NCBI RefSeq assembly: GCF_009497895.1
Contig: NZ_CP033116.1
Coordinates: 4,464,001-4,528,000 of the forward strand
Direction: 5' to 3'
DNA length: 64,000 bases
Origin: Halopseudomonas pelagia
GTDB taxonomy: Bacteria > Pseudomonadota > Gammaproteobacteria > Pseudomonadales > Pseudomonadaceae
Shown: positions 1 through 64,000 of the stretch, piece by piece
Position numbering within the stretch: position 1 is the stretch's first letter
Layout of the letters: each line of letters opens with the position of its first letter
Notes under the pieces: model-generated
What the model was told of the DNA's origin: nothing
The model's database searches: none
The model's input: only the letters and a program-made list of their open reading frames with translations
Made by a program: the position numbers and the translations under genes

Positions 1-1280
1 ATACGAGACTCATCAGGTTGAGCCTCACGCAACATGCGATCAACATTTTCAACAACTACAACCGCGCCATCAACCATCATGCCTATTGCTATCGCAAGCC
101 CGCCCAATGACATCAGGTTCGCGGAGATGCCAAAGATTTTCATCGCGATAAAGGTAAAGCCTACCGAAAATGGGATGGACAGTGCGACGACCAGACTTGG
201 CCTCAGCCCACCCATAAAAGCCAACAGCACCAGAGCCACCAGAATAATGCCTTGCAATAGTGCACTGATTACAGTGGTTACAGCCGCCTTGACCAGAGTG
301 GCCTGGTCATAATAAGGCTGGACTTCGATGCCTTCCGGAAGGTTGTCGTTGATCGCCGCCAACTCCTGCTTCACAGCGCCGATGACATTCGAGGTATTGC
401 TGCCAATCAGCTTCAATACCATCCCAACAACCACCTCGCCGTTACCATCTTTGGTCGTCAGTCCACGACGAATTTCCCCGCCAACTTCAAGGTCGCCAAG
501 TTGATGCAGATATACAGGTGTACCGTCATTGGTCTTCACCACGATATTGCGCAAGGACTCCAGGTCTGTGGCGAGACCTACCGAGCGCACAATGTACTCC
601 TCGTCATTCTTGACAATAAACTGAGCGCCCGCATTGGCGTTGTTAGCTTCAATTCGCGCCTTGATTTCCGGCAAGCTGACGTCGTAACGGAGCAATGCGT
701 TCGGCTCAATATTGACTTGAAACTGTTTTACTTCACCACCAATAGATAAGACCTCTGTTACGCCCTTGACGGTCTGCAAATTGAACTTGACAATCCAATC
801 TTGAATCTCGCGCAGCTCGGTAGTGCTATATTGGCCCGTGGTATCCTCGAGCACATAAAACAGGATCTGCCCAAGCCCAGTAGTAATCGGCCCCATTACC
901 GGCTCACCAAAGCCTTCGGGGATTGACTCCCGAGCCATTTGAAGTCGTTCGCCCACCAATTGCCGGGCGAAATAAATGTCCGTTCCCTCCTCAAAGTAAA
1001 TATTGACAACAGATAGCCCGAAGTTGGAAATTGAGCGCACATGATCAAGCTTGGGCAGCCCGTTCATGGCACTTTCGATCGGGTAAGTAACGTATTTTTC
1101 CACTTCCTCTGGCGCCAATCCTTCAGTTTCCACAAACACTTGAACCAGTGCAGGCGAGATATCCGGGTAAGCGTCCACCGGCAAAGTACGATAGGCGAAA
1201 TAGCCTCCAACAAGCGTCGCCAGAGCTAACGCGACTACCAGTAGCCGGTTATCCAGCGCAAAACGGATGATGCCTTGCAT
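1..1280 (-). CDS. CusA/CzcA-family heavy-metal RND efflux pump, N-terminal part
   Basis: Inner-membrane proton-driven pump subunit of a tripartite metal exporter; only about the first 426 residues lie in the window and the reading frame is open at the left edge. The protein starts MQGIIRFALDN, followed by a hydrophobic first helix and the periplasmic porter domain (YFARQLVGERLQMARE, ENNANAGAQF). TM4 reads NLMSLGGLAIAIGMMVDGAV followed by VEN. This has the length and the GGLAIAIG stretch of CusA-like pumps and lacks the DFG of classical CzcA, while keeping the later Asp and Glu of the proton relay. Metal specificity is therefore unsettled (Cu/Ag-like motif in a Czc-like operon). An AGGGGA ribosome site lies 6 nt before the ATG. 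It is the last gene in the window of a three-gene operon, 14 bp after the adaptor gene. Confidence 0.93.
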   Translation of the reverse strand, partial: MQGIIRFALDNRLLVVALALATLVGGYFAYRTLPVDAYPDISPALVQVFVETEGLAPEEVEKYVTYPIESAMNGLPKLDHVRSISNFGLSVVNIYFEEGTDIYFARQLVGERLQMARESIPEGFGEPVMGPITTGLGQILFYVLEDTTGQYSTTELREIQDWIVKFNLQTVKGVTEVLSIGGEVKQFQVNIEPNALLRYDVSLPEIKARIEANNANAGAQFIVKNDEEYIVRSVGLATDLESLRNIVVKTNDGTPVYLHQLGDLEVGGEIRRGLTTKDGNGEVVVGMVLKLIGSNTSNVIGAVKQELAAINDNLPEGIEVQPYYDQATLVKAAVTTVISALLQGIILVALVLLAFMGGLRPSLVVALSIPFSVGFTFIAMKIFGISANLMSLGGLAIAIGMMVDGAVVVVENVDRMLREAQPDESR

Positions 1281-1294
1281 ACTGTTCCCCTAGA

Positions 1295-2401
1295 CTAGTG
1301 GTTGTGACCGGATTCGAATTCATTCTTTTGCAGCTGCGCCTTGAGCACGAATCCGCCTTGGATTGCGTAACTTTCACCGGGCTGGAGACCGCTGAGGATC
1401 TCTGCCATTTTTCCATCGCCGCGACCTACGGTTACCGGTCGCGGCTCCCAACGCTCACCTTCCTTTACAAAAATCGTTGCTTGACCTTCCAAATCGATGA
1501 TTGCGCTCTCGGGAACGACAACGTCTACCGGATATTCGCCTATGGCTATGTCACTTTGAACGAACATACCCGGTTTCCACGCCTGGTTTTCGTTGGACAG
1601 AAACACACGGGCCAAGCCAGTACGCGTGCGCTCATCTACCGAGGGAGAGACATAATCAATACGGGCATCAACCGCCTCCGGGCCATAGTTGGTGCTCAGG
1701 CGGACCGACTGGCCAACCTTCACCAATGGCACTTGCCTTGGATATAGCGCAATGTCGGCCCAAAGAGTTGACATATCCGCGACCACAAAGGCAGTGTCGC
1801 TTGGAGACAGATGCTCGCCCAGAGTAACCTCCCGGTTGATCACCACGCCGTTGATTAACGATTGAAGACTGAAGCGTGCAAGAGTTTCCGAGCTCTCTGC
1901 CACTGCAAGGGTCTGGCCTGCGCTGACCTTGTCACCAGTTTTGGCACGCACCTCTACGATTTTCGCGGCGAAACGCGGACTGATGTGAGTGACTGCCTCC
2001 TTGTTAAGCTGGATCTCTCCCGGCAATGACACCTGCTGGCGGATGATACCCGCGTCCGCGACGGCAATTTCACCACCTAAATCCCGTAACAGATCGGCAC
2101 TGAGAGTCAGAACCGGCTCTTCGCTGTCTTCATGACTTTCGTGGCCCTCACCCTGAACTTCTTCAGCATGATCGGCATGTCCTGCTTCCTCCGCGGCAGG
2201 ATTACGTTCCTCCTCAGAGTGTCCCTCTTCAGAGTCCTGTGCTTCAGCGTCTGACTCCTCCGCTGCATGCTGATGCGAAGCGTTTTCTTTGGCGTGAGTG
2301 GCTTGTGTTTCCTTTTTAGGATCGGTTGCGGCAAGGACACCCTGGAGCGGTTGCGCAACTAGGAGCAAACAGCCAAGTACCAGATTCAATAGTTTGTTCA
2401 T
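1295..2401 (-). CDS. RND efflux periplasmic adaptor (CzcB/CusB type) with His/Glu-rich N-terminus
   Basis: Membrane-fusion protein that links the RND pump to its outer-membrane channel; 368 aa. A signal peptide (MNKLLNLVLGCLLLVAQPLQ) is followed by about 70 residues very rich in His and Glu/Asp (HQHAAEES, EEGHSEEE, GHADHAEE, GEGHESHED) and then the usual barrel-sandwich, beta-barrel and membrane-proximal domains (INKEAVTHISPRF-like region, AGQTLAVAESSETL, PESAIIDLEGQATIFV). The C-terminus ends GHNH. Such acidic His-rich segments in Czc-type adaptors are regarded as metal-binding; the role here is inferred. The start codon overlaps the stop of the channel gene by 4 bp, which suggests translational coupling. 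Confidence 0.92.
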   Translation of the reverse strand: MNKLLNLVLGCLLLVAQPLQGVLAATDPKKETQATHAKENASHQHAAEESDAEAQDSEEGHSEEERNPAAEEAGHADHAEEVQGEGHESHEDSEEPVLTLSADLLRDLGGEIAVADAGIIRQQVSLPGEIQLNKEAVTHISPRFAAKIVEVRAKTGDKVSAGQTLAVAESSETLARFSLQSLINGVVINREVTLGEHLSPSDTAFVVADMSTLWADIALYPRQVPLVKVGQSVRLSTNYGPEAVDARIDYVSPSVDERTRTGLARVFLSNENQAWKPGMFVQSDIAIGEYPVDVVVPESAIIDLEGQATIFVKEGERWEPRPVTVGRGDGKMAEILSGLQPGESYAIQGGFVLKAQLQKNEFESGHNH

Positions 2402-3810
2402 CGTGACTTTTCCTGTCGTGACGTTTGCTCATCAACAGCGGACCCATCTAGGTATGGCAAACGGAATTCGGAGGGCGGACCGTTGGTGGTGTTGGTACCG
2501 GTAAGAATTTGTCCGGCACCCGTCAGAGGCTGACCAGTAAGGGATTCTAGGGTTATAAGGGTCTGGTGAAAGTCGGTTGCAGCCACAACTGCATCGTTCT
2601 CGACCGCGAGCACTTGCTGTCGGGCTTGCACGACCTCAAGGTAGGAGAAACGGCCTGCGCGGTAACCTTCCTGGATCAACTCCAGAGTCTCCCGTGCTTC
2701 GGGCAGTATGTCGTCACGCAGAACCGTGACCTGGCGACGGGTCTGCTCGAGTTGAGCGTATGCGTTGCGTAGCTCGGTAAAAATCCTGACCCGTGTTGCC
2801 TCCTCCTCCATGTCGAGTACCGCGAGGTCCTCACGCGCGGCCTGGATATTCCCCGGATTCTGGTCGTTCAAGCCCAACGGCATGGAGAACTGCAGCACCA
2901 TTCCGATATCGTTGGTTTCCCGAAGGTGTTTGAAACCGGCACCGACCTCAATGTCCTGCCGGCCCGCCGCGATGGCGAGTTCAAGTTGGGCCTGGCGCAA
3001 CCTGCGCTGGGTCAGGAACCGTTGCAACTGCGGCGCTTGCTCAAGCTGGGCCCGAACGCGGGTAAAGTCTGGTATTTCCACCAATGAAAAAAGTTCCGCC
3101 CCCACAATAGCGAAATCGGGTTCAGTCTCTCCCCATAAACCTGCCAGGCGGCGCTTGGCGCTCGCCAGCCGTACTTCGAGATTGCTAACCTCAAGCGAAG
3201 CCTGCATCGAATCTGTGCGGGCGCGGCCGAGCTCGGCCCTACTAGCGCCACCCACGTCGAAACGCCTCTTGGCCACGGCTTCAGAAGCTTGAGTCCATTC
3301 AACAACCTGCTTTGAGAAATTCAGCAACCTCTGGGTTTGTGCGACTTCAAGGTAGCGGCTTGCAGCTGCAGCCAGAGCATCAAGGCGCGCAAGTTCATAG
3401 TCACGCTCTACCGCCTGGCGCTGCCAACTACCGACGTCACGTCGAAGACTACGCTTATTACCCATCTCAATTACCTGGCTAAGCGCAAGCGTGGTTTCCA
3501 TTGCGTCAATACCGGAGAGTGCTCCACTGCCAAGAACATTGTCGACGTCCACAGAGATACGGGGATTGGGTCGCAGACCCGCCTGTAGTGTTCTTGCTTC
3601 GGCTGCACGGATTTCATAGGGGTAAACAGCCAGTTCGGGGTTGGACTGCAGAACACGAGCCAGGGTCTCTGACAAGGTCAGGATCGCGGTATCACGATCG
3701 GCTGGCCAACCATAGCTAGACCATCCCATTAACATGCTACCGAAGAGCAAAAGCCTCGCCTGACGCGACCACCCGGACGCACGCAGACGACAACAAAAAA
3801 GGGCAAGCAT
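2398..3810 (-). CDS. TolC-family outer-membrane channel (CzcC-like)
   Basis: Outer-membrane channel of the metal efflux complex, about 470 aa. The two duplicated OEP helical regions are visible (LARVLQSNPELAVYPYEIRA near the N-terminus; RIFTELRNAYAQLEQTRRQV and EGYRAGRFSYLEVVQARQQV in the second half); the last is the conserved beta-strand/helix motif of this family. I chose the ATG at 3810 because GAGG lies 6 nt before it; an ATG 12 bp upstream (3822) has no ribosome site. First gene of the operon; the 550 bp before it contain no recognisable czcI or regulator gene. Classical CzcC is slightly shorter, so assignment to the family is firm but the metal is not. Confidence 0.9.
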   Translation of the reverse strand: MLALFCCRLRASGWSRQARLLLFGSMLMGWSSYGWPADRDTAILTLSETLARVLQSNPELAVYPYEIRAAEARTLQAGLRPNPRISVDVDNVLGSGALSGIDAMETTLALSQVIEMGNKRSLRRDVGSWQRQAVERDYELARLDALAAAASRYLEVAQTQRLLNFSKQVVEWTQASEAVAKRRFDVGGASRAELGRARTDSMQASLEVSNLEVRLASAKRRLAGLWGETEPDFAIVGAELFSLVEIPDFTRVRAQLEQAPQLQRFLTQRRLRQAQLELAIAAGRQDIEVGAGFKHLRETNDIGMVLQFSMPLGLNDQNPGNIQAAREDLAVLDMEEEATRVRIFTELRNAYAQLEQTRRQVTVLRDDILPEARETLELIQEGYRAGRFSYLEVVQARQQVLAVENDAVVAATDFHQTLITLESLTGQPLTGAGQILTGTNTTNGPPSEFRLPYLDGSAVDEQTSRQEKSR

Positions 3811-3822
3811 AAGCCACCTCAT

Positions 3823-4373
3823 GTTAGGTTGAACAACAATTGAAATGTCGTAGGGTCAGCTTCGCTGGAGATCACAGTGACGCTGCCTAGGTGACTTTTC
3901 ACAATCAACGTTTCACGCTTTCAAGCTTCGTCTTTAGGCGAAGACTCATCCGCGTTCACACCGAATCCATATAGGTGGGCGTCATCATTAGGCGTAAGCC
4001 GCGATCTTCTGGCATAACTCCCGTGCTCACTCCAAACAGGACGAAAGCTAACTTCAGTTCGTCCATATTTCGCGATATTTCATAGCGCTCTCGCCGTGGT
4101 ATTCGAATGTAATCCGTGGAGCCATTATCCCGGATGAGGTTAACCAGAGAGTGAACCGCAAGTGACAATCCTGTTATCTGCAGGTTTCTATGGCTGCGTT
4201 TTTGTTGGCCCCTGTTTGGAAAAACAAAAACCAGTTGGAGGATAATCGCGCTGAGAGGAGCTTCTTCCAGCAAGACAACCACAGTCACCAAGACCTGACT
4301 TAAATAAAACAGACTCGATAACCTGGGTATGATTCAGACCTGCAAGAACCACTAAATTCAAGGACACTGACAT
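3823..4373. other. Intergenic region upstream of the efflux operon, no convincing gene
   Basis: About 550 bp between the efflux operon and the IS. It should carry the operon promoter (reading leftward). Short open frames at 3956-4291 and 4188-4388 (minus strand) have no recognisable domain, overlap each other in different frames and show no ribosome site; I do not call them. A short hairpin (cttcg...cgaag) lies near 3926-3943. The right side ends abruptly at the IS terminal repeat, so a regulator once present here may have been removed. Confidence 0.5.
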
Positions 4374-4412
4374 CGGTAATCCCCCCAAAAAACAGCGGTG
4401 ATCAGAAGTAGA
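4374..4412 (+). repeat. Left terminal inverted repeat of the IS
   Basis: Begins CGGTAATCCCCCCA, identical over 14 nt to the reverse complement of the right end; after a divergent A/T tract the shared blocks AGCGG and TCAGAAGTAGA follow. The exact outermost base (4374 or 4375) cannot be fixed without a target duplication. Confidence 0.85.
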
Positions 4413-4446
4413 ATTTTCCGTAAGCTAAGCGCAGGGAGATTCTGCA

Positions 4447-4713
4447 ATGAAAACATCACGTTTTTCCGACAGCCAGATCATGGCAATCCTGAAGCAAGCC
4501 GAGAACGGTGTAGCGGTGCCTGACCTCTGCCGTGAGCACGGCATGAGCAGCGCCAGTTTTTACAAGTGGCGCGCCAAGTTCGGCGGCATGGATACCTCCA
4601 TGATCAAGCGCATGAAAGAACTTGAGGACGAGAATCGGCGGCTGAAAAAGATGTATGCCGAAGAACGGCTCAAGGCCGAGCTACGCCAGGAGGCCCTTGA
4701 GGGAAAGTGGTAA
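4447..4713 (+). CDS. IS3-family transposase OrfA (HTH, leucine-zipper)
   Basis: 88 aa DNA-binding subunit of the transposase. The first half is an HTH_Tnp_1 helix-turn-helix ([36 protein letters not shown]), the second a leucine-zipper-like coiled coil ([20 protein letters not shown] region). The stop overlaps the start of orfB by 7 bp, in a different frame, as expected of IS3 elements that make an OrfAB fusion by -1 frameshifting. No internal damage is seen. Confidence 0.93.
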
Positions 4714-5534
4714 AGCCGTCTCTCCGCCGTGAGATGGCGCAAAAAGCCGTTGCCGCTGCTCGCTGTAGTATTCGCCAGGCTTGTGTGATCTTCGGTATCA
4801 GTGAGACCTGCTATCGCTACCGGGCCAAGCTCAGCAGTGAAAACGCCGAGATCGCTGATTTGCTGGTGCGTTTGACCCATAACCAGCGTAACTGGGGCTT
4901 TGGTCTGTGTTTTCTGTATCTGCGCAACGTGAAGGGATACCCCTGGAACCATAAACGCGTTTACCGGATCTACCGGGAGCTGGAATTGAACCTGCGTATC
5001 AAGCCCCGCAAGCGGTTAATACGTGCGAAACCAGAACCACTGGCTGTGCCCACGGCCATCAATACCAGTTGGTCCATGGACTTCATGCACGACCAGCTAG
5101 AGGATGGCCGCAGCTACCGGCTGTTCAATGTGATCGATGATTACAACCGGGAAGGACTGGGCATTGAGGTAGATCTGTCATTGCCCTCAGAACGCGTTAT
5201 ACGAGCTCTGAATCAGATCATCGAGTGGCGGGGAAAGCCTCTCCAGATCCGCTGCGACAATGGTCCGGAATACATCAGTGCCACGCTGGCAGCCTGGGCC
5301 GAGAAGCAGGGTGTTAAGCTGGTTTTTATCCAGCCTGGCAACCCACAGCAGAATGCGTACATCGAGCGCTACAACCGCACCGTGCGCTATGACTGGCTGG
5401 CCCAATACCTGTTCGACTCCGTTGAGGAGGTTCAGGACTTCGCGACACATTGGTTATGGACATACAATAACGAGCGGCCAAATATGGCCTTGGGCGGCAT
5501 TACACCGCGACAGAAGTTGGCCATGGCGGCCTAA
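4707..5534 (+). CDS. IS3-family transposase OrfB (DDE integrase core)
   Basis: 275 aa catalytic subunit. It begins at a GTG inside the end of orfA and may also be made as a fusion by frameshift. An N-terminal HTH_21 region ([18 protein letters not shown]) precedes the rve domain. The DDE residues are visible: D in [12 protein letters not shown] in [11 protein letters not shown] and E in [16 protein letters not shown]-terminal [13 protein letters not shown] and [10 protein letters not shown] are typical of the family. Full length, so the element may still be active. Confidence 0.93.
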
Positions 5535-5535
5535 C

Positions 5536-5573
5536 TCTACTTCTGAGCCCCGCTAAAAATGGGGGGATTACCG
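5536..5573 (-). repeat. Right terminal inverted repeat of the IS
   Basis: Reverse complement begins CGGTAATCCCCCCA and contains AGCGG and TCAGAAGTAGA, matching the left end at 4374-4412. It abuts and truncates a small leftward gene. Confidence 0.85.
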
Positions 5574-5738
5574 GCCGAGCGCGCGTCTCAACGCGCTATC
5601 ATGGCGCCCAAGCTCCCAATTAAGGCCTCCAATCCTTCGCTGCAGAACTTCCGCAAGCTGCTTACGAGTGAGCAACAGTCCATAAACTTCAATTAATTGC
5701 TCTTCAATTATCTTTGCTGCTTCGCAATCTTTCGCCAT
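5568..5738 (-). pseudogene. Small HTH protein gene truncated by the IS
   Basis: A leftward frame starts at an ATG (5738) with GGAG 8 nt upstream and encodes MAKDCEAAKIIEEQLIEVYG, then a probable helix-turn-helix (LLLTRKQLAEVLQRR), ending within the IS terminal repeat at an IS-supplied stop. The part outside the IS is about 55 residues. The layout, a small HTH protein just downstream of an integrase, is that of excisionase or AlpA-like regulators of islands, and the missing C-terminus supports truncation. The family is an inference from a short stretch; the true product is not identified. Confidence 0.55.
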
Positions 5739-5867
5739 CGTGAAACTCCAATATTCTATGGGTTTCACTAATAGTGCGAAGAGGTGCCCCTTTTTCGGCC
5801 CTTTTTGGGGCGTCCTCGCAAAAGACTCCAAATATAATCTTTCGCATGCGAAAGATGGCTGAATTCT

Positions 5868-6938
5868 CTAGATTTGCCGCTGCTTGCGCAGCAGATCAAT
5901 CCGCTCCACGAGATCCTCTGCGCGGAGATGGGTGTATCGCTTCACCATCTGCATGCTTTTGTGACCGCTAATCATGGAAACCTCCTGATCGGATAGACCG
6001 ACCTCAACTAGCCTACTAACAGCCTCATGGCGCAAATCGTGAAAACGCAGATCACGCATACCCAGTCGGTTTCTGATCCGCTGCCATGTTTTATTGAATG
6101 CATAAGGACGTCGACGACCGTTGCCGCCCGGCTCCCCAAAAAAAATTAGATCAGTGTCGATAGGTCTGTATGGGTGGTCGAGCGCCTGGCTGAAAACCGC
6201 AGTAGCGGCTTTACTAAGGGGCACCACCCGACGTTCACCGTTTTTGGTCGCGCCCAATGTGATAATCCGGCGTCGGATGTCTACCTGCGACCGTCGGAGA
6301 TTAGTGATTTCGGAGGACCGCATGCCCGTCTGAATAGCGACCCGGACGATGTAGCCTAGAAAAGGGTTCGAATGAGCGTCAACGGCTGCATAAAGACGAC
6401 GCTCCTCATCGGGCGTCAGACGTCTATCCCGCCCCCTCCCCGCCGCAGGCTTTCGCACATTCAAGACCGGATTGAACGGGAGGCCGACGCCCCACTCTCT
6501 GATACAGACATTGAACATGTGACTGAGCAACGCTAGTTCAAGACGAACCGAATTATTGCTGACAGGTGTTTTCCGACGAGTCATCTCTGACAGCCGCTGA
6601 TCGCGGTAGCCAGAAATCAACTCTGCAGACAATGCAGCTAGTGAGTAACCACCAAGCTTTCGGACTAGGTTCTTCGCACTGCCTTGTTCGCTTAAAAGGG
6701 TTTTCGGCGCTTTGGTAGGGCTGACTTCTGAGAGGTAACGTTGGAGAGCCTGCTCAAGAGTCATTCGTTCAGAAGCGGTACGCTGAATGTAAACGCCACG
6801 CACCATCTCATCCTCGACTCGTCTGGACCAGTCAGAGGCATCGCGTTTTGTGCGGAAAGTCTTCGAGGTGGTAGGCCATCCGTGTTTACGGATGAGGGCT
6901 TTCCAAGTACCAGAGGGGGTTTTTACGAGTGTTGCCAT
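5868..6938 (-). CDS. Tyrosine-type site-specific recombinase (island integrase)
   Basis: 356 aa phage/ICE-type integrase. An N-terminal SAM-like core-binding domain lies at about 60-150. The catalytic domain carries all the expected residues: R207 (GMRSSE), K232 (TKNGERR), H300 and R303 (HDLRHE), H326 (SGHKS) and nucleophile Y335 (KRYTHLR). The start is set at 6938, MATLVKTPSG, where homologues normally begin; a longer frame reaches 6995. The gene lies 107 bp from the 3' end of tRNA-Thr and reads away from it, the usual arrangement for an element inserted in a tRNA 3' end. The element would then extend leftward, through the IS and the efflux operon. The second attachment site is not in the window. 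Confidence 0.93.
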   Translation of the reverse strand: MATLVKTPSGTWKALIRKHGWPTTSKTFRTKRDASDWSRRVEDEMVRGVYIQRTASERMTLEQALQRYLSEVSPTKAPKTLLSEQGSAKNLVRKLGGYSLAALSAELISGYRDQRLSEMTRRKTPVSNNSVRLELALLSHMFNVCIREWGVGLPFNPVLNVRKPAAGRGRDRRLTPDEERRLYAAVDAHSNPFLGYIVRVAIQTGMRSSEITNLRRSQVDIRRRIITLGATKNGERRVVPLSKAATAVFSQALDHPYRPIDTDLIFFGEPGGNGRRRPYAFNKTWQRIRNRLGMRDLRFHDLRHEAVSRLVEVGLSDQEVSMISGHKSMQMVKRYTHLRAEDLVERIDLLRKQRQI

Positions 6939-7044
6939 GCTGTTCTCCGAGGCGGCGATCAGTACGACTGTACTGAAACTGTACCTCGGGAACATCTGAA
7001 TGCGGTGTCAAAAACTGCAGCATCGCTGCAGCCCTTGATTTGTA

Positions 7045-7120
<76 letters not shown>

Positions 7121-7130
7121 ATGGGCACGC

Positions 7131-7158
7131 ATTATATAGAGCTTGGCCTCTGTGTAAA
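7131..7158 (-). promoter_or_regulatory. Promoter of tRNA-Thr
   Basis: On the minus strand TTTACA (7153-7158) and a perfect TATAAT (7131-7136) are spaced by 16 bp, ending 10 bp before the mature tRNA 5' end. A sigma70-type promoter by sequence. Confidence 0.7.
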
Positions 7159-7436
7159 GCCATCCACAGCGCTTGTGGGTAAAAAGTCCAAATTTTCTGC
7201 TTATTTAGACTAGTGCCCAGCTTGTGCATGAAATCTCTACCAGCACTTGACAAAGCTGCCTCAAGCCGTTGTTTACAATAAGATATCCACTTTGGTTTGT
7301 TTTTGATCAGCGCGCTGCAAGCCACGCATTCAGGGGCTCCTATGAAACTACCAAGAAGTCATCAACATTGTTATCCACAGATGGCGGGGATAAGTTTTAT
7401 CTGGGCATCTTGTGGATAAGTCTGTGTGCAACCGGT
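7159..7436. other. AT-rich spacer with DnaA-box-like sites
   Basis: No gene is supported here. Two perfect TTATCCACA boxes occur in opposite orientation at 7371-7379 (plus) and 7411-7419 (minus), and a one-mismatch box TGTGGGTAA at 7174-7182. A small palindrome gataa/ttatc lies between the perfect boxes. The region lies downstream of the methyltransferase gene and upstream of the tRNA-Thr promoter. DnaA titration or regulation is possible but not shown. Confidence 0.5.
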
Positions 7437-8660
7437 TCACAGACTGGTGATGGCCTGTTCAGTATTTCGCTCGCCCAGCAGCAGAAAATTACGCGGCGTC
7501 AGGTGGGCCGGGGCGAACAGGCCGAGGTTTACGGTATAACCCGCTTCTTGCAGAAAGAGTGCACGGTCAAGCAATAGCCAGAGCTCCAATGGCCGACGAA
7601 ATACGCCGCCAACCAGCTCCAGATTGCGCACCTCGGCCAAGCGTTGCCAGCCGCGTGCTTCCAGCGCGGCCCAGTCGAAACCGTTGGGCAGTATAAGGCC
7701 GTGATGCGCGGCCAGGTCGGCACAGAATGCAGCAATGCCCTGCGCCAGTGCGCTCTCCGGTCTGGAGGGCGTGGGCAAGTACAGATCGCGCCCGCTGGCC
7801 TCGCGCTGCCACAGATCAAATGCCAGGCGCCAGGCCATCGATTGGTCGCGCAGCCGCCGCGCGCGCCGGCCTGCGGTATAGGTAGCTTGCAGCGGCAGAC
7901 TGAGGTCGTGCCTGGTGAGCTGCAGGCGGGACTGCTGTGCGAGTGTGGATAATGGATGATAGCTGTCCCCGTCAATCCGGTTATAGCAGCACGGCGACAG
8001 AGCTATTTGTGCGCAACCCGCGTGCGCGGCCTGTTGCAGCAGGGTCATATGCAACTGACCGCAAGCATGCAGCGCGACCAGGCTATGCTCAGGCCGCAAC
8101 TGGCGCCAGGCTCTCGGCGTCAGTACGTCGCAGTCAAGGTGCGCAGCATCCACCTGCAGCGTCTGGCTGAGCATCCGCCCGTCCCGGTTGAGCTGTGCAT
8201 CTTGTTCCAGACAAGTCAGCGGCTCACCGCCCTGCCACGCCAGTAAGCGCCCAAGATGCCCCTTACCAGCGCACCAGTCTAGCCAATGCTGTGGCGGCCG
8301 GCTCCAGCCGCGCTGACTGGCATGGGCAAATCGGGTGATCTGCTGCCATTTGCGCCCAGGAATATGCCGCTCCAGCAACTCCGGCCAGCTTCGCGTCGGC
8401 TCCGCAGACCAATCTGGAACCTGGCTCAAGATACCTGCTTGTTCACACAGGTGGCGAAAAGGGTCAGGGGCGTCGAGGGCTTGCAGTTGCGTATGGGCTT
8501 GCTCGGCCTCACTCAGGCTACGTGAGCGCAGCCAGGCGGCCAATTCCGGCCACTCCTGCTCCCAGGATAGCTTGAGCTGGGTAAAGGGCGTGGCGCGCCA
8601 CACGGACTGATGTTGAACCAGCCAGGCATCCAACTGCTGGAATCGCTCAACATAGTCCAT
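7437..8660 (-). CDS. METTL25-like SAM-dependent methyltransferase, substrate unknown
   Basis: 407 aa. The central domain has a Rossmann-type SAM-binding motif, LDWCAGKGHLGRLLA (about residue 126), an acidic end of strand 2 (LTCLEQD) and a later LHACGQLHMTLLQ and LSPCCYNRI. The PCCY-type motif and the WCAGKGHLG motif are those of the Methyltransf_32 (METTL25/RRNAD1-like) family. The N-terminal 100 residues and the C-terminal 120 have no domain I recognise. It starts 8 bp after the stop of the transporter permease gene, so it is probably the last gene of that operon. Substrate (RNA, protein or small molecule) is not known to me. Confidence 0.8.
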   Translation of the reverse strand: MDYVERFQQLDAWLVQHQSVWRATPFTQLKLSWEQEWPELAAWLRSRSLSEAEQAHTQLQALDAPDPFRHLCEQAGILSQVPDWSAEPTRSWPELLERHIPGRKWQQITRFAHASQRGWSRPPQHWLDWCAGKGHLGRLLAWQGGEPLTCLEQDAQLNRDGRMLSQTLQVDAAHLDCDVLTPRAWRQLRPEHSLVALHACGQLHMTLLQQAAHAGCAQIALSPCCYNRIDGDSYHPLSTLAQQSRLQLTRHDLSLPLQATYTAGRRARRLRDQSMAWRLAFDLWQREASGRDLYLPTPSRPESALAQGIAAFCADLAAHHGLILPNGFDWAALEARGWQRLAEVRNLELVGGVFRRPLELWLLLDRALFLQEAGYTVNLGLFAPAHLTPRNFLLLGERNTEQAITSL

Positions 8661-8668
8661 GGCGGTCC

Positions 8669-9370
8669 TCAGCGCTTCTGGCTGGCCTCAATCTTCAACC
8701 AGCGCTCGACCAGCTTGAACAGCTGCGTGAAGGCAATGGTGATGACCAGATAGATGACGCCCGCAACCAGATAGAAGAGTTCGAACTGATACGTCTGGGA
8801 GTTGATGCCCTTTACCACGCCCATAATGTCCATCACCGTAATGGTGTAGACCACGGCGCTGGCCTTGAGCATCAAAATCACTTCGTTGCCGTAGGCGGGC
8901 AGACCGATGCGCACTGCGCGCGGCAAAATGATGTATTGCAGAGCCTGCCGACGGGACATACCCAAGGCGCGAGCCGCCTCGACTTCACCACCGGGAACCG
9001 ACTGAATGGCACCGCGCAGTATCTCGGCAATATAAGCCGCTGTATGCAGCGTCATAGTGATGAGTGCACACCAGTATGGCTCGCGCAGGTAATGCCAGAA
9101 TATGCTCTCGCGCACGGCCTCGAATTGCGAAATGCCGTAATAGACCAGAAACAACTGCAGCAGTAGCGGGGTACCGCGAAAGAAGAACACATAGATGTAC
9201 GGCAGCGCGCGAACATACCAATGGCGAGAGGCGCGGGCGATGCCCAGCGGAATCGCGAGGATCAAACCGACTACTATTGCGACGGCGACCAGCTCCAGCG
9301 TCACCAACATCCCATCGAGCAGAGCTGGCAGGAACCGCGCAACCATTTCCCAGCGTTCGGCCCAGCTCAC
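8669..9370 (-). CDS. Basic amino-acid ABC transporter permease (HisM/AotM type)
   Basis: 233 aa inner-membrane permease of the His/Glu/Gln/Arg class. It has about five hydrophobic helices and the EAA loop (EVEAARALGMSRRQALQYIILPRAVR) that contacts the ATPase. It most resembles the arginine/ornithine (Aot) and histidine/lysine/arginine/ornithine permeases; the exact substrate is inferred from that resemblance. Its start overlaps the stop of the partner permease by 4 bp. Fourth gene of the order ATPase, binding protein, permease, permease. Confidence 0.88.
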   Translation of the reverse strand: MSWAERWEMVARFLPALLDGMLVTLELVAVAIVVGLILAIPLGIARASRHWYVRALPYIYVFFFRGTPLLLQLFLVYYGISQFEAVRESIFWHYLREPYWCALITMTLHTAAYIAEILRGAIQSVPGGEVEAARALGMSRRQALQYIILPRAVRIGLPAYGNEVILMLKASAVVYTITVMDIMGVVKGINSQTYQFELFYLVAGVIYLVITIAFTQLFKLVERWLKIEASQKR

Positions 9371-10059
9371 AGTTCAGTCCTCACGAAGCCCCGATTCGCT
9401 CGACGCTCAAACACGTGCAGCGCGGCCATAATGATCACTGTCAGTCCCAGGTAGATCATTGCGGCGGTAAAGTAAAAGGTGAAAGGTTCCTTGGTCGCGT
9501 TCGATGCCACCTGTGCCTTGCGCATGATTTCTTCCAGGCTGATGAGCGACACCAGAGCGGTATCCTTGAGCAGGATGAGATACAGATTTCCCAGGCCAGG
9601 CAGCGCGACACGCCACAATTGCGGCAAAGTGATGCGCCAGAAAATTCGCGGGCCAGACATGCCCAGCGCCAACCCAGCCTCTTTCTGACCATTGGGAATG
9701 GCCAATAATGCGCCGCGAAATACCTCGGTAGCGTAGGCACCAAAACACAGACCCAACGCCATGGTGCCCGCAATGAAGGGGCTCAGCGTCAGGTAGGGAT
9801 TGCCAAAAAAACTACCCAGGTAATTGAAAATGGAGGTGGTGCCGTAATAGGCCAGCAACACCCAGAGCGTTTCAGGAATGCCACGCACAACCGACGTATA
9901 GAAACCGCCCACACCACGTAACAGTGGGTTTCCGGATATCTTTGCGCTTGCACCCAACAGGCCAAGCAGCAGCCCGAGTGCGACAGATGCGAGGGATAAG
10001 CGGATGGTCATCCAGGTCCCTTCGAGCAGGGCTGGACCAAAACCTTGTAAATCAAGCAT
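9367..10059 (-). CDS. Basic amino-acid ABC transporter permease (HisQ/AotQ type)
   Basis: 230 aa, second permease of the transporter. It carries the EAA loop (QKEAGLALGMSGPRIFWRIT) and typical FRGTPE-like region in the form VVRGIPETLWVLLAYYG. Heterodimer with the following permease is expected from the family. It follows the binding-protein gene by 44 bp and overlaps the next permease by 4 bp. Confidence 0.88.
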   Translation of the reverse strand: MLDLQGFGPALLEGTWMTIRLSLASVALGLLLGLLGASAKISGNPLLRGVGGFYTSVVRGIPETLWVLLAYYGTTSIFNYLGSFFGNPYLTLSPFIAGTMALGLCFGAYATEVFRGALLAIPNGQKEAGLALGMSGPRIFWRITLPQLWRVALPGLGNLYLILLKDTALVSLISLEEIMRKAQVASNATKEPFTFYFTAAMIYLGLTVIIMAALHVFERRANRGFVRTEL

Positions 10060-10103
10060 GGGCAGGTATCAGTTCCGGGCCCCGAGGGGCCCGGCCAGTC
10101 AGG

Positions 10104-10853
10104 TCAATAGATGCTGAAGGGGAAGTACTTGTCGTTGATCTCGGCGTAGGTGCCGTCATCAATGATTTCCTGCAGAGCCTTGTTCAGGCGCTCACGCAGC
10201 GGGTCGCCCTTGCGTACAGCGATGCCGATCTTGTCGTTGTCGAATACCGGGTCACCCTTGAATTCGAAATTGGCACCGGCTTCGCTTTGCAGCCACTCGT
10301 ACTGCACGAAGTTATCCGCCAACACACCGTCAATACGACCGGAGTTCATGTCCAGGTAAGCATTTTCCTGGGTGTCATACAGACGCACGTCAACCACGTC
10401 GCCCATGTTGTCTTCCAGCCACTGGCCAGCAATAGTCGCGCGCTGGGCACCAATGGTCTTGCCTTTCAGGCTGGCTTCGTCAGTCTTGAAGTCAGAGTCC
10501 TTCGGCGCAACAAACTGCAGCTTGTTGGTGTAATAGGGCTCGGTGAAATCAACGGCCTGCTCGCGCTCTTCGGTGATCGACATGGAGGCGACCAGGAAGT
10601 CGAAACGGCGGGTGTTCAGCGCGGGAATGATACCGTCCCAGTCCGAAGTAACCACGGTGCACTCAGCGTCCATTTTTTCACACAGAGCCTTGGCGATGTC
10701 GATGTCGAAACCGACCACTTCACCGCTCTTGTCGATCAGGTTGAAGGGAGGATACGCCCCTTCGGTGCCGATACGCAGCTCATCGGCCAGTGCCGGAGCA
10801 CTGATCAGCATGGCGGTAGCGGCGGCTAACAGAACCTTCTTATAGCTTTTCAT
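10104..10853 (-). CDS. Periplasmic lysine/arginine/ornithine-binding protein (ArgT/AotJ type)
   Basis: 249 aa solute-binding protein, SBP_bac_3 family. A Sec signal peptide ends near PALA|DELR, followed by the ligand-pocket signature LRIGTEGAYPPFNLIDKSGE and VGFDIDIAKALCEKM. VTSDWDGIIPALNTRRFDF and SMSITEERE are typical of the HisJ/ArgT group, hence basic amino acids rather than glutamine. Second gene of the operon, 12 bp after the ATPase gene. Confidence 0.9.
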   Translation of the reverse strand: MKSYKKVLLAAATAMLISAPALADELRIGTEGAYPPFNLIDKSGEVVGFDIDIAKALCEKMDAECTVVTSDWDGIIPALNTRRFDFLVASMSITEEREQAVDFTEPYYTNKLQFVAPKDSDFKTDEASLKGKTIGAQRATIAGQWLEDNMGDVVDVRLYDTQENAYLDMNSGRIDGVLADNFVQYEWLQSEAGANFEFKGDPVFDNDKIGIAVRKGDPLRERLNKALQEIIDDGTYAEINDKYFPFSIY

Positions 10854-10865
10854 GGGTACTGCTCC

Positions 10866-11633
10866 TTACTTTTGGCTGGACATGAATTGTCTGCAACGTT
10901 CCGACTTGGAGTTATCAAACACTTGCTCAGGGGTGCCGATTTCCTCGACCTGACCCTGATGGAGAAAAACCACTTGGCTGGACACTTGCCGGGCAAAGCC
11001 CATCTCATGGGTTACCAACAACATAGTACGCCCTTCCTCGGCCAGCGCGCGGATCACGGTCAGCACTTCATTGACCATTTCCGGGTCCAGCGCCGAGGTC
11101 GGCTCATCAAACAGAATAACCCGCGGCTGCATAGCCAGGGTGCGAGCAATAGCTGCACGCTGTTGCTGGCCGCCGGAGAGCTGTGCGGGGAACGAGTGGC
11201 GCTTGTCGGCGATGCCGACTTTCTCAAGAAACAGTTCCGCTGCGGCGATCGCATCGGCCTTGGGTTGACCCAGCACACGGCGCGGCGCCTCGATAATGTT
11301 GTCGAGGATGCTCATGTGCGGCCACAGATTGAAACTCTGGAACACGAAACCGACCCGTGCGCGCAGACGGTTGATCTGTTTGCTGTCAGCTGCAACCAGT
11401 GCACCGTCACGACCGGGCTTGAGCTTCATTTCTTCGCCGGCGACGATGATCTGTCCTGCGTGGGGGTTTTCCAACAGGTTGATACAGCGCAGCAAAGTAC
11501 TTTTGCCGGAGCCGGAAGAGCCGAGGATGGAGATGACGTCGCCGTCGTGGGCAACAAGATCAACGCCCTTGAGAACTTCAAGGTCGCCGTAGCGTTTATG
11601 CAGATTACGCACTTCGAGAGCGGGCGGTGTCAC
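10866..11633 (-). CDS. Basic amino-acid ABC transporter ATPase (HisP/AotP type)
   Basis: 255 aa ATP-binding subunit. Walker A GSSGSGKS is at 38-45, Q-loop FVFQSFNLWPHM near 96-107, signature LSGGQQQR at 152-159, Walker B and D-loop FDEPTSALD at 175-183 and the switch His in LVTHEMGFAR. First gene of the operon. In P. aeruginosa the aot ATPase is last, so this operon is more like the second basic amino-acid transporter locus of that species (next to mutY/yggX). Substrate remains inferred. Confidence 0.9.
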   Translation of the reverse strand: MTPPALEVRNLHKRYGDLEVLKGVDLVAHDGDVISILGSSGSGKSTLLRCINLLENPHAGQIIVAGEEMKLKPGRDGALVAADSKQINRLRARVGFVFQSFNLWPHMSILDNIIEAPRRVLGQPKADAIAAAELFLEKVGIADKRHSFPAQLSGGQQQRAAIARTLAMQPRVILFDEPTSALDPEMVNEVLTVIRALAEEGRTMLLVTHEMGFARQVSSQVVFLHQGQVEEIGTPEQVFDNSKSERCRQFMSSQK

Positions 11634-11887
11634 GTATCGTTTCCAGTCAGCGCAAATAGCACCTGGCTACAGGTACTTGATTATGAATGACTACCGGCTG
11701 AGCCGGCATACCGGTGGGCCGGCATACCGGATTCCGGCGTATCGACAGATCCGTCTGCAATAATCCTGTCATGCGGCAAAGCTAGCACAGCTAATGCGCA
11801 TGACCAAGAACCCTCTTGGGGTCATGTCCCGAATATGCATGCAAAAGTCTTTCCAGATTAAACCCGGCGGAGACATTTCGTACGGAC
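11634..11887. promoter_or_regulatory. Upstream region of the amino-acid transporter operon with a 13-bp direct repeat
   Basis: No gene seen. It must hold the promoter for the leftward operon. Two identical copies of GCCGGCATACCGG lie at 11702-11714 and 11718-11730, each with inner symmetry (ccgg-cata-ccgg), 69 to 97 bp upstream of the ATPase start. They could be an operator or a leader hairpin. I did not find a clear ArgR site. Confidence 0.4.
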
Positions 11888-11921
11888 ATAAAAAAACCCG
11901 CCAAAGACGCTAGCGGGTTTT
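11888..11921 (-). terminator. Rho-independent terminator of tRNA-Phe
   Basis: On the minus strand aaaacccgc and gcgggtttt (11913-11921 and 11893-11901) form a 9-bp stem with an 11-nt loop, followed by further T residues. It lies 9 nt after the tRNA 3' end. Confidence 0.85.
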
Positions 11922-11929
11922 AACAATAA

Positions 11930-12005
11930 TGGTGCCCAGAGACGGAATCGAACCGCCGACACGAGGATTTTCAATCCTCTGCTCTACCAACTGAGCTATC
12001 TGGGC
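11930..12005 (-). tRNA. tRNA-Phe (anticodon GAA)
   Basis: Minus strand: acceptor GCCCAGA pairs with TCTGGGC, then ACCA encoded. D arm GCTCAGTTGGTAGAGC; anticodon stem GAGGA/TCCTC around TTGAAAA with GAA at 34-36; T arm GTTCGATTC. All stems pair. Confidence 0.97.
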
Positions 12006-12016
12006 AACGGGGCGCT

Positions 12017-12045
12017 ATTAAACGGTTTAAGGATGTATGTGTCAA
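12017..12045 (-). promoter_or_regulatory. Promoter of tRNA-Phe
   Basis: Minus strand: perfect TTGACA (12040-12045), 17-bp spacer, TTTAAT (12017-12022), 11 bp before the mature 5' end. A GC-rich stretch (gcgccccg) follows the -10, as in stringently controlled promoters. Confidence 0.85.
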
Positions 12046-12093
12046 GCGCCGCAGGAAAATATTGTTCCGTTGTTTCAGCCGCTTACCGATCAT

Positions 12094-12366
12094 TTATTGC
12101 TCAGGTGGCACGTAACCCTCGGCCTGAGCGTATTCTTCGCCGGAAAGGAACTTGTCCATTTCTTCCTGAATAAAGCGCCTGTCCTCAGGATCCATCATGT
12201 TCAGGCGGCGCTCGTTGATCAGCATCGTCTGGTGCGCCTGCCATTCATCCCAGGCTTTCTTCGACACTTCATTGAAGATTTTCTCGCCCTTGGGGCCTGG
12301 GTAGGGCGCGCGCTCCATACCAGGCAGCTGTTCTTTATATTTGCGGCACATCACCATGCGGATCAT
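12094..12366 (-). CDS. yggX: YggX family iron-trafficking / Fe-S protection protein
   Basis: 90 aa, the normal YggX length. It contains [20 protein letters not shown] with the conserved Cys, then [17 protein letters not shown] and [10 protein letters not shown]. Known family role: oxidation-resistant protection of Fe-S enzymes, partly linked to MutY. The start is ATGATC at 12366, because AAGGAG lies 6 nt before it; an in-frame ATG two codons upstream directly abuts that ribosome site. Follows mutY by 35 bp, the common arrangement. Confidence 0.95.
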
Positions 12367-12401
12367 GGGCATCTCCTTGAATGAGGCAATCAAACGCCAG
12401 G

Positions 12402-13451
12402 TCAGATAATCAATTCAGCTCGCGCCAGCAGCTTTTTTACCGGAGCAGCAAGCCCCAGGCGCGATGGTTGGCGCAGGTTATACCAGACCTGGCCCGGCTC
12501 GGCCACGCTATGGCCTGCCATCACCCGCACCAGCAGCGGCTGAATATCCAGATGGAAGTGGCTGAAAGTATGACGCAGCGGCTCCAGCAGCTCCGGCGCT
12601 TCTGCGCGCCAGCCCTGCTGCTCGATCAAACGGGCCAACTGTTCGCGATCATCCAACTGCGGCGGACACCACAGACCACCCCAGAGACCAGAATCCGGAC
12701 GACGCTGCAACCAGATATCACCTTCGGCATTCATCACCAAGGGCATCAGGCATTGGCGCACGGGTATCTGCTTGCGCGGCTTGGAGTGCGGATATTGCGT
12801 TGGCTGACCCAGCAGGCGCGCCTCGCAGCCGGCTTGCAGCGGACACACCAGGCAGGAAGGCTTGCTGCGCGTACAAAGCGTGGCGCCCAGATCCATCATC
12901 GCCTGAGTATAGTGGTTGACCCTGCTGTGCGGGGTGTAACGTTCGGCAATCACCCACAATCGATCGTGCACGGCCTTCTCGCCGGGCCAGCCCGCCACCG
13001 CGTGGTAGCGCGCCAGTACGCGCTTGACGTTGCCGTCAAGAATGGGCGCGCGCAGGCCCATGCTCAGGCTGGCGATTGCCCCCGCAGTGGAGCGGCCGAT
13101 GCCCGGCAGGCTGATCAGTTGATCAATGTCCCGGGGAAACTCGCCAGCAAACTCGGCTACCACCAGCTTGGCGGCTTTGTGCAGATTACGCGCCCGGCTG
13201 TAGTAACCCAAACCAGTCCACAAATGCAGGACCTCGTCGGGCTCGGCCGCCGCCAGCGCCCCAACATCGGGCAGCGTCTGCATAAAGCGCTCGAAATAGG
13301 GGATCACCGTAGCGACCTGAGTCTGCTGCAGCATAATCTCCGAGACCCAGACCCGGTACGGCGTCATATCCTGCTGCCAAGGCAGATCCTTGCGGCCGTG
13401 CCGGTCGTACCATTCCAGCACCGCCGCCGAAAAGTCAGCCGCGCTGCTCAC
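12402..13451 (-). CDS. mutY: Adenine DNA glycosylase MutY
   Basis: 349 aa. Removes adenine mispaired with 8-oxoguanine. Catalytic E38 is seen in [12 protein letters not shown]; the helix-hairpin-helix is [14 protein letters not shown], followed by the catalytic Asp in [13 protein letters not shown]. The 4Fe-4S ligands are in [17 protein letters not shown] (C-x6-C-x2-C-x5-C). A C-terminal NUDIX-like 8-oxoG recognition domain starts near residue 230 ([18 protein letters not shown]). Its start overlaps the asmA stop by 4 bp. Confidence 0.97.
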
Positions 13452-15625
13452 CGGTCGAACAGGCTCCGAATGGCGTCGCGCACCGCAGGGGCTTTATCAC
13501 CGAGTTTTTCTTCCAGCTTTTCCTCGACCTTGCGCTGCGCTTCATTGCCCAGCAATTGCCCGGCGATGCGCTGCACGCCATCGCGGTCGACGTTGCAGCT
13601 ACTGGCCGCATTGTGCAAGAAGCCCTGACAACGCACTGGCCACTCAACATCCACATAGCGCTCGTTCACCGCACAGGCGGGGTCCGGCGTCGAGGCACTG
13701 TCGCCCTGAATCAGCAAACCCAGGCGGTAATCCATGCGCTGCTGTGGCAGGTCCACCTCGCCGGTGCCTTTCACCGCCAGGCCCGGCAAAGCCGCTAGCA
13801 GATCGTCATTTCTCACTTTGCCATCAACGATGCGGAAGCTGCCGCCCAGAGCCGAGAAAGGCGTATCTTCGCCGCCGCGAGACTCACCCAGCGTTTTGCG
13901 ATTAACCAGGGCAATGGCCTCGCACATCTGCTGTTCCAGGTTCACACCAATAAGCGCGCCCTCCAGCACGTTGAAGCGGGCGCTGCCGTTCAGCGTATCC
14001 ATCCAGCGCTTGATGCTATTGCCGCTGGCACTGACATCCAGATTGAAATCCAGTTTGCCGCGCATCTGCTCGCCCATATCGTAGGCTTGCTGAATGGCCA
14101 ATGAATCCATACCGGTCAACTGCTTGGCCACTGAGAGACTGACTGGCGTGCTGGTGGTGTCAATTTCTGCTGTCACACTGAAGCGGCCGCCAAACACGCC
14201 GCCATCGAATTGTTTGATTTGAATTTTGCCATCACGGGCAACCACTGCGGCGATGAACGGCTTTATCGTTTGGCCCGTCAGTTGCACCTCATCCAGCGCC
14301 AGTTTGCCGTCGACATCCAGGCCAGCCAAGGCCTGCAACGGCAGCACCTCCTCATCGCTCCAGGCCTCAGGTGCGGTGTCGGACCGGCTGCCGCCAGACG
14401 GAGCCTGGGCCGCGGCTTCAGCAGTAGCGGGCTCTTCTGCTGGCGGCAGATAATCATCCAGATTCAACGCGCCGCCAGACAGGTCAAAGCGCAACGCCTG
14501 GCGCTCGAAATCGGCAATGCCAAGATTCCCCGTCAGCTCGGTGCCGTCCACCAACAACTTGAGTTCTTCCAACATCAGGCTGGTAGCTGAACCGCTGATG
14601 ACCGAGCTCAATGCCACCGACTCAAGCGCACCGGTCCTGGCGGTTTCCGGCACTTCCTGACCTACTGCCGCGAGCAGCGCGCGGGCATCGAAATCGGCTA
14701 CATCGAGGCGGCCGTCCAGGCGCATATCACCGCTGAGCTCGCTGGCTCTGACCTGTCCCGTGGCGCGCAAATCGGCTACGGACAAACGCATCTGATTGAA
14801 CTCGGCAATATTTGCACCCAGATCCAGCAAAGCATCGCCCTGCAATTGCATAGCCAATGCGCGCCCGGAGAAGGGCTCGCCGCTGGCATCCACCTTCAGA
14901 TCCACCGCATCCAACTGATAACGCTCAAGCTCAAAATCAAACTGCGCCAGGGTTTTCAGATCAATACGTACACGCAGGGCGGGCTGCTCCGCGGTCAACA
15001 GGCCAAGAAAATTCACATCAAAGGGCTCACCCTCGATCAGCGCCCCGGTAGTCAGGTTGGCGTCTTCCAACTGCAAAATCTGCCCGGAAGCCAGATCCTC
15101 GTAACGACCCCGCGCGTTGGTAATACGCACGCTCTCAATCGCCACCTCAAAATCGCGACCCTCGTCTGCAGACTCCTCGTCAGCCTGGGCAACCTCTTCT
15201 TCCGCCGCAGCCTCGGCCTCTTGATCAGCGCCGATACTTTCCCAGTTACCCCTGCCTTCGGCATTCCTGACCAGGTTCAGGCTGACGTTGTCGAGGATCA
15301 CATCGCTCATGCGCAGCTGCCGGCGAAGCAAAGGCAACACCTCGACGCCCAATCCGAGATTACCAATCTGCGCAAGCGCATCATCCGGAGCATCAAGCGC
15401 GGCCACACCGACATCCTCAAGTTCGATCCCCAGCCATGGAAACAGTGACCAGCCAATATCGCCACCCAAAGTAAGCTCGATATTCGCCTGCTCACGGGCT
15501 GCTTGCTGGATCTCGTCCTTGTAGTCATTCGGGACGAACATGCGGGTCAGGAAAAACAGTACGCCTGCCGCCAGTAGTACGACACCAAAGACCACCAGCC
15601 CCAGCACTTTGGCAAAGGATTTCAT
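13448..15625 (-). CDS. asmA: AsmA family protein
   Basis: 725 aa envelope protein with one N-terminal membrane segment ([20 protein letters not shown]) and a long periplasmic part. The AsmA N-terminal region has [20 protein letters not shown], and the C-terminal AsmA domain contains [18 protein letters not shown] and [15 protein letters not shown]. AsmA-like proteins are now viewed as bridge-like lipid-transfer or outer-membrane assembly factors. A low-complexity acidic stretch (about 130-155) and an Ala/Pro/Ser-rich stretch (about 385-405) are likely linkers. First gene of asmA-mutY-yggX. Confidence 0.92.
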
Positions 15626-15688
15626 GGATGCTTCCTTATATTCATCAACACGCGAAAAGGACCAAGGGGCCAGTAATGGGTGCCCCTA

Positions 15689-16813
15689 TTAATATCGGAT
15701 AGGGTAAAGGCTCTTGAATCGAGTAGCCACCTCTTCTGCCAGAGCTAAGCTGGCGGTGAGTCCAGGCGATTCGATCCCAAACAGATTGATCAAGCCAGGC
15801 ACTGCGTGGCTTGAATGATCCTGGATGAAAAAATCCATCGCCGCTTCCCCCGCCGCACTGAGCTTGGCCCGCACTCCAGCATAGGCTGGCACCAGCTTTT
15901 CGGCTTGGCATTCGGGCCAGTAGCGCATTACTGCCTTGGCAAACGCCTCGCGGCGCGACTCGTCCATCGCATAGTCCAGCTGCTGTTGATAACGCACATC
16001 GGGGCCGAAGCGCAGTTGGCCAGCCAGGTCCAGAGTGGCATGCACACCAAGACCCGTCGCGTTCGCCTCCGGCATGGGGTACACCAGATGACTGAAGGGC
16101 GAACGACCGCTGTAAGCAAAATATTGCCCTTGGCACAGATGCAGCGGCGGAATCTGTTGCTCAGGCATACTTTCTACGGAGGCGGCCAGCGCCTGAGCAA
16201 ATAGCCCGCCCGCGTTGATCAGGTAACGGCAGGTCAAGGTGAACACATCGCCCGCGCTGTCGCCGCTGAGCCGGAAACCGCCGGCAATTGTGTCCACGCG
16301 GTCGACTCGGGTACGGCATTGCAGCGCGCCGCCTGCCTGTTGCAATGCCGCTTCGTAGGAGCCCATCAAACCGTGACTATCAATAATGCCGGTGAGTGGC
16401 GAAAAAAGACCTGCCACGCCACGCACTGCTGGCTCGCGAGCATGCAGCTCAGCGGCGGTCAGTGGCTGCAGCTCTACGCCATTGGCCTTGGCATTGGTCT
16501 GGAGCGCTTGCAGTGCGGGCAGCTCTGCCGCCTCGACGGCTACCAGCAACTTGCCAACCCGCCGATGCATCACGGCGTATTCGGCGCACCAGGCGTAAAG
16601 CAGATCACGACCTTCGCGACACAGGCGCGCCTTCAGCGACCCCGGCGCATAATAAATACCGGCATGGATCACTTCGCTATTGCGGCTTGATGCATGCTGA
16701 CCCGGCCAGGCCTCCTGCTCCAATACCAGCACCTCGCGCCCACCGCGCGCCAGCCGCTGAGCGATAGCCAGGCCGACTACGCCCGCACCAACCACCACTA
16801 CCTCAGAGTCCAC
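15689..16813 (-). CDS. FAD-dependent oxidoreductase, L-2-hydroxyglutarate oxidase-like
   Basis: 374 aa DAO-fold flavoprotein. The dinucleotide site VVVVGAGVVGLAIAQRLA starts at residue 5, with the second strand VLVLEQE. ASSRNSEVIHAGIYYAPGSLKARLC is the marker region of the L-2-hydroxyglutarate dehydrogenase (LhgO/L2HGDH) group, and GIDSHGL-like IIDSHGLMGSYE supports it. Substrate is inferred from that similarity. It lies between asmA and the divergent hisB gene and seems to be its own transcription unit. Confidence 0.82.
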   Translation of the reverse strand: MDSEVVVVGAGVVGLAIAQRLARGGREVLVLEQEAWPGQHASSRNSEVIHAGIYYAPGSLKARLCREGRDLLYAWCAEYAVMHRRVGKLLVAVEAAELPALQALQTNAKANGVELQPLTAAELHAREPAVRGVAGLFSPLTGIIDSHGLMGSYEAALQQAGGALQCRTRVDRVDTIAGGFRLSGDSAGDVFTLTCRYLINAGGLFAQALAASVESMPEQQIPPLHLCQGQYFAYSGRSPFSHLVYPMPEANATGLGVHATLDLAGQLRFGPDVRYQQQLDYAMDESRREAFAKAVMRYWPECQAEKLVPAYAGVRAKLSAAGEAAMDFFIQDHSSHAVPGLINLFGIESPGLTASLALAEEVATRFKSLYPIRY

Positions 16814-16931
16814 TATCGATTACCCAGCACATCAATCACCCTCCCACTATTTTCAAACCGGCTGCGCCCCACTATCGGCACGATATGCACAAGCGATCAG
16901 CCTGCTGTAGCCCCGGGCACCGTGGTACCCG

Positions 16932-16937
16932 TATAAT
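16932..16937 (+). promoter_or_regulatory. Probable -10 element of the hisBHAF operon
   Basis: A perfect TATAAT 37 bp before the hisB start. No good -35 is present at 16-18 bp spacing (the upstream DNA is GC-rich), so an activator may be needed or the promoter may be weak. Confidence 0.45.
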
Positions 16938-16973
16938 GCACGCCCTTGATAGATTATTCAGCGGAGAACAGCC

Positions 16974-17567
16974 ATGGCGGAGCGCAAGGCAAGCGTCGAG
17001 CGCAACACTCTGGAAACCCAGGTCAAAGTTGAGATCAACCTGGACGGCACCGGCCAGTCCGACTTTGATATTGGCGTCCCATTTCTAGAGCACATGCTAG
17101 ACCAGATTTCCCGGCACGGGCTGATCGACATGCAGATCAAGTCGCGTGGCGACCTGCACATCGACGACCACCACACTGTGGAGGATGTCGGCATCACCCT
17201 GGGCATGGCTTTTGCCAAGGCCATTGGTGACAAGAAAGGTATCCGTCGTTACGGCCATGCCTATGTGCCGTTGGATGAAGCTCTGTCCCGCGTGGTGATC
17301 GATTTTTCTGGTCGCCCGGGGCTGCACATGAGCCTAGATTACACCCGCGCCAGTGTCGGCGGCTTTGATGTGGATCTGTTCGGCGAATTCTTCCAGGGCT
17401 TCGTCAACCACTCGCAGACGACGCTGCACATCGACAATCTGAAGGGGGTCAACACCCACCATCAGATCGAAACGGTGTTCAAGGCCTTTGGCCGCGCGTT
17501 GCGAATGGCCGTGGAAGAAGATCCGCGCATGAGCGGCATGATGCCCTCCACCAAAGGCTGCCTGTAA
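16974..17567 (+). CDS. hisB: Imidazoleglycerol-phosphate dehydratase
   Basis: 197 aa, monofunctional HisB. Histidine synthesis step from IGP to imidazole-acetol phosphate. Metal-binding His motifs are present: [42 protein letters not shown] and the final [20 protein letters not shown] lies 6 bp before the ATG. First gene of a four-gene his operon; the hisH start follows the stop by 3 bp. Confidence 0.98.
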
Positions 17568-17570
17568 CCG

Positions 17571-18215
17571 ATGACTGCCAGCCGAGTAGCCGTTATTGAT
17601 TACGGCATGGGCAACCTGCATTCGGTAGCCAAAGCCCTTGAGCATGCCGGCGCCCTGCGCGTGGAAGTGACCAGCGATCCTGCCATCATTCTGGCGGCTG
17701 ACCGAGTGGTACTGCCCGGCGTGGGCGCCATCCGGGACTGCGTCAGTGAGCTGCGGCAACTGGGGCTGGATCAGGTTGTGCGCGAAGTGGTCAAGGAAAA
17801 GCCGCTGCTGGGGATTTGTGTCGGCATGCAGATGCTATTCGAAAGCAGTGAAGAGAATGGCGGCGTGGATTGCCTCGGCCTCTTCCCAGGCAAGGTCAGT
17901 TTCTTCGGCAATGAGCTGTACGAAGGCGACGTGCGCCTGAAAGTGCCGCATATGGGCTGGAACCAGGTCAAACAGAACATTGACCATCCCATGTGGCATC
18001 GTATTGATCAGGATGCGCGTTTTTATTTCGTGCACAGCTACCATGCCCAGCCAGGCAAGCACACCCACATTGCCGGCCGCTGCCGCTATGGCGTCGACTT
18101 CGCTGCCGCGGTGATCCAGGACAATATATTTGCCACCCAGTTTCACCCGGAAAAAAGCCATACCAATGGCCTGCAGCTGATGCAGAATTTTCTGGCCTGG
18201 GACGGACGCTGGTAG
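17571..18215 (+). CDS. hisH: Imidazole glycerol phosphate synthase, glutaminase subunit
   Basis: 214 aa class I glutamine amidotransferase that feeds ammonia to HisF. N-terminus [19 protein letters not shown]; nucleophile Cys in [13 protein letters not shown]; His and Glu of the triad in TQFHPEKSH. The start, 3 bp after the hisB stop, implies coupling; there is no strong ribosome site of its own. A perfect hairpin with a T-run follows the stop. Confidence 0.97.
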
Positions 18216-18224
18216 AAAAACTAG

Positions 18225-18280
18225 AGCTTCAAGCCTCAAGCTGTAAGCTGCAAGCACCCGCTTGAGGCTTGAAGCTTTTT
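18225..18280 (+). repeat. Terminator-like 17-bp inverted repeat between hisH and hisA
   Basis: Arms 18225-18241 (agcttcaagcctcaagc) and 18260-18276 are perfect reverse complements, with an 18-nt loop, and a T-run follows at once (TTTTT, 18276-18280). It has the form of an intrinsic terminator inside the operon, 20 bp before hisA. The same words (cttgaggcttgaagc, gctgcaagc, gcttgcagc) recur at 19064-19090, 41297-41350 and 41434-41468, so it is one copy of a dispersed repeat family. Confidence 0.85.
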
Positions 18281-18295
18281 CCAAAGGAAAAAGTT

Positions 18296-19045
18296 ATGCT
18301 GATAATCCCCGCTATCGACCTTAAAGACGGCGCTTGTGTGCGCCTGCGCCAGGGCCTGATGGACGATGCCACGGTATTTTCTGATGATCCGGTGGCCATG
18401 GCCGCGAAATGGGTCAACGGTGGCTGCCGCCGTTTGCACCTGGTCGACCTCAACGGCGCCTTTGAAGGCAAGCCGGTCAATGGCGACGTAGTAACGGCGA
18501 TTGCTCGCGCCTATCCCGAGCTGCCGATCCAGATCGGCGGCGGCATCCGTTCACTGGACACCATCGAGCATTATGTACGCGCCGGCGTCAGCTACGTGAT
18601 CCTCGGTACCAAAGCGGTCAAAGAGCCGGAGTTCGTTGCTGAAGCTTGCCGCGCCTTCCCTGGCAGGGTCATTGTTGGCCTGGACGCCAAAGACGGCTTT
18701 GTGGCCACTGACGGCTGGGCCGAAGTCAGCACCGTGCAGGTGATTGATCTGGCCAAGCGTTTTGAAGCCGACGGCGTGGCCGCTATTGTTTATACCGATA
18801 TCGCCAAAGACGGCATGATGCAGGGCTGCAACGTCGAAGCCACCGCCGCGCTGGCCAATGCCACACGCATCCCGGTAATCGCTTCCGGCGGCATTCATAA
18901 TCTCGGCGATATCCAGTCCCTGCTGAACGCCCGCTCACCCGGCATTATCGGCGCCATTACCGGCCGCGCGATCTACGAAGGCACGTTGGATGTGGCAGAG
19001 GCGCAAGCGCTCTGTGATCGCGCAGCGGCAAGCGGCACGCCATAA
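18296..19045 (+). CDS. hisA: ProFAR isomerase HisA
   Basis: 249 aa (beta/alpha)8 isomerase of histidine synthesis. N-terminal [17 protein letters not shown] with the catalytic Asp; [15 protein letters not shown] phosphate loop; [13 protein letters not shown] with the second catalytic Asp; [14 protein letters not shown]. Start set at 18296 (AAGGAAAAAGTT then ATG), not at an in-frame ATG 27 bp upstream that lies in the repeat hairpin. Confidence 0.97.
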
Positions 19046-19063
19046 GCCACAAGCATTTACTTG

Positions 19064-19090
19064 CAGCTTCAGGCTTGCCGCTTGAAGCTG
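19064..19090 (+). repeat. Short inverted repeat between hisA and hisF
   Basis: Arms cagcttcaggc and gcttgaagctg (10 of 11 pair) around ttgcc. Same sequence family as the hairpin before hisA, but without a T-run. It lies 17 bp before the hisF start. Confidence 0.7.
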
Positions 19091-19106
19091 CTTTCGGAGA
19101 AAGCCC

Positions 19107-19880
19107 ATGGGTTTGGCCAAGAGAATCATCCCCTGCCTGGACGTCGACAACGGCCGCGTGGTCAAAGGCGTGCAGTTCGAGAATATCCGTGATGCCGGCG
19201 ACCCGGTGGAAGTGGCGCGGCGTTACAACGAGCAGGGCGCGGACGAGATCACTTTCCTCGACATCACCGCCAGCCATCAGGAGCGTGACACCACGCTGCA
19301 TACGGTCGAGCGCATGGCCAGCGAAGTCTTTATTCCGCTGACAGTGGGCGGCGGCGTACGCACGATTCAGGACATCCGCAACCTGCTGAATGCCGGTGCC
19401 GACAAGGTCTCGATCAATACCGCAGCGGTGTTCAATCCGGAGTTTGTTGGTGAAGCGGCAGATCGATTTGGTTCACAGTGCATTGTCGTCGCGATTGACG
19501 CAAAGCGCGTTTCCGCGCTCGGCGAGCCCGGCCGCTGGGAAATATTTACCCACGGCGGGCGCAAGCCGACCGGCCTGGATGCAGTGGCCTGGGCGAAGAA
19601 AATGGAAGATCTCGGCGCTGGCGAGATTCTGCTGACCAGCATGGATCAGGACGGCGTCAAGAGCGGCTATGACCTGGGCGTGACCCGCGCCATCAGCGAT
19701 ACCCTGCACATTCCGGTGATCGCCTCGGGCGGCGTCGGCAATCTGCAGCATCTGGCCGATGGCGTGTTGCTCGGCGGTGCGGATGCGGTGTTAGCAGCGA
19801 GTATCTTTCACTTCGGCGAATACAGCGTTAGCGAAGCCAAGGCGTATATGGCAGCACGCGGCATTGAGATGCGCCTGTAA
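19107..19880 (+). CDS. hisF: Imidazole glycerol phosphate synthase, cyclase subunit
   Basis: 257 aa barrel enzyme partnered with HisH. Catalytic Asp in [15 protein letters not shown], the phosphate-binding loops [12 protein letters not shown] and [13 protein letters not shown], and [16 protein letters not shown] with the second catalytic Asp. GGAG precedes the ATG by 7 bp. Its stop abuts the stop of the convergent yibQ gene (no gap). Confidence 0.98.
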
Positions 19881-20840
19881 TTAGTCACTGGTCTGCGTCG
19901 GAGCGTATTTGCGCTCCAGCAGTGTCTGCAGGCTGACCACCTGCACGCCCTCGCGGTCCGCCAGCCCTGGCAGCCAGCGCTCAAGATAATCCAGCGTTTG
20001 CGGATACGGATGACCGATCAATACCGCATACCCGTTCTTGCGCGCCAACGCCAACCCCCGCTGGAACTCTCGATGAATCGCCTCCGGCTCGCGCTTATTG
20101 TCCAGGAATACATCTCTGGACAGATTTTGCACACCCGCTGCGTCTGCGGCAAAAGCCGCTTGCGTCTGCGCGGTGGTGCGGCTGTCAACGAAGAACAAGC
20201 CGCGCTTTTTTAGCTCGCCCATAACCCAATCCATCGGCGCGCGTTCGGCGGTCAGCCTGCTGCCCATGTGATTGTTCACACCCTGAATCGGCCCTAAACG
20301 GTCTAGACTGTCGACCAGACTGGCCAGCAGCTCCTCACGTGACATATGGCTGAAGAGCCCGCCAGGCCCTATGGAAAGGCCCGCCCCGTTTTCCATAGGC
20401 AGATGCAGCATAACCGTCTGACCCCGCGCGTACGCTTCCTCCGCCAACCGGGCAGCAGCAGGCGTCTGCGGCAATATTGCCAGCGCTATCGGCACCGGCA
20501 GATCAATCAGACGCTGGCCCTGCGAATAATTTTGGCCAACATCGTCAATCACGATAGCCAGTAGCGGTCGGTCGCCCACCTGCGCCGGACGCAACGCGGG
20601 AGTGCCTATGCGTGGCTCAAGGACGGGGGAGTCAGGGGTGGCAGCTGGCTTTGTTGGCCAGCCTGCATGTTCGATCAGCAGCCATTCGCTAAGCAGGCTA
20701 TCTGCGGCGGTTTTTGCTTGGTGGGCCGCGGGCAGCTCAGCCGCAACATCCTGTTGCTCGGCTGGCGGTTCTTTCGCGGGTTCGCTGTCACTGCAGGCTG
20801 CCAGCAATAACGCCAGCAGCCAGACCAGCGCATACTTCAT
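19881..20840 (-). CDS. Divergent polysaccharide deacetylase family lipoprotein (YibQ-like)
   Basis: 319 aa. N-terminal lipoprotein signal with lipobox LLAACSDSEP. The deacetylase_2 domain (DUF610) shows LLAIVIDDVGQNYSQGQRL, ALAILPQTPAA, VMLHLPMENG and INNHMGSRLT-like GVNNHMGSRLTAE. Catalytic activity of this family is not well established. Starts inside the ctpA stop (4-bp overlap); last gene of gpmI-envC-ctpA-yibQ, an arrangement conserved in gammaproteobacteria and linked to cell-envelope turnover. Confidence 0.9.
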   Translation of the reverse strand: MKYALVWLLALLLAACSDSEPAKEPPAEQQDVAAELPAAHQAKTAADSLLSEWLLIEHAGWPTKPAATPDSPVLEPRIGTPALRPAQVGDRPLLAIVIDDVGQNYSQGQRLIDLPVPIALAILPQTPAAARLAEEAYARGQTVMLHLPMENGAGLSIGPGGLFSHMSREELLASLVDSLDRLGPIQGVNNHMGSRLTAERAPMDWVMGELKKRGLFFVDSRTTAQTQAAFAADAAGVQNLSRDVFLDNKREPEAIHREFQRGLALARKNGYAVLIGHPYPQTLDYLERWLPGLADREGVQVVSLQTLLERKYAPTQTSD

Positions 20841-22114
20841 TTTTTCGCGCGGGTGATATTCAAGCCTTTGAGCAGAATCAAGGCCTGATTCAGCTGATAA
20901 TCGGAATCCTGCGGCCGCTCCGCAGCCTCCCCAACAACGCCGGACTGCTCTTCGATACCGTTGCCGTTATCCAGGTGACCCGCCAGATCCGCCTCGCGCA
21001 GCCCCCGCTCCTCGACATCCTGAGTCAGACGAGCGCGCTCGACGCGAATGTCCGGCTCAATGCCCTGGGCCTGAATAGAACGGCCATCGGGTGTGTAATA
21101 AAGCGCCGTAGTCAGCTTCAGTGCGCGGTCATTGTTCAACGGCAACACTGTTTGTACCGAACCCTTGCCGAAACTGTCGGTACCCATGATTACCGCGCGC
21201 TCTTGATCCTGCAGAGCCCCCGCCACAATTTCCGCAGCTGACGCGGAGCCACCATTAATCAGTACCACCAGCGGTATATCCCGTCCCGGGTTATTGCTGG
21301 TGGCATTGAAACGCAGCTCAGAGTTGGGCAGCCGGCCCTTGGTGTACACAATCAGACCCTCATCCAGAAACGCATCGGCTACTTCCACTGCGGACTGCAG
21401 AACGCCGCCAGGATTATTGCGCAGGTCGAGTACCAGCCCCTTCAGCTCCTTGCCTTCAGCCAGAGTGTTGAGGGCACGCCGCACTTCGTCACCGCTGTTA
21501 TTCTGGAACTGGGTCACGCGGATATAGCCATAGCCGTCCTCGAGCATCTCCGCACGCACGCTGGCGACCTTGATGACCGCGCGGTTCAGCTCCACCTCAA
21601 AGGGGCTGCCAGTGCCGCGCACCAAGGTCAGCCTGATACTGGTGCCGACTTCTCCGCGCATCTTTTCCACGGCGTCCATGATGCTCATGCCCTTCACCGG
21701 CTGATCATCAATCTTGATAATCAGATCACCCGCTTCAATGCCGGCGCGCGCAGCGGGGGTATCGTCTATCGGTGAAATGACTTTGATAAAGCCATCCTCC
21801 TGCCCGACTTCGATACCTAGTCCACCGAACTGACCACTGGTGCTGTCCTGCAGGCCGCGAAACGCCTCAGGCTCGAGGTAGGCAGAATGCGGGTCCAGGC
21901 CTTCAAGCATGCCGCGGATGGCGTTTTCCAGCAGCGTGGCGTCATCCACTGGCTCAACATAGGCTGTGCGGATGCGCTCAAGCACCTCAGCAAAGGTCCG
22001 CAACTCGTCCAGGGGCAGCGGCGCGGGAACCTCGGCGGGCTCCTGCGCATGGGCCAATGGCATACCGAGCAGCAAACACAGACAGCTCGCAAAGAGGATA
22101 CGCACAGCAGTCAT
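20837..22114 (-). CDS. ctpA: Carboxyl-terminal processing protease, S41 family
   Basis: 425 aa periplasmic serine protease. Signal peptide to about residue 23 (GMPLAHAQE). PDZ domain about 90-170 (GLGIEVGQEDGFIKVISPID). S41 catalytic region: LRNNPGGVLQSAVEVAD, nucleophile Ser in GGSASAAEIVAGAL and Lys in DSFGKGSVQT. In P. aeruginosa the homologue CtpA degrades peptidoglycan cross-link hydrolases with the lipoprotein LbcA. Lies between envC and yibQ. Confidence 0.95.
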   Translation of the reverse strand: MTAVRILFASCLCLLLGMPLAHAQEPAEVPAPLPLDELRTFAEVLERIRTAYVEPVDDATLLENAIRGMLEGLDPHSAYLEPEAFRGLQDSTSGQFGGLGIEVGQEDGFIKVISPIDDTPAARAGIEAGDLIIKIDDQPVKGMSIMDAVEKMRGEVGTSIRLTLVRGTGSPFEVELNRAVIKVASVRAEMLEDGYGYIRVTQFQNNSGDEVRRALNTLAEGKELKGLVLDLRNNPGGVLQSAVEVADAFLDEGLIVYTKGRLPNSELRFNATSNNPGRDIPLVVLINGGSASAAEIVAGALQDQERAVIMGTDSFGKGSVQTVLPLNNDRALKLTTALYYTPDGRSIQAQGIEPDIRVERARLTQDVEERGLREADLAGHLDNGNGIEEQSGVVGEAAERPQDSDYQLNQALILLKGLNITRAKK

Positions 22115-22181
22115 CGAACTCTCCCAAAGAGGCTAAAAAACGGAGCGGGCAGGCGGGAACTGGCTTCTGATAACCGCGTGT

Positions 22182-23381
22182 TCACCCGGACAGCATACAC
22201 CAGGCCGCCGGATCCAGGGCACGGCCCTGGTGACGGATGGAAAAATACAGCGACGACGTAGACAAGCCACCGCTGGTACCTACGGTCGAAATCACTTCGC
22301 CGGGCTGAACCCAACTGCCCACTTCCTTGAGCAGGCTTTGATTATGCCCATACAAGCTGAGGTAACCTGCTCCATGATCAAGAATCAGCAGCAAGCCCGA
22401 GCCACGCAGCCAGTCGGCGAACACCACCCGCCCGCCATGCACTGCGTGCACGTTGCTACCCTGCTCTGACGCGATCAATAAGCCGTCCCATTTCAACCGC
22501 GCATCTTCACCCCGCTGGCTGCCAAAGCGGGCCTGGACCCGGCCTTTGACCGGCAAGGGCAGTTTGCCCTTGGCCTGCGCGAAAGGCAGGCTGCCCGCTG
22601 GCGTCGGTATACTGACAATGGCCTCATCAATCGATTTGATCAGTTTTTCCAGCCCTGCGCGTTCAGCCTGAGCGCTCTTGAGCTTTTCGCTCTGGCTGCG
22701 GCTACGGCTTTGCAGCCCGGCCAGCAACTTACCTCTGGACGCCTGCTCGGCCTGCAGCTGCTGCTGATTGGCCGCCAACTGCTCGCGGTCACGCCGCAAT
22801 GCTGTCTGCTGATCGGCAATACTGGCACTGGCAAGGCGTACCTGCTCCAGGGTATCGGTGTAGCGGCTCATCTCCGTCACGCGGGCGCGGCTGACGTACT
22901 CGTAATAGCGCATCATGCGGGCGACCCGCGCCGGATCATCCTGATTCAGGACCATTTTCAGATAATCCTGCTGGCCCGCCATGTAGGCGGCCCTGATCTG
23001 CCGAACGACCTGTACTTCCTGTTCGCTCAACGCCACCTGCAGCGCGGCCGCCTGCTTATGCAGGTCCAGCAGACTGGTCTCACCTTCCTTTATCTGCTGC
23101 TCGATCTTCTGGCTCTCGCGGCGCAGCCGGCCGATCTCGCTTTCGCTTTCTTTCAGATTGGATTCAAGGCCGGACATTTCCTGCTTGAAATCGTCGAGCA
23201 ACGCTTTGAGGCGAGCGATCTCTTCCTCGGTTTGCTTCAGCTCGGCGCGCGCCTCACGGGAGTCCTTCTCCTGCGCAGCCACAGTCCCGGCCGCCATACC
23301 ACCGCTCGACAGCACCAACAGCAGAACTAGCGCTCTGCCGCTGCACAATCCTTTACTCACTCGCTGTCGCTGCATGCTCAA
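22182..23381 (-). CDS. envC: EnvC-like murein hydrolase activator
   Basis: 399 aa. Signal peptide, then long coiled coil (about 35-260, rich in EEIARLKALLDDFKQE-type heptads), then a LytM/M23 domain from about 280 (KGRVQARFGSQRGEDARLKW). The zinc ligands of active LytM enzymes are lost at two places: LKWDGLLI in place of an H-x-G-x-D/I motif, and LYFSIRH in place of H-F-E-I-R. So it should activate amidases rather than cut peptidoglycan. It follows gpmI by 21 bp. Confidence 0.93.
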   Translation of the reverse strand: MSMQRQRVSKGLCSGRALVLLLVLSSGGMAAGTVAAQEKDSREARAELKQTEEEIARLKALLDDFKQEMSGLESNLKESESEIGRLRRESQKIEQQIKEGETSLLDLHKQAAALQVALSEQEVQVVRQIRAAYMAGQQDYLKMVLNQDDPARVARMMRYYEYVSRARVTEMSRYTDTLEQVRLASASIADQQTALRRDREQLAANQQQLQAEQASRGKLLAGLQSRSRSQSEKLKSAQAERAGLEKLIKSIDEAIVSIPTPAGSLPFAQAKGKLPLPVKGRVQARFGSQRGEDARLKWDGLLIASEQGSNVHAVHGGRVVFADWLRGSGLLLILDHGAGYLSLYGHNQSLLKEVGSWVQPGEVISTVGTSGGLSTSSLYFSIRHQGRALDPAAWCMLSG

Positions 23382-23402
23382 TGTCCGATGATGATTGGGG
23401 AA

Positions 23403-24941
23403 TCAGGATTCAAGCGTAATGATCGACCTGCCCGACATCTGCTCTGGTTGCTCCAGGCCCAGCAGAGCAAGCATGGTCGGCGCTACATCGGAAAGGATAC
23501 CACCCTCGCGCATGCTTACCCGCCGCGGACCGAAGTAGACGAAAGGCACGGGCTCACAGGTGTGCGCCGTATGGGCCTGGCCGGTGTGGTCATCGGACAT
23601 CTGCTCGACATTACCGTGATCGGCGGTGATCAACACTTCACCGCCGACCCGCGCGAGCGCCTCGGTAACCCGGCGCACACATTCATCCAGGCATTCGACT
23701 GCTTTCACCGCCGCAGCAAAATCACCGGTATGGCCAACCATGTCGCCATTCGCGTAATTGACGATGATCACGTCATAGCGCTGTTGATCGATTGCTTCGA
23801 TCATACGGTCAGTCACTTCCGGCGCACTCATCTCTGGCTGCAGGTCATAGGTGGCTACCTGCGGCGACGGGATAAGGATGCGCTCCTCACCCTCGAAGGG
23901 TTCTTCCCGCCCACCAGAAAAGAAGAAGGTCACGTGGGCGTACTTTTCCGTTTCGGCAATACGCAGCTGGGTCTTGCCCTGCTTGGCCAGGTATTCGCCA
24001 AGCACGTTGTCCAGCGACGCCGGCGGATAAGCGCAGGGCGCGGGAATATCCGCGGCGTATTGCGTCAACATGACGAAGCCCGCCAGCTGCGGCTGGCGGG
24101 CGCGGGCAAAACCACTGAAACCAGGCTCGACAAACGCCCGGGTCAGCTCGCGGGCGCGGTCGGCACGGAAGTTCATGAAAATCACCGCGTCGCCATCCTG
24201 CACCGGCTCGGCTGCGCCGATGCGTGTAGCCTTGACGAACTCATCACTTTCACCGCGCTCGTAAGCTGCCAGCAGCGCATCGGCCGCATTTGCAGCACTG
24301 TATTCAGCCTTGGAATCGACAATAACGTCGTAAGCCTGCTCGACCCGGTCCCAGCGGTTGTCGCGATCCATGGCGAAATAGCGGCCAACCAGACTCGCCG
24401 TACGTCCGGCACCCAGACGCGCATAGGCATCTTCAAGCAACCGCAACGAAGGCTGCGCGCTTTTTGGCGGCGTGTCGCGGCCGTCAAGAAAGGCATGTAC
24501 CAGCACGGTTTTTGCGCCGCGGCGCACCGCCAGATCGACCATCGCCACCAGGTGCTCTTCATGACTATGCACACCGCCCGGCGACAACAGCCCCATAATA
24601 TGAACGGCGCGCCCCTTGGCCACGGCCTTGTCCACGGCCTGGCAAAGCTCTGGATTGGTGAAAAAATCACCATCGGCAATCGCCTTGGTTACCCGGGTAA
24701 AGTCCTGGTACACCACACGCCCGGCACCCAGGTTCATGTGCCCCACTTCGGAATTGCCCATCTGCCCATCGGGCAAGCCCACATCCATTCCCGAACCCGA
24801 TACCAGCGTGTGCGGCGAATGCGCCCAAAGGCGATCCCAGACCGGGGTATTGGCGGCCATGATGGCGTTGGACTCGGGCGACTCACTGTGGCCAAAGCCA
24901 TCCAGAATCATCAGAACCAGGGGTTTCGGGATTGCTGTCAT
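23403..24941 (-). CDS. gpmI: 2,3-bisphosphoglycerate-independent phosphoglycerate mutase
   Basis: 512 aa di-manganese enzyme of glycolysis. N-terminal [21 protein letters not shown]; nucleophile Ser in [32 protein letters not shown]; metal ligands in [14 protein letters not shown] and [11 protein letters not shown]. Full family length. First gene of the gpmI-envC-ctpA-yibQ group; the 200 bp before it are shared with the divergent rhodanese gene. Confidence 0.97.
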
Positions 24942-25141
24942 AACGGATTAACTCACCGATTGGAGGGTTGACTGCTGGCGGCGCCGGGACCTTGTGGCGC
25001 CTGACAAGCGTGTCGGCACAGTTTACTTTGCCGACTGGTGCCTGTCATGCGTGCATCTTCGACCCGCATTGCGCCCGGAAGGTTCTGCCACTGCGTCCGG
25101 CTGTGTATACTGGCGCACTTTATCGATCCGGAAGCATCCCC

Positions 25142-25576
25142 ATGCAACGCGTTTTAGACTTTTTTGCCCAAATGGCCGAGTTTCTTGGCAATCACTATCT
25201 GCTGGCGCTGGCCTTTCTGGTCGTGATGACGCTGCTGGTTATTACCGAAGGCCGCAAGGGTGGCAAGAGCGTCAGCACTCAGCAGGCCACCACGCTGATC
25301 AATCGCGAAAACGCAGTGGTCGTGGATATCCGCTCGAAGAAGGATTACGCCGCAGGTCATATTGTCGATTCGCTGAATATTCCGTCAGATACGATGACCA
25401 AACGCCTCAGCGAACTGGACAAGTACAAAGACCGGCCAATACTGCTGGTCTGCGCCAATGGCCAGCATTCCGGGCCTTGCTCAAAACAACTCAAAGCCGC
25501 CGGGCACAGCAACGTCAACCGTCTTTCAGGCGGCATTGCTGGCTGGCGTGCGGACAACCTGCCGCTGGTGAAATAA
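25142..25576 (+). CDS. Membrane-anchored rhodanese-like protein (YibN type)
   Basis: 144 aa. One N-terminal membrane helix (YLLALAFLVVMTLLVITEG) then a rhodanese domain from about 45 (AVVVDIRSKKDYAAGHIVDS) with the active-site loop CANGQHSG. The active Cys is present, so sulfur transfer is possible. A TATACT at 25106-25111 is a possible -10. Starts a rhodanese-grxC-secB unit, divergent from gpmI; the grxC start follows the stop by 1 bp. Confidence 0.9.
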   Translation: MQRVLDFFAQMAEFLGNHYLLALAFLVVMTLLVITEGRKGGKSVSTQQATTLINRENAVVVDIRSKKDYAAGHIVDSLNIPSDTMTKRLSELDKYKDRPILLVCANGQHSGPCSKQLKAAGHSNVNRLSGGIAGWRADNLPLVK

Positions 25577-25577
25577 T

Positions 25578-25835
25578 ATGTCAGATGTAATTATATACAG
25601 CAGCAAATACTGCCCCTTCTGCATTCGTGCCAAGCAGCTGTTGGCTGCCAAAGGTGCCGACTACAAAGAGATTTCGGTAGATGGCCAACCGAAAGTGCGT
25701 GCGGAAATGACGCGTCTGGCTGGCGGCCGAACCTCGGTGCCGCAGATCTGGATTGGCGACACCTACGTGGGCGGCTGCGATGAGCTCATGACCCTGGAAC
25801 GCTCAGGCAAGCTTGCCAAGATGTTGGCCAGCTAA
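25578..25835 (+). CDS. grxC: Glutaredoxin 3
   Basis: 85 aa dithiol glutaredoxin. Active site SKYCPFCIRAKQLL, glutathione-binding TSVPQIWIGDTYVGGCDEL with the cis-Pro. Usual length for GrxC. One bp after the rhodanese gene; probably cotranscribed with it and with secB. Confidence 0.97.
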   Translation: MSDVIIYSSKYCPFCIRAKQLLAAKGADYKEISVDGQPKVRAEMTRLAGGRTSVPQIWIGDTYVGGCDELMTLERSGKLAKMLAS

Positions 25836-25886
25836 GCACTCGGCCTTTCACCCCCTAACAAGACCACAACATACAAGGACCTCACC

Positions 25887-26384
25887 ATGGCCGAAGAAAA
25901 CCAGAACAGCCAAGCCGCCAACGGCGCCCAAGGCAACTCGCCACAGGTTCAGTTCAGCTTGCAGCGTATCTACGTCAAGGACTTGTCATTTGAGTCGCCG
26001 AAATCACCGGCAATTTTTCAGGCCAAATGGAACCCTCAGGTCAATCTGGACCTGAACACCCGCCATACCCAGTTGCAGGAAGGCATTCACGAAGTCGTGC
26101 TGAGCCTCTCCGCTACGGTCACCAACGGTGAAGACGATGTGAGCTTCATCGCCGAAGTGCAGCAGGCCGGCATTTTTGCGATTAACGGACTGGATGAGGC
26201 AGGCATGCGCCACACCCTCGGCGCGTTCTGCCCGAACATTCTGTTTCCTTACGCCCGCGAAGCGATCGACAACCTGGTACTGCGCGGCAGCTTCCCTCCG
26301 CTGATGCTGTCCCCGGTCAACTTTGATGCCCTGTTCGCTCAGGCCGAGCAGCGCCGCACCGAAGAAGCCGCCGGTAACGCCTGA
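25887..26384 (+). CDS. secB: Protein-export chaperone SecB
   Basis: 165 aa tetrameric chaperone that brings unfolded preproteins to Sec[20 protein letters not shown] is the N-terminal signature; [20 protein letters not shown] and [17 protein letters not shown] are conserved. AAGGACCTCACC precedes the ATG. Last gene of its group; a GC-rich hairpin follows. Confidence 0.98.
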
Positions 26385-26393
26385 TATGGTAAC

Positions 26394-26414
26394 GCCCGGC
26401 CACCCCGGCCGGGC
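26394..26414 (+). terminator. Hairpin after secB
   Basis: Stem gcccggcc/ggccgggc (8 bp), loop of 5 nt. No T-run follows directly, so termination is likely weak or Rho-assisted. Confidence 0.5.
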
Positions 26415-26434
26415 ATCTACTGCTGGCATTCTTA

Positions 26435-26473
26435 TTTGTTACCCATGTTCGTTACCAGTATTCGTTACAACCC
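26435..26473 (+). repeat. Three 13-bp tandem repeats between secB and dsbB
   Basis: Units tttgttacccatg, ttcgttaccagta and ttcgttacaaccc follow each other without gaps; the shared core is TTyGTTAC. Located 77 bp before dsbB. Could be operator sites or a scar at a rearrangement junction. Confidence 0.7.
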
Positions 26474-26549
26474 AGCCCTCAAGCCTGCTTGTCAGCCACG
26501 GCACCTTGTTCTAAGGTAAGCCGCTTGCCCTTGAACAGACGGACATATC

Positions 26550-27065
26550 ATGGCCCTGCCCGCTTCACGACCTTTCTATTTGCTCGCCGTTATTTTCTGC
26601 ACCACCTTGATGGTGATCGCACTCTATATGGAGCACGTGCTCGGCCTGGTGCCTTGCCCGCTGTGTATCATTCAGCGCGTGCTGGTGATTCTGGTGGGGC
26701 TAATCGCACTGATTGCCGTTCTGCATAATCCACTACCGAAACTGGCCGAGGGTCGCCGGCCGGCAGCCAGAGTCTATGCATTTGTGCTTACGCTATTCTC
26801 CGTGCTCGGCGCCGCCGTGGCTGGTAGGCAGGTCTGGTTGCAACATCAACCTGCGGATCAGTTGCCCTCGTGCCTGCCCAGCCTGGACTACATGGTCGAC
26901 GTGTTGCCCCTGCAGGAAATCCTCGGCTTGCTGTTCAGTGGCACTGCCGACTGCGCCAAGGTTGACTGGACATTTCTCGGCCTGAGCATCGCCGAAGGTA
27001 CTCTACTGGCGTTTATTGGCCTGAGTCTGTTCGGCCTGGTCCAACTGTTTCGCAGCACCGACTGA
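26550..27065 (+). CDS. dsbB: Disulfide bond formation protein B
   Basis: 171 aa inner-membrane protein with four helices that re-oxidises DsbA using quinone. First Cys pair in LVPCPLCIIQRV. Second periplasmic loop Cys in LPSCLPSLDYM and TADCAKVDW. In P. aeruginosa this DsbB lies between hemY and algQ; here rsd still follows but hemY is 17 kb away. Starts a probable unit with the DUF3833 gene (14 bp gap). Confidence 0.95.
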   Translation: MALPASRPFYLLAVIFCTTLMVIALYMEHVLGLVPCPLCIIQRVLVILVGLIALIAVLHNPLPKLAEGRRPAARVYAFVLTLFSVLGAAVAGRQVWLQHQPADQLPSCLPSLDYMVDVLPLQEILGLLFSGTADCAKVDWTFLGLSIAEGTLLAFIGLSLFGLVQLFRSTD

Positions 27066-27079
27066 CCTGGAGAGGGAAA

Positions 27080-27610
27080 ATGACCCATGCACTGAAACTG
27101 CTGCTGATCGCCTGCGTGCTGACGCTGACCGCTTGCGCTGGCCCCGAGGTGGACCACTACGCCAGCGAAAAGCCCGAGCTCAGACTGCAGGACTATTTCA
27201 ACGGAGAGCTGGAAGCCTGGGGCATGTTCCAGAAGCGCAATGGCGAAGTTGCACGACGCTTCCATGTTCAAATGACCGGCACCTGGGACGGCGATACCGG
27301 CGTTCTTGACGAGCATTTTACCTATTCCGATGGAACCAAAGAGCGTCGCGTCTGGACCTTGATCCAGCAACCCGATGGCACCTGGCGCGGTACCGCTGAT
27401 GATGTTGAGGGCGAGGCGGTAGGCGTGGTGGCAGGCAATGCCTTTCACTGGAAATACACTCTAAAGCTGAAAGTAGACGACAGTACCTGGTTGGTAGACT
27501 TCGACGACTGGATGTATCTGATTGACGATCGCGTGATGCTCAACCGCGCCAGCATGTCCAAATGGGGCGTGGAATTGGGCCAGGTCACCCTGAACTTCTA
27601 TAAGCCTTGA
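27080..27610 (+). CDS. DUF3833 family lipoprotein
   Basis: 176 aa. Lipoprotein signal MTHALKLLLIACVLTLTACA with lipobox LTAC. The body is that of DUF3833 proteins: YFNGELEAWGMFQKRNGEVA, RFHVQMTGTWDGDTGVLDE, WRGTADDVEGEA, LDDWMYLIDDRVMLNRASM-like end. Function unknown; a beta-rich lipocalin-like fold is likely. GAGAGGGAAA precedes the start. Confidence 0.9.
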   Translation: MTHALKLLLIACVLTLTACAGPEVDHYASEKPELRLQDYFNGELEAWGMFQKRNGEVARRFHVQMTGTWDGDTGVLDEHFTYSDGTKERRVWTLIQQPDGTWRGTADDVEGEAVGVVAGNAFHWKYTLKLKVDDSTWLVDFDDWMYLIDDRVMLNRASMSKWGVELGQVTLNFYKP

Positions 27611-27717
27611 TGCGGCGCCCTTGCCTGGCCTATGCTGTTATTCCACGAGGGAGCAGGCCAGGCAGAACAGGCCTGGCCGTCCCTGCCTTAATGGCAAACA
27701 GAACGCAGAGGTGGACC

Positions 27718-28191
27718 ATGCTGGACAGTTGCACAACAGCTCAGGAACGTTGGGGCGGTGTACACAAACTGATTGACCGCTGGCTCGCGGAACGCAAGCA
27801 ACTGGTTTCCGAATATACCGCACTGCGCGACCGGGCCGTACCGGCAAGCAGCCCCGACACGGACCTGGAATCCTTCTGCGACGTCCTCGTCGATTACACC
27901 TCCGCCGGGCATTTCGAAGTATACGAACAGCTCATTCGTGAGGCAGAAGAATTCAACGATCTGGGCGGCATTCAACTGGCCAAACAGCTTTATCCGCGCA
28001 TCGAGACGATCACCCAGACCGCGATCCAATTCAATGATCAGTATGGCGAGTCCGCAACAGGCGTAGACGAGACGCTGATGCAGGAACGCCTGCGCCACCT
28101 CGGCGGCTTGCTGCACGAACGTTTTGAGCTGGAAGACTGTCTGATTGAGGTCTTGCACACCGCTCACCAAGACATGCTCAGCGCTTTGTAA
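27718..28191 (+). CDS. rsd: Anti-sigma70 factor Rsd/AlgQ
   Basis: 157 aa regulator that binds RNA polymerase sigma70 (RpoD). Start at the ATG 27718 (MLDSCTTAQERWGGVHKLID), preceded by AGAGGTGGACC; the frame stays open upstream without a better start. Conserved FCDVLVDYTSAGHFEVYEQL and a C-terminal helix with HERFELEDCLIEVLH. In pseudomonads AlgQ affects alginate, siderophore and virulence genes. Followed by algP, as in P. aeruginosa. Confidence 0.95.
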   Translation: MLDSCTTAQERWGGVHKLIDRWLAERKQLVSEYTALRDRAVPASSPDTDLESFCDVLVDYTSAGHFEVYEQLIREAEEFNDLGGIQLAKQLYPRIETITQTAIQFNDQYGESATGVDETLMQERLRHLGGLLHERFELEDCLIEVLHTAHQDMLSAL

Positions 28192-28208
28192 TTTAACGGA
28201 GTCACCTT

Positions 28209-28727
28209 TTGAAAGACAGCAAACCCAGCAAGCAGGCCGCCAAGGTAACCACTCCACTGCACTTATTGCAGACCCTGACCCGCACCCTCAATGAACATCT
28301 GGGAGAAGCCTGCCAGCAAGCCGAAAAAGACGCTCGCAAGGCGCTGGAAAAGCTCAATCGGCAGCATGAAAAGCTGCTGGAAAAAATCGCTGAAGCGGAA
28401 GAAAAACTAGGCTCACGCCAAGCCAACGGCAATGACGCCAAGTCGCTGGAGAAAAGCCAGACCAAATTGAGCGCCCTGCAACAGGCGTTGAGTGAGCTAC
28501 AGACCTCGCGCACTGCGGCGGAAGACTACACTCGTCAACTGCAGAACGATATTCAGCAGACGCTGCGCATTGGTAAAGGCCTGGAAAGAATCGAAGGCCA
28601 GGCTGCGCAGGCGATCGAGAAACGCGGCAAACCGCCGGCGCCAGCTCGGGTCAGAAATCGCAAGCCTGGCAACACTGCCCGCCGCAAAAAACCTGCAACG
28701 GCTGACTCGGCTAGCGCTTCATCCTGA
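28209..28727 (+). CDS. algP: AlgP-like regulator, short form without KPAA repeats
   Basis: 172 aa, start TTG (MKDSKPSK) with GGAG 7 nt upstream. The N-terminal part (TTPLHLLQTLTRTLNEHLGE) and the following coiled coil (about 30-125) match AlgP of P. aeruginosa in position and sequence pattern. That protein continues in a long histone H1-like KPAA repeat; here only a short basic tail remains (about 137-172, PAPARVRNRKPGN, RRKKPAT). Last codons overlap the convergent TIGR02444 gene by 17 bp. DNA binding by this short tail is uncertain. Confidence 0.82.
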   Translation: MKDSKPSKQAAKVTTPLHLLQTLTRTLNEHLGEACQQAEKDARKALEKLNRQHEKLLEKIAEAEEKLGSRQANGNDAKSLEKSQTKLSALQQALSELQTSRTAAEDYTRQLQNDIQQTLRIGKGLERIEGQAAQAIEKRGKPPAPARVRNRKPGNTARRKKPATADSASASS

Positions 28728-29208
28728 TCTGCCGGGTCACCAGCCCGGCCAGTTCGGCGAGCAAGCGGCTCACTGACGCACTTACCTCAACCCCTTGAGC
28801 CTCGCAGCTGGCAAACAATTGCGCGTCGGGGCTCACGGGATCACTGAGCACCACGCCCATCCCTTCGCAGAACACTCCCAAGCGCTCCAACTGCTGCCAC
28901 TCGGCGGCCTGCTCGCAGGCTTTGATCATGGAGTACAGCTCGGTATCGCGATCATGCTCGGCCACTGCTCTGCGTGCCGCGCGCAAGTGCATGATCACCC
29001 GCTGATGCGCCGGCCGTTGCTCGGCGCAAATACTCGTCCAATCTGTACCTTCCACGGGTTGCCCGCGCCCGGCCAGCCAACAGCCGACCAACAGCAGTAA
29101 CACGTCCAGCCCGTACTCGTCCTGCAGACGCAGCAGTATCGGCTCGACACCCGGCAACGGGTATAGCCTGTGCACATGATCGGTCAACGTCAAAGCAGTC
29201 TTGGTCAT
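28711..29208 (-). CDS. TIGR02444 family protein, function unknown
   Basis: 165 aa, helical, no signal peptide. It shows the family's pattern: VHRLYPLPGVEPILLRLQDEYG near the N-terminus, LDVLLLLVGCWLAGRG, then charged helices (LRAARRAVAEHDRD). Found in pseudomonads close to algP and an ABC-F gene, as here. No biochemical role is known to me. Divergent from the ABC-F gene by 66 bp. Confidence 0.85.
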   Translation of the reverse strand: MTKTALTLTDHVHRLYPLPGVEPILLRLQDEYGLDVLLLLVGCWLAGRGQPVEGTDWTSICAEQRPAHQRVIMHLRAARRAVAEHDRDTELYSMIKACEQAAEWQQLERLGVFCEGMGVVLSDPVSPDAQLFASCEAQGVEVSASVSRLLAELAGLVTRQIRMKR

Positions 29209-29257
29209 AGATTACAGCTTAACCCGAGCTGATGAACACGCACAGTAGCCTGGGCAC

Positions 29258-29266
29258 TGATATACT
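29258..29266 (+). promoter_or_regulatory. Extended -10 promoter very close to the ABC-F start
   Basis: TGATATACT: an extended -10 (TGn) followed by TATACT at 29261-29266. Transcription should begin near 29273, at or just before the ATG at 29275. No ribosome-binding sequence lies before the ATG (ccgccccc), consistent with a leaderless mRNA. Confidence 0.5.
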
Positions 29267-29274
29267 CCGCCCCC

Positions 29275-31209
29275 ATGATCAAGATCGAATCCCTGACACT
29301 CCAACGTGGCCCGCTGCGCTTGCTGGAGAACGCTGACCTCACCCTGCATCCCGGCCAGAAAGCGGGCTTGCTGGGCACCAACGGTGCCGGCAAATCCAGC
29401 CTGTTTGCCCTGCTGCGCGGCGAACTGAGCCCCGACGCAGGCGACTGCAGTCTGCCCCCGGACTGGCGTATTTCGCACATGCAGCAGGAGATCGACAACC
29501 TTGACCGAGTTGCCGTGGACTATGTGCTGGATGGCGACGCGCGCCTGCGTGACATTCAGCAGCGCCTGGCTGACGCGGAAGATCAGCAGTTGGCGGCAGA
29601 GCTCGGCACTTTGTATGCCGAACTGGAAGCGCATGATGGCTTCAGTGCGGACAGCCGCGCGCGCACTTTGCTTGCCGGCCTGGGCTTCAGCAGCGAACAA
29701 TGTGAAGCCAAGGTAGGGGATTTTTCCGGCGGCTGGCGCATGCGCCTGAACCTGGCGCAGGCACTGATGTGCCCATCTGACCTGCTGCTTCTCGATGAAC
29801 CGACCAACCACCTGGATCTGGATGCGATTCTCTGGCTGGAAGACTGGTTGCGGGCCTATCAGGGCACCTTGTTGCTTATCTCTCACGACCGCGATTTCCT
29901 CGATGCGGTGGTAGAGCACATCGTGCACGTGGAAGCACGCAAGCTGACCCTGTACCGCGGTGGCTACACGCAATTCGAGCGTACCCGTGCCGAGCGTCTT
30001 GGCCAGCAACAGGCCGCGTTCGAAAAGCAGCAAGCGCAACGCGAACATATGCAGAAGTACATTGCCCGCTTCCGTGCCCAGGCAAGCAAGGCCAAGCAGG
30101 CGCAAAGCCGCCTGAAAGCCCTGGAGCGCATGGAAAACATCGGCCCGGCGCATATGGATTCACCTTTTTCGTTCAGCTTTCGCGAGGCCGACAGCCAGTC
30201 CAGCCCCCTGATAGATCTGCACCACGGCCAGCTTGGCTATGGCGATAAGGCCATCCTGGAGCAGGTCAAATTGCAACTGGTTCCCGGCGCGCGGATTGGC
30301 GTGCTGGGCCCGAATGGTGCCGGCAAATCAACCCTGATCAAGACCCTGGCCGGCAGCCTGGCATTGCAAAGCGGTGAAATGAAAACCGGGGAGCATCTGG
30401 CCATCGGTTATTTTGCCCAACATCAGCTCGACAGCCTGGACCCCAAAGCCAGCCCGCTGCTTCACCTGGCCCGCATCGCGCCGCAGGAGCGTGAGCAGGC
30501 ACTGCGTAATTTCCTCGGCGGCTTTGACTTCCATGGTGCGCGCGCCGAAGAGCCGGTGCTGAACTTCTCCGGTGGCGAGAAAGCCCGCCTGGCCCTGGCT
30601 TTGATCGCCTGGCAGAAACCCAACCTGCTGTTGCTGGACGAGCCGACCAACCACCTGGATATGGAAATGCGCCACGCGCTGACGCTGGCGCTGCAGCAAT
30701 TTGAGGGTGCCATGCTGTTGGTCTCCCACGACCGCGCGTTGATCCGCGACACAACGGACGAACTCTGGCTGGTCGCCGACGGCCGACTTGAGACTTACGA
30801 AGACGACCTGGATACCTACACGCGCTGGCTGGCGCGCTTCCGCCAGCAACAGGCGGACGAAATCAAAGCCGCCAACGCCGGCGATGCGGGTGCGGAGCCG
30901 GAGCGGGTAGATGCCAAGACGCAGCGCCGCCTGGCGGCCGAACAGCGTCAGCGGCTGGCACCGCTAAAGAAAAGCATCGACAAGCTGGAGAAAGAAATGA
31001 GCAAGGCCCAGGCCGAACTCGGCGAGATCGAGACCGCCCTAGCCGATGCCGATATCTATAGTCAGGACAACAAGGACCAGCTCAAAGCGCTGCTGGCTCG
31101 TCAGGCCGCCAGCAAACAACTGATCGAGCAACTGGAAGAACGCTGGCTCGAGAGTAACGAAGAGCTGGAAGCCATGGCTGAAGCGGAAGACGCGTGCGAC
31201 AGGGCTTGA
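29275..31209 (+). CDS. ABC-F family ribosome-associated ATPase (YheS-like)
   Basis: 644 aa soluble protein with two ABC domains and no membrane part. Domain 1: Walker A GTNGAGKSS (about 35-43), signature FSGGWRMRLNLAQAL, Walker B LLLLDEPTNHLDLD. P-site tRNA interaction motif (linker) region about 230-300, rich in Gln/Lys/Arg. Domain 2: GPNGAGKST, NFSGGEKARLALAL, LLLDEPTNHLDME. The C-terminal extension from about 545 is a charged coiled coil as in YheS/Uup. ABC-F factors rescue or tune translating ribosomes; the exact client is unknown. Confidence 0.92.
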   Translation: MIKIESLTLQRGPLRLLENADLTLHPGQKAGLLGTNGAGKSSLFALLRGELSPDAGDCSLPPDWRISHMQQEIDNLDRVAVDYVLDGDARLRDIQQRLADAEDQQLAAELGTLYAELEAHDGFSADSRARTLLAGLGFSSEQCEAKVGDFSGGWRMRLNLAQALMCPSDLLLLDEPTNHLDLDAILWLEDWLRAYQGTLLLISHDRDFLDAVVEHIVHVEARKLTLYRGGYTQFERTRAERLGQQQAAFEKQQAQREHMQKYIARFRAQASKAKQAQSRLKALERMENIGPAHMDSPFSFSFREADSQSSPLIDLHHGQLGYGDKAILEQVKLQLVPGARIGVLGPNGAGKSTLIKTLAGSLALQSGEMKTGEHLAIGYFAQHQLDSLDPKASPLLHLARIAPQEREQALRNFLGGFDFHGARAEEPVLNFSGGEKARLALALIAWQKPNLLLLDEPTNHLDMEMRHALTLALQQFEGAMLLVSHDRALIRDTTDELWLVADGRLETYEDDLDTYTRWLARFRQQQADEIKAANAGDAGAEPERVDAKTQRRLAAEQRQRLAPLKKSIDKLEKEMSKAQAELGEIETALADADIYSQDNKDQLKALLARQAASKQLIEQLEERWLESNEELEAMAEAEDACDRA

Positions 31210-31221
31210 GAGCCCAGCTTG

Positions 31222-31980
31222 TCACCAGGGAATAAGCTTGCCGTCCCAGGCGTAGAACTGGCCAGTATCTTCAGGGACCCGTTCCGCCATCACCGCCAGC
31301 AATCGTTCGGCGACGAAGTCGGCGGTGAACAGCTTGCCCTCCGGCACATTCGCCTGAAAAGGTCGCGACAGCTCGGTATCGGTGGTGCCGGGGTGCAACA
31401 GCAGACAAATTCCCTGGCGGTTCAACCGTTGCCACTCCACGGCGAAGGTGCGCAGCAGCATGTTCTGCGCTGCCTTGCTGGCGCGGTAGGCATACCAACC
31501 GCCCAGACGGTTGTCACCGATGGACCCCACCCGCGCCGACAGCGAGGCAAAGATGCAGCGGTGCTTGCCGCGCAGCAGTGGCAAGAAGGCCTTGGCGAGC
31601 AAAATCGGAATTCCCGCGTTGATAGTGAAGCTGCGCTGCAATGCGCTGAGGGATACCTGGCGCAGGGATTTTTCCGGCTGCTGCCCCTGATCCTCATGCA
31701 GAAAACCCACGGTATTGACCAACATATCCAGCCGGCTACAGCGCTCCGCCACATTGGCTGCCAAGGCCTCCAGGGCTGGCTCGTCAGCCAGGTCACCGAG
31801 CAGCGGGATCAACCTTGAGTCATTCGGCCAACCGCCCTGAGGTGCGCTTCGCGCTAACGCAAAGATCTGACCGACGTCCGTACGCAACAGCAGCTGCTGC
31901 ACCAACGCCCAACCAATGCCGCGACTGGCACCGGCGACAACAATGCAGGCCGGTCGATCCGGCGCAAAACCCAAATCCAT
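31222..31980 (-). CDS. Short-chain dehydrogenase/reductase (C-factor-like)
   Basis: 252 aa. NAD(P)-binding GASRGIG at 17-23, NTVG motif in LVNTVGFLHED, catalytic Ser region FASLSARVGSIGDNR and YxxxK in WYAYRASKAAQ. The pattern resembles the CsgA/C-factor group of SDRs, whose substrates vary. The start at 31980 matches the glycine motif spacing; the frame upstream overlaps the divergent yaiI gene and is not coding. Convergent with the ABC-F gene (12 bp between stops). Confidence 0.9.
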   Translation of the reverse strand: MDLGFAPDRPACIVVAGASRGIGWALVQQLLLRTDVGQIFALARSAPQGGWPNDSRLIPLLGDLADEPALEALAANVAERCSRLDMLVNTVGFLHEDQGQQPEKSLRQVSLSALQRSFTINAGIPILLAKAFLPLLRGKHRCIFASLSARVGSIGDNRLGGWYAYRASKAAQNMLLRTFAVEWQRLNRQGICLLLHPGTTDTELSRPFQANVPEGKLFTADFVAERLLAVMAERVPEDTGQFYAWDGKLIPW

Positions 31981-32038
31981 GCTGCAACCTCCTGCGCTTT
32001 GGGGGAAACTACCCTTTTGCTCTGTGGAACCGCCCGCC

Positions 32039-32485
32039 ATGACGCTTTGGATTGATGCTGATGCCTGCCCCCGCCCCGTACGCGATATCGTCGTGCGGGC
32101 GGCCCGGCGCCGGCAAATTGAACTGGTACTGGTCGCCAACAGCCCACAAGCGCTGCCGCCCGGCCCTGGCATCCGCCAGGTTACGGTCTCCAGCGGCGCC
32201 GATGTGGCCGACCAATACATCATCGACCATTCAGTGCCCGGCGATTTGGTCATTACCGCCGACATCCCGCTGGCCGCGGGCCTGGTCGAACGCAAGGTCA
32301 CCGCAATCAACCCGCGTGGCGAGGTGTATAACAAAGCCAACGTGGGCGAACGCCTGGCAGTGCGCAACCTGATGGACGAACTGCGCGGCGCCGGCCTGGC
32401 CGGCCGCAGCGGCCCCGCACCCTACAACGACAAGGACAAGCAGGCCTTTGCCAACTCGCTGGATCGCTTGCTGGCCAACCTCTAG
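32039..32485 (+). CDS. YaiI/YqxD family protein (UPF0178)
   Basis: 148 aa. N-terminal LWIDADACPRPVRDIV with conserved Asp residues, then SSGADVADQYIIDHSVPGDL, VITADIPLAAGLVERK and NPRGEVYNKANVGERLA: a PIN-like fold with acidic residues that suggests nuclease activity, unproved. Start at 32039, where the family begins; the frame remains open upstream without support. Confidence 0.93.
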   Translation: MTLWIDADACPRPVRDIVVRAARRRQIELVLVANSPQALPPGPGIRQVTVSSGADVADQYIIDHSVPGDLVITADIPLAAGLVERKVTAINPRGEVYNKANVGERLAVRNLMDELRGAGLAGRSGPAPYNDKDKQAFANSLDRLLANL

Positions 32486-32523
32486 CCTCGACTCAAGCGC
32501 ACCGCAGCTCATTTGCAAGAGCC

Positions 32524-33090
32524 TCATTGGATGTCACACAGACATGAAACGGTATCCTGATTGAGGATATTAACCCGGCGGCCAGCCAACAACGCGCTGA
32601 TCACCGGCTCGATAAAACTGCTGGCCTGACTGCATTGCGCGCCATCACTATAGGGGCCGACATAGGCGAGCTTCCCGGCGGCATCCCAGATCGCGACGGA
32701 GGGCGCGCCGGGCCAGCTTGCCCAGGCATCAGGCATAGGCCAGAACGGTAGCGTTTTCAACACCCCTGGCAGCGTCTGCGCCGAGTTCTGGCCAGAGCGT
32801 GCGAACTGCACTCCCTGACTACCAAAACGCTGAGTCATCTCATCAACATAGCCTTGATGCCCGCCATTACATGGACACCCGCTCTGCCACACATGCAGCA
32901 CCTGAACCTGACCGGGTTCGAACGGTGGCGCCACCGCTTCAGCGCCAAAATAGGCCGGCCGCTCAAAGGCCTTGAGATAGTGCGCCTCATACCACCAGAA
33001 CGCCCAGGCCAGGCCGAGAATCCAGATCAACAGCAAAGCGCCAATTACCGTGCGCTTAAGCCAGATCCGGAACGCTGATTGTGTCTGCAA
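32524..33090 (-). CDS. DUF6436 thioredoxin-fold membrane-anchored protein
   Basis: 188 aa. One N-terminal membrane helix (TVIGALLLIWILGLAWAFWW), then a thioredoxin-like periplasmic domain with the unusual redox motif CPCN (WQSGCPCNGGHQGY) and a likely cis-Pro in WPGAPSVAIWD. Additional Cys in GAQCSQ and the terminal SCLCDIQ. This is the pattern of DUF6436. Redox partner unknown. Convergent with yaiI. Confidence 0.75.
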   Translation of the reverse strand: MQTQSAFRIWLKRTVIGALLLIWILGLAWAFWWYEAHYLKAFERPAYFGAEAVAPPFEPGQVQVLHVWQSGCPCNGGHQGYVDEMTQRFGSQGVQFARSGQNSAQTLPGVLKTLPFWPMPDAWASWPGAPSVAIWDAAGKLAYVGPYSDGAQCSQASSFIEPVISALLAGRRVNILNQDTVSCLCDIQ

Positions 33091-33321
33091 AAATACCTCG
33101 ATAGCAGAATAACTTGCCGTTCAATTATACATTCATGGCTTGTTGTTCAATTTATTTTCGTTATTAAATGTCTTTCTGCAAACCTTTCCACAACTTGCCG
33201 CATCACGCGAAAGCAGTGCTTCCGCGAGCAATTCTTCGCAGGTATGCTGGTCGCACAACCCTGTTGTAAGGCAAGCAAGGGATCCGGCACCTACTCGGCC
33301 GGACAAGGAAGAAACCCTCCA
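33091..33321. other. AT-rich divergent intergenic region
   Basis: Separates the DUF6436 gene from the diguanylate cyclase gene. The part nearest DUF6436 is clearly more AT-rich than its neighbours (33120-33190). It must hold both promoters; no operator is recognised. An open frame runs through it in phase with the cyclase gene but shows no ribosome site or conserved features. Confidence 0.4.
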
Positions 33322-34554
33322 ATGCTCGGCGAACTTGATCTAAAGACCCTAGGTGTTGCCCTGTCTCTGGTCACCCTGAGCATGACCCTGTTGCTGTCAA
33401 TTGCTGCCTGGCATGCCGGCAGCGAGAAGGGCCTGCGCCATTGGGCCATGGGCAACTTCGCATTGATGCTCGGCCTGCTGATGAACGTCAACCAGGATCA
33501 CATCCACCACAGCCTCTCCGTCGTGCTCGCCAACGGTTTGATGACCCTGGGCATAGGCGTGACCTGGCTCGGTGTGCGCGCATTCAAAGGCACCAGCCAG
33601 CCTCAAGCCGGGCCTATTCTAGCGGCGTTGCTGGTGATGCTGCTGCTATGGATATTCCGCTTCCATTTCGACAGCCTTACCGCCCGGCTGGGCATCGCTT
33701 CTATCGTGCTGGCGACCATGAGCCTGCTCTGCGCCCGCGAACTGCTGATCCCTGCCGAACAACCCCTGCGTACAGGCTACTGGCTGGCCGGCGGTGTTGC
33801 GCTCTTCTGCGGTCTGGGCCTGACTCTACGCGCGATTGCCAGCCTGAGCAGCCTGTCGCCCACGGTGGCAATCAGCAACAACCCACTGCAAAGCGCGACT
33901 TTACTGGGAGCCATGGTCGCGCAGATTGGCTTGGCCAGTGGCTTTATCCTGATGACCCACTATCGCACCGCCATGGCCTTGCACCGTCTGTCTGAAAGGG
34001 ATGCTCTGACCGGCACCCTGAACCGGCGCAGTCTATATGAGCAGGCTTTGCAAATCTTGAGCAAGGCCAGCGAGACCAAACTCCCGGTGACGCTGATCAT
34101 GCTCGATGCGGACCATTTCAAGCGTATCAATGATGAATTCGGTCATCAGACCGGCGATGCCGTGCTGTGTCATATGGTCGCACGGATACGCCAGCATCTA
34201 CGCGCCAACGATTTGCTCGGTCGTTACGGTGGTGAAGAATTTATTCTGATTCTTCCCGGCCTGGATACCGACAGTGCGACACAGGTAGCCGAACGTATCC
34301 GCCTGGGTCTGTGCAACCAGCCATGGCACGCCGAGGATACCCCGGTGCAATTAAGCATCAGCCTGGGTGTCGCCTGCTCCGACCAACAAGGCTATGTTTT
34401 CGACATTCTGCTCGGCGCCGCTGACGCCGCTTTATATCAGGCGAAAGCGCTCGGGCGTAACCGCGTGGAGCTGGCTCGACACCCCGGAACCGCGCCCAAG
34501 GATGAAATGGCATTACGCTTGCTGTCGCAATTCCGTCATAATCTGGACGTATAA
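33322..34554 (+). CDS. Membrane diguanylate cyclase (GGDEF)
   Basis: 410 aa from the ATG at 33322 (MLGELDLKTLGVALSLV), with AAGGAAG upstream. Residues 1-230 contain about seven hydrophobic segments, a membrane sensor of unknown ligand. The GGDEF domain begins near 245 (LSERDALTGTLNRRSL) and has an active GGEEF motif in RYGGEEFILILPG; DADHFKRINDEFGH is the metal site. An RxxD inhibitory site (RAND) lies 5 residues before GGEEF. So c-di-GMP synthesis with product inhibition is expected. No EAL domain. Confidence 0.92.
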   Translation: MLGELDLKTLGVALSLVTLSMTLLLSIAAWHAGSEKGLRHWAMGNFALMLGLLMNVNQDHIHHSLSVVLANGLMTLGIGVTWLGVRAFKGTSQPQAGPILAALLVMLLLWIFRFHFDSLTARLGIASIVLATMSLLCARELLIPAEQPLRTGYWLAGGVALFCGLGLTLRAIASLSSLSPTVAISNNPLQSATLLGAMVAQIGLASGFILMTHYRTAMALHRLSERDALTGTLNRRSLYEQALQILSKASETKLPVTLIMLDADHFKRINDEFGHQTGDAVLCHMVARIRQHLRANDLLGRYGGEEFILILPGLDTDSATQVAERIRLGLCNQPWHAEDTPVQLSISLGVACSDQQGYVFDILLGAADAALYQAKALGRNRVELARHPGTAPKDEMALRLLSQFRHNLDV

Positions 34555-34579
34555 CGTCAATCAGATAGGGACTTGGTAG

Positions 34580-35635
<1,056 letters not shown>

Positions 35636-35665
35636 ACTTATTCCGACATTCTTTTTGAGGTACTC

Positions 35666-37861
35666 ATGCAAGAGGTTACATCCGTGCGCGAAGAACTGGC
35701 CGAGATTCCCGAGACCGAAAGCGGGATCGAGGAAGCGCCAGCGCCACCTGTCTTGAGCGATCCGCCGGTGCACGCGGCGGACATCAACGTTCCTGAACTG
35801 TACATTCATCGCGAGCTTTCGCAGCTGCAGTTCAATATTCGTGTGCTCGAGCAGGCTCTGGATGAATCCTACCCATTGCTTGAACGCCTGAAATTTTTGC
35901 TGATTTTTTCCAGCAATATTGACGAGTTCTTCGAGATCCGCGTGGCCGGCCTGAAGAAACAGATCACCTTTGCCCGCGAGCAGACCGGCCCCGACGGACT
36001 TCAGCCGCAGCAGGTGTTGAGCAAGATCAGCGAGATCGCCCATCAGCAGATCACTCGTCAATACGCGCTGCTCAACGACATGCTTTTGCCGCAACTGGCA
36101 GAGAAAGGCATTCGCTTCGTACGCCGCCACCAGTGGACGCACAAGCAGACACTCTGGGTGCGCCGCTATTTCCGCCAGGAAGTCGCGCCCATCATCAGCC
36201 CCATCGGCCTGGATCCCACGCACCCCTTCCCCTTGTTGGTAAACAAGAGTCTGAACTTCATTGTGCAGCTGGAGGGCACCGACGCTTTTGGTCGCGATTC
36301 CGGCCTGGCGATTATCCCGGCCCCGCGCTCACTGCCGCGGCTGATCCGCATGCCTGATGAACTCTGCTCTGGCGGCGACAACTTCGTCTTTCTGTCATCG
36401 ATGATTCACGCCCACGCGGACGACCTGTTCCCCGGCATGAAAGTTTTGGGCTGTTACCAGTTCCGGCTGACGCGTAACGCCGATTTGATCGTTGACCCGG
36501 ATGAAGTGGACGACCTGGCGCGCGCACTGCGCGGCGAGCTGTTGTCGCGTCGTTACGGCGACGCCGTACGCCTGGAGGTGGCCGACAACTGCCCCAAGCC
36601 GCTGACCGACTTTCTGCTCAAGCAGTTCGGCCTGAACGAATCCGAGCTGTATGAAGTAAAGGGCCCGGTAAACCTGACCCGGCTGTTCTCGATTACTGGC
36701 TTGGAAAATCATGCCGACCTGCAATTCCCGAGCTTCAGCCCCGGTATTCCGAAGCTGCTGTCCAGCGCTGACACCCTGTTCCAGGCGATCAGCAAGCAGG
36801 ACATCCTGCTGCTGCACCCTTATGAGTCCTTCAGTCCGGTGGTCGATCTGCTGCGTCAGGCCGCGCAGGACACCAACGTGCTGGCGATCAAGCAGACGCT
36901 GTACCGCACCGGCGCCAACTCGGAAATCGTCAACGCCCTGGTCGAAGCGGCGAGAAACGGCAAGGAAGTCACGGTGGTGATCGAATTGCGTGCGCGCTTT
37001 GACGAGGAATCCAACCTGCAACTGGCCAGCCGCCTGCAGCAGGCCGGCGCCGTGGTCATTTATGGCGTGGTCGGCTTCAAGACCCACGCCAAGATGATGC
37101 TGATCCTGCGGCGCGAGGACAAGATCCTCAAGCGCTATGTACACATGGGCACCGGCAACTACCACGCCGGCAACGCGCGCCTGTACACCGACTACAGCAT
37201 TCTGACCTCGGACCTGGCGCTGACTGAAGATGTGCACAAGCTGTTCAACCAGTTGATCGGCATGGGCAAGACGCTGCGCATGAAGAAACTGCTGCAGGCG
37301 CCCTTCACCTTGAAGAAACGCCTGCTCGAACTGATCAACCGCGAAACGCTGACGGCGCAGGCCGGCAGGCCAGCGCATATCATTGCCAAGGCCAACGCAC
37401 TGACCGATGCGAAGATCATCAAGGCGCTTTACAAGGCCTCGCAGGCAGGCGTGAAGATCGATCTGATCATCCGCGGCATGTGCTGCCTGCGCCCGGGCGT
37501 CCCAGGCGTGTCGCACAACATCAACGTGCGTTCGATCATCGGCCGCTTTCTGGAACACAGCCGAGTCTACTACTTCCTCAATGACGGTCAGGAGCAGGTG
37601 TGGATGTCCAGTGCCGACATGATGGAGCGCAACCTCGACAAGCGCGTGGAGACCTGTTTCCCGCTGGAAGGCAAAAAGCTGATCACCCGCGCCAAGCAGG
37701 AACTGCAGGTGTTCATGACAGACAATACCCAGAGCTGGATATTGCAGACTGACGGTACCTACGTGCGCAGCAGTCCGACTGGCAATCAGCTTGCCCGCAG
37801 CGCACAGAGCGCGCTGCTGGAAAAGCTGGTCGGCCTACCTCAGCGCACCGTCAACGTGTAA
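35666..37861 (+). CDS. ppk: Polyphosphate kinase 1
   Basis: 731 aa. Makes polyphosphate from ATP. Four-domain PPK1: N domain ([20 protein letters not shown]), head domain, and two catalytic PLD-like domains. The phospho-acceptor His lies in [44 protein letters not shown] is conserved. An N-terminal acidic extension (about 1-35) precedes the domain. Its 3' end overlaps the convergent ppx gene by 22 bp. Confidence 0.97.
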
Positions 37862-39345
37862 TTGGCCTTGGCCCAGAACTGCGCTTCCTGAGCGAAGTCA
37901 GCCTGGGTCAGGGGATTGGCATCAAGCCAACCCTCGGGGAAGTGAATTTCCAGAAAGTTGTCACCCGCCTGAACCTGAAGCTCAGGCATATCCTGGTTGC
38001 CGCGAATATGGTGATACAAAATCGCCAGGCGCAGCAGCATGCACAGGCGCAGCAGGGTGATGGCCTCATCACCCATCTCGGATAAACGCTCGGCGCTCGG
38101 CAGGTTGCGCCGGTGTCCCCATACCAGCAACGCCAAGGCCTGTTGTTCCTGGCGGGAGAACCCGGCCAGATCGGCGTGCTCAATCAGATAGGCGCCGTGC
38201 TTGTGATACTGGCTGTGCGCAATATCCAGACCCACCTCGTGGACCCGCGCGGCCCAGCAGAGCATATTGGCGTGCTTGTCGTCATCCAGGTTCCAGTTCG
38301 CGGCGGCCTTGCCGAACAGGCTTAGCGCCTTGCTCTCGACCCTTGCCGCCTGTTCCAGATCCACGTGGCAGCGCTCCATCAGCGCGCTCAGGGTGCGCTC
38401 GCGTACGTCCTCGTGCTGATGTCGGCCGAGCAGATCGTAAAGCACACCCTCGCGCAGCGCGCCGTCGGAGTGACTCATCACCTGAACGCCCAGGGCGTCG
38501 ACAATGGCTTCGAGAATCGCCAGACCCGCCGGCAAAATCGGTTTGCGGTCAGGCTTGAGGCCGGGGATATCCAGCTTATCGACCTGGCCGGCTTTAAACA
38601 GCTTGCGCTTCAGCCAACCCAGGCCTTCGGGGGTCAGTTCGTCCTGCGTGCGTCCGCCGGATTGCACGCACTGACGGATGGTACGAATGGTGCCCGAGGC
38701 ACCCACCGCTTCCTGCCAGCCAAGGCGCTGAATGGCCTGTTCAATTTGCATCAGCTCCAGGCGCGCCGCTGTATAAGCCTGCGCATAACGGCCGGGAGTG
38801 ACCTTGCCATCAGGGAAATAACGCCGGGTAAAGGACACGCAGCCCATCTGCAAACTCTCGCGCAGAATCGACTCGAAACGCTCGCCAACAATGAACTCGG
38901 TGCTGCCCCCGCCGATATCGACCACCAGCCGTTTGCCCGCGTCATCGGCCTGGGTGTGCGAGACGCCAAGATAGATAAGGCGGGCTTCCTCACGACCGGA
39001 GACCACATCCACGCGGTGACCGATGATTTGCCGCACCTGGCGCATGAACTGCGCCCTGTTGCGGGCTTCACGCAGTGCATTGGTGCCAACGATGCGCACC
39101 GCGCCATCAGGCAGGCCGTTGGTCAGCTGGGCAAAACGTCGCAGGCAATCAATTCCCCGCTGCATCGCCTCTTCGCTGAGCTCGCCCTGATCATTCAGGC
39201 CGGCCGCCAGTTGCACCTTCTCACCCAGACGCTCAAGGATACGTATTTCGCCATGGTCGACTTTGGCCAGCACCATATGGAAGCTGTTTGACCCCAGGTC
39301 AATTGCAGCCACCAAGGGAAAATCAGCCTGTTTTCTTTGCACCAT
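37840..39345 (-). CDS. ppx: Exopolyphosphatase
   Basis: 501 aa Ppx/GppA-family enzyme. Actin-like fold: [15 protein letters not shown] at about 12, [28 protein letters not shown], catalytic Glu in [13 protein letters not shown]-terminal HD-like region ([41 protein letters not shown]). Start placed at 39345 ([16 protein letters not shown]); the longer frame upstream lacks support. Convergent, overlapping the end of ppk by 22 bp; antisense 3' ends may pair. Confidence 0.95.
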
Positions 39346-39437
39346 GCGCCCGCCTCGTGAGGTGTTTGTGCGAATTCTAACACCCGATGGTGACCTTGTG
39401 CCCGCCTGCTTCCACCTTCCGCTACCGGCAACGGTGA

Positions 39438-39446
39438 TGCTATAGT
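39438..39446 (+). promoter_or_regulatory. Extended -10 promoter of trxA
   Basis: TGCTATAGT: TGn followed by TATAGT, 45 bp before the trxA start. Upstream TTCCGC is a poor -35. A tandem cccttgatc repeat lies between it and the ribosome site. Confidence 0.5.
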
Positions 39447-39490
39447 GCTCGGCAATAAGCCCTTGATCCCTTGATCCCCTGGAGAAACGA

Positions 39491-39817
39491 ATGAGTGATT
39501 TGATCGTGCATGTCACCGACGGCAGCTTCGACAGCGAAGTGCTGAAGGCAGATGGCCCCGTGCTGGTGGACTACTGGGCCGAATGGTGTGGCCCGTGCAA
39601 GATGATTGCGCCGGTGCTGGATGAGATTGCCAAGGAATACGAAGGCAAGCTGAAGATCTGCAAACTGAACATCGACGAGAACGCTGACACCCCGCCGAAA
39701 TATGGCGTGCGTGGCATTCCGACGCTGATGCTGTTCAAGGGCGGCAATATCGAAGCCACCAAAGTCGGCGCGCTGTCCAAGTCGCAATTGGCTGCCTTCC
39801 TTGACAGCAACATCTGA
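39491..39817 (+). CDS. trxA: Thioredoxin 1
   Basis: 108 aa. Active site [19 protein letters not shown], cis-Pro in [14 protein letters not shown]. Full length for TrxA. CTGGAGAAACGA precedes the ATG. Between ppx (divergent) and rho, the order known from pseudomonads; a good terminator separates it from rho. Confidence 0.98.
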
Positions 39818-39825
39818 TTGATTGT

Positions 39826-39860
39826 CCCCCGACAGGATTTTTTTAGGTCGGGGGCATTTT
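39826..39860 (+). terminator. Rho-independent terminator of trxA
   Basis: Stem cccccgac (39826-39833) and gtcggggg (39847-39854), 8 bp, followed by CATTTTT. Nine bp after the trxA stop. Confidence 0.88.
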
Positions 39861-39862
39861 TC

Positions 39863-40032
39863 TGCTTGTCAGCTATGGACGTCATCCATCAGCAGTGCTA
39901 GATTTGCCCATCAATTCCTTGTCGCACCCTGCGGCCGTGGCTTCCCAACATCAGCCAAACCCATCGCCCCATAGCCTTATGGCGGCCTGTTACTAACCCG
40001 TCCTGCCGAAAGACACATATCCTACCGACCCT
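39863..40032 (+). promoter_or_regulatory. C-rich leader of rho
   Basis: 170 bp before rho. From about 39905 to 40010 the top strand is rich in C and poor in G (gcccatcaattcc, gcaccctgcggcc, caaacccatcgccccatagcc), like rut sites. Autogenous control of rho by Rho-dependent termination in its leader is known in E. coli. No clear ribosome-binding sequence precedes the rho ATG. The promoter is not clear. Confidence 0.45.
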
Positions 40033-41298
40033 ATGAACCTGACTGAACTCAAACAAAAGCCAATTACCGAACTGCTGGAAATCGCCGAACAGATGGGCCT
40101 GGAAAATATGGGCCGGTCGCGTAAACAGGACGTGATTTTCGCCACTCTGAAGAAACACGCCAAAGGCGGTGAAGACATTCACGGTGACGGCGTACTGGAA
40201 ATTCTCCAGGACGGTTTTGGTTTCCTGCGCTCCGCAGACTCTTCTTATCTGGCCGGCCCTGATGACATCTATGTCTCGCCCAGCCAGATCCGGCGTTTCA
40301 ACCTGCGTACCGGTGACACCATTGCCGGCAAGATTCGCCCACCGAAAGACGGTGAACGCTATTTTGCGCTGCTGAAAGTTGATTCGATCAACTTCGACAA
40401 GCCGGAAAACACCAAGAGCAAGATCCTCTTCGAAAACCTGACGCCGCTGTTCCCGACCAAGCGTCTGACCATGGAAGCTGGTAACGGCTCCACAGAAGAT
40501 CTGATGGCGCGCATCATTGATCTGTGCGCACCCATCGGCAAGGGTCAACGCGGCCTGCTGGTAGCACCACCGAAAGCCGGTAAGACGCTGATGCTGCAGA
40601 ACATCGCGGCTAACATTGCACGCAACAATCCCGAGTGCCATCTGATCGTACTGCTGATCGACGAGCGTCCGGAAGAAGTGACCGAAATGCAGCGCACCGT
40701 GCGCGGTGAAGTGGTCGCATCGACCTTCGACGAGCCGCCGAGCCGTCACGTGCAAGTCGCCGAGATGGTTATCGAAAAGGCCAAGCGCCTGGTTGAGCAC
40801 AAGAAAGACGTGATCATCCTGCTCGACTCCATCACCCGTCTGGCTCGCGCCTACAACACCGTGATCCCCAGCTCCGGCAAGGTATTGACAGGTGGTGTGG
40901 ATGCCCACGCACTGGAAAAACCCAAGCGTTTCTTCGGCGCCGCGCGGAACATCGAGGAAGGCGGCAGCCTGACCATTATCGCCACCGCACTGGTCGATAC
41001 CGGCTCGAAGATGGACGAAGTGATCTACGAGGAATTCAAAGGCACCGGCAACATGGAGATCCACCTGGATCGCAAGATTGCCGAGAAGCGAGTATTCCCG
41101 GCGATCAACATCAACCGTTCCGGTACGCGCCGCGAAGAGTTGCTGACCAGCGAAGATGAACTGCAACGGATGTGGATCTTGCGCAAGATCCTGCACTCGA
41201 TGGACGAAATCGCCGCGATTGAATTCCTCCTTGATCGTCTGAAAGACACCAAGACCAACGATGAATTCTTCCAGTCGATGAAGCGCAGCAAGAACTAA
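40033..41298 (+). CDS. rho: Transcription termination factor Rho
   Basis: 421 aa hexameric RNA helicase. N-terminal Rho_N ([20 protein letters not shown]), cold-shock-type RNA-binding domain ([20 protein letters not shown]), ATPase domain with Walker A PPKAGKT, Walker [19 protein letters not shown] loop near [18 protein letters not shown] and R loop. Ends [10 protein letters not shown]. Very conserved; no insertion. Followed by copies of the dispersed repeat and ubiD. Confidence 0.99.
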
Positions 41299-41350
41299 GC
41301 TGCAAGCACCAAGCCTCAAGCTGCAACCAGCCCCGCGCTGCTTGCAGCTT
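41297..41350 (+). repeat. Dispersed inverted repeat after rho
   Basis: Arms aagctgcaagc (41297-41307) and gcttgcagctt (41340-41350) are perfect complements; an inner copy of caagcctcaagctgcaa lies in the loop. It starts in the rho stop codon. Same family as the his-operon repeats. It may serve as the rho 3' end. Confidence 0.8.
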
Positions 41351-41433
41351 GTTGCACTTTACGCCACCCGACAGGCTCTTTTGTCGGCATAATGTGCTTC
41401 CAACCAGACACCCCAGGCTGACGCAATCCCCGG

Positions 41434-41468
41434 ACTGCTTGCAGCTTGCCGCTTGAGGCTTGAAGCTC
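41434..41468 (+). repeat. Dispersed repeat copy directly before ubiD
   Basis: Contains tgcttgcagcttgccg and cttgaggcttgaagct, the same words as at 18260-18276 and 19064-19090. It ends 3 bp before the ubiD ATG and occupies the place where a ribosome-binding site would lie. Confidence 0.75.
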
Positions 41469-41470
41469 CG

Positions 41471-42937
41471 ATGCAATACTCCGATCTACGTGACTTCATC
41501 AAAGGCCTGGAACAGCGCGGCGAACTCAAGCGCATCCAGACGCCCGTCTCCCCCGTCCTGGAAATGACCGAAATTTGTGACCGCACCCTGCGCAAGGGCG
41601 GCCCGGCGCTGCTGTTTGAAAATCCCACCGGCTACAGCATGCCGGTACTTGGCAACCTGTTCGGCACCCCGCAACGGGTGGCCATGGGCATGGGCGCGGA
41701 AGAGGTCAGCGAGCTGCGCGAGATCGGTAAGCTGCTGGCGTTTCTCAAGGAGCCCGATCCACCGAAAGGTCTGAAGGATGCCTGGTCGAAACTGCCGATA
41801 TTCAAAAAAGTCATCTCCATGGCGCCCAAGGTGGTGCGTGATGCCCCCTGCCAGGCACTTATCCAGGAAGGCGAAGACGTTGATCTGAGCAGCATCCCGG
41901 TACAAACCTGCTGGCCCGGCGATGCCGGCCCGCTGATTACCTGGGGTCTGGTGGTGACCAAGGGGCCGAACAAGGAACGGCAGAATCTGGGCATCTATCG
42001 TCAGCAGGTGATTGGCCGCAACAAGTTGATCATGCGCTGGCTGAGCCATCGCGGCGGCGCACTGGACTTCAAGGACTGGTGCGAAAAGCACCCGGGCGAG
42101 CCTTTTCCGATTGCTGTTGCACTGGGCGCCGATCCGGCGACCATTCTCGGCGCAGTCACACCGGTGCCCGATAGCCTGTCCGAATATGCCTTCGCCGGCC
42201 TGCTACGCGGCCAGCGCACCGAACTGGTCAAATGCCGCGGCTCCAATCTGCAGGTGCCGGCCAGTGCCGAGATCGTGCTCGAAGGCGTGATCCATCCTGG
42301 CGAGATGGCCGATGAGGGTCCCTTTGGCGACCACACCGGCTACTACAATGAGGTCGATCGCTTCCCGGTATTTACCGTCGAGCGCATTACCAGCCGGGAA
42401 AAGCCGATTTATCACAGCACCTATACCGGTCGGCCGCCGGATGAGCCGGCGATTCTTGGTGTGGCACTGAATGAAGTTTTCGTGCCGATTCTGCAGAAGC
42501 AGTTTCCGGAAATCACCGATTTCTATTTGCCACCGGAGGGCTGTTCCTACCGCATGGCGGTGGTGTCGATGAAAAAACAGTACCCGGGCCACGCCAAGCG
42601 CGTGATGCTCGGCGTATGGAGTTTCCTCCGCCAGTTCATGTACACCAAATTCGTGATCGTCACCGATGACGATATTAATATCCGCGACTGGAATGACGTG
42701 ATCTGGGCCATTACCACGCGCATGGATCCCAAGCGCGATACGGTAATGATCGACAATACGCCGATCGATTATCTGGACTTCGCCTCACCGGTCTCCGGCC
42801 TGGGCAGCAAGATGGGGCTGGATGCGACCAACAAGTGGCCAGGCGAAACCAGCCGCGAATGGGGCGTCGCCATCAGTCAGGACCCAGCAGTGAAGCAGCG
42901 GGTGGACAGCATCTGGGCGGAACTGGGGATTGACTGA
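41471..42937 (+). CDS. ubiD: 4-hydroxy-3-polyprenylbenzoate decarboxylase
   Basis: 488 aa prenylated-FMN enzyme of ubiquinone synthesis. N-terminal [38 protein letters not shown]; Glu of the catalytic region in [21 protein letters not shown]-terminal [12 protein letters not shown]. Length is normal. Start at 41471, without a good ribosome site because the repeat lies directly upstream; an ATG 18 bp earlier lies inside the repeat. Its stop overlaps the next gene by 8 bp. Confidence 0.97.
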
Positions 42938-43925
42938 CTCCGCCGTGTCGCCCGGTTTTGCGGTAACCTTGCAGCCCTCCGGCCACAAGCTTGAACTGCT
43001 GCCGGGTGAACGTATTCTCGACGGCGCCCGTCGAATGGGTTTCAGCGCTCCGCAGAGCTGCCGTAACGGCAACTGCCATATCTGTGCCGCCAGGCTGCTC
43101 AGTGGCAGCGCTCGGCAGACCGGGCAGATCCTGACGGACGGCGAACTTTATACCTGTGTAGCCGAGCCGCTGCAGGACTGCGAACTTTTTTGGGAGGGTA
43201 TTTTGGCTCCAAACGAATTACCGCTGAATGATATCGCCTGTCAGGTCACTGCCTGCGAACCGATGGGCGGCGACGTGTGGCGTGTCATGTTGCGGATGCC
43301 CGCTGGCAAGTCACTGCACTTCCATGCCGGCCAGTATCTGTTGCTCAAGCGTCCCGATGGTGAAGCTTCGGCGTTCTCCATCGCTTCTGCGCCGCATGAA
43401 GGTCGCAACCTGGAGCTGCATATTCTCGGACGGGAGCCGGCTACGCTGGAGCTGATCGAGTCCCTGCGCCGCGAACGGATTGCCCACGTGCAGATCCCGC
43501 TGGGCGACTGCCACCTGGCACTGCTGCCTGATCGTCCCATCGTGCTGATTGCTGCCGGCACCGGCCTGTCACAGATGCAGAGCATGGTGCAGCACTTGCT
43601 GAATGTCGGCTTCAGTCATGCGATACATCTTTATTGGGGTGTGCGCCATGGTGACGAGCTGTATCAAGCGGCGCACTGGGAGTCCTGGCAACAGAACGAC
43701 AAACTGGTGCTGCACAAAATCGTCAGCGACCACCCGGAATGGACAGGCCGTCACGGCCTGCTGCATCAAGCCATCAGCGAGGATCTGGGTGATTTGAGCC
43801 AGTACGAGTTCTATGTCAGTGGTTCGCCGGCGATGGTCTATGCCACGCTGGATGCCTTGAGTGAAGCCGGCATGCCTGCTGAGCAGATGCATGCCGACGC
43901 TTTCAGCTACGCACCGCGCAGCTGA
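42930..43925 (+). CDS. 2Fe-2S flavin reductase (CDP-6-deoxy-delta-3,4-glucoseen reductase-like)
   Basis: 331 aa electron-transfer protein. N-terminal plant-type ferredoxin domain with [18 protein letters not shown] and later LYTCVAEPL (four Cys ligands), then an FAD domain ([12 protein letters not shown]) and an NAD(P)-binding domain ([35 protein letters not shown]). In pseudomonads this gene follows ubiD; the common name is by similarity only, and a role in providing electrons in quinone or flavin metabolism is a guess. Start TTG inside the ubiD stop; a GTG at 42945 is an alternative. Confidence 0.85.
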
Positions 43926-43945
43926 AAGCGCAGACGCTACTCATC

Positions 43946-45181
43946 TCACCGGGGAGCTGGCATCGGCAGGTCGGGCAGGTCGTTGGCCATCAGTTCGAAA
44001 CCCTGACGCAACATGGCCTGACTAGCCGCTTGATCGCCCAGATGCTCCAGTAGCCGCACCAGCTCTGCACAGGTCTGGATATCACGCTTGCTGCCATAAC
44101 TGGCTTCCAGATACTCCCGAGCCTTGCCCCACAGACTATTGCGCAATGCCAGACGCCCCAACGCGAGCAACAGAGTGGCGTTGTGCGGGTGCTCGGCCAG
44201 CCAATGCTCGGCAGTAGTCAACTGACGGGCCGGATCCTTGCCCTGAACCAGACCATAAAGGTGCACCAAGCGCTCGTTGAAGTTCTGACGTAACGCATGG
44301 CGCAACGTCTCTTCTGCCAGCTCTGTTTGACCCAGTGCGCGTAGCTGCAGGCAGTAGACCTCTATCAGTGCGGGATCCTGCTTCAACGTCTTCGGCAGCG
44401 GCTCCCAGACCGCCGTCACCGCATTGGTCTGCCCTGGCTCCTGATGCTGACCGCGCTGACCGGCCTGCGTCAGCAGGGCGATATATACCTGATGTTCCAG
44501 TGCCTGTTGCTCGGCAGGCTTGAGCAACTTGTGCCGACGCAGCTCAGGGAGCAATTGCTCCAGACGGTTCCAGTCCTCCAGGCGTGCATACAGCTGGCCC
44601 ATCAACTTCAGTGCATACAGATGCTTGGGGTGATCCTTGCGCAAGCGCGTCAAGGTGGCTAGCGCCTGCTCCAGTTGGCCGCGGGCAATCTGCAACTGCG
44701 CCTGGGTCACGGCAATCGCCACGTCTGCCTTCGGCGTGGTTTCGTAGGCTTCTCGCAGCAGGCTGTCGCACTCGACATAATCTTCCAGTTCGTGCGCCGC
44801 ACGCGCCGCTGCCAGATAGTTGATCAGTGGCTGCTCGGTATGCGGCGCCGAGCGTTTCAGCAGCCGCAGCGCATTACTCCAATGACCTTCGGCAAATTCC
44901 AGCAAACCGCGCGTGGCCACCTGATTGGCTCGGCGCTCACGATTGTGCCGGGACCAGGGATTGATACGCCGCCCAGAGACATTCAGCACCCGGATCACTG
45001 CGCGTAGCAGTGACAGCAGGAGCCACAGCGCCAATAGAAAACCCACACCGACCCAGATACTGGTCTCGATCGACATGTTGCGCCAGGCAATCAATATGTA
45101 ACCGGGATCCTCGGCTACCGCCATGCCCAGCAGCGCTGCGACCAGCAGCACGGCGAGGATGGCCAGATAACTTTTACTCAT
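43946..45181 (-). CDS. hemY: HemY-like TPR protein of the hem operon
   Basis: 411 aa. Two N-terminal membrane helices (YLAILAVLLVAALLGMAVA and SIWVGVGFLLALWLLLSLLR) followed by HemY_N and TPR-like helices (ALRLLKRSAPHTEQPLINYL, ALATLTRLRKDHPKHLYALK). This HemY is not protoporphyrinogen oxidase; its precise task near heme synthesis is unclear. 4-bp overlap with hemX. Convergent with the flavin reductase gene (20 bp between stops). Confidence 0.93.
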   Translation of the reverse strand: MSKSYLAILAVLLVAALLGMAVAEDPGYILIAWRNMSIETSIWVGVGFLLALWLLLSLLRAVIRVLNVSGRRINPWSRHNRERRANQVATRGLLEFAEGHWSNALRLLKRSAPHTEQPLINYLAAARAAHELEDYVECDSLLREAYETTPKADVAIAVTQAQLQIARGQLEQALATLTRLRKDHPKHLYALKLMGQLYARLEDWNRLEQLLPELRRHKLLKPAEQQALEHQVYIALLTQAGQRGQHQEPGQTNAVTAVWEPLPKTLKQDPALIEVYCLQLRALGQTELAEETLRHALRQNFNERLVHLYGLVQGKDPARQLTTAEHWLAEHPHNATLLLALGRLALRNSLWGKAREYLEASYGSKRDIQTCAELVRLLEHLGDQAASQAMLRQGFELMANDLPDLPMPAPR

Positions 45182-46635
45182 TCCGAGGCCTCCCCATTAC
45201 CCGTGGCCGGTGCGCGGCGGCTCTGGATATAGGCCGCCAGGCCCTGCTCCAACGGCGAGAGATCCGGCGGCTCGAGGCTCACGTTTTCTTCGGCAAGACT
45301 CTCAATCTGGCCCTGCATGGCCTGAACCTGGGGGTTTTCCATCTCGAAATATCGACGCAATATGCTGTCGGCCTGCTCCAGGCTGGTCTCATAGACCTCC
45401 TGCTCGCCACGCAACGCAGCCCATTGAGCCTGTTCCATGGTCAGTTGCAGGGTCCGCTGCACGCGCTGCAACTCGGCCTCATCCAACAACGGTGTGATGA
45501 CTTTGCCACGCTGGAAGTCCACGCGCACGTAGCGCTCCAAACGCATCAACACACGTTCGGCGCGAGTGCGGCGGGCCAGACGATCTTCGTATTCCTCTTC
45601 GACGCTGACCTCTTCCGGATCGAATACCGGCACCGGCAACGCGACCAGACGCTCCACCTGTTCACTCATTGCCGCCAGGCGCAGAAAGACACCCGCGCGG
45701 TCAATTTCCGGCAGCGCTCTCAGCTCACCCTGAAACTGCGCCAGTTGCTCGCGCACGGCAAAAACACCGCTGTCAGGTTGTGCTCGCAGGATACCGTCGA
45801 CCGCCGTAAGCAACTCGCGTGCAGAGGTCACATCCTGCGAAGCAAGCAACCGCAGGCTGGCGAGCCGGACCAGGTACTCTGCCTCAGCCAGTTTCCAGTC
45901 GGACTGCGCATCACCCTGAAGGGTATCCAGCCGCTGACTGATGGCCTGCTGACTGCGCTGCATCTCGGCGCTCAGGCGCTCGACCTGCTGCCACTCATCG
46001 GCATTGGGCAAACCCTCAAGCCGCTGATCGAAGGCCTGCTGCTGTTGCTGCTGGGCAGACTGCAACTGGGCAACCTGCTCGGCCAAGGTCGCTCCCTCAA
46101 GCTGACGCTGGTCAGCCTGATACCACTGCCAGGCACTCAAGCCCAGAGCAGCCAATGCCACCAATAGGGCCAGACCCGACAGACCGCGACCCGGACCCGC
46201 TGTTTTGGCCGGCGGCTTCGGAGGCGCGCCACCCGGTGGCGTCGTTTTGCTTGAGGCCGAGCCCGCAGTCGTCTTGGACTTGAAGGAATCGGAAACGGTA
46301 GGTTCGCTAAGCGGCTTGCTAGTGCCGGTTTTATCCGTGCCCGGCCTGTCCACTCCCGAAGAGAGGGAAGGTGCGCCGGTAGCAGTTGCCGCTGAAGCAG
46401 CGCTGGTGGACGGCTCAGTAGATGCTTTCGGCTGGGTCTCGGGTTTGGCTGTCTGCTCACCGCCCAACGGCTTCGCCGGTTTAGCTGCGAAAGCTGAATC
46501 GGAGGCTGGTTTGGAGGCGGAATCGGAAGCGGGATCGGAAGCGGGATCGGAAGTCGGCGGTGCACCGAGCGGCCCGGTAGTGGGGATATCCTGCTCGTCC
46601 TTGCCGCTGTTGTTGTTCTGGTCTGTCGGTTTCAC
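45178..46635 (-). CDS. hemX: HemX-like membrane protein
   Basis: 485 aa, named as uroporphyrinogen-III C-methyltransferase-like HemX but without a SAM domain. Residues 1-150 are disordered, rich in Ala, Pro, Ser, Thr and Lys, with the SDPA repeat. One membrane helix (GLALLVALAALGLSAWQWY at about 160), then coiled coil (QLQSAQQQQQQAFDQRLEG) and a helical periplasmic part. 4-bp overlap with hemY, 13 bp after hemD. Confidence 0.92.
   Translation of the reverse strand: MKPTDQNNNSGKDEQDIPTTGPLGAPPTSDPASDPASDSASKPASDSAFAAKPAKPLGGEQTAKPETQPKASTEPSTSAASAATATGAPSLSSGVDRPGTDKTGTSKPLSEPTVSDSFKSKTTAGSASSKTTPPGGAPPKPPAKTAGPGRGLSGLALLVALAALGLSAWQWYQADQRQLEGATLAEQVAQLQSAQQQQQQAFDQRLEGLPNADEWQQVERLSAEMQRSQQAISQRLDTLQGDAQSDWKLAEAEYLVRLASLRLLASQDVTSARELLTAVDGILRAQPDSGVFAVREQLAQFQGELRALPEIDRAGVFLRLAAMSEQVERLVALPVPVFDPEEVSVEEEYEDRLARRTRAERVLMRLERYVRVDFQRGKVITPLLDEAELQRVQRTLQLTMEQAQWAALRGEQEVYETSLEQADSILRRYFEMENPQVQAMQGQIESLAEENVSLEPPDLSPLEQGLAAYIQSRRAPATGNGEASE
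46519..46554 (-). repeat. 12-bp tandem repeat in hemX
   Basis: Three units (ggaatcggaagc, gggatcggaagc, gggatcggaagt on the plus strand) encode the SDPA/SDSA repeats of the disordered HemX N-terminus. In frame; slippage would change the linker by four residues at a time. Confidence 0.8.
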
Positions 46636-46648
46636 GCTATTCCCCTTG

Positions 46649-47407
46649 TTACGTCAGCGGATGAGCCATCACGGCTTCGATCACGGCGCTATCGTCCGCG
46701 CCGTTACACACTATTATGTCCTTGCAGCCCAACTCGGCTGCGCGCTCAGCCACACGCTGGCTGGGCACCCAACAACGCCACCCGGCCTGTTCTGACCAAT
46801 TTTCGGCCGCCGCATGGCGCCAGTATTCCAGTGCCTGGACGCTAAGCACCAATATGCCCCTTGCGCCAGCCGCACTTGCTTCGGCAAGTCGCGCCGGTAG
46901 ATCCTGCGCAGCACAACGGCGATAAAGCTCCAGATAATCTACCTGTGCACCCTGTACCCGCAGCTGCTCGGCCAGATGCTCCCGCCCGCCAGTCCCGCGC
47001 CAGATCAGTACTTTCAGATCCCCGGGCTGCAATAGCGCCTGCCAACGCGGCAACGCCAGTACCGCTTCAGAATCCTGACCCTGATCCGGCACCTGGACTG
47101 TCAAACCGGCGGTTTGCAGAACCTCGGCCGTGCTTTTGCCTACCGCAAACCAGTCAATACCCACCGGCATCTGCGGCCAATAATCCTCAAGCCTTTCCAA
47201 CCCTAACCGCGCCGCCACCGGGCTGACTACAATCACTGCCTGAAAAAGGTCGATATTCAACAGCAATTGCCGCTGACTCGGCGTTTCCAGCTGCGGTTCG
47301 ATATGCAGCAACGGCATACCCTGGGTGCGCACATTCAGGTGATCCAGCTTACCCGCAAGACGCTGATTGTCTCCCTCGGACCGCGTCAGCAGCAGCACGC
47401 CGGTCAC
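46649..47407 (-). CDS. hemD: Uroporphyrinogen-III synthase
   Basis: 252 aa. Closes hydroxymethylbilane with ring D inversion. The sequence is weakly conserved in this family; seen are [51 protein letters not shown] and [15 protein letters not shown]. Position between hemC (4-bp overlap) and hemX supports it. Confidence 0.95.
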
Positions 47408-48342
47408 TGCGGCTGAGCATCCTGATAAACCGCGTCCAGAATCGCCTGGGCACCTTGCGCGAGCAAATCCTCGGCGACCTGGATACCCAGAGCCTCCGGT
47501 GCTGAATCAGCGCCAGAGGCTTGTGCGGTCAACAGCAGCGTGCCATCGGGATTTCCTACCATGCCGCGTAACCACAACTGCCCATCCGCCCGTTCGGCGT
47601 AACAGGCAATCGGCACCTGACAGCCGCCGTTAAGGTGCGTATTCAACGCCCGTTCGGCGCGCACGCGCAGCGCACTGTCTTCATCGTTCAACGGCGCCAG
47701 CAGCGCATGCAGTTCGGTATCGGCGCTGCGGCATTCGATGCCCACGGCACCCTGGCCGCCAGCCGGCAAACTTTCTTCCGGTGGCATTGCGTAGCGGATA
47801 CGCTGGTCAAAACCCAGGCGCATCAGGCCCGCTGCCGCAAGAATAATCGCGTCGTATTCGCCTGCATCGAGCTTGGCCAGCCGGGTATTAACGTTACCGC
47901 GTAGAAAGCGCACGGTCAGGTCCGGACGCCGGGCCATGATCTGCGCCTGCCGGCGCAGGCTCGAGGTGCCCACCACGCTGCCCTGCGGCAGATCGTCTAC
48001 ATGGTCAAAATGATTGGAAACGAAGGCGTCGCGCGGATCTTCCCGCTCGCAGATCACGTACAGGCCCAGACCTTCGGGAAAGGCCATGGGTACGTCTTTC
48101 ATCGAGTGTACTGCCAGATCGGCCTCGTCGTTGAGGATGGCTGTTTCCAGCTCCTTGACGAACAGACCCTTGCCACCAATTTTAGCCAGTGGCGAGTCGA
48201 GCAGTTGATCACCGCGACTGACCATGGGAACCAGGCTAACAGTCAACCCGGGGTGCAGTTGTTCGAGGCGCGCCTTTACATATTCGGCCTGCCACAGGGC
48301 CAGGGCGCTCTTGCGGGTGGCAATTCGCAGATGTCGACTCAT
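47404..48342 (-). CDS. hemC: Porphobilinogen deaminase (hydroxymethylbilane synthase)
   Basis: 312 aa. N-terminal [46 protein letters not shown]; dipyrromethane cofactor Cys in [14 protein letters not shown]. Start at 48342; a frame 7 codons longer exists but the shorter start is the family's. First gene of hemCDXY, 94 bp downstream of algR. Confidence 0.97.
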
Positions 48343-48436
48343 GGGATTCTCGATCAAAACCAATCCGCATGATACGCGATGCCCGGCTCAGCATCCACGC
48401 GGGTCTGTGTCGCAGGACGGATCGTGGAGCAGCAAT

Positions 48437-49186
48437 TCACAGTTGACCCATAAGCTTGCGCAAGCCCGGGACGTGCCGGCGGCTAACCGTCAGTGTCTCT
48501 TCGGACAAACCCTTGAGATGAAGCTGAAAATGCCCTACTGAGCTGCGCTGCAAGCGCTCGATGCGATGACGGGCGACCAGGGCGTTGCGATGGATGCGCA
48601 CGAAGTAGTCGCCGAATTCATCCTCCAGCGCCTTCAGCGGCTCATCCAACAGCACTTCGCCGTCCGTGTGGCGCAATGTGACGTACTTGTGGTCAGCAAT
48701 AAAATACAGCACCTCGTCGATCGGGATCAGCTCTACACCCTTGCGCGTTCTGGCACTGATATGGCTGCGCGCCTGGGCCGAGTCGCCCACCCCATTGACG
48801 CGGCCGAGACTGCACAACTGAACCCGGTTCAGTCTTTGCGCATTCGCCAGCGCGTCGGCGAGATCTTCGCTGCGAACCGGTTTGAGCAGATAGCCGACGG
48901 CACTGACGGCAAAAGCATCCAGCGCATACTCACCATGCGCGGTACAAAATATCACTGCCGGCGCATCCGGCATGTCACAGAGCTTGGCGGCGGCCTGCAG
49001 GCCGTCCATACCGGGCATGCGGATATCCAGCAGGACGATGTCCGGTTGCTGCTCTGCTACCAGCTGCAAGGCTTCATGGCCATTGGTGGCGCTTTCCAGC
49101 ATGGGTTCATAGCCGGGCAACGCTGTAATCAATCGAGCCAGTCTCTCTCTGGCCAGGGGCTCATCATCGGCGATAAGTACTTTCAT
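48437..49186 (-). CDS. algR: LytTR response regulator AlgR
   Basis: 249 aa. Receiver domain with acidic D7/D8 and phospho-acceptor D54 (DIVLLDIRMPGMDG), then a LytTR DNA-binding domain (about 140-245; VLYFIADHKYVTLRHTDGEV, VRIHRNALVARHRIERLQR). In P. aeruginosa AlgR controls alginate, type IV pili and other virulence traits with AlgZ. The stop-start distance to algZ is 3 bp, so they form one unit. Confidence 0.97.
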   Translation of the reverse strand: MKVLIADDEPLARERLARLITALPGYEPMLESATNGHEALQLVAEQQPDIVLLDIRMPGMDGLQAAAKLCDMPDAPAVIFCTAHGEYALDAFAVSAVGYLLKPVRSEDLADALANAQRLNRVQLCSLGRVNGVGDSAQARSHISARTRKGVELIPIDEVLYFIADHKYVTLRHTDGEVLLDEPLKALEDEFGDYFVRIHRNALVARHRIERLQRSSVGHFQLHLKGLSEETLTVSRRHVPGLRKLMGQL

Positions 49187-49189
49187 GCC

Positions 49190-50272
49190 TTAATGACTTC
49201 TCTGCAAAATGGACGATGGATGCTTACAAGGATAGACCAGCTTACTGAAGAAGCGCGGTCCATCACGCCAGGATTCAACTTTTGCCTCAGGCCCGAACAG
49301 GCCGGTGAGGCGGGCACGAATATTGTCTAGCGCCATACGCGCACCCTGATGGGAAACCTCTAAGGGTGGACAACTGTTTGATACCAGTAGTTCGACGTGA
49401 CCCTGTTGCCAACTGCCATCAATTTGAATATCGCCGCCCTCAAGACTCGGTTGCAGTCCGTGAAGAATGGCGTTCTCCAATAATGGCTGCAATGTCAGCA
49501 GCGGAATGGGTGTGTTCGGTGGCATCTGCTCGACCTGCCAGACCACCCGCAGCCGCTCGCCCAGGCGATACTGTTCTATACGCAGATAACCCTGGCAGAG
49601 CCGCAGCTCTTCCTCCCAGGTTGCCACGCCATCCGCTTCGGACAAGTTGGCGCGAAACAGATCCGCCAGATCCAGCACGGCGTTCTCGGCCTTGACCGGA
49701 GCGCTGCCAATCAGACTGACAATGCTGTTGAGACTGTTGAACAGAAAATGCGGGCGAATGCGCGATTGCAGCGACTGCAACCGCGCCTTGAGCTCGGCCT
49801 GTTCCTGACGCTGCCATTGCTGCTGCAGGTAAAAATAACGCAGCAGCAGACCGGTCATGATCAAGGCAATCAAACCATGCCGGAGCATCTGGCCCGGACG
49901 CAACTCCGGATAGCCGAGCATGCCGGCATCCAGCACCCAGTCAGCCATCACGGTAAAGAACAGAGTCAGGCCGACGACGACGGTGAAACACATCGCCAAG
50001 GCGACCAGCAATGCACGACGCTGCATCCAGCCCCGCAGACGGCAGAGCAGCGCAGCCGAGAGCAGCACTATCCATTGCACGAACAGCGAGGCCATGGCCA
50101 GACTCAGCCAGTCGAACGCCTCCGCCACCGGCACAGCCAGCACCCAGATCAGCACCAGCAATTCAGCCAGTACCACCAGGGTGAAAACCGCCATGGAGGA
50201 ACATAGATCGGGGAGGAAGAAATCTTCCCCCGCATAAGGTTTTTTGAGCAGTGTCCAGAGTCCGTTCTTCAT
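49190..50272 (-). CDS. algZ: Sensor histidine kinase AlgZ (FimS)
   Basis: 360 aa. N-terminal six-helix membrane sensor (about 25-150), then a His_kinase domain of the LytS type: phospho-acceptor His in [18 protein letters not shown] and the N box [13 protein letters not shown]. The ATP lid is short and glycine-poor, as known for AlgZ. Start at 50272 ([15 protein letters not shown]), where AlgZ normally begins. Divergent from argH by 101 bp. Confidence 0.95.
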
Positions 50273-50373
50273 TGGCCAAGTGTCCGCCAGCCGGGCGCCA
50301 TCACGCAAGCCTGAAGTGGTATGCTAGCGACCTTTGCCAGCCAAACTTTTCGAATTGCGAGCCAACGCGACCT

Positions 50374-51768
50374 ATGAGCCAAGATCAGACAACCAATCAA
50401 TCCTGGGGTGGCCGTTTCAGCGAACCGGTTGACGCCTTTGTTGCCCGCTTCACCGCTTCGGTGGATTTTGACAAGCGCCTGTTCAAACACGACATTCAGG
50501 GCTCGATTGCCCACGCCACCATGCTGGCCAAGGTCGGCGTGCTGAGCGAAGAAGAGCGCGACAGCATTCTTGCTGGCCTGCACAGCATCCAGAGCGAAAT
50601 CGAAGCCGGCCAGTTTGACTGGCGGGTGGATCTGGAAGACGTGCACATGAATATCGAGGCGCGGCTGACCGCGCAAATCGGCGTGACTGGCAAAAAGCTG
50701 CATACCGGCCGCTCGCGTAACGATCAGGTCGCCACCGATATCCGCCTGTGGCTGCGAGAAGAAATCGACATCATTCTGGTTGAGCTGGCGCGCCTGCAAA
50801 TCGGCCTGCTGGATCAGGCCGAACGCCATGCCCACGTGATCATGCCCGGCTTTACCCATTTGCAGACTGCGCAACCGGTGACCTTTGGTCATCACCTGCT
50901 GGCCTGGTTCGAGATGCTCAGCCGCGACCGCGAGCGCCTGCTCGACTGCCGCAAGCGCGTCAACCGCATGCCGCTGGGCAGCGCGGCGCTGGCCGGCACC
51001 ACCTATCCGATTGATCGGCAGATGACCTGTGAACTGCTCGGCTTCGATGCGGTTTCAGGCAACTCGCTGGACGGCGTGTCCGATCGCGATTTCGCCATCG
51101 AGTTCTGCGCAGCGGCGTCCGTGGCGATGATGCACCTGTCGCGCTTCTCCGAAGAGCTGGTGCTGTGGACAAGCGCGCAATTCAACTTTATCAATCTGCC
51201 CGACCGCTTCTGCACTGGCTCTTCGATCATGCCGCAGAAAAAGAATCCCGACGTGCCCGAACTGGTGCGCGGCAAGACCGGCCGTGTTTACGGACACCTG
51301 ATGGGCCTGCTGACGCTGATGAAGAGCCAGCCATTGGCCTACAACAAGGACAATCAGGAAGACAAGGAACCGCTGTTCGACGCAGCCGACACGCTGCGCG
51401 ACTGCCTGCGTGCCTTTGCCGACATGATTCCGGCGATCCAGCCCAAGGTCCCGGCCATGCGCGAAGCGGCCCTGCGCGGCTTCTCCACCGCCACCGATCT
51501 GGCTGATTATCTGGTACGCAAGGGCCTGCCGTTCCGCGATTGCCATGAAATCGTTGGCCATGCGGTCAAATACGGCGTGGAATCGAGCAAGGATCTGGCC
51601 GAGATGAGTCTGGAAGAGCTGCGCCAGTTCAGCGACCAGATCGATCAAGATGTGTTTGAGGTACTGACGCTGGAAGGCTCGGTGAACGCCCGTGACCATA
51701 TCGGCGGCACTGCACCCAAGCAGGTGCTGGCTGCGGTCAAGCGTGGCCGCGAGCTGTTGGCCGATTAA
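50374..51768 (+). CDS. argH: Argininosuccinate lyase
   Basis: 464 aa, last step of arginine synthesis. [54 protein letters not shown]; the fumarase-family signature [20 protein letters not shown]. Start at 50374 ([15 protein letters not shown]); an in-frame ATG 123 bp upstream falls inside the divergent algZ gene. A strong hairpin follows the stop. Confidence 0.98.
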
Positions 51769-51789
51769 CACTTAACAGAGCCATGCTTG

Positions 51790-51817
51790 GAAGGCCTCTG
51801 CGCAACGCGGGGCCTTC
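51790..51817. terminator. Bidirectional-type hairpin between argH and aguA
   Basis: gaaggcc and ggccttc, extended inward by tctgcg/cgcgg pairs including G-U, around a CAA loop: about 12 pairs. No T-run on either strand. Lies between two convergent genes. Confidence 0.6.
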
Positions 51818-51824
51818 GCTCCCG

Positions 51825-52922
51825 TCAGGCGTGAGGCTGCTGCTGGGTGATGCAGTGAATATTGCCGCCACCAAGCAGAATCTCGCGGCCCGGCACCATC
51901 ACTACCCGCCGATCCGGAAACAGCTGCTCCAGCACGGCTTTCGCCGGTTCGTCCTGCGGATCATCAAAGCAGGGCGCGATGATGCCGTCATTGACGATCA
52001 AAAAATTCACATAAGACCCAGCCAGCCGAATCGACGGATCGCGTGGCTGCGAGCCGGCGATCCGATCCACACCGGCACACTCTTCTGCGGTGGCGTAGAG
52101 CGGACCGGGAATCGGCATGCGGTGCACCTTGAGCTCGCGCCCCTGCGCATCACGACTGGCTTCCAGGATTCTCAATGCTTTCTGACAGCGATCGAAATTC
52201 GGATCTTCCGGATCATCGGTCCAGGCCAGCAACACTTCACCGGGCCGCACGAAACAGCAGAAATTGTCGACATGACCATCGGTCTCGTCGTTATACAGAC
52301 CTTCCGGCAGCCAGATGACCTTGTCGATGCCCAGATGATCAGCCAGCTTTATTTCAATCTCCTCGCGCAACAGATGCGGGTTGCGATTGGGGTTAAGCAG
52401 GCACTCCTCGGTAGTAATCAGCGTGCCTTCACCATCTACATGAATAGCACCACCCTCAAGTACAAACCCCTCAGTGCGATAGCGCGGGCTACGCACCAGG
52501 CCCAGGATTTTATCCGCGACCTGATCATCGCGCTGCCACGGCCAGTACAAACCACCGTTAAAGCCGCCCCAGGCATTGAAGGTCCAATCTACGCCGCGCA
52601 AGCCGCCATGGGGGTGGGTGACGAAGGTGGGGCCAGTGTCGCGCACCCAGGCGTCGTCTGTGGTCAACTCGACCACGCGGATACCCGGGTGGCTCAGCTG
52701 TAAATTGGCGTTTTCATATTGGGCGGCAGACACACAGACTGTCACCGGCTCGAAGCTGGCAATTGCCCGCGCTACTTCGGCAAACGCGGCTTGCGCCGGC
52801 TTGGCGCCCAGGCGCCAATTATCCGGACGCTCGGGCCAGACCATCCAGGTCTGGCTGTGCGGCGCCCATTCGGCGGGCATGCTGTAACCATCGGCGCGGG
52901 GCGTACTGTGCAAGGTATACAT
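51825..52922 (-). CDS. aguA: Agmatine deiminase
   Basis: 365 aa guanidino-modifying enzyme that turns agmatine into N-carbamoylputrescine. Conserved [41 protein letters not shown] [29 protein letters not shown] with catalytic His and [13 protein letters not shown] with nucleophile Cys near the C-terminus. Follows aguB by 5 bp. Confidence 0.97.
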
Positions 52923-52927
52923 CGGGA

Positions 52928-53806
52928 TCAGGACTCCAGTGAACCATCCAGGGTTTTAATCGGGCCATACAGGTTTGGCCGACGATCACGGAAGCTGCCC
53001 CAGGCGCTGCGGATATGCTCAAGCTGATCCAGGTCGAACTGCTGCACCAGCACACCCTCTTCGGTTTCGTTCAGTTCCTGGACCTTGGCCCCGAACTGAT
53101 CGGCAATGAATGAGGAGCCATAGAAGGTAATGTCATAGTCGTCCTGCTCCTCGCGACCAATCCGGTTGCTCGCCACCAACGGCATCAGGTTGGCACCGGC
53201 ATGGCCTTGCTGCACACGCTGCCAATGATCGCGCGAGGTAATGTTCGGGTCATGCGGCTCGCTGCCAATCGCGGTCGGATAGAACAGAATCTCCGCACCC
53301 ATCAACGCCATGCTGCGCGCGCATTCCGGGAACCACTGATCCCAGCAGATACCCACGCCGATCTTGGCATACCGGGTCTGCCAGACCTTGAAACCGGTAT
53401 CGCCAGGATTGAAATAATACTTTTCGTGGTACCCGGGGCCATCCGGGATATGGCTCTTGCGATACAAACCCAGATTGCTGCCGTCGGCATCGATGATCAC
53501 AATACTGTTGAAGCGCGCACGCCCGGCCAGTTCGAAAAAGCTGATCGGCAATACCACTTGCAGCTCTTTGGCCAAGGCCTTGAAGTGCGCAATCGCCGGA
53601 TTCTGGTCGATCGTGGTGGCCAGTTGCAGATACTCAGCATTGGGTTTCTGACAGAAGTAGGGGGTTTCAAACAACTCCTGAATCAAAATGATCTGCGCGC
53701 CTTTGCCCGCAGCTTCGCGGACCAGCTTTTCGGCTTTATCAATATTGGCCTGGCGATCCCAAGAACAGCTCATCTGGGTAGCGGCAACAGTTACAAGACG
53801 ACTCAT
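52928..53806 (-). CDS. aguB: N-carbamoylputrescine amidohydrolase
   Basis: 292 aa nitrilase-superfamily enzyme; releases putrescine, CO2 and ammonia. Catalytic triad: Glu in [13 protein letters not shown], Lys in [20 protein letters not shown], Cys in [13 protein letters not shown]. Start at 53806 ([13 protein letters not shown]) with AGGAGAG 5 bp before it; an upstream in-frame ATG has no support. Upstream of aguA in the same unit. Confidence 0.97.
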
Positions 53807-53930
53807 ATCTCTCTCCTGCACAACAAATAATAGGCTGCCGGACAAGCCCGGCGGACAACAAAAAATACTGTCTAAACGGCATCTACTCTGATCACGTAGC
53901 GCCACATTGGCGCGCAGCTCTCACGTTCAA

Positions 53931-55196
53931 TCATCGCGCGTCGCGTATGCCATACCATAACAGGGCCAGCGCCCGAATGGCGGTTTGCAGCGCTGTTCCC
54001 TGCGGCACTGGCCTATGTTTGAGCCGTGCAAACAGATCAAAGCCCTGCTGCTGACCCATCACCGCATCAGCCATGAGCTTACCCGCCAGCCCGGCTAATG
54101 CGACACCCTGGCCAGAATAGCCCTGGGTAAAAAATACCCTATCACCGAGCCGGCCGAAATGCGGGGCCTTACTGGCGGTCATGGCTACCTGGCCGCCCCA
54201 GAGGTATTCGAAATCCGCTTGCGCCAGCGCCGGAAACACTTGCGTCATGCGCTGCCGCATGGTCTGGCGCAAGGCTTCGGGGCGGGCGTCCCGGGCGCTG
54301 GCGCGCCCACCGAACAGCAAGCGGCCATCGGCGCTTAGCCGGTAGTAGTCGATCAGAGTATTCATATCGCATACCGCTGCGCGCGAAGGAATCAGCTGAT
54401 CAGCCAGTTCGCCCAATGGCGCTGTCGCGCCAACATAACTGCCAATCGGCATAAAGCGGCGTTGATGCCAGGGCAGCAACTGGCCTATATAAGCATTGCC
54501 GGCAAGCAGCAGATGATCGGCTCTGACATGCCCCTGATCGGTATGCACGGTCACGCCGGTGCTGTCCTGTTGGTAGCTCAGCACCGGCGAATGTTCAAAC
54601 AGCGTTGCGCCATGCTCTTCAGCCGCCAGTGCCAATCCCAATACATATTTCAGCGGATGCAGGTCGCCGCCGCCCATGTCCATGACGCCGGCCTGATAGT
54701 CGGCATTGAGCAGACCCTGCAAGCTGTCCCGATCATGAAAGGCCAGTTGGTCGTAGCCTAGCTCTTCCAGGCTCGCCTGCCAGGCTTTCAACTCAGGCAC
54801 ATGCCTCGGTTTGTTGGCGACGAGCAAAATGCCCTGTTTGAGTTCGCACTCAATCGCATATTCCGCTACGCGTTTACGCAATAACTCCACGCCGGCGAGG
54901 CTCAACTGCCAGAGTTCTCGGGCCTGTTCGGCGCCGAGTTGTTTTTCCAGTGCAGCCTGATCCGCTGCCAATCCGGGGTTAATCTGCCCGCCGTTGCGCC
55001 CAGAACATCCCCAGCCCACGTGTTCTGCTTCAATCAGCGATACTGTTCTCCCCGCTTTTGCCAGCTCGAGTGCGGCCGATACGCCGGTGAATCCGCCGCC
55101 GACCACACAGACGTCCACGCGGTGTTCGCCCTGCAATGTCGAGCGGGTTTTTTGTGGGGGAATGCTGGAATGGTACCAGGAGTCGTGTTCTGTCAT
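53931..55196 (-). CDS. Gamma-glutamylputrescine oxidase-like FAD oxidoreductase (PuuB/PauB type)
   Basis: 421 aa DAO-fold flavoenzyme. FAD site VCVVGGGFTGVSAALELAKAG at about 29; GWGCSGRNGGQINPG is the PuuB/PauB group pattern; DMNTLIDYYRLSADGRLLFGG and GQGVALAGLAGKLMAD follow. It should oxidise gamma-glutamyl-putrescine made by SpuI/SpuB. Located between spuI and aguB, all leftward. A 450-bp spacer with two hairpin elements separates it from spuI. Confidence 0.9.
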   Translation of the reverse strand: MTEHDSWYHSSIPPQKTRSTLQGEHRVDVCVVGGGFTGVSAALELAKAGRTVSLIEAEHVGWGCSGRNGGQINPGLAADQAALEKQLGAEQARELWQLSLAGVELLRKRVAEYAIECELKQGILLVANKPRHVPELKAWQASLEELGYDQLAFHDRDSLQGLLNADYQAGVMDMGGGDLHPLKYVLGLALAAEEHGATLFEHSPVLSYQQDSTGVTVHTDQGHVRADHLLLAGNAYIGQLLPWHQRRFMPIGSYVGATAPLGELADQLIPSRAAVCDMNTLIDYYRLSADGRLLFGGRASARDARPEALRQTMRQRMTQVFPALAQADFEYLWGGQVAMTASKAPHFGRLGDRVFFTQGYSGQGVALAGLAGKLMADAVMGQQQGFDLFARLKHRPVPQGTALQTAIRALALLWYGIRDAR

Positions 55197-55245
55197 TTTC
55201 TACACCGTGCCTTTTTGATTCTGCTTCGGCGTGCAGCCGCGCCAC

Positions 55246-55340
55246 TTCCGTTGGCCCTGCCTGGACACGCTCGGCGCCCTCCCTGGGCGCTCGGCATCGC
55301 ACATCCCTGTGCTCTGACGGTCCAGGCAGGGCCACCGGAA
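55246..55340. repeat. Hairpin element A: shared core in its own stem
   Basis: Outer arms 55246-55265 and 55321-55340 pair at 19 of 20 positions (ttggccctgcctgga / tccaggcagggcc). The loop holds a 57-nt core (55265-55321) that recurs in inverted orientation at 55444-55500. The core itself has two small hairpins: gcgccc-tccct-gggcgc and gcaca-tccc-tgtgc. No open frame or known repeat family is recognised. Confidence 0.85.
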
Positions 55341-55415
55341 GCGTCGCACCTAAATCACTGTGCATGCTGAAAAAATCACCAACCCAGGTTTTCGAGCTGC
55401 CACACCTACGCATAT

Positions 55416-55528
55416 GGTCTTGGCGTCGGCTGCCCTATGCGTGACCGTCAGAGCACATGGATGTGCGATGCCGAGCGCCCAGGGAGGGCAGCGAGCGTGT
55501 CGCGCATAGGGCAGCCGACGCCAAGACC
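55416..55528. repeat. Hairpin element B: same core, different stem, opposite orientation
   Basis: Outer arms 55416-55441 and 55503-55528 are perfectly complementary over 26 bp (ggtcttggcgtcggctgccc...). This stem has no resemblance to the stem of element A. The enclosed core (55444-55500) is 54 of 57 identical to the reverse complement of element A's core. One of the three changes lies in the inner hairpin, which reads gcacat-cc-atgtgc here, so the stem is kept. Confidence 0.88.
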
Positions 55529-55542
55529 CAGCACGGAGCCAG

Positions 55543-55607
55543 ACCAAAACAAAAACAAACACCAAAACCAAATCAAGACCGACCAACAACCCCCACACAA
55601 CAAAATC
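55543..55607. other. Strand-biased A/C-rich tract
   Basis: About 65 bp made almost only of A and C on the plus strand (G/T-rich on the strand that would be transcribed with spuI), with runs such as aaaacaaaaacaaacacc and aacaaccccc. It lies between element B and the end of spuI. Confidence 0.6.
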
Positions 55608-55624
55608 CCGCCACAAGGACGGGA
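55601..55624 (-). terminator. Weak terminator after spuI
   Basis: On the minus strand TCCCG (55620-55624) and CGGGA (55606-55610) form a 5-bp stem with a 9-nt loop, followed by TTTTGTTG. It starts 22 bp after the spuI stop. The short stem makes termination partial at best. Confidence 0.4.
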
Positions 55625-55645
55625 CTATGTATTACAGAGCCAAGG

Positions 55646-57055
55646 TCAGACAGTATGCAAATACCACATATATTCCAGATCCGAGATAGTCCGCTCGAAC
55701 TCCTCCTGCTCGCTCTCCTTGCACAGCACAAACACGTCCAGATACTCCTCGCCAATGTACTCTTTCATGACGGCAGAGTTTTCCAGCGCACGCAGTGCAT
55801 CACGCAGGTTGGTAGGCAGGGACGCCTCGTGCTGATCGTAGGCGTTGCCCTCGGTCATCTCCGGCGGCTCGATCTTGTTGCTGATGCCGTAGTGAATTGC
55901 CGAAAGCAACGCAGCCATCAACAGGTACGGGTTGGCATCGGCGCCAGCCAAGCGATGCTCGATACGCATCGATTCCGGATCACCGCCTGGCACGCGAACG
56001 GCCACAGTGCGGTTATCAATGCCCCAGGTCGGCGCGCAGGGCACAAAGAAGCTCGGGCTGAAACGACGGTAAGAGTTCACGTTCGGGCAGAGAAAGGCCA
56101 TATATTCCGGCAACGTCTGCAACAGACCGCCAATCGCCCAACGCAGCGTATCGCTTAAAGTACCGTCGGCATTCGGCGCAAAAACGTTAACACCCAGCTC
56201 GTCGACCAGACTGATATGCACGTGCATGCCATTGCCGGCCTGATCGTAATAAGGCTTGGCCATGAAGGTGGTGTCCATTTCATGGTCGTAGGCGACGTTC
56301 TTGATCACGCGCTTGAGTAATACGTTGTGATCACAGGCAACCACCGGATCGTCCACGTGGTGCAGGTTGACCTCGAACTGACCGGGTGCTGATTCCGCTA
56401 CAATGGCGTCTGCGGGGATGTCCTGCTCGTGGGCAGCCTCGATGACGTCCTGGAGGAATTCAGCGTACTCATCCAGGTCATCCATGGAATAGACCTGAAC
56501 GGAGTTCGGACGCTTGCCAGACATTGGCGAGCGTGGTGGTTGCGGGCGACCAGTGATGTTCTCCTGATCGATCAGGTAAAACTCCAATTCGAAAGCCGAG
56601 ACCGGCGTCAGCCCCAACTCGCTAAAGCGTTTAACGATACGTTGCAGTACATAACGCGGATCGGCAAAAAATGGCGTTTTGCGGTCCAGTTCGTACATGG
56701 TCATTAATAGCTGACCTGTTGGACGCTTCTGCCAAGGTTCGACGCACAGAGTACCGGGGATGGGCAGGCAGACCCGGTCCGCGTCGCCGATTTCCAGACC
56801 CAGACCGGTTTCTTCCACCGTGGTGCCCTGGATATTCAAGGCGAAGATGGAGGCCGGGAGAGCAATACCTTTTTCGTAGGCTTTCAAAAGGGCCGAACGG
56901 TCGATACGCTTGCCACGTACGATGCCGTTCATATCTGCAATCAGCAGATCAATGAAGTGGATTTCCGGATGCTCGGCCAGAAAGGCCTCCGCTTCCTGGA
57001 CACTGACGGGTTCAGCGATGGCTGCCGCAGTATCCGCTCCGGTTAGGGATGGCAT
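55646..57055 (-). CDS. spuI: Gamma-glutamylpolyamine synthetase (glutamine synthetase family)
   Basis: 469 aa GS-family ligase that attaches glutamate to putrescine or related amines. N-terminal region LIADMNGIVRGKRIDR; ATP/Mg region FELEFYLIDQ; QFEVNLHHVDDPV; NGMHVHISLVDE; FLCPNVNSYRRFSP; RIEHRLAGADANPYLLMAA. Adenylylation Tyr of true GlnA is not in context. Divergent from spuABCDEF, as in P. aeruginosa. AGGTGA precedes the start. Confidence 0.93.
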   Translation of the reverse strand: MPSLTGADTAAAIAEPVSVQEAEAFLAEHPEIHFIDLLIADMNGIVRGKRIDRSALLKAYEKGIALPASIFALNIQGTTVEETGLGLEIGDADRVCLPIPGTLCVEPWQKRPTGQLLMTMYELDRKTPFFADPRYVLQRIVKRFSELGLTPVSAFELEFYLIDQENITGRPQPPRSPMSGKRPNSVQVYSMDDLDEYAEFLQDVIEAAHEQDIPADAIVAESAPGQFEVNLHHVDDPVVACDHNVLLKRVIKNVAYDHEMDTTFMAKPYYDQAGNGMHVHISLVDELGVNVFAPNADGTLSDTLRWAIGGLLQTLPEYMAFLCPNVNSYRRFSPSFFVPCAPTWGIDNRTVAVRVPGGDPESMRIEHRLAGADANPYLLMAALLSAIHYGISNKIEPPEMTEGNAYDQHEASLPTNLRDALRALENSAVMKEYIGEEYLDVFVLCKESEQEEFERTISDLEYMWYLHTV

Positions 57056-57327
57056 GAGATGTCACCTGTTGTTTGTAAAATATATCAATCACGTTGGCAC
57101 TAGGAACAGAGTAAATCCGAAAGGCCATGATGAGTCAATAGAATCAAGATTGCACAAATGCAGTGCAGCGCGCACCAAATAGGGCCGTAGAGCGGGCTTA
57201 GAGGCATTTCCAGCAGCCCTATCAGCCTGGCGATTTTGGCTTTTGTGTAAAGTATTTTTTGTTGCTATTGTATAAAAAATTGAACAACATCGAATTCATG
57301 TACGTTATTCACTACAGGCTTTGACTC
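57056..57327. promoter_or_regulatory. Divergent spuI/spuA control region
   Basis: AT-rich 272 bp between two start codons. Near spuA, tgttg (57260-57264) and caaca (57285-57289) form a widely spaced symmetric pair around tattgtataaaaaattg, a possible regulator site overlapping a TATAAA at 57271. The regulator cannot be named from the sequence. Confidence 0.4.
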
Positions 57328-58089
57328 ATGTCCGTCGTCCGAAAGCCCCTGATTGGCATTACCTGCTGCACCGATCAGTTGGGTCTGCACCCTTTCCATA
57401 TAGTAGGTGAAAAATACATCCTTGGCGTCGTCGATGGCGCAGGGGGTTTGCCGCTGCTGATTCCCGCCCTGGGTGAGCAGATTGGCTTCGAGCAGTTGCT
57501 TGATACCCTCGACGGCATCATGTTCACCGGCTCGCCGTCGAATGTGGAGCCGCATCATTATAATGGCCAACCCAGCGCCGAAGGCACCCGTCACGACGCC
57601 AAGCGCGACGCCACCACCCTGCCTTTGATTAAAGCCGCGATAGACCGGGGCGTCCCGGTGCTGTGCATTTGTCGTGGCTTCCAGGAAATGAATGTCGCCT
57701 TTGGCGGCACCCTGCACCAGCGTCTGTATGAAGTGGGCGGCTTTATCGAACACCGCGAAAACAAGGAGCATCCTGTCGAGCAACAATATGGCCTGTCGCA
57801 TGAAGTCCATATTGAGCCAGGGGGTCTACTCTATGAACTGTCAGGCCGCAACTCGGCACAGGTCAATTCCCTGCACACCCAGGGCGTCGACCAGTTGGCA
57901 CCCGGCTTGCGGCCTGAAGCAACAGCTCCAGATGGGTTGGTCGAGGCATTCTCGGTCAGCCAGGCAAGCAATTTCGCGCTGGGCGTGCAATGGCATCCGG
58001 AATGGAAGGTAAAGGAAAACGCCTTCTATCTGTCGATCTTCAAGGCGTTTGGTGACGCCTGCCGGGCACGTTCAAACAGGCATTCCTGA
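57328..58089 (+). CDS. spuA: Gamma-glutamyl-GABA hydrolase, class I glutaminase-like
   Basis: 253 aa PuuD/SpuA family. Catalytic Cys in VLCICRGFQEMNVAFGG, His and Glu in VQWHPEWKV; GIMFTGSPSNVEPHHYN is typical. It should free GABA or similar products from gamma-glutamyl conjugates. First gene of spuABCDEF; spuB starts 7 bp after its stop. Confidence 0.94.
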   Translation: MSVVRKPLIGITCCTDQLGLHPFHIVGEKYILGVVDGAGGLPLLIPALGEQIGFEQLLDTLDGIMFTGSPSNVEPHHYNGQPSAEGTRHDAKRDATTLPLIKAAIDRGVPVLCICRGFQEMNVAFGGTLHQRLYEVGGFIEHRENKEHPVEQQYGLSHEVHIEPGGLLYELSGRNSAQVNSLHTQGVDQLAPGLRPEATAPDGLVEAFSVSQASNFALGVQWHPEWKVKENAFYLSIFKAFGDACRARSNRHS

Positions 58090-58096
58090 GGGATTT

Positions 58097-59443
58097 ATGA
58101 ACAAGATTGAAGCGTGGCTTAAAGAGAACAAGATTACCGAAGTAGAATGCATGGTCAGCGATCTGACCGGTATCGCCCGGGGCAAAATCGCCCCCACCAT
58201 GAAATTTATATCCGAGAAGGGCATGCGTCTGCCCGAAAGTATTCTGCTGCAATCGGTGACCGGCGATTACGTCGAAGACGACATCTATTACGACCTGCTC
58301 GACCCGGCCGATATCGACATGATCTGTAAGCCGGATGACAGCGCTGTCTATCTGGTGCCATGGGCTTTGGAGCCGACGGCGCAGATCATTCATGACTGCT
58401 ACGACAAGGCCGGCGAGCCAATTGAAATGTCGCCACGCAACATTCTCAAAAAGATCCTCAAGATGTATGCCGACAAGGGCTGGCAGCCCCTGGTTGCGCC
58501 TGAGATGGAATTTTATCTGACCAAGCGCAATGAAGATCCAGATCTGCCGCTGCAACCACCGGTGGGCCGGTCGGGCCGCCAGGAGACCGGCCGCCAGTCG
58601 TTCTCGATCGATGCCGCCAACGAATTTGATCCGCTGTTTGAAGATATGTACGACTGGTGCGAGGCGCAGGGCCTGGATCTGGATACGCTGATCCACGAAG
58701 AGGGCACCGCGCAGATGGAAATCAACTTCCGTCACGGCGACCCGCTGCATTTGGCTGACCAGATTCTGGTGTTCAAGCGCACCATGCGCGAGGCCGCGCT
58801 CAAGCACGATATGACCGCGACCTTTATGGCCAAGCCGATCACCAACGAGCCTGGCAGCGCCATGCACTTGCACCAGAGCATCGTCGATCGCAAGACCGGG
58901 CAGAACATATTCTCCAATGAAGATGGGAGCATGAGCGAGCTGTTCCTGCATCATATCGGCGGCTTGCAGCGTTACATCCCTGAGGTGCTGCCGCTGTTCG
59001 CGCCAAACGTGAACTCCTTCCGCCGCTTCCTGCCGGACACTTCCGCGCCAGTAAACGTCGAATGGGGCGAAGAGAACCGCACCGCCGGCTTGCGTGTGCC
59101 CGACTCTACGCCGCAGAACCGCCGTGTGGAAAACCGCCTGCCCGGCGCCGATGCCAACCCTTACATCGCCATTGCCGCGAGTTTGCTCTGCGGCTATCTG
59201 GGCATGGTCGGCAGAATGGAGCCATCGGCACCCGTCAAGGGTCGTGCCTATGAGCGCCGCAACCTGCGTCTGCCGCTGACCCTCGAATCGGCGCTGGAGC
59301 GTATGGAGCAATGTGCTGACGTGGAAGCGGTACTCGGCAGCAAGTTCTGCCGTGGCTACGTCGCCGTCAAACGCGTTGAGCACGAGAATTACAAGCGCGT
59401 GATCAGCTCCTGGGAGCGCGAGTTCCTGCTGCTAAGCGTCTGA
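58097..59443 (+). CDS. spuB: Gamma-glutamylpolyamine synthetase (glutamine synthetase family)
   Basis: 448 aa paralogue of SpuI. VECMVSDLTGIARGKIAPTM near the N-terminus; VAPEMEFYLTKR; AQMEINFRHGDPL; GSAMHLHQSIVD; FAPNVNSFRRFLPD; RVENRLPGADANPYIAIAAS. GAGGG precedes the ATG at 58097 (MNKIEAWLKENK). Different substrate range from SpuI (for instance spermidine against putrescine) is possible but cannot be read here. Confidence 0.93.
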   Translation: MNKIEAWLKENKITEVECMVSDLTGIARGKIAPTMKFISEKGMRLPESILLQSVTGDYVEDDIYYDLLDPADIDMICKPDDSAVYLVPWALEPTAQIIHDCYDKAGEPIEMSPRNILKKILKMYADKGWQPLVAPEMEFYLTKRNEDPDLPLQPPVGRSGRQETGRQSFSIDAANEFDPLFEDMYDWCEAQGLDLDTLIHEEGTAQMEINFRHGDPLHLADQILVFKRTMREAALKHDMTATFMAKPITNEPGSAMHLHQSIVDRKTGQNIFSNEDGSMSELFLHHIGGLQRYIPEVLPLFAPNVNSFRRFLPDTSAPVNVEWGEENRTAGLRVPDSTPQNRRVENRLPGADANPYIAIAASLLCGYLGMVGRMEPSAPVKGRAYERRNLRLPLTLESALERMEQCADVEAVLGSKFCRGYVAVKRVEHENYKRVISSWEREFLLLSV

Positions 59444-59460
59444 TTAAGCGTTATCAAAGT

Positions 59461-59517
59461 GCGCCCGGGCCGGGCGCCTTCGACATTGACATCGGCATGC
59501 GGAGCCCAGGCATGCCG
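59461..59517 (+). repeat. Two hairpins between spuB and spuC
   Basis: gcgcccgg/ccgggcgc (59461-59477) and cggcatg/catgccg (59493-59499, 59511-59517). Neither has a T-run; they may protect mRNA ends or lower downstream expression. Confidence 0.5.
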
Positions 59518-59534
59518 AAGGCAAGGAGTATCGA

Positions 59535-60908
59535 ATGAGCAACGAAACCCATTACAGCACTGCCCAACTGCAAGCCATGGATGCAGCGCATTACCTGCAC
59601 CCGTTCACCGATCACAAGGAACTGGGCGAGCGCGGCACACGTATTATCGAGCGCGCCCAGGGCGTGTATCTGTGGGACAGCGAAGGCAACCAGATACTCG
59701 ACGGCATGGCTGGATTGTGGTGCGTGAGTATCGGCTATGGCCGCACCGAGTTGGCCGATGCTGCCTATAAGCAAATGCTTGAGCTGCCCTATTACAACAG
59801 CTTTTTCCAGTGCGCAAACCCACCTGCGGTCAAGCTGGCCACGGCCATCGCCGAAATCGCCCCGGCGCACATGAACCATGTATTTTTCACCGGTTCAGGC
59901 TCTGAGGCCAACGACACCGTACTGCGCATGGTCCGCCGCTACTGGGATCTGCAGGGCAAGCCGACCAAGAAAACCATTATCGGCCGCGTCAACGGCTACC
60001 ACGGTTCTACCGTCGCGGGCGCCAGCCTGGGCGGCATGTCGGTCATGCATGAACAGGGTGATCTACCCATCCCCGGTATTGTGCATATTCCGCAGCCCTA
60101 CTGGTTCGGTGAGGGAGGCGACATGAGCCCGGATGAATTTGGTATCTGGGCCGCGCAGCAACTGGAGGCAAAAATCCAGGAGCTGGGTGAGGATCAGGTC
60201 GCCGCCTTTATCGCCGAACCCATCCAGGGCGCGGGCGGGGTGATCATCCCACCGGATACCTACTGGCCGGAGATCAAACGCATTCTGGCCAGATACGACA
60301 TTCTGCTGGTCATGGACGAAGTGATCTGCGGCTTTGGCCGTACGGGCGAATGGTTCGGTAGCCAGTATTACGACCTCAAACCCGACCTGATGCCGATTGC
60401 CAAGGGCATGACCTCAGGTTACCTGCCCATGGGTGGCGTTATCGTTGGCGAACGGGTGGCCAAGGCCTTGATCGATCAGGGCGGGGAATTTTTCCACGGC
60501 TACACTTACTCAGGCCACCCGGTTGCGGCCGCAGTGGGTCTGGAAAATCTGCGAATACTGCGCGACGAGAAAATCGTCGAGTATGTAAAGCAGGAAGCGG
60601 CACCGTATTTGCAAAGCAGAATAGCCCAACTGGCGGAACATCGTCTGGTGGGTGAAGTACGCGGTGTAGGCCTGCTCGGCGCCATCGAGCTGGTCAGCGA
60701 CAAAGCCACGCGTGCACGCTTTGCCGAAAAAGGCGCGGCTGGTTCGATCTGCCGCGACATGTGTGTCCGCAACGGGCTGGTGATGCGCGCGGTAGGTGAC
60801 ACCATGATCATGTCTCCGCCTCTGGTTATCACCACGGCGGAGATCGATGAGATGGTGAGCAAGATCTGGCGTTGTCTGGATCTGACGGCTGAGCAACTGG
60901 GCGTGTAA
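59535..60908 (+). CDS. spuC: Putrescine/polyamine-pyruvate aminotransferase
   Basis: 457 aa class III PLP aminotransferase. PLP region GSGSEANDTVLRMVRRYW, LVMDEVICGFGRTGEWFG, Schiff-base Lys in MPIAKGMTSGYLPMGG. SpuC of P. aeruginosa uses putrescine and pyruvate. CAAGGAGTATCGA precedes the start. Third gene of the spu operon and the transaminase branch of the pathway. Confidence 0.94.
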   Translation: MSNETHYSTAQLQAMDAAHYLHPFTDHKELGERGTRIIERAQGVYLWDSEGNQILDGMAGLWCVSIGYGRTELADAAYKQMLELPYYNSFFQCANPPAVKLATAIAEIAPAHMNHVFFTGSGSEANDTVLRMVRRYWDLQGKPTKKTIIGRVNGYHGSTVAGASLGGMSVMHEQGDLPIPGIVHIPQPYWFGEGGDMSPDEFGIWAAQQLEAKIQELGEDQVAAFIAEPIQGAGGVIIPPDTYWPEIKRILARYDILLVMDEVICGFGRTGEWFGSQYYDLKPDLMPIAKGMTSGYLPMGGVIVGERVAKALIDQGGEFFHGYTYSGHPVAAAVGLENLRILRDEKIVEYVKQEAAPYLQSRIAQLAEHRLVGEVRGVGLLGAIELVSDKATRARFAEKGAAGSICRDMCVRNGLVMRAVGDTMIMSPPLVITTAEIDEMVSKIWRCLDLTAEQLGV

Positions 60909-62081
<1,173 letters not shown>

Positions 62082-62188
62082 TAACGAAAACAACGGTAAT
62101 CTGAACCGGCCGGCGCAATGAGGCACCGGCCAACAGCAAAAAAACAGACCAGGCCCATACCGGGCTGGAGTCTGCAAGAGGAGAAGTC

Positions 62189-63304
62189 ATGAAGGTTCCA
62201 GTGAAAATGCCCATAAAAATGACACTGCTGGCTCTCGCTACCGCAGGTTTGTTCAGCACTGCGGTCAGCGCCCAGGACGCCGGCGAACTGAAGATATTCA
62301 ACTGGTCGGATTACATTGCCGAAGACACCATTGATAACTTCAAAGAGGAAACCGGCATCGCCGTTACCTATGACGTTTATGATTCCAATGAAGTGCTGGA
62401 TGCCCGGTTGCTGACAGGGCAGTCTGGTTTCGATGTCGTGGTACCGTCCAACCATTTTCTCACCAAGCAGATCCAGGCCGGTGTTTATCAGGAGCTGGAC
62501 CACGACAAGCTGCCCAACATGAAGAACCTTGACCCGAAGCTGCTCGCCCAGCTTGACGCCGTAGGTCTTGGCAGCAAGTACGCGATCCCCTACATGTGGG
62601 GCACCAACGGGATCGGCTATAACGTCGACAAGGTCAAAGCCATTCTCGGCGACGATGCCCCGATCGATTCATGGGACCTGGTGTTCGATCCGGAAATAGC
62701 CAGCAAGCTCTCCAGTTGCGGTATCTCGATGCTGGATTCGGGCGACGATATGGTGACATCCGCCCTCGGTTACCTGGGTCTGGACCCGAACAGCACCGAC
62801 CCCGAAGACCTGAAGAAGGCTGAAGAGCTGCTGATGAGCGTGCGTAGCTCAGTCCGCTACTTTCACTCATCGCGTTACATCAGCGACCTGGCCAATGGCG
62901 ACATTTGCGTAGCGGTCGGCTTCTCCGGTGATGTGTTCCAGGCGGCGGATCGGGCAGACGAAGCTGAAAACGGCGTCAACATCGGCTACTCCATCCCCAA
63001 GGAAGGCACCCAACTCTGGTTCGACATGATGGCCATCCCCAAAGATGCGCCCAATGCTGACAACGCGCATACCTTTATCAACTACATCCTGCGCCCGGAA
63101 GTGGTTGCGCCGATCACCGACTATGTCGCTTATGCCAACCCCAACAAGGCTGCGAACGAGTTGATTGATGAGGAGATCCTCAACGATCCTGCGATCTATC
63201 CCACCGAAGAAGTGATGGACAAGTTGTTCATTGCCGAACCACGGCCCCTGGCAGCCCAGCGCATCGTTACCCGTTCCTGGAACCGGATCAAATCCGGGCA
63301 GTAA
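62189..63304 (+). CDS. spuE: Polyamine-binding periplasmic protein (spermidine-type, SpuE/PotF)
   Basis: 371 aa, closely similar to the previous protein along its length ([75 protein letters not shown]). Signal peptide ends [10 protein letters not shown]. In P. aeruginosa SpuD prefers putrescine and SpuE spermidine; the assignment here rests on order only. A strong hairpin follows. Confidence 0.91.
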
Positions 63305-63308
63305 TCGA

Positions 63309-63335
63309 CAGGGGCTGCCACGGCAGCCCCTGTTT
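63309..63335 (+). terminator. Intercistronic hairpin between spuE and spuF
   Basis: caggggctgc (63309-63318) and gcagcccctg (63323-63332) form a perfect 10-bp stem with a 4-nt loop, followed by TTT. It starts 5 bp after the spuE stop. Partial termination here would give more binding protein than ATPase, a common pattern in ABC operons. Confidence 0.75.
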
Positions 63336-63410
63336 CAGCTATATCCCGAATTGACCGGCCCATGCCTTGATTATTGCGTGGGCCCATTACTCGTAGTTGC
63401 GGAGAAGATT

Positions 63411-64000
63411 ATGGTGGGAGCAGCAGGTGCCATGAAACAGGCCATGGCCAAGGCAAAACCGGACGAGTTCGTGCGCATTGACCGCGTCAGCAAGCGCTTT
63501 GACGGTGCCCTGGCGGTGGATGATGTCAGTCTCAGCATTAACCGTGGCGAAATCTTTGCGCTGCTCGGCGGCTCCGGCTCCGGCAAATCCACTCTGCTGC
63601 GTATTCTGGCGGGCTTTGAGCGGCCCTCCGAAGGCCGTGTATTTCTTGATGGCCAGGATATTACCGATTTGCCGCCCTACGAGCGGCCGATCAACATGAT
63701 GTTCCAGTCCTATGCATTGTTCCCGCATATGAGCGTCGAGCAGAACATCGCGTTCGGCCTCAAGCAAGACAAACTGAGCAAGGCCGAGGTCAATGCCCGC
63801 GTAGAAGAAATGCTCAAGCTGGTGCATATGACCGAGTACGCCAAGCGCAAACCCAACCAGCTGTCCGGCGGTCAACGTCAGCGCGTCGCGCTCGCTCGCT
63901 CACTGGCGAAAAGCCCCAAGGTTCTGCTGCTTGATGAACCCATGGGCGCACTGGACAAGAAACTGCGCTCGCAGATGCAGCTGGAACTGGTAGAGATCAT
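63411..64000 (+). CDS. spuF: Polyamine ABC transporter ATPase, N-terminal part
   Basis: PotG/SpuF-like; about 197 residues are in the window and the frame is open at the right edge. It starts [10 protein letters not shown] (a later ATG at 63432 is possible), then Walker [11 protein letters not shown]-loop [12 protein letters not shown], signature [13 protein letters not shown] and Walker [12 protein letters not shown]. The usual permease genes should follow. Confidence 0.92.

Follow-up and report, generated by a model that had tools for sequence, protein, structure and literature searches.

Two facing hairpins between a glutamine-synthetase-family gene and an FAD-dependent oxidoreductase gene of Halopseudomonas pelagia belong to a repeat that is scattered through many gammaproteobacterial genomes, of which they form one head-to-head pair. 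In each unit, a stem that acts as a sequence-free scaffold, changing freely while still pairing, closes a conserved core whose two loops resemble, by their sequence, sites at which the global regulator CsrA/RsmA docks. We consider it moderately probable that the repeat is a TwoAYGGAY-type element, dispersed and probably mobile, that often occurs in divergent pairs and the RNA of which would clamp a CsrA dimer.

The divergent pair and its surroundings

The pair was analysed in a stretch of 64,000 nucleotides (the window), to which the positions below refer; R1 is the covariance model of the family, and G000 is the genome that holds the window.

53931..55196, minus strand: downstream gene, FAD-dependent oxidoreductase (DAO, PF01266; Pfam)
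55239..55347, minus strand (RNA/GGA orientation): element A (R1 hit G000:C1:4519239-4519347:-, 89.3 bits; fold z −8.1)
55239..55266, minus strand: 3′ arm of the element A stem, locus-specific, with the closing GTC (inverted repeat I3)
55264..55322, minus strand: core of element A, 59 nt (inverted repeat I1, 95% identity to the inverted core B)
55274..55290, minus strand: second inner hairpin of core A, CAGGGAGG, GGA at 55280-55282 (fold, family alignment, sequence)
55299..55312, minus strand: inner hairpin of core A, loop CAGGGAUG, GGA at 55304-55306 (fold, family alignment, sequence)
55320..55347, minus strand: 5′ arm of the element A stem in RNA orientation, locus-specific, with the closing GAC (inverted repeat I3)
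55348..55415, no strand: spacer of 68 nt separating the facing 5′ ends of A and B (sequence)
55416..55528, plus strand (RNA/GGA orientation): element B (R1 hit G000:C1:4519418-4519526:+, 97.4 bits; fold z −9.6)
55416..55445, plus strand: 5′ arm of the element B stem, locus-specific, with the closing GAC (inverted repeat I2, 97%)
55443..55501, plus strand: core of element B, 59 nt (inverted repeat I1)
55453..55466, plus strand: inner hairpin of core B, loop CAUGGAUG, GGA at 55459-55461 (fold, sequence)
55475..55492 (ends approximate), plus strand: second inner hairpin of core B, CAGGGAGG, GGA at 55483-55485 (fold, sequence)
55499..55528, plus strand: 3′ arm of the element B stem, locus-specific, with the closing GTC (inverted repeat I2)
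55602..55625, minus strand: terminator-like hairpin of the glutamine-synthetase-family gene (sequence, by eye)
55646..57055, minus strand: upstream gene, glutamine-synthetase-family protein (PF00120; Pfam)

Elements A and B are hairpins of about 110 nt, each with its own stem of about 27 bp. In the GGA orientation, each is folded as an outer stem and a junction that carries two small hairpins. The folding energies are −80.4 kcal/mol for A on the minus strand (z −8.1) and −86.0 kcal/mol for B on the plus strand (z −9.6), and in neither case was any of 200 dinucleotide shuffles as good. R1 matches element B over 55418-55526, and its E-values are 1.9e-18 for A and 1.6e-20 for B, both being among the sequences from which R1 was built. 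A sequence-only reading of this DNA had recognised inverted shared cores, a fully paired stem of 26 bp in B and two inner hairpins, one of which stays paired despite a base change, and all of this holds: the 59-nt arms 55264-55322 and 55443-55501 are 95% complementary, stem B has 27 positions, of which 26 are Watson-Crick pairs and the 27th is U.G, and both the paired inner hairpins and compensatory change are supported. The stem of 19 out of 20 bp that it gave to A does exist but is longer than claimed, with 24 Watson-Crick pairs over 29 positions (89% over 28 nt if the closing GAC/GTC is counted).

The pair sits just beyond the terminator-like hairpin of the glutamine-synthetase-family gene, and similar hairpins are seen by eye at many orthologous sites without the pair. 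The outer edge of element A is 42 nt from the ATG of the oxidoreductase gene, on its upstream side, and copy A presumably lies in the leader of this gene. The surroundings look like a polyamine/agmatine cluster: within 51825-59443, agmatine deiminase and N-carbamoylputrescine amidase score above their NCBIfam cut-offs, and the oxidoreductase, two glutamine-synthetase-family genes and a gamma-glutamyl-GABA hydrolase-like gene score below theirs. The best NCBIfam family for the upstream gene is gamma-glutamylputrescine synthetase, below cut-off, and the oxidoreductase is below the cut-off of the best 25 of 48 NCBIfam families. The intergenic gap with the pair measures 452 bp in G000, 403 bp in G012 and 484 bp in G001 vs. 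2-223 bp without the pair in 15 other sequences bearing both genes; no stem arm was seen by eye in the pair-less sites of this one locus.

The 22 units inspected in the own genome form nine pairs and 13 singles. A rough codon-based gene caller places all of them outside genes; 14 have same-strand, six convergent and one divergent neighbours, and one is undetermined. Six of the nine single copies between same-strand genes are antisense. When copies lie less than 400 nt apart, the arrangement is divergent in 19 of 21 cases (four genomes), and the two convergent cases are one orthologous pair. Many copies are located beyond terminator-like hairpins, as judged by eye. A profile over the family, pair spacer included, revealed no strong fixed sigma-70 −10 site upstream of the stem, the signal rising just slightly some 36 nt ahead of the core; the underlying set probably counts most elements twice, as the search pattern allowed two starts, and for the same reason the enrichment of GCAC just outside the stem is to be read qualitatively. 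The absence of a strong promoter of their own, together with the six antisense singles, means that it is not evident that the GGA strand is transcribed. At one locus (L084), a copy is found just before the start codon of an ORF beginning MYAVIGA, residues that may point to ribosomal protein L21.

Copy number, spread and relation to TwoAYGGAY

With copy A as a query, BLAST found 10 places in the 4.55-Mb own genome at E<=1e-3, copy A included, and each of them carries its own stem. When a collection of 84,980 species genomes was searched with a pattern of the core, 48 stretches matched, including ones from Halopseudomonas, Pseudomonas, Thioalkalivibrio, Halieaceae, Mangrovimicrobium and Aquisalimonas; viral contigs gave no exact match. 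The 321-bp pair had no match in the plasmid or phage collections, nor had region 54000-58000 in the plasmid collection.

R1 was built from 51 of 67 distinct copies, leaving out those with fewer than 18 pairs, unequal arms or sequence ends and four named loci; the pattern used to collect this first alignment itself required GGA. R1 finds approximately 31 copies in the own genome and, at E<=0.001, 2-71 matches in 29 of 37 genus genomes (own included) and none in the other eight, these counts being approximate as the best 105-150 first-look candidates were scored per genome. Weak hits could come from hairpins unrelated to the family, those in G006 (two, best E 3e-5) being an example. At E<=1e-6, R1 was positive in 57 of 369 sampled gammaproteobacterial genomes (best 10 candidates scored per genome) and in 17 of 299 genomes of the phylum (best 13), all 17 belonging to Gammaproteobacteria. 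We inspected 29 of the class-level loci, holding 35 R1 matches. A tandem array of six same-strand matches, spaced by roughly 228 bp, was observed at G630:C1:94416-95646.

The sequence-only reading knew of no described family with this layout, a point that is not supported, since the elements are related to TwoAYGGAY (Rfam RF01731). This family is described as having two matches to the CsrA motif within a poorly conserved external stem, with CsrA binding proposed (PMC4333381, in the part available). It is reported from human gut, Gammaproteobacteria and Clostridiales and considered probably an RNA and probably not cis-regulatory (PMC2864571, in the part available); the Rfam label is Cis-reg. 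The relation comes from the relatives of the window copies. RF01731 scores above its gathering cut-off of 43 bits at six places in three of the 37 genus genomes, five of which coincide with listed R1 places, and at none in 14 control genomes. In a six-locus scan in E-value mode, it reaches 42.0 bits at a Mangrovimicrobium copy and 34 bits at a Halieaceae copy, both below the cut-off, and has no match at the copies in the four other loci. Of 20 distant loci, two match it in E-value mode only (51.5 and 45.2 bits), and the scan at gathering thresholds returned only tRNAs both in these 20 loci and in the window. The window copies themselves have no match at E<=10 and the own genome none at E<=0.01, so that they fall outside strict membership as set by the gathering cut-off. 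They do show two hairpins with ANGGAY-type terminal loops inside an external stem, and a relative matches RF01731 residue by residue. Judged by sequence and predicted fold, the family is thus a TwoAYGGAY-type variant rather than a strict member. The Rfam hits to microRNA and Ysr224 seem to reflect generic hairpin similarity. The family itself, its copy number, its paired layout and its presence or absence between relatives are all direct observations, and the earlier view of a modular, structured, possibly mobile element is strengthened, mobility being probable.

Constraint on the core, the stem and the folding strand

A script that parsed the 67 distinct copies counted 18 or more Watson-Crick pairs in 61 of them, most stems being 25-29 bp long; three of the remaining six are cut by sequence ends, two are mis-parsed and one has 16 pairs. 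Arms given random partners form 4.9 pairs on average, and the 103 of 2000 that reach 18 may reflect related stems. In the 51-sequence alignment, the cells of the outer helix pair in 97.5%, 26 of the 28 outer pairs have changes on both sides, and the structure as a whole pairs in 95.7% vs. 33-41% in slid controls. Four of five alignment measures beat all 500 shuffles; the fifth, the number of pairs changed on both sides, is unremarkable (31 vs. 29.1 shuffled; 40 of 500 shuffles).

Orthologous loci, matched by hand from flanking DNA, allowed the stem and the core to be compared with their surroundings (DNA 5-150 nt outside the element); a few matches, that of the window locus included, rest mainly on one flank because of contig ends. 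Against G023 (22 loci), the differences amount to 159/1100 in the arms (14.5%), 41/1280 in the core (3.2%) and 887/6009 in the near flank (14.8%). The corresponding values are 251/650, 108/748 and 962/3208 against G031 (13 loci) and 95/600, 33/745 and 612/3238 against G011 (12 loci), so that the core is two to five times less variable than its surroundings. Where both sides of a stem pair have changed, it remains Watson-Crick in 45 of 52 cases (G023), 97 of 111 (G031) and 26 of 30 (G011). The rate at which the stem drifts is therefore about that of the neighbouring DNA, with changes coming in matched pairs, and the core hardly changes, thus indicating that the core is constrained and that the stem must pair. 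Since the sequence of the stem is free and only its pairing is required, the copies of one genome can have the core in common and not the stem. The 'unrelated' stems of the sequence-only reading hold up pairwise, stems differing among copies with a 5′ arm identity of 0.50 within pairs and 0.47 between pairs, but not for the family as a whole: there is a weak positional consensus (C-G in 36/51 at stem column 17 and in 40/51 at column 18), and the changes at orthologous loci, 45 of the 52 double-sided ones leading from Watson-Crick to Watson-Crick, are compensatory. Several copies of one genome, FK_Sedi_B_Bin.69, have similar stems.

The cores are more similar within a pair than between pairs (0.81 vs. 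0.73; nine pairs, permutation p 0.006). At one locus, both members of a pair differ together between species, which suggests conversion between the two cores that face each other.

Several individual copies deserve mention. One is identical over the match of about 110 nt in three species (L131, L254, L115), with flanks 84-92% identical. At orthologous loci L138 (G000:C1:2391779-2391885) and L266 (G023:C1:917692-917798), the core has opposite orientations and the stem arms look homologous by eye, as if the core had flipped between them. A repeat of about 50 nt with two hairpins of its own interrupts one of the two GGA loops, in either orientation, at L145, L146 and L147 of the own genome, L235 (G011), L255 (G031) and L265 (G023); the orthologous copy L270 is without it.

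The mismatches left in the stems indicate which strand folds. Read in the GGA orientation, stem cells are G.U in 78 and A.C in 11 cases of the 51-sequence alignment, and 233 vs. 48 over 168 distinct sequences, GU being in the majority in 110, AC in nine, with 49 ties. Related copies are not independent in this count, and the one-sided differences between orthologs, which come closer to a count of events, give 56 GU, 7 AC and 37 other mismatches (45 of 47 ortholog pairs, two L124+ pairs being left out for an indel). This excess of GU over AC means that folding is selected on one strand, the GGA strand. The folded molecule is RNA or single-stranded DNA, and the excess fits both. The pairing constraint, the one-strand folding and the conservation of GGA are all observed directly.

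The GGA loops, their possible role and known systems

Both loops of the window units read CANGGANG, which equals the published RsmE site; the first hairpin has CAGGGAUG in A and CAUGGAUG in B, and the second has CAGGGAGG. Set against AYGGAY, these loops are AGGGAU (A), AUGGAU (B) and AGGGAG (both), and the strict AYGGAY is not kept. The RsmE consensus is given as A/U-CANGGANG-U/A (PMC6849547, in the part available), and CsrA has a SELEX consensus of RUACARGGAUGU and dimer bridging distances of 10-63 nt with an optimum above 18 nt (PMC7652899, in the part available). In both window copies, the two CANGGANG sites lie in hairpin loops within this range. From 132 distinct R1 matches, we removed four opposite-strand readings and one that was cut off; at least two GGA occur in the core of 122 of the 127 left. 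Setting aside nine copies with an insertion in one loop leaves 118, of which 115 have at least two GGA, 95 two CANGGANG and 23 one, for instance where CC replaces CA in a loop. The higher score of the first alignment (two CANGGANG in 51 of 51) is partly due to the collecting pattern, which demanded GGA. Spacing is uniform: among the 87 insertion-free copies that have two GGA and no more, the starts of the GGA are 22-25 nt apart in 86. Of the 132 matches, 83 contain ACANGGAYGT, vs. 0.07 expected from mononucleotide shuffles, and three contain the exact SELEX 12-mer.

According to the reading we favour, A and B would be one divergent (5′-end-to-5′-end) pair of a dispersed, non-autonomous TwoAYGGAY-type element, the unit being a core of 59 nt that is closed by a stem of about 27 bp and holds two small hairpins with CANGGANG in their loops. 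Upon transcription of the GGA strand, the stem would isolate each unit, its partner's complementary core included, and would present the two loops, 22-25 nt apart, to both RNA sites of one CsrA/RsmA dimer. The copies may then titrate CsrA or tune the transcript in which each of them lies. Here, we infer transcription, CsrA binding, an effect, mobility and the means of mobility. This reading is weakened by the lack of an RF01731 match for the window copies, by the 23 of 118 copies with one CANGGANG and by the opposite core orientation at one orthologous locus. The distribution of csrA, which the element does not track (found in 52 of 57 element-positive vs. 261 of 312 other genomes), is uninformative and speaks at most weakly against it. 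No csrA was found in five element-positive genomes, G102, G194, G217, G289 and G435, which are 75, 67, 95, 98 and 85% complete, respectively.

More tentatively, the repeat could be a mobile, distributed CsrA sponge that has spread over the chromosomes of Gammaproteobacteria, with tens of units per genome, divergent pairs and distinct stems. The divergent arrangement would yield one GGA unit from transcription of either side, and the distinct stems would stop the two cores of a pair, complementary as they are, from annealing to each other. If so, copy number would set the availability of CsrA. Should RsmA be bound, every description of Csr/Rsm control in these bacteria would need to include tens of dispersed sites, and titration of a regulator would have a new source in repeats. 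A little-studied Rfam family thereby turns into a genome-scale repeat that follows a clear evolutionary rule, with the core constrained and the stem free but paired, and that has a testable candidate ligand.

The strongest alternative, which we regard as rather unlikely, is that the folded unit is single-stranded DNA, i.e., a REP/BIME-like or attC-like mobile element the GGA strand of which is moved by a transposase, the GGA loops being transposase binding marks and their resemblance to CsrA sites a coincidence. RAYT proteins are held to mobilise REPs, and RAYT (PF01797) was the transposase covered by our check. A requirement for RAYT was rejected, as the presence of the element does not follow the gene. 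Copy numbers of 0-71 within one genus, presence or absence at one site (the window locus), one-strand folding, the lack of units inside called genes and of any tracking of csrA all agree with a DNA element, as do the inverted doublets, known for REPs (PMC2817692, in the part available). Against it, RAYT was not found in G004, G015 and G023, which have 14, 26 and 34 copies, and was found in six of eight copy-free genomes of the genus; moreover, the usual loop consensus is that of a CsrA/RsmE site.

It is improbable that the units are transcript-end devices, long hairpins that block exonucleases or read-through with no specific ligand for the loops. Such a function would suit the positions of the copies, 14 of 21 between same-strand genes with six convergent and one divergent, many of them beyond terminator-like hairpins by eye, but would leave unexplained why GGA is conserved in both loops and why the core evolves two to five times more slowly than nearby DNA. 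That stems were made at insertion, by inverted target duplication or from a pre-existing hairpin, and are unrelated by origin is a reading already disfavoured and very improbable: the arms of different copies are dissimilar (0.50 within and 0.47 between pairs), but pair-less sites contain no arm (by eye, one locus), a weak stem consensus is shared, several FK_Sedi_B_Bin.69 copies have similar stems, and orthologous stems turn over by paired substitution.

The favoured reading, that of an RNA clamping a CsrA dimer, brings the window units close to the CsrB/RsmX/Y/Z sRNAs, which, in the descriptions available to us, likewise have GGA in hairpin loops at a spacing fit for a CsrA dimer. Such CsrA-sequestering sRNAs are single-locus, in contrast to the tens of dispersed short units of our family, which are without a clear promoter of their own. 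Integron attC sites also combine a folded strand with a variable, pairing part; they have conserved R′/R″ ends and stand in an array with an integrase, whereas the conserved part of our family is, by inspection of the layout, central and not terminal. REPs are extragenic, dispersed and arranged in inverted doublets, with palindromic units that undergo complementary change (PMC2817692, in the part available), and our family shares all these properties, differing in the lack of a link to RAYT, in the long copy-specific stem and in the GGA loops. In the open literature searched, we recognised no description of dispersed CsrA-motif or variable-stem repeats. The closest likeness is to TwoAYGGAY, with its two ANGGAY loops in a poorly conserved external stem and its proposed binding of CsrA. 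To the available descriptions of that family, the repeat studied here adds a high dispersed copy number, divergent pairing and the drift of a stem that is free in sequence but remains paired.
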